This document shows positions 1 to 11,250 of a stretch of 11,250 nt of DNA, piece after piece. How positions within the stretch are numbered: position 1 is the stretch's first letter; each line of letters opens with the position of its first letter. The position numbers and the translations under genes were made by a program. The stretch is from the NCBI GenBank assembly GCA_946543095.1, contig CAMNLO010000024.1, forward strand, positions 1 to 11,250. The letters run 5' to 3'. This stretch comes from an uncultured bacterium (GTDB taxonomy: Bacteria; Bacillota; Clostridia; Lachnospirales; Lachnospiraceae). A model generated the notes under the pieces. The model did not search any database and was not told where the DNA came from. It worked only from the letters and a program-made list of their open reading frames with translations.

Positions 1-1
1 A

Positions 2-586
2 GCCATGGGGCCCGTGGGGGAGATGGATCCGGTGTACGCAGGCTTTACCGTTTCTCCGAAGCCTGTCTATCATTCCTTTTTCCTCTGCCAGCAGAATATG
101 GCGGGCTATTATTTCCCCTTCACCATGGAGGCCAATTATAACCGCTACATGGAGCCTGTAAACCTTCCCGCCACCCTCTGCCATGAGCTGTCCCATACCA
201 AGGGAAACCTCTATGAGGATGACGCAAACCTCATCGGCTTCCTGGCCTGCATCCTAAGCAGCGACGGATTTTTTAATTACAGTGGTTATTTAAGCGTTCT
301 GGGATACGTGGAACGGGACTGGAGGCGGTCTGCCGGGGAGGATCCGGAATTATTAAAGGGGCATCCGGAGATCTCGGAGCAGGTGCTTACGGATGATATC
401 TTCATTACGGAGGAGACCAGGCAGAGGGTGGAGGAGGAGTCTCCTTTTCCCACGAAGGCCGTAAGACAGTCCACGGAAACCTTCACCAACACCGTCCTGA
501 AGGCCAACGGCGTCTCATCCGGCATGGCCAGCTACTCTGAGGTGGTGGGGCATCTGCTGGGATATTATGACGGGATACTGTATTGA
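2..586 (+). CDS. DUF3810-type zinc metallopeptidase-like protein, C-terminal part (5' truncated by window edge)
   Basis: The frame is open to the left edge, so the first Met seen is probably internal. About 194 residues remain. The segment holds HELSH (H60-E61-L62-S63-H64 counted from the first Met), an HExxH zinc-binding and catalytic signature. Seven residues later comes E71-D-D-A74, which fits the ExxA glutamate ligand of gluzincin-type peptidases. The surrounding pattern (CHELSHTKG, then EDDANLIGFLAC) is what I associate with the DUF3810 family of Firmicutes. Those proteins are normally about 350-400 aa, with several N-terminal membrane helices that would lie upstream of this window. Substrate and physiological role are unknown. 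The TGA stop (584-586) overlaps the predicted -35 of the next promoter. Peptidase activity is inferred from the motif only. Confidence 0.75.
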   Translation, partial: AMGPVGEMDPVYAGFTVSPKPVYHSFFLCQQNMAGYYFPFTMEANYNRYMEPVNLPATLCHELSHTKGNLYEDDANLIGFLACILSSDGFFNYSGYLSVLGYVERDWRRSAGEDPELLKGHPEISEQVLTDDIFITEETRQRVEEESPFPTKAVRQSTETFTNTVLKANGVSSGMASYSEVVGHLLGYYDGILY

Positions 587-611
587 ATTTGGAAAATAAT
601 ACGGGTACAAT
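583..611 (+). promoter_or_regulatory. Candidate sigma-A promoter for kduI
   Basis: TTGAAT (583-588), a 17-bp spacer and TACAAT (606-611) give a -35/-10 pair with 4/6 and 5/6 consensus matches at ideal spacing. Transcription would start near 618, leaving a leader of about 64 nt before kduI. The -35 overlaps the stop codon of the upstream gene. This is a sequence match only. A TATAAT also occurs at 661-666 but lacks a good -35. Confidence 0.45.
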
Positions 612-619
612 GGTCTTCA

Positions 620-636
620 GGGTCCGAACGGGACCC
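620..636 (+). promoter_or_regulatory. Small hairpin at the predicted 5' end of the kduI mRNA
   Basis: GGGTCC (620-625) and GGACCC (631-636) form a perfect 6-bp GC-rich stem with a 5-nt loop. It lies 34 nt after the DUF3810 stop and 1-2 nt after the predicted kduI transcription start. No T-run follows, so it is unlikely to be an efficient intrinsic terminator. A 5' stabilising hairpin or a protein-binding site is possible. Confidence 0.35.
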
Positions 637-681
637 GCAGATCATAGGTTGGTTTGTCAATATAATATCAGGAGGTATTGA

Positions 682-1545
682 ATGGAATTACGGACTGCCG
701 CATCCCCCAGGGATGTGAAGCATTATGACACGGAAAGATTAAGGGAGGAGTTTCTCATCGAAGATCTCTTCCGCCCCGGCGAGATCAAACTGGTCTACAG
801 CCACATCGACAGGATCATTACGGGCTCTGCCGTGCCGGTTTCCGAAAAGTTAAAGCTGGAGGCGGGAGCGGAATTGAGGGCGGCTTACTTCCTGGAGCGC
901 AGGGAGCTGGGTGTCATCAACATCGGCGGCGACGGCGAGATCACCGTGGACGGCAAAAGCTATCCGGTGAAGCACCGGGAGGGAATGTATATCGGCAAAG
1001 GAAAACAGGAGATATTATTTGCCAGCAATGACAATAAAAAACCTGCGAAATTTTATCTGAATTCCGCCCCGGCCCACCGCAGCTGCCCCACGGTGCTGAT
1101 CAAACCCGAAGGGAGGCCGGAGGAAGGAGTGGTCATCGTTCTGGATCGGAACAAGGTGGAGCTGGGGAGTCTGGAGGAATCCAATCACCGCACCATCTGC
1201 AAATATATCCTTCCCGGCCAGGTGGAAAGCTGCCAGCTGGAAATGGGCATGACTCATCTGGAGCCCGGCAGTGTCTGGAACTCCATGCCCTGCCATACTC
1301 ATGACAGGCGGATGGAGGTGTATATGTACTTTGAGCTGCCGGAGGATGCCTTTGTGATGCACTATATGGGGGAACCCACCGAGACCAGGCATATCGTGGT
1401 CCGGAACGAGCAGGCGGTGATCTCCCCCAGCTGGTCCATCCACTGCGGCAGCGGCTCCAGGAATTATACCTTTATCTGGGGCATGGTGGGGGAAAATCAG
1501 GATTTTGATGATATGGACAATATTCCCAACACAAAGCTGATGTAA
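682..1545 (+). CDS. kduI: 5-dehydro-4-deoxy-D-glucuronate isomerase (KduI)
   Basis: KduI interconverts 4-deoxy-L-threo-5-hexosulose uronate (DHU) and 3-deoxy-D-glycero-2,5-hexodiulosonate in the cytoplasm, during breakdown of unsaturated uronates from pectin or glycosaminoglycans. The 287-aa product is close to the usual length of about 278 aa. The C-terminal cupin carries the expected metal ligands: H205 and H207 in PCHTHDRRMEVYMYF, E212 in the same motif, and H254 in WSIHCGSGSRNYTFIWGMVGEN. The N-terminal half (RELGVINIGGDGEITVDG, GMYIGKG) also matches the family. The ATG is preceded by AGGAGG (670-675) at 6-nt spacing. It has its own predicted promoter, and the related dehydrogenase gene lies 325 bp downstream. 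Assignment is by conserved motifs; I see no sign of damage. Confidence 0.93.
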   Translation: MELRTAASPRDVKHYDTERLREEFLIEDLFRPGEIKLVYSHIDRIITGSAVPVSEKLKLEAGAELRAAYFLERRELGVINIGGDGEITVDGKSYPVKHREGMYIGKGKQEILFASNDNKKPAKFYLNSAPAHRSCPTVLIKPEGRPEEGVVIVLDRNKVELGSLEESNHRTICKYILPGQVESCQLEMGMTHLEPGSVWNSMPCHTHDRRMEVYMYFELPEDAFVMHYMGEPTETRHIVVRNEQAVISPSWSIHCGSGSRNYTFIWGMVGENQDFDDMDNIPNTKLM

Positions 1546-1555
1546 ATCAACAGCA

Positions 1556-1568
1556 TTACATTATGTAA
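1556..1568. promoter_or_regulatory. Candidate operator: 13-bp palindrome
   Basis: TTACAT-T-ATGTAA is a perfect 13-bp palindrome starting 11 bp after the kduI stop. A related half-site, GTTTACATAA, recurs at 1824-1833, about 38 bp upstream of the dhuD start. It is the exact reverse complement of 1561-1570. The pair lies on either side of the MITE-like element, as expected for a regulator site of the uronate genes. Function is inferred and chance remains possible. Confidence 0.25.
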
Positions 1569-1665
1569 ACCACAAACCGATAAGGATATAGCGCTTTGCA
1601 CAAGCAGGAATACCGGCAGAGTCTTTGGTTGACATAATCTTTCATGGAAGTCAGCTGCCACATAA

Positions 1666-1795
1666 GTTAAGGAAACGCTGATTAAAGCGTTTCCCCCGCC
1701 GGATTCGGGTCGCGAAGCGACATATTTCCGTTCCGAATCCGTGCGATCCCCCGGAGGGGCTAAGGAAATGCTGAATTATTCAGCATTTCCTTAAC
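1666..1795. mobile_element. MITE-like palindromic element with terminal inverted repeats
   Basis: A 130-bp non-coding block is bounded by inverted repeats GTTAAGGAAACGCTGATTAA (1666-1685) and the reverse complement of GTTAAGGAAATGCTGAATAA (1776-1795), matching at 18 of 20 positions. It is flanked on both sides by ATAA (1662-1665 and 1796-1799), which fits a 4-bp target duplication. Internally it can fold into a 9-bp hairpin (1671-1679/1686-1694), a 9-bp stem (1700-1708/1733-1741) that encloses a 5-bp hairpin (1709-1713/1717-1721), and a perfect 15-bp hairpin (1761-1775/1779-1793, loop TTA). It encodes no protein and makes up much of the 325-bp gap between kduI and dhuD. The rest of that gap is AT-rich, and I could not identify a convincing dhuD promoter in it. 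No second copy is visible in this window, so mobility is inferred from structure. Confidence 0.55.
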
Positions 1796-1870
1796 ATAAC
1801 ACATAATACTGGTCTGACATTTAGTTTACATAAATTAAGTTAACACAATATCAATTCAAGGAGGTATCAC

Positions 1871-2671
1871 ATGAGCTACGTCAACAATTTTTCACTGGAA
1901 GGCAAGATCGCGCTGGTGACCGGCGCATCCTACGGCATCGGCTTCGCCATCGCCTCCGCCTTTGCGGATGCGGGCGCCACCATCGTGTTCAATGACATCA
2001 AACAGGAGCTGGTGGACAAGGGACTTGCAGCCTACAAGGAGAAAGGGATCGAGGCGAAGGGTTATGTCTGCGATGTGACCAACGAGGCCCAGGTTCAGGA
2101 GCTGGTGGCGAAGATCGAAAAGGAAGTGGGAGTCATCGATATTCTGGTGAACAATGCCGGCATCATCAAGAGGATCCCCATGACAGAGATGAGCGCGGAG
2201 GATTTCCGCCAGGTCATCGACGTGGATTTGAACGCACCCTTCATCGTTTCCAAGGCGGTGATCCCTTCCATGATCAAGAAGGGCCACGGCAAGATCATCA
2301 ACATCTGTTCCATGATGAGCGAGCTGGGCAGGGAGACTGTTTCCGCCTATGCCGCGGCAAAGGGCGGCTTAAAGATGCTCACCAGAAATATCTGCTCCGA
2401 GTACGGCCAGTACAATATCCAGTGCAACGGCATCGGACCCGGCTATATTGAGACCCCTCAGACCGCCCCCTTGCGGGAGACCCAGCCGGACGGCTCCATG
2501 CATCCGTTTGACAAGTTCATCCGCGCCAAGACTCCCGCGAACCGCTGGTTAAAGCCCGAAGAGCTGGGGGGCCCCGCCGTATTCCTGGCTTCCGACGCCT
2601 CCGATGCGGTGAACGGGCATATCCTCTATGTGGACGGGGGCATTCTGGCCTATATCGGCAAGCAGCCCTGA
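1871..2671 (+). CDS. dhuD: SDR-family 2-keto-3-deoxy-D-gluconate 5-dehydrogenase (DhuD/KduD role; 'gluconate 5-dehydrogenase'-like)
   Basis: This is a 266-aa classical short-chain dehydrogenase/reductase. It has the Rossmann cofactor loop TGASYGIG (17-24), NNAG (94-97), catalytic S147 in the CSMMS segment, Y160 and K164 (YxxxK), and the VDGG motif near the C-terminus. The sequence closely resembles streptococcal enzymes first named gluconate 5-dehydrogenase and later assigned as DhuD, which reduces the DHU isomerisation product to 2-keto-3-deoxygluconate. The ASYGIGFAIASA start and the ILAYIGKQP end are typical. With kduI upstream and a DhuI-type isomerase convergent, uronate breakdown is more likely than gluconate/5-ketogluconate interconversion. 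The cofactor preference (NADH or NADPH) cannot be read with confidence. The ATG at 1871 has AAGGAGG (1858-1864) at 6-nt spacing. Confidence 0.88.
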   Translation: MSYVNNFSLEGKIALVTGASYGIGFAIASAFADAGATIVFNDIKQELVDKGLAAYKEKGIEAKGYVCDVTNEAQVQELVAKIEKEVGVIDILVNNAGIIKRIPMTEMSAEDFRQVIDVDLNAPFIVSKAVIPSMIKKGHGKIINICSMMSELGRETVSAYAAAKGGLKMLTRNICSEYGQYNIQCNGIGPGYIETPQTAPLRETQPDGSMHPFDKFIRAKTPANRWLKPEELGGPAVFLASDASDAVNGHILYVDGGILAYIGKQP

Positions 2672-2680
2672 TCAGACCGC

Positions 2681-2740
2681 ACGGAACCACAGCGCATAGC
2701 ACGGAACCGCAGCAAACAGCACGAAATCACAGCACAGAAA
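2681..2740. repeat. Three imperfect 20-bp tandem repeats
   Basis: Three consecutive 20-bp units at 2681-2700, 2701-2720 and 2721-2740 share the pattern ACGGAACCRCAGC followed by a CAtAGC-like tail; the third is the most diverged. They lie between the dhuD stop and the convergent terminator and partly overlap the A-tract of the latter. They are non-coding. They could be a strand-slippage product or a protein-binding array. Confidence 0.6.
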
Positions 2741-2771
2741 AAGGGCGCATCCCGCGGGATGCGCCCCTTTT
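2738..2771. terminator. Bidirectional Rho-independent terminator between dhuD and dhuI
   Basis: A perfect 24-nt GC-rich palindrome (2743-2766, GGGCGCATCCCG and its complement) is preceded by an A-run (2738-2742) and followed by CTTTT (2767-2771). It can therefore terminate transcription in both directions. It sits between the stop codons of the convergent genes dhuD (+) and dhuI (-), exactly where a shared terminator is expected. Confidence 0.9.
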
Positions 2772-2788
2772 GTCCGAAAGCCTTATTT

Positions 2789-3427
2789 TTATGCCAGCAG
2801 TGCCTTCACAGCGTCGGCAATGGCCTGATCCCTGCAGTTTGCAAAGAACAGCTCACCGAACTTTTCGCCTTTGAAGGCGCCCTTTGCCAGCTCCTGATCC
2901 AAACCCTTTAAGATGCTCACCATATCGTTATGGGTGACCTCCTTCACCTTGTCCAGGATCTTCTTGTTGCGCTGCTCGGGCTCCACTCTCTCCTTGGGAT
3001 AGCCGCCTCCGGGAGGGGCAATGAAGAGCTTTTCGAAAATGTACTCCAGATTCAGCTCGCCGCCCCAGCCGAAGCCTTCCGCAAAGGGAATGGCCACCGC
3101 GTTGCCGGCGTTGACCTGGGAGAACAGATAGGCATCCAGCGGGCTCTCAATGTGTCCGCAGAGGACTCCGGGGAAGGAATTCAGTGCCAGCATGGCGCCT
3201 TCACCGGTGCCGCAGCCTGTGACCACAAAATCGGCTGCCCCTGCGTTCAGGATCGTGGCGGCCAGGATCCCGTTCTGGACGTAGGTCAGCTGGCAGGCGT
3301 CGTCCGCAGCATACATGCCGTAGTTGTCCACGGTGTGTCCCATGGGCGTAACGACTTTGGTCAGGACTTCACAGATCATGGCGTTCTTCGCCGCCTGTGA
3401 ATTTTCATTGATCAATGCGATTTTCAT
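2789..3427 (-). CDS. dhuI: RpiB/LacA/LacB-family isomerase, DhuI-type (4-deoxy-L-threo-5-hexosulose-uronate ketol-isomerase)
   Basis: The 212-aa product begins MKIALINENSQAAKN and contains the family core VVTGCGTGEGAMLALNSFPGV (68-88), with C72 at the position of the RpiB catalytic cysteine. It also has FGWGGELNLEYIFEKLF (119-135) and a GGGYPKERV segment (140-148). It closely resembles streptococcal DhuI, which isomerises DHU from unsaturated glycosaminoglycan uronates, and is longer than RpiB proper (about 145-150 aa). The ATG at 3427 is chosen because GGAGG (3437-3433 on the minus strand) lies 5 nt upstream. An in-frame ATG at 3538 would add 37 residues with no family resemblance and poor SD spacing. 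The gene is convergent with dhuD, shares its terminator, and is transcribed from the divergent region upstream. It is non-homologous to KduI but has the same predicted reaction. A generic annotation would be 'sugar-phosphate isomerase'. Confidence 0.85.
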   Translation of the reverse strand: MKIALINENSQAAKNAMICEVLTKVVTPMGHTVDNYGMYAADDACQLTYVQNGILAATILNAGAADFVVTGCGTGEGAMLALNSFPGVLCGHIESPLDAYLFSQVNAGNAVAIPFAEGFGWGGELNLEYIFEKLFIAPPGGGYPKERVEPEQRNKKILDKVKEVTHNDMVSILKGLDQELAKGAFKGEKFGELFFANCRDQAIADAVKALLA

Positions 3428-3480
3428 GATTTCCTCCATGCCGAGCACAAAGTGCGGGGCGGCGAAGCAGATCCGTGATC

Positions 3481-3565
3481 TGCCGATGCCATCCAAACCG
3501 GGGCTCGGCACCGATCTGGTTTTGAAAGAAAAGTGCATCAGCGTTTTCTTTCAAAATTACCTCCT
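3481..3565 (-). promoter_or_regulatory. Structured dhuI 5' leader with a 13-bp hairpin beside an SD-like sequence
   Basis: On the minus strand, AGGAGG (3565-3560) is followed at once by a perfect 13-bp inverted repeat, TTTTGAAAGAAAA (3556-3544) and its complement (3532-3520), with an 11-nt loop. Further on, TCGGCA-type arms (3505-3510 and 3481-3486) can form a second, weaker stem. A TTG codon (3554-3552) lies 5 nt after AGGAGG inside the first stem. It opens a 49-codon frame ending at 3405, overlapping the dhuI start by 23 nt. The structure suggests attenuation or a leader peptide, but it has no U-tract and matches no riboswitch class I recognise. Translation of the small ORF is speculative. 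Confidence 0.4.
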
Positions 3566-3570
3566 GAAAT

Positions 3571-3582
3571 ATTGAACTCAAT
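3571..3582. promoter_or_regulatory. Candidate operator near the dhuI transcription start
   Basis: ATTGA-AC-TCAAT is a 12-bp inverted repeat (5-bp arms, 2-bp centre) at or just after the predicted dhuI start site (about 3583). This is a usual position for a repressor site. Which regulator would bind is unknown. Confidence 0.3.
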
Positions 3583-3589
3583 CCCCATT

Positions 3590-3598
3590 AGTATAGCA
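3590..3598 (-). promoter_or_regulatory. Extended -10 promoter for dhuI
   Basis: On the minus strand TG-C-TATACT (3598-3590) is an extended -10 element with a 5/6 match in the hexamer. The -35 region is poor (GGTCCT at 3618-3613), as is common with extended -10 promoters. It predicts a leader of roughly 155 nt ahead of dhuI and overlaps the divergent + strand promoter at 3606-3634. Confidence 0.45.
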
Positions 3599-3605
3599 TA
3601 CTTAC

Positions 3606-3634
3606 TGGACAAAGGACCATTATTTGGTTAGAAT
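3606..3634 (+). promoter_or_regulatory. Sigma-A promoter for the charged hypothetical protein gene
   Basis: TGGACA (3606-3611), a 17-bp spacer and TAGAAT (3629-3634) each match consensus at 5/6 with ideal spacing. The start would be near 3641, about 40 nt ahead of the ATG at 3681. It is back to back with the dhuI promoter. Confidence 0.55.
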
Positions 3635-3680
3635 ATAGAAGAATATGGAAAGGCCTTGTATTCCACGGAAGGAGAACACT

Positions 3681-4487
3681 ATGGCGGATATCAGGACACT
3701 AAACAGCAGTTCCCCGCAGATCAGGCCTGAATTATCACCTGTCGGAAACACGGAGGTGAAGACAGGCTCCCGTCCTGAAAACGCGGACCTTACGGAAGAG
3801 AAAAAGAAACAGCTGCCGGATCTGATCTCCGTTTCTGATGACGGGGACACGGTGCAGGCCGGTCTGATCGCAAGACTGAGGCTTGGGGATGACAGACAGG
3901 GCCGGGTGATCCCTCTGGGAAAAGATGCCGGAGAGGACCCGGTTCAGACGGGCAGGAGGAAGCTGCAGGGATCGGTTTCGGAACAGGCAGCTTTGTCCGG
4001 TGCCGCTGATGTGGAGAAGCCGGAGGTCACAAAGGACCCGGAGACCGGCAGGATCGAGCTGAAGGTCCCCGGGAATGAGGAGGATCCTCTTCAGGCCCGG
4101 AGAGAGAGGGAAGAGCGGGAGGAAGCCAGGGAAGAGGCCGAGGTAAAGCGGGCGGAGATGACCAATTTCGTCGGCTACACGGACTCCGAGCTGGAACAGC
4201 TCTATTTAAAGGGCGAGATCTCAAAGCAGAAATACGATCAGGAGATGGAGTCCAGAAAAGAGCAGGAGGAGGCTGAAGCCGGGGATGCCAGGGAGTTCAG
4301 CAAAGAACTGGGCAGCATGAGCGCATCGCAGAACGCGGGAGAGCGCCTGGCCCAGGTAATGAACGCCTTTTCGCCGGATGCCAATAACACGGTTTCCCCT
4401 GAAGACCGGATCCGGGCCATTCAGGCTGCGGAGCAGGGCAGGCAGCAGGAAGACGAGCGGAACATGACCGCAGTCACCACTGCGTGA
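3681..4487 (+). CDS. Highly charged hypothetical protein with a SHOCT-like segment
   Basis: I do not recognise this 268-aa protein as a named family. It has no signal peptide, membrane segment, Cys or Trp, and is dominated by Glu, Arg, Lys and Gln, so it is predicted to be soluble and largely disordered or helical. Residues 1-60 are polar. Residues 140-160 form a dense E/R run likely to be a charged single helix or coiled coil. Residues 168-190 (TDSELEQLYLKGEISKQKYD and after) resemble the short helical SHOCT-type motif (LxxLyxxGeIsxeeYe). The C-terminus holds another helix (EDRIRAIQAAEQGRQQ). The ATG at 3681 is preferred because AAGGAG (3669-3674) lies 6 nt upstream; an ATG at 3645 in the same frame lacks an SD. 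It has its own promoter, diverges from dhuI, and has no terminator-like hairpin before purE. Function is unknown. Confidence 0.7.
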   Translation: MADIRTLNSSSPQIRPELSPVGNTEVKTGSRPENADLTEEKKKQLPDLISVSDDGDTVQAGLIARLRLGDDRQGRVIPLGKDAGEDPVQTGRRKLQGSVSEQAALSGAADVEKPEVTKDPETGRIELKVPGNEEDPLQARREREEREEAREEAEVKRAEMTNFVGYTDSELEQLYLKGEISKQKYDQEMESRKEQEEAEAGDAREFSKELGSMSASQNAGERLAQVMNAFSPDANNTVSPEDRIRAIQAAEQGRQQEDERNMTAVTTA

Positions 4488-4575
4488 GCTTTACCATTTT
4501 TTGAGTGATAAGCCCCCCGGCGGCTAAAAGGCCGTGCATGCATGGGAGTTTGCGGCAATCGGAGGGCCGGCGGAC

Positions 4576-4606
4576 AATCGAGTAGGGGTATCTTCCCTGC
4601 TCGATT
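4576..4606 (+). promoter_or_regulatory. 12-bp hairpin in the purE leader
   Basis: AATCGAGTAGGG (4576-4587) pairs with CCCTGCTCGATT (4595-4606) through 12 pairs, including one G-U, around a 7-nt loop. It ends 9 nt before the purE SD (GGGAG, 4616-4620). No T-run follows, so it is not a canonical terminator, and no purine-riboswitch core is seen. It may be an mRNA regulatory or stabilising structure. The rest of the 140-bp gap (4488-4627) contains short GC-rich repeats and only a weak possible promoter (TTGAGT at 4501, TAAAAG at 4525). Confidence 0.45.
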
Positions 4607-4627
4607 CATGTGTTTGGGAGAAACAAT

Positions 4628-5125
4628 ATGTCAGAGATAGCCATTGTCATGGGGAGTGATTCGGATCTTCCCGTAATGTCCAAAGCAGCAAAGCTCCTGG
4701 AGGAGTTCGGAGTCAGCTTTGAGATGCGGATCATTTCCGCCCACAGACAGCCGGAGGAGCTGATCGCGTACACGGGCAGGGCGGCGGAGCGCGGCATTAA
4801 GGTCATCATCGCCGGTGCGGGCCTTGCGGCAGCCCTTCCGGGCATGTGCGCTGCTGTATTTCCCCTGCCCGTCATCGGAGTGCCCCTGGAAGCCGGGCCC
4901 CTGTCCGGACAGGACGCACTGTATTCCATCGTGCAGATGCCCCCCGGAGTCCCGGTGGGCTCAGTGGGCATCGGCGGTGCGGTAAATGCGGCGCTTCTGG
5001 CCCTGCGGATCCTTGCGGTTTCCGATGCCGGCATTCTGGAAAAGCTGAAAGCCTATCAGAAGAGACAGGCCGAAAAGGTGGCGGAAAAGGACAGAAGGCT
5101 TACGGAAAACGGCTATCAGGCATAG
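4628..5125 (+). CDS. purE: N5-carboxyaminoimidazole ribonucleotide mutase (PurE)
   Basis: This 165-aa cytoplasmic enzyme of de novo IMP synthesis makes CAIR from N5-CAIR, or directly from AIR and CO2 if it is class II. Visible motifs are the phosphate-binding [10 protein letters not shown] (8-17), the ISAHR segment with catalytic H39, and [21 protein letters not shown] (96-116). At the loop where class I enzymes usually read GGAAHLPGM, this protein reads GLAAALPGM (65-73), so the canonical His is Ala. The following [11 protein letters not shown] segment is about two residues shorter than in Bacillus or E. coli. I believe this is a clostridial subgroup rather than damage. The ATG at 4628 has GGGAG at 7-nt spacing; an in-frame ATG at 4610 lacks an SD. 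It is the first gene of the pur operon, 31 bp before purM. Confidence 0.94.
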
Positions 5126-5156
5126 TATTTGGCAAGAGAAATGCAAAGGAATACGT

Positions 5157-6194
5157 ATGAGTGAGAAATTAGATTATAAAGCAGCCGGCGTGGATATCGA
5201 GGCGGGCTACCGCAGCGTCGAACTGATCAAAGAAAGTGTCGGGACCACCCTCCGCCCCGAGGTACTGGGGGGGCTGGGAGGCTTTTCCGGCGCCTTTTCC
5301 ATGGCGGCGGCAAAGGGCATGAAGGAGCCCGTGCTCCTGTCCGGCACGGACGGCGTAGGCACCAAGCTGAAGCTGGCCTTTCTGCTGGACAGACATGACA
5401 CCGTGGGCATCGACTGTGTGGCTATGTGCGTAAACGATATCGCCTGTGCGGGGGGAGAACCCCTGTTTTTTCTGGACTATATCGCCTGCGGCAAAAACGT
5501 GCCGGAGAAGATCGAAAAGATCGTAAGCGGCGTGGCGGCGGGCTGCAGGGAGGCGGGGGCCTCCCTCATCGGCGGAGAGACAGCGGAGATGCCCGGGTTT
5601 TATCCCGTGGAGTAATATGACCTGGCAGGCTTTGCGGTGGGTCTTGTGGAAAAAGAGGAGATGATCACCGGGGAATCCGTGAAGGAGGGGGATGTGCTTT
5701 TGGGCATCGCTTCCTCCGGAGTCCACAGCAACGGTTTCTCTCTGGTGCGGAAGGTCTTCAACATGACGGAGGATTCCCTTGCCAGATACTATCCAGATCT
5801 GGGAAGGAGCCTGGGAGAGGAGCTGATCACTCCCACAAAGATCTATGTGAAGGCCCTGAAGGCCGTAAAGGATGCGGGGATCCGCATCAAGGGCTGCTCC
5901 CATATCACGGGAGGCGGTTTTTACGAGAATGTTCCCAGAATGCTCCCGGAAGGAGTGGAGGCTGTGATCCGCAGGGATTCCTATGAGCTTCCCCCGGTTT
6001 TCGAACTTCTGAGAAAGACCGGGAATCTGGATGAAAGGACCATGTACAACACCTATAACATGGGCATCGGCATGGTGCTGGCCCTTGCCCCCGAGGATGC
6101 GGACGGGGCGGTGAAGGCGCTGGAAGCGGTTTCCGAAAAGGCATTTCTCATCGGAGAGTGTAAAAACGGAGAGAAGGGAGCCAGACTGTGCTGA
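5157..6194 (+). pseudogene. purM: Phosphoribosylformylglycinamidine cyclo-ligase (PurM, AIR synthetase) interrupted by an in-frame TAA
   Basis: PurM closes FGAM to AIR with ATP. The full frame 5157-6194 is 346 codons, the normal PurM length, and is free of frameshifts. Residues before the break include [22 protein letters not shown], and [14 protein letters not shown]. Residues after it begin YDLAGFAVGLVEKEEMITG and continue in the same frame through GVHSNGFSLVRK and HITGGGFYENVPRML to the end. Codon 153 (5613-5615) is TAA where relatives have an acidic residue (PV[D/E]EYDLAGF), so one base change, GAA to TAA, explains it. The two fragments would be 152 aa and about 190 aa; the first lacks most of the fold. 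SD AAAGGA (5145-5150) precedes the ATG. The end overlaps purN by 7 nt. Since the rest is well conserved, a recent mutation or sequencing error is more likely than old decay. Codon reassignment is unlikely, because kduI and dhuI end in TAA. Confidence 0.9.
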
Positions 6195-6784
6195 GAGTCC
6201 TGGTGCTGGTCAGCGGCGGAGGGACAAACCTGCAGGCGATCCTGGACGCTATAGACGAAGGAAAGATCACAAACACGGAGATCGTGGGAGTCCTGTCCAG
6301 CTCTCCAAAGGCCTATGCCCTGGAGAGGGCAAAAATCAAGGAAATCCCCACCACCGTGGTGGCGCCGAAGGCCTATTCCTCCAGAGCGGAATTTGAGCAG
6401 GCACTGAAGGAAGCCATTGATTCCTATCAGCCGGAGCTGATCGTTCTGGCAGGCTTTCTGGTGGTGCTGCCGGAGGCTATCGTGAAGGCCTATCCCCGGA
6501 GGATCCTGAATGTGCACCCCTCTTTGATCCCTTCCTTCTGCGGAAAGGGCTTCTACGGACTGAAGGTCCACGAAGAGGCGCTGAAGCGGGGAGTTAAGGT
6601 GACGGGGGCCACGGTCCATTTCGTGGATGAGGGAACGGACACCGGTCCCATTTTATTTCAGAAGGCTGTGGAGGTCAGGGACGGGGACACCCCGGAGCTC
6701 CTCCAGAGGCGGGTGATGGAAGAGGCGGAATGGATCTTGCTGCCCCAGGCCATCCACTGCATTGCAAACGGAGAAATTCACTGA
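6188..6784 (+). CDS. purN: Phosphoribosylglycinamide formyltransferase (PurN, GAR transformylase)
   Basis: PurN transfers the formyl group of 10-formyl-THF to GAR, the third step of purine synthesis. The 198-aa product has the phosphate-binding VSGGGTNLQAI (8-18). Its catalytic set is N108 and H110 in NVHPSLIPSF, plus D151 in HFVDEGTDTGP, which aligns with E. coli D144. SFCGKGFYG (116-124) is the usual insertion of clostridial PurN. The start is GTG at 6188, with AAGGGAG (6174-6180) 7 nt upstream, and it overlaps the purM end by 7 nt. Such coupling makes purN translation depend on ribosomes finishing purM, so the purM nonsense codon could lower PurN as well (inference). Confidence 0.95.
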   Translation: MLRVLVLVSGGGTNLQAILDAIDEGKITNTEIVGVLSSSPKAYALERAKIKEIPTTVVAPKAYSSRAEFEQALKEAIDSYQPELIVLAGFLVVLPEAIVKAYPRRILNVHPSLIPSFCGKGFYGLKVHEEALKRGVKVTGATVHFVDEGTDTGPILFQKAVEVRDGDTPELLQRRVMEEAEWILLPQAIHCIANGEIH

Positions 6785-6796
6785 CAGGAGGACTGG

Positions 6797-8071
6797 ATGA
6801 AGATACTGATCGTGGGCGGAGGCGGCAGGGAGCATGCCATCGCGCAGGCCCTGAAGAGAAGCAAAAGAGCGCCTGAGCTTTTCTGCGCCCCGGGCAACGC
6901 AGGCATCGGGGAGATCGCGGAGTGCGTGCCCATCGGCGCCATGGAATTCGAAAAGCTGGCGGAGTTTGCCATCCGGAAACAGATCGATCTGACTGTGGTG
7001 GGGATGGATGATCCCCTGGCAGGCGGGATCGTGGACGTTTTTGAACAAAAGGGCTTAAGGGCCTTCGGACCCAGAAAGAACGCGGCCATCATTGAGGCCA
7101 GCAAGGCCTTTTCCAAGGATCTGATGAAGAAGTACGGCATCCCCACCGCTTCCTATGAGACCTTTCAGGATGCGGCGAAGGCAAAGGCATATCTGGAGAC
7201 CGCGCCCTATCCCATTGTGTTAAAGGCGGACGGCCTGGCCCTTGGGAAGGGAGTCCTGATCTGCAATACAAAGGAGGAAGCCCTTCAGGGCGTTTCTTCC
7301 ATTATGGAAGAAAAGCAGTTCGGAGACGCCGGAAACCGGCTGGTGATCGAGGAATTCATGACCGGCAGAGAGGTCAGCGTCCTGGCCTTTGTGGACGGGA
7401 AGCATATAAAGACCATGGCCTCCGCCCAGGACCACAAGCGGGCCGGAGACGGTGACACGGGCTTAAACACCGGCGGCATGGGGACCTTCAGTCCCAGCCC
7501 CTTTTATACGAAAGAGATCGAGGAATACTGCAGCTCCCACATTTTCCTGCCCACAGTGGCAGCCATGGAAAAAGAGGGCAGGCCCTTCCGGGGAGTTTTG
7601 TATTTCGGCCTGATGTTAACGGAAAACGGTCCGAAGGTGCTGGAATACAATGCCCGCTTCGGGGATCCGGAGGCCCAGGTGATTTTGCCCAGGCTGAAAA
7701 CGGATCTTGTGGATGTGATGGAAGCCTGCATCGACGGGACGCTGGATCGGATAGAGCTGGAGTTTGACGAAAAAGCGGCGGTCTGCGTGGTGGTGGCCTC
7801 CGGGGGATATCCCGTGAGCTACAAAAAGGGCTATCCCATTCAGGGGCTGGACTACTTTCAGGATAAGACCGATGAATTCTGCTTCCATGCGGGAACGAAG
7901 GCCGGTGAGGGAGGCGAGATCCTCACAAACGGCGGCAGGGTCTTAGGAGTGACGGCCCTGGGGGCGGATCTGAAGGAAGCCAGAAAGAACGCCTACGAGG
8001 CGGTGAAGCATGTCAGCTTTCAGGACTGCTTCTATCGAAACGATATCGGAAAAGCCATCAACGAAGCCTGA
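6797..8071 (+). CDS. purD: Phosphoribosylamine-glycine ligase (PurD, GAR synthetase)
   Basis: PurD joins glycine to phosphoribosylamine with ATP, the second step of IMP synthesis. The 424-aa product is full length. It has the N-terminal GGGGREHAIA (7-16), the ATP-grasp lysines in KADGLALGKGVLI (143-155), the hallmark DHKRAGDGDTGLNTGGMG (212-229), and FGDPEAQ (288-294), which is part of the metal/ATP site. The C-terminal domain (GGYPVSYKKGYPI, GGRVLGVTALG) is intact. AGGAGG (6786-6791) sits 5 nt before the ATG and 1 nt after the purN stop, so the gene is clearly in the same operon. No clear terminator follows; only a short CCCGGCCGGG palindrome lies just after the stop. Other purine genes must be elsewhere, because the next gene is unrelated. 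Confidence 0.96.
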   Translation: MKILIVGGGGREHAIAQALKRSKRAPELFCAPGNAGIGEIAECVPIGAMEFEKLAEFAIRKQIDLTVVGMDDPLAGGIVDVFEQKGLRAFGPRKNAAIIEASKAFSKDLMKKYGIPTASYETFQDAAKAKAYLETAPYPIVLKADGLALGKGVLICNTKEEALQGVSSIMEEKQFGDAGNRLVIEEFMTGREVSVLAFVDGKHIKTMASAQDHKRAGDGDTGLNTGGMGTFSPSPFYTKEIEEYCSSHIFLPTVAAMEKEGRPFRGVLYFGLMLTENGPKVLEYNARFGDPEAQVILPRLKTDLVDVMEACIDGTLDRIELEFDEKAAVCVVVASGGYPVSYKKGYPIQGLDYFQDKTDEFCFHAGTKAGEGGEILTNGGRVLGVTALGADLKEARKNAYEAVKHVSFQDCFYRNDIGKAINEA

Positions 8072-8162
8072 GCGCCCGGCCGGGAGCCTTGGCCATCGGT
8101 ATTTAAACAATCACTGCAGCAAGGAGCGGTTCACATCAGTATTTCATAAGGGAGAGAAGAAT

Positions 8163-9176
8163 ATGAGAAGCATGAAGAAGAAAACGATCAGGACATTTTC
8201 AGCCGTGCTGGCACTGCTGCTTATCCTGGGCCTTTCCATGACGGTTCTGGCAGACCGCTCCGGCACGGTGAAGAGCGACAGCGTGAACATCCGCTCCGGC
8301 GCCGGCACGGGCTTTTCCGCGGTGACCCAGCTGTCCAAGGGGACCAGTGTTACGGTCACGGGCGAGGAAACGGACTCCGCAGGAAAGATCTGGTATGCCA
8401 TTTCCTTTGCCGGCGGCAACGGCTATATCCGTGAAGATTTTATCGATGTGGGCGAAGAGATCGCCCCCGAGGTGCCTGAGGTGCCCGAGGTTCCGGAGGA
8501 GCCCGCAGAGACCATGGACCAGACTCCCGCGGCCCAGCCCGCAGCCCCTTCCGTGCCGAAGGACTACACCGTGGAATACATTGAGGGAGATGACGGAGAG
8601 AGCTCCTGGTATCTGAACAACAATATCGAAGGCGTGCGCTACAAGGTGAACGATCTTTTAGAGGCCGCGGAGAAGAATGATGAGAGCGAATCCACGGCTG
8701 TCAAGCAGGTGAAGCGTCAGAAGATCCTCATCGGCTTCCTGTTCGTGTTCCTTGTCATTGCCATTATCGCTATTACGCTTTTAGTCTTCCGTTTGAAGGG
8801 TGTTTACGAGGAGATGGAGGAGGAGCACTACAGAAACCAGCGCGCAAGGAGAGGGGACGGAGCTTCCTCCGCTTCCAGGACCGGCGCTTCCGGTCAGGCC
8901 AGAGCTGCTTCCCCCAGGACCACGGCAGCAGCCGCCCAGTCCTCCGGCATCCGCACTACCCAGCAGGCCCAGTCCTCCAGGACCGGTGTCAGGACCGAGC
9001 CCAGGACCACATCCGCATCATCCGTCCGTCAGGCGCCCAAGGACGCGGCCAGATATCCCGAGGAGAGAGCGCCCCAGACCCAGGTCCGGAAAGCGGCTCC
9101 CAAGCCCAAGAACTTTGCCGGGGACATGGATGACGATTTTGAGTACAACTTCGTGGACCTGGATGACGACTTGTGA
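8163..9176 (+). CDS. Secreted SH3b-domain, single-pass membrane protein with disordered cytoplasmic tail
   Basis: The ATG at 8163 is chosen because GGGAG (8150-8154) lies 8 nt upstream and a textbook signal peptide follows: MRSMKKKT, a hydrophobic core (12-29), and a VLA cleavage site at A30. The longer in-frame extension from 8010 overlaps purD. Residues 31-97 form a bacterial SH3 domain (DSVNIRSGAGTGF, W77, GYIREDF), usually wall- or peptide-binding. Residues 103-114 are a 9-nt tandem repeat encoding EVP units, followed by a Pro/Ala linker. A single transmembrane helix spans about 188-209. The roughly 128-residue tail is rich in Ser, Thr, Arg, Ala and Gln, and ends in an acidic/aromatic peptide (DDDFEYNFVDLDDDL). 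The likely topology is extracellular SH3b and cytoplasmic tail. A scaffold or envelope-sensing role is plausible, but function is unknown. It sits between purD and clpC. Confidence 0.8.
   Translation: MRSMKKKTIRTFSAVLALLLILGLSMTVLADRSGTVKSDSVNIRSGAGTGFSAVTQLSKGTSVTVTGEETDSAGKIWYAISFAGGNGYIREDFIDVGEEIAPEVPEVPEVPEEPAETMDQTPAAQPAAPSVPKDYTVEYIEGDDGESSWYLNNNIEGVRYKVNDLLEAAEKNDESESTAVKQVKRQKILIGFLFVFLVIAIIAITLLVFRLKGVYEEMEEEHYRNQRARRGDGASSASRTGASGQARAASPRTTAAAAQSSGIRTTQQAQSSRTGVRTEPRTTSASSVRQAPKDAARYPEERAPQTQVRKAAPKPKNFAGDMDDDFEYNFVDLDDDL
8469..8504 (+). repeat. Four 9-nt tandem repeats inside the SH3b protein gene
   Basis: Four 9-nt units (GAGGTGCCT, GAGGTGCCC, GAGGTTCCG, GAGGAGCCC) encode EVP-EVP-EVP-EEP between the SH3b domain and the membrane helix. 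This is an extended acidic/proline spacer, and its copy number could vary between strains through slippage. Confidence 0.7.
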
Positions 9177-9327
9177 TCAGGGGGTTCAAATGGAACCTGC
9201 CAAACAGGAACAGGCAGCCGTTTTATGAAATAAAATGAGCGGATCGTTCATGTTTGCAGGATTGCGGGAGCTGCGAAAGGCAACGAAGCGATCCGTGATT
9301 TTCATAATACAGAGTAAGTGAGGTAGT
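9177..9327. other. Intergenic region before clpC: small inverted repeats, no clear promoter
   Basis: The 151-bp gap holds GGTTC/GAACC (9183-9187/9193-9197), CTGCC/GGCAG (9197-9201/9213-9217, followed by CCGTTTTA, a weak terminator candidate), and CGGATCG/CGATCCG (9240-9246/9289-9295), which encloses 42 nt. A CATAAT (9303-9308) could be a -10 but has no fitting -35. I see no CtsR-type heptad repeat and no CIRCE element, the usual clpC control sites. Confidence 0.4.
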
Positions 9328-11250
9328 ATGACCGAATACACACCGAATGCGGCGGAAGCCCTGGAGCTGGCGAAGAAATCCGCAAAACGCCACCACCAGG
9401 GCTATGTCGGCACCGAGCACATCCTGCTGGGACTTCTGCAGGAATGCGACGGGGTGGCCGCCCGGGTTTTGATGGATAATAAGGTGGAGGTGTATCAGCT
9501 GGAGAAGCTGATCCTGGATCTGACAGAGGTCCAGACCGACACCATCGTAAAGGACAGGGGAGGCTTTTCCCCGAAGGCAGGCGTCATTTTAGAGGATGCG
9601 GAGGACGAAGCCAGGCGTTTCCACATGGACAGGGTGGGCACCGAGCATATCCTGCTTGCCCTCATCAAGGATGGCGAGAATGTGGCCATCCGTCTGTTGA
9701 ACACCTTAAACATTTCCACAAACAAGCTCTATTCCGACACCCTCCTTGCCATGGGCGAGGATGTGAATGTCCATAAGCACGATCTGAATAAAAAGAAAAG
9801 AAAGGCCTCTATCCTGGAGCAGTACAGCCGTGACCTGACGGCCCTGGCCGAGGAGGGAGAGCTGGATCCCTGCATCGGCAGAGAGGATGAGATCACAAGG
9901 ACCATCCAGATCTTAAGCCGCAGGACCAAGAACAATCCCTGCCTTCTGGGAGAACCGGGAGTGGGAAAATCCGCCATTGTGGAGGGGCTGGCCCAGAAGA
10001 TCGTGTCCGGGGACGTGCCGGCTTCCGTCAGAGGCAAACGCCTTCTGACCCTGGATATGGCAGGCATGGTGGCAGGCAGCAAATACAGAGGGGAATTCGA
10101 GGAGCGGATCAAGCGCATCATCAGCGAGGTGCAGGCGGATCAGAACATCATCCTCTTCATGGATGAGCTCCATACCCTGATCGGAGCCGGCGGGGCGGAA
10201 GGAGCCCTGGATGCCTCCAATATCTTAAAGCCCTCCCTGGCCAGGGGAGAGCTGCAGATGATCGGAGCCACCACCATCGCGGAATACCGCAAGTACATTG
10301 AAAAGGATGCCGCTCTGGAGCGGCGTTTCCAGCCTGTCTCCGTAGAAGAGCCCACGGAAGAGCAGGCGGTGGCCATCTTAAAGGGGATCGCCCACAAATA
10401 TGAGGAGCACCACGGAGTGGAGATCCTGGACGAAGCCATCGAGGCTGCCGTGAAGCTCTCGGAGCGTTATATCAACGACAGGAACCTGCCGGATAAGGCC
10501 ATCGACCTCATCGATGAGGCCTCCGCCGCTGTGAAGCTGAATGTAAGGGGAAGCTCGGACAGGGAGGAAGCCCTGAAGCAGGAGGCAAAGCGGCTGGAGG
10601 AGGAGCTGGAGGAAAGCTTCTTAGAGGAGGATTTTGAGAAGGCGGCTAAGATCAAGGCGCAGATGGATCTGAATTTCTCAAAGCAGGAGCGCCTTGAGAA
10701 AAAAGAAAAAAAAGAAAAGAAAACCGTTGTCACGGAAGAGGATATTGCCGGAGTCGTGGCCCTCTGGACGAAGATACCGGTGAAAAAGCTGGCGGAGAAG
10801 GAGAGCGAGAGGCTGCTGCGCCTGGACAAGACCCTCCATGAGCGGGTCATTGGCCAGGAGGAGGCGGTCCAGGCAGTAACAAAGGCCATCCGCAGAGGCA
10901 GGGTGGGCCTGCAGGATCCGAACCGCCCCATCGGCTCCTTCCTGTTTTTAGGTCCCACAGGCGTGGGAAAGACCGAGCTGTCCAAGGCTTTGGCGGAGGC
11001 CATGTTCGGCTCCGACGCATCCCTGATCCGGGTGGATATGTCGGAATACATGGAGGGCCATTCCGTGGCCAAGATGATCGGCTCCCCTCCCGGCTATGTG
11101 GGCTTCGAGGAGGGAGGACAGCTTTCCGAAAAGATCCGGAGACATCCCTATTCCGTGGTGCTCTTTGACGAGATCGAAAAGGCCCACCCCGATATCTTCA
11201 ATGTGCTGCTTCAGGTGCTGGACGACGGCCATATCACGGACGCCAAGGGC
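9328..11250 (+). CDS. clpC: ATP-dependent Clp protease ATP-binding subunit ClpC (3' end beyond window)
   Basis: ClpC is a hexameric AAA+ unfoldase that feeds ClpP and works in cytoplasmic protein quality control and regulated proteolysis. The first 641 codons are present, out of about 810 usual. The N domain has two Clp_N repeats (each with [10 protein letters not shown], residues 1 to about 145). D1 carries Walker A GEPGVGKS (208-215) and Walker B IILFMDE (274-280). A coiled/UVR-like middle segment ([14 protein letters not shown]) runs into a Lys-rich linker (EKKEKKEKK). D2 carries Walker A GPTGVGKT (542-549) and Walker B VVLFDE (610-615). The frame is open to the window end. The ATG at 9328 has GAGG (9320-9323) upstream. 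No ctsR, mcsA or mcsB gene precedes it, unlike in Bacillus, so its regulation may differ. Confidence 0.96.

Follow-up and report, generated by a model that had tools for sequence, protein, structure and literature searches.

Pseudogenes with a single nonsense codon and errors in the consensus sequence both occur in draft assemblies. Inactivated purine synthesis genes are also known from gut bacteria: one report (PMC11804010) describes a nonsense mutation at Gln34 of purM among penicillin-selected variants of Akkermansia muciniphila, as well as truncation of purF in three database strains and a mutant purL in another. The purM frame described here, which likewise contains a nonsense codon, lies in a window of 11,250 bp. 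The window, i.e. the whole stretch of DNA analysed, is an entire contig (C24) of a draft genome of 370 contigs (2,040,108 bases) that is 68.46% complete.

The interrupted purM frame and its neighbours

The initial annotation had described a purM frame of 346 codons without a frameshift, in which both halves resemble PurM and codon 153 is TAA, and this was confirmed by matches of the two pieces to TIGR00878 in register (Table 1). When the genome was searched with this profile reading through stops, a match of 426.4 bits was found over positions 1–331 of 332, with '1 TAA' inside. The read-through frame passes the curated cut-off of 236.35 bits, whereas each piece alone falls below it. The matches to the two AIRS domains lie on either side of the stop, PF00586 on the first piece and PF02769 on the second. 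Under translation table 11 the product ends at 152 residues, and PurM is not encoded as one polypeptide. The damage to the frame consists of that single stop, and neither a frameshift nor further disabling changes were found in it. A run of 344 purM-like codons with one interruption is more than chance.

Table 1. Features of the purM region of the window
Feature	Coordinates	Strand	Details
purE, 5-(carboxyamino)imidazole ribonucleotide mutase, intact	4625..5125	+	TIGR01162, 203.4 bits (cut-off 149.6)
purM frame including the stop	5157–6194	+	346 codons (345 and terminal TGA)
purM 5' part	5157..5615	+	152 codons and TAA; TIGR00878 positions 1–144, 193.8 bits; PF00586 positions 14–96 of 112
In-frame TAA, purM codon 153	5613..5615	+	
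purM 3' part, same frame	5616..6194	+	192 codons and terminal TGA; TIGR00878 positions 148–331, 216.7 bits; PF02769 positions 1–151 of 156
purN, intact, overlaps the end of purM	6188..6784	+	TIGR00639, 205.6 bits (cut-off 150.1)
purD, intact	6797..8071	+	TIGR00877, 548.4 bits (cut-off 288)

The neighbouring genes of the operon had also been reported as intact, and purE, purN and purD were all found to score above the curated cut-offs. The start of purE (ATG 4625) was picked by eye; the ORF list begins at GTG 4610. Further upstream, a 280-residue open frame on the same strand (coordinates 3645–4484) had no match in NCBIfam at 0.001 or in Pfam at 0.01, and a search of the window against Rfam at the gathering score gave 0 matches.

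purM in relatives and in the protein database

The position of codon 153 is occupied by a sense codon at 110 of 110 relatives' purM loci, encoding Glu in 107, Asp in 2 and Ala in 1, in keeping with the acidic residue that had been expected there. Alignment of these relatives revealed no interrupted locus, none of the 110 (L002–L111) having an internal stop inside its best tblastn match, among loci that are the best-scoring of longer lists (30 of one and the best 80 of 593 in the other) and are therefore biased towards uninterrupted genes. The best 80 of the 593 have a top identity of 74% and are mostly from Lachnospiraceae drafts, with the organism's own records perhaps excluded. In the profile search that reads through stops, a stop was present in one of the 55 rows above the cut-off, that of the source draft itself (G000).

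The view that purM is held by most bacteria as a single copy was borne out in the family, as a match at E <= 1e-60 was found in 389 of 397 genomes, including 316 of the 320 of good quality, with two matches in 16 of the 389 matching genomes (our own count), some of these matches perhaps being fragments of a single gene. None of the 150 rows listed for family purM matches, out of the 389 genomes matching, contained a stop. As four of the 320 good-quality genomes have no match at this threshold, there may be habitats in which the gene is not required. One of the four, G295, a single contig estimated at 99% complete, is a possible natural purine auxotroph of the same family.

Searches of the protein database scored the best ~8000 candidates (7999 for the 152-residue query), and 120 matches were listed for each. 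The X-bearing query retrieved an intact PurM of 345 residues with 99% identity (P0003), encoded on one contig of 1979 bp, and a second PurM match (P0004) with 93% identity. P0003 is identical to the window product at 341 of 345 residues, and differs at residues 151 (V/L), 153 (stop), 281 (V/I) and 324 (A/S). Its three further differences mark P0003 as the allele of another strain, and alone it does not correct the window. Among the best 7999 candidates, the 152-residue product (P0122) has one member sequence, from one contig of 11,250 bp. Thus, a near-identical intact allele exists and the interrupted allele is known solely from the window contig. The possible loss of PurM that had been raised for this strain must be qualified to this extent, as with such an intact allele in existence any loss would not be species-wide.

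In-frame stops in the source draft

The use of stop codons was examined in 624 long coding frames from 120 of the 370 contigs (1,094,049 bases; longest sampled contig 19,085 bp), of which 278 end in TGA, 234 in TAA and 112 in TAG, consistent with the earlier observation that all three serve as normal stops. The same 120 contigs were scanned for in-frame stops between coding-like stretches, and 27 candidates were identified, 17 with a start preceded by a Shine-Dalgarno (SD)-like word within 25 codons and 10 without. The purM stop has the top score among the 10. One candidate with an SD-like start (L125) outscored purM and appears by eye to be an ordinary gene junction. By eye, only two of the 27 are clear interruptions of a single gene, purM (TAA) and a GGDEF gene (TAG), the other eight of the 10 being gene junctions or weak frames.

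The GGDEF gene, predicted to encode a diguanylate cyclase, lies on contig C17 (L129:278-1777) and includes one in-frame TAG at 1364; a relative of its product with 81% identity (P0243; 485 aa) contains a GGDEF domain. The 347-residue product that ends at this stop (P0242) is listed on two contigs, the longest of 13,131 bp compared with 12,277 bp for C17. This stop would thus have been assembled on two occasions, though perhaps from a single sample, and stops in this draft are not necessarily errors. A scan for frameshifts in the first 60 contigs gave a single weak candidate (L149:7705-7709).

Stop-making substitutions in purM number 106 of 3096. If both clear stops were errors, two in ~943 kb of long frames would correspond to ~6 substitutions per 100,000 bases, an estimate that cannot discriminate between errors and genuine mutations.

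Readings of the stop codon and comparison with known systems

Two explanations of the TAA are considered most likely, a wrong base in the assembly and a loss-of-function mutation of very recent origin, in preference to a new reading of the code. A consensus error is given a probability of about 50%, which supports the initial annotation in naming sequencing or assembly error as the main alternative to a real stop, and a wrong consensus base is slightly more likely than a true sequence. Under this reading, a wrong base would have entered the consensus at the TAA through thin coverage or the merging of strains, and the organism would make an ordinary full-length PurM; we infer both the thin coverage and the wrong base. 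It is favoured by the fragmentation of the draft into 370 contigs, by a product seen once, by the lack of other damage to the frame, by the intact allele found elsewhere and by the absence of internal stops from the relatives' loci examined. However, that allele, with its further differences, comes from another strain, and the relatives' loci were chosen by a best score that favours uninterrupted genes. The occurrence of the GGDEF product on a second contig also argues against error, and the two stops in ~943 kb could equally be ordinary pseudogenes.

The second reading, nearly as well placed though somewhat short of even odds, is that the stop is real and marks a very young loss-of-function allele of purM. 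The gene would then yield a 152-residue fragment without the C-terminal domain, and the organism would live on salvaged purines. Null alleles of pur genes are known in gut bacteria (PMC11804010). The absence of a purM match from four good-quality family genomes, the second listing of the only other clear in-frame stop on the 120 contigs and a putative transporter of the Xan_ur_permease family (PF00860; 304.3 bits) encoded in the draft point the same way. Against a young null allele, the purM frame is otherwise undecayed, purE, purN and purD are whole, and the interrupted allele was seen once. The draft's partial matches to other genes of the pathway, i.e. purF (profile positions 1–356 of 432, reaching a contig end), purH (202–511 of 511, under the cut-off) and FGAM synthase (2–560 of 1239, under the cut-off), also have no internal stops.

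It is very improbable that the interrupted gene still functions, with readthrough of the TAA or a restart downstream supplying enough PurM or a PurM in two pieces. The first codon of the PF02769 (AIRS_C) match is 176, which is residue 23 in the second piece and lies after ATG 5661 (codon 169), so a restart at this ATG would keep the whole match, and an SD-like AAGGAGG lies at the usual distance before the in-frame GTG 5694 (codon 180), which is just past the 25-codon limit of the scan. However, residues 153–168 or more would be missing after a restart at either of these codons, the SD-like word of ATG 5661 is only 1 base upstream, and no in-frame start within 25 codons behind the stop has an SD-like word at the usual distance. 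As for readthrough, TAA ends 234 of the 624 long frames, and no suppressor tRNA was found by ARAGORN among 5 tRNAs on 60 contigs, though this last argument is a weak one.

A split gene is also opposed by the position of the break. The PF00586 match in the first piece stops at 96 of 112 positions, and in the predicted fold of P0003 (mean pLDDT 78.4, 50–62 around the break; the best solved relative of PurM is 2z01) residue 153 falls in a loop before the strand 155–165; the break therefore lies inside the N-terminal domain and not at a domain border. The arrangement was found in none of the relatives examined. Among the 120 database matches listed, P0129 and P0144 were judged by eye to end, like P0122, at the homologue of residue 152, with P0182 and P0211 ending one residue later and P0217 one earlier, which might favour a split gene. 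However, P0129 (from a contig of 1593 bp) and P0144 (1182 bp) may have been cut by contig ends. As a stop and a contig end are indistinguishable in such records, and the ranking by score may favour short proteins, nothing firm follows on recurrent truncation at codon 153. An out-of-frame ATG (5617) with GGAG upstream is located just after the TAA and opens a 15-codon frame ending in TGA (5662–5664), which overlaps the in-frame ATG 5661. This overlap could couple a restart to an intact C-terminal AIRS piece, but a genuine interruption with a two-piece PurM produced in this way is more remote still.

An intact second purM, located in the third of the genome that the draft lacks, would cover the loss. 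This is just as improbable as an interrupted gene that still functions, although the draft is only 68% complete and some family genomes have two matches, a few perhaps being fragments of a single gene. The draft has one purM match by profile search, and a DNA search of it found no second copy other than a short piece with 78% identity on C235. The possibility of a second purM that had been raised earlier is thus answered in the negative for the assembled part of the draft, and for that part only. Recoding of the stop codon was rejected, given the same frequent use of TAA at the ends of long frames and the small number of clear in-frame stops on the 120 contigs.

If the TAA is an artefact, as we slightly favour, it warns against inferring auxotrophy from an isolated stop in a draft assembly without the reads. 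If it is real, it would be a further recent case of lost purine synthesis, a kind of event already known in a gut bacterium (PMC11804010).

Compared with PurM as defined by TIGR00878 (phosphoribosylformylglycinamidine cyclo-ligase), the window frame is alike in having both pieces in register and in its location beside purE, purN and purD, but differs by one in-frame stop at codon 153. As in the pseudogenes and consensus errors of other drafts, the stop is isolated, occurs on a single contig and is accompanied by no other damage, and no differences from these were noted. With the A. muciniphila mutant (PMC11804010), it shares a single nonsense codon in the purM gene of a gut bacterium. However, the A. 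muciniphila mutation affects residue 34 and was obtained from a parental strain under penicillin selection, whereas the stop in the window comes from one draft contig.
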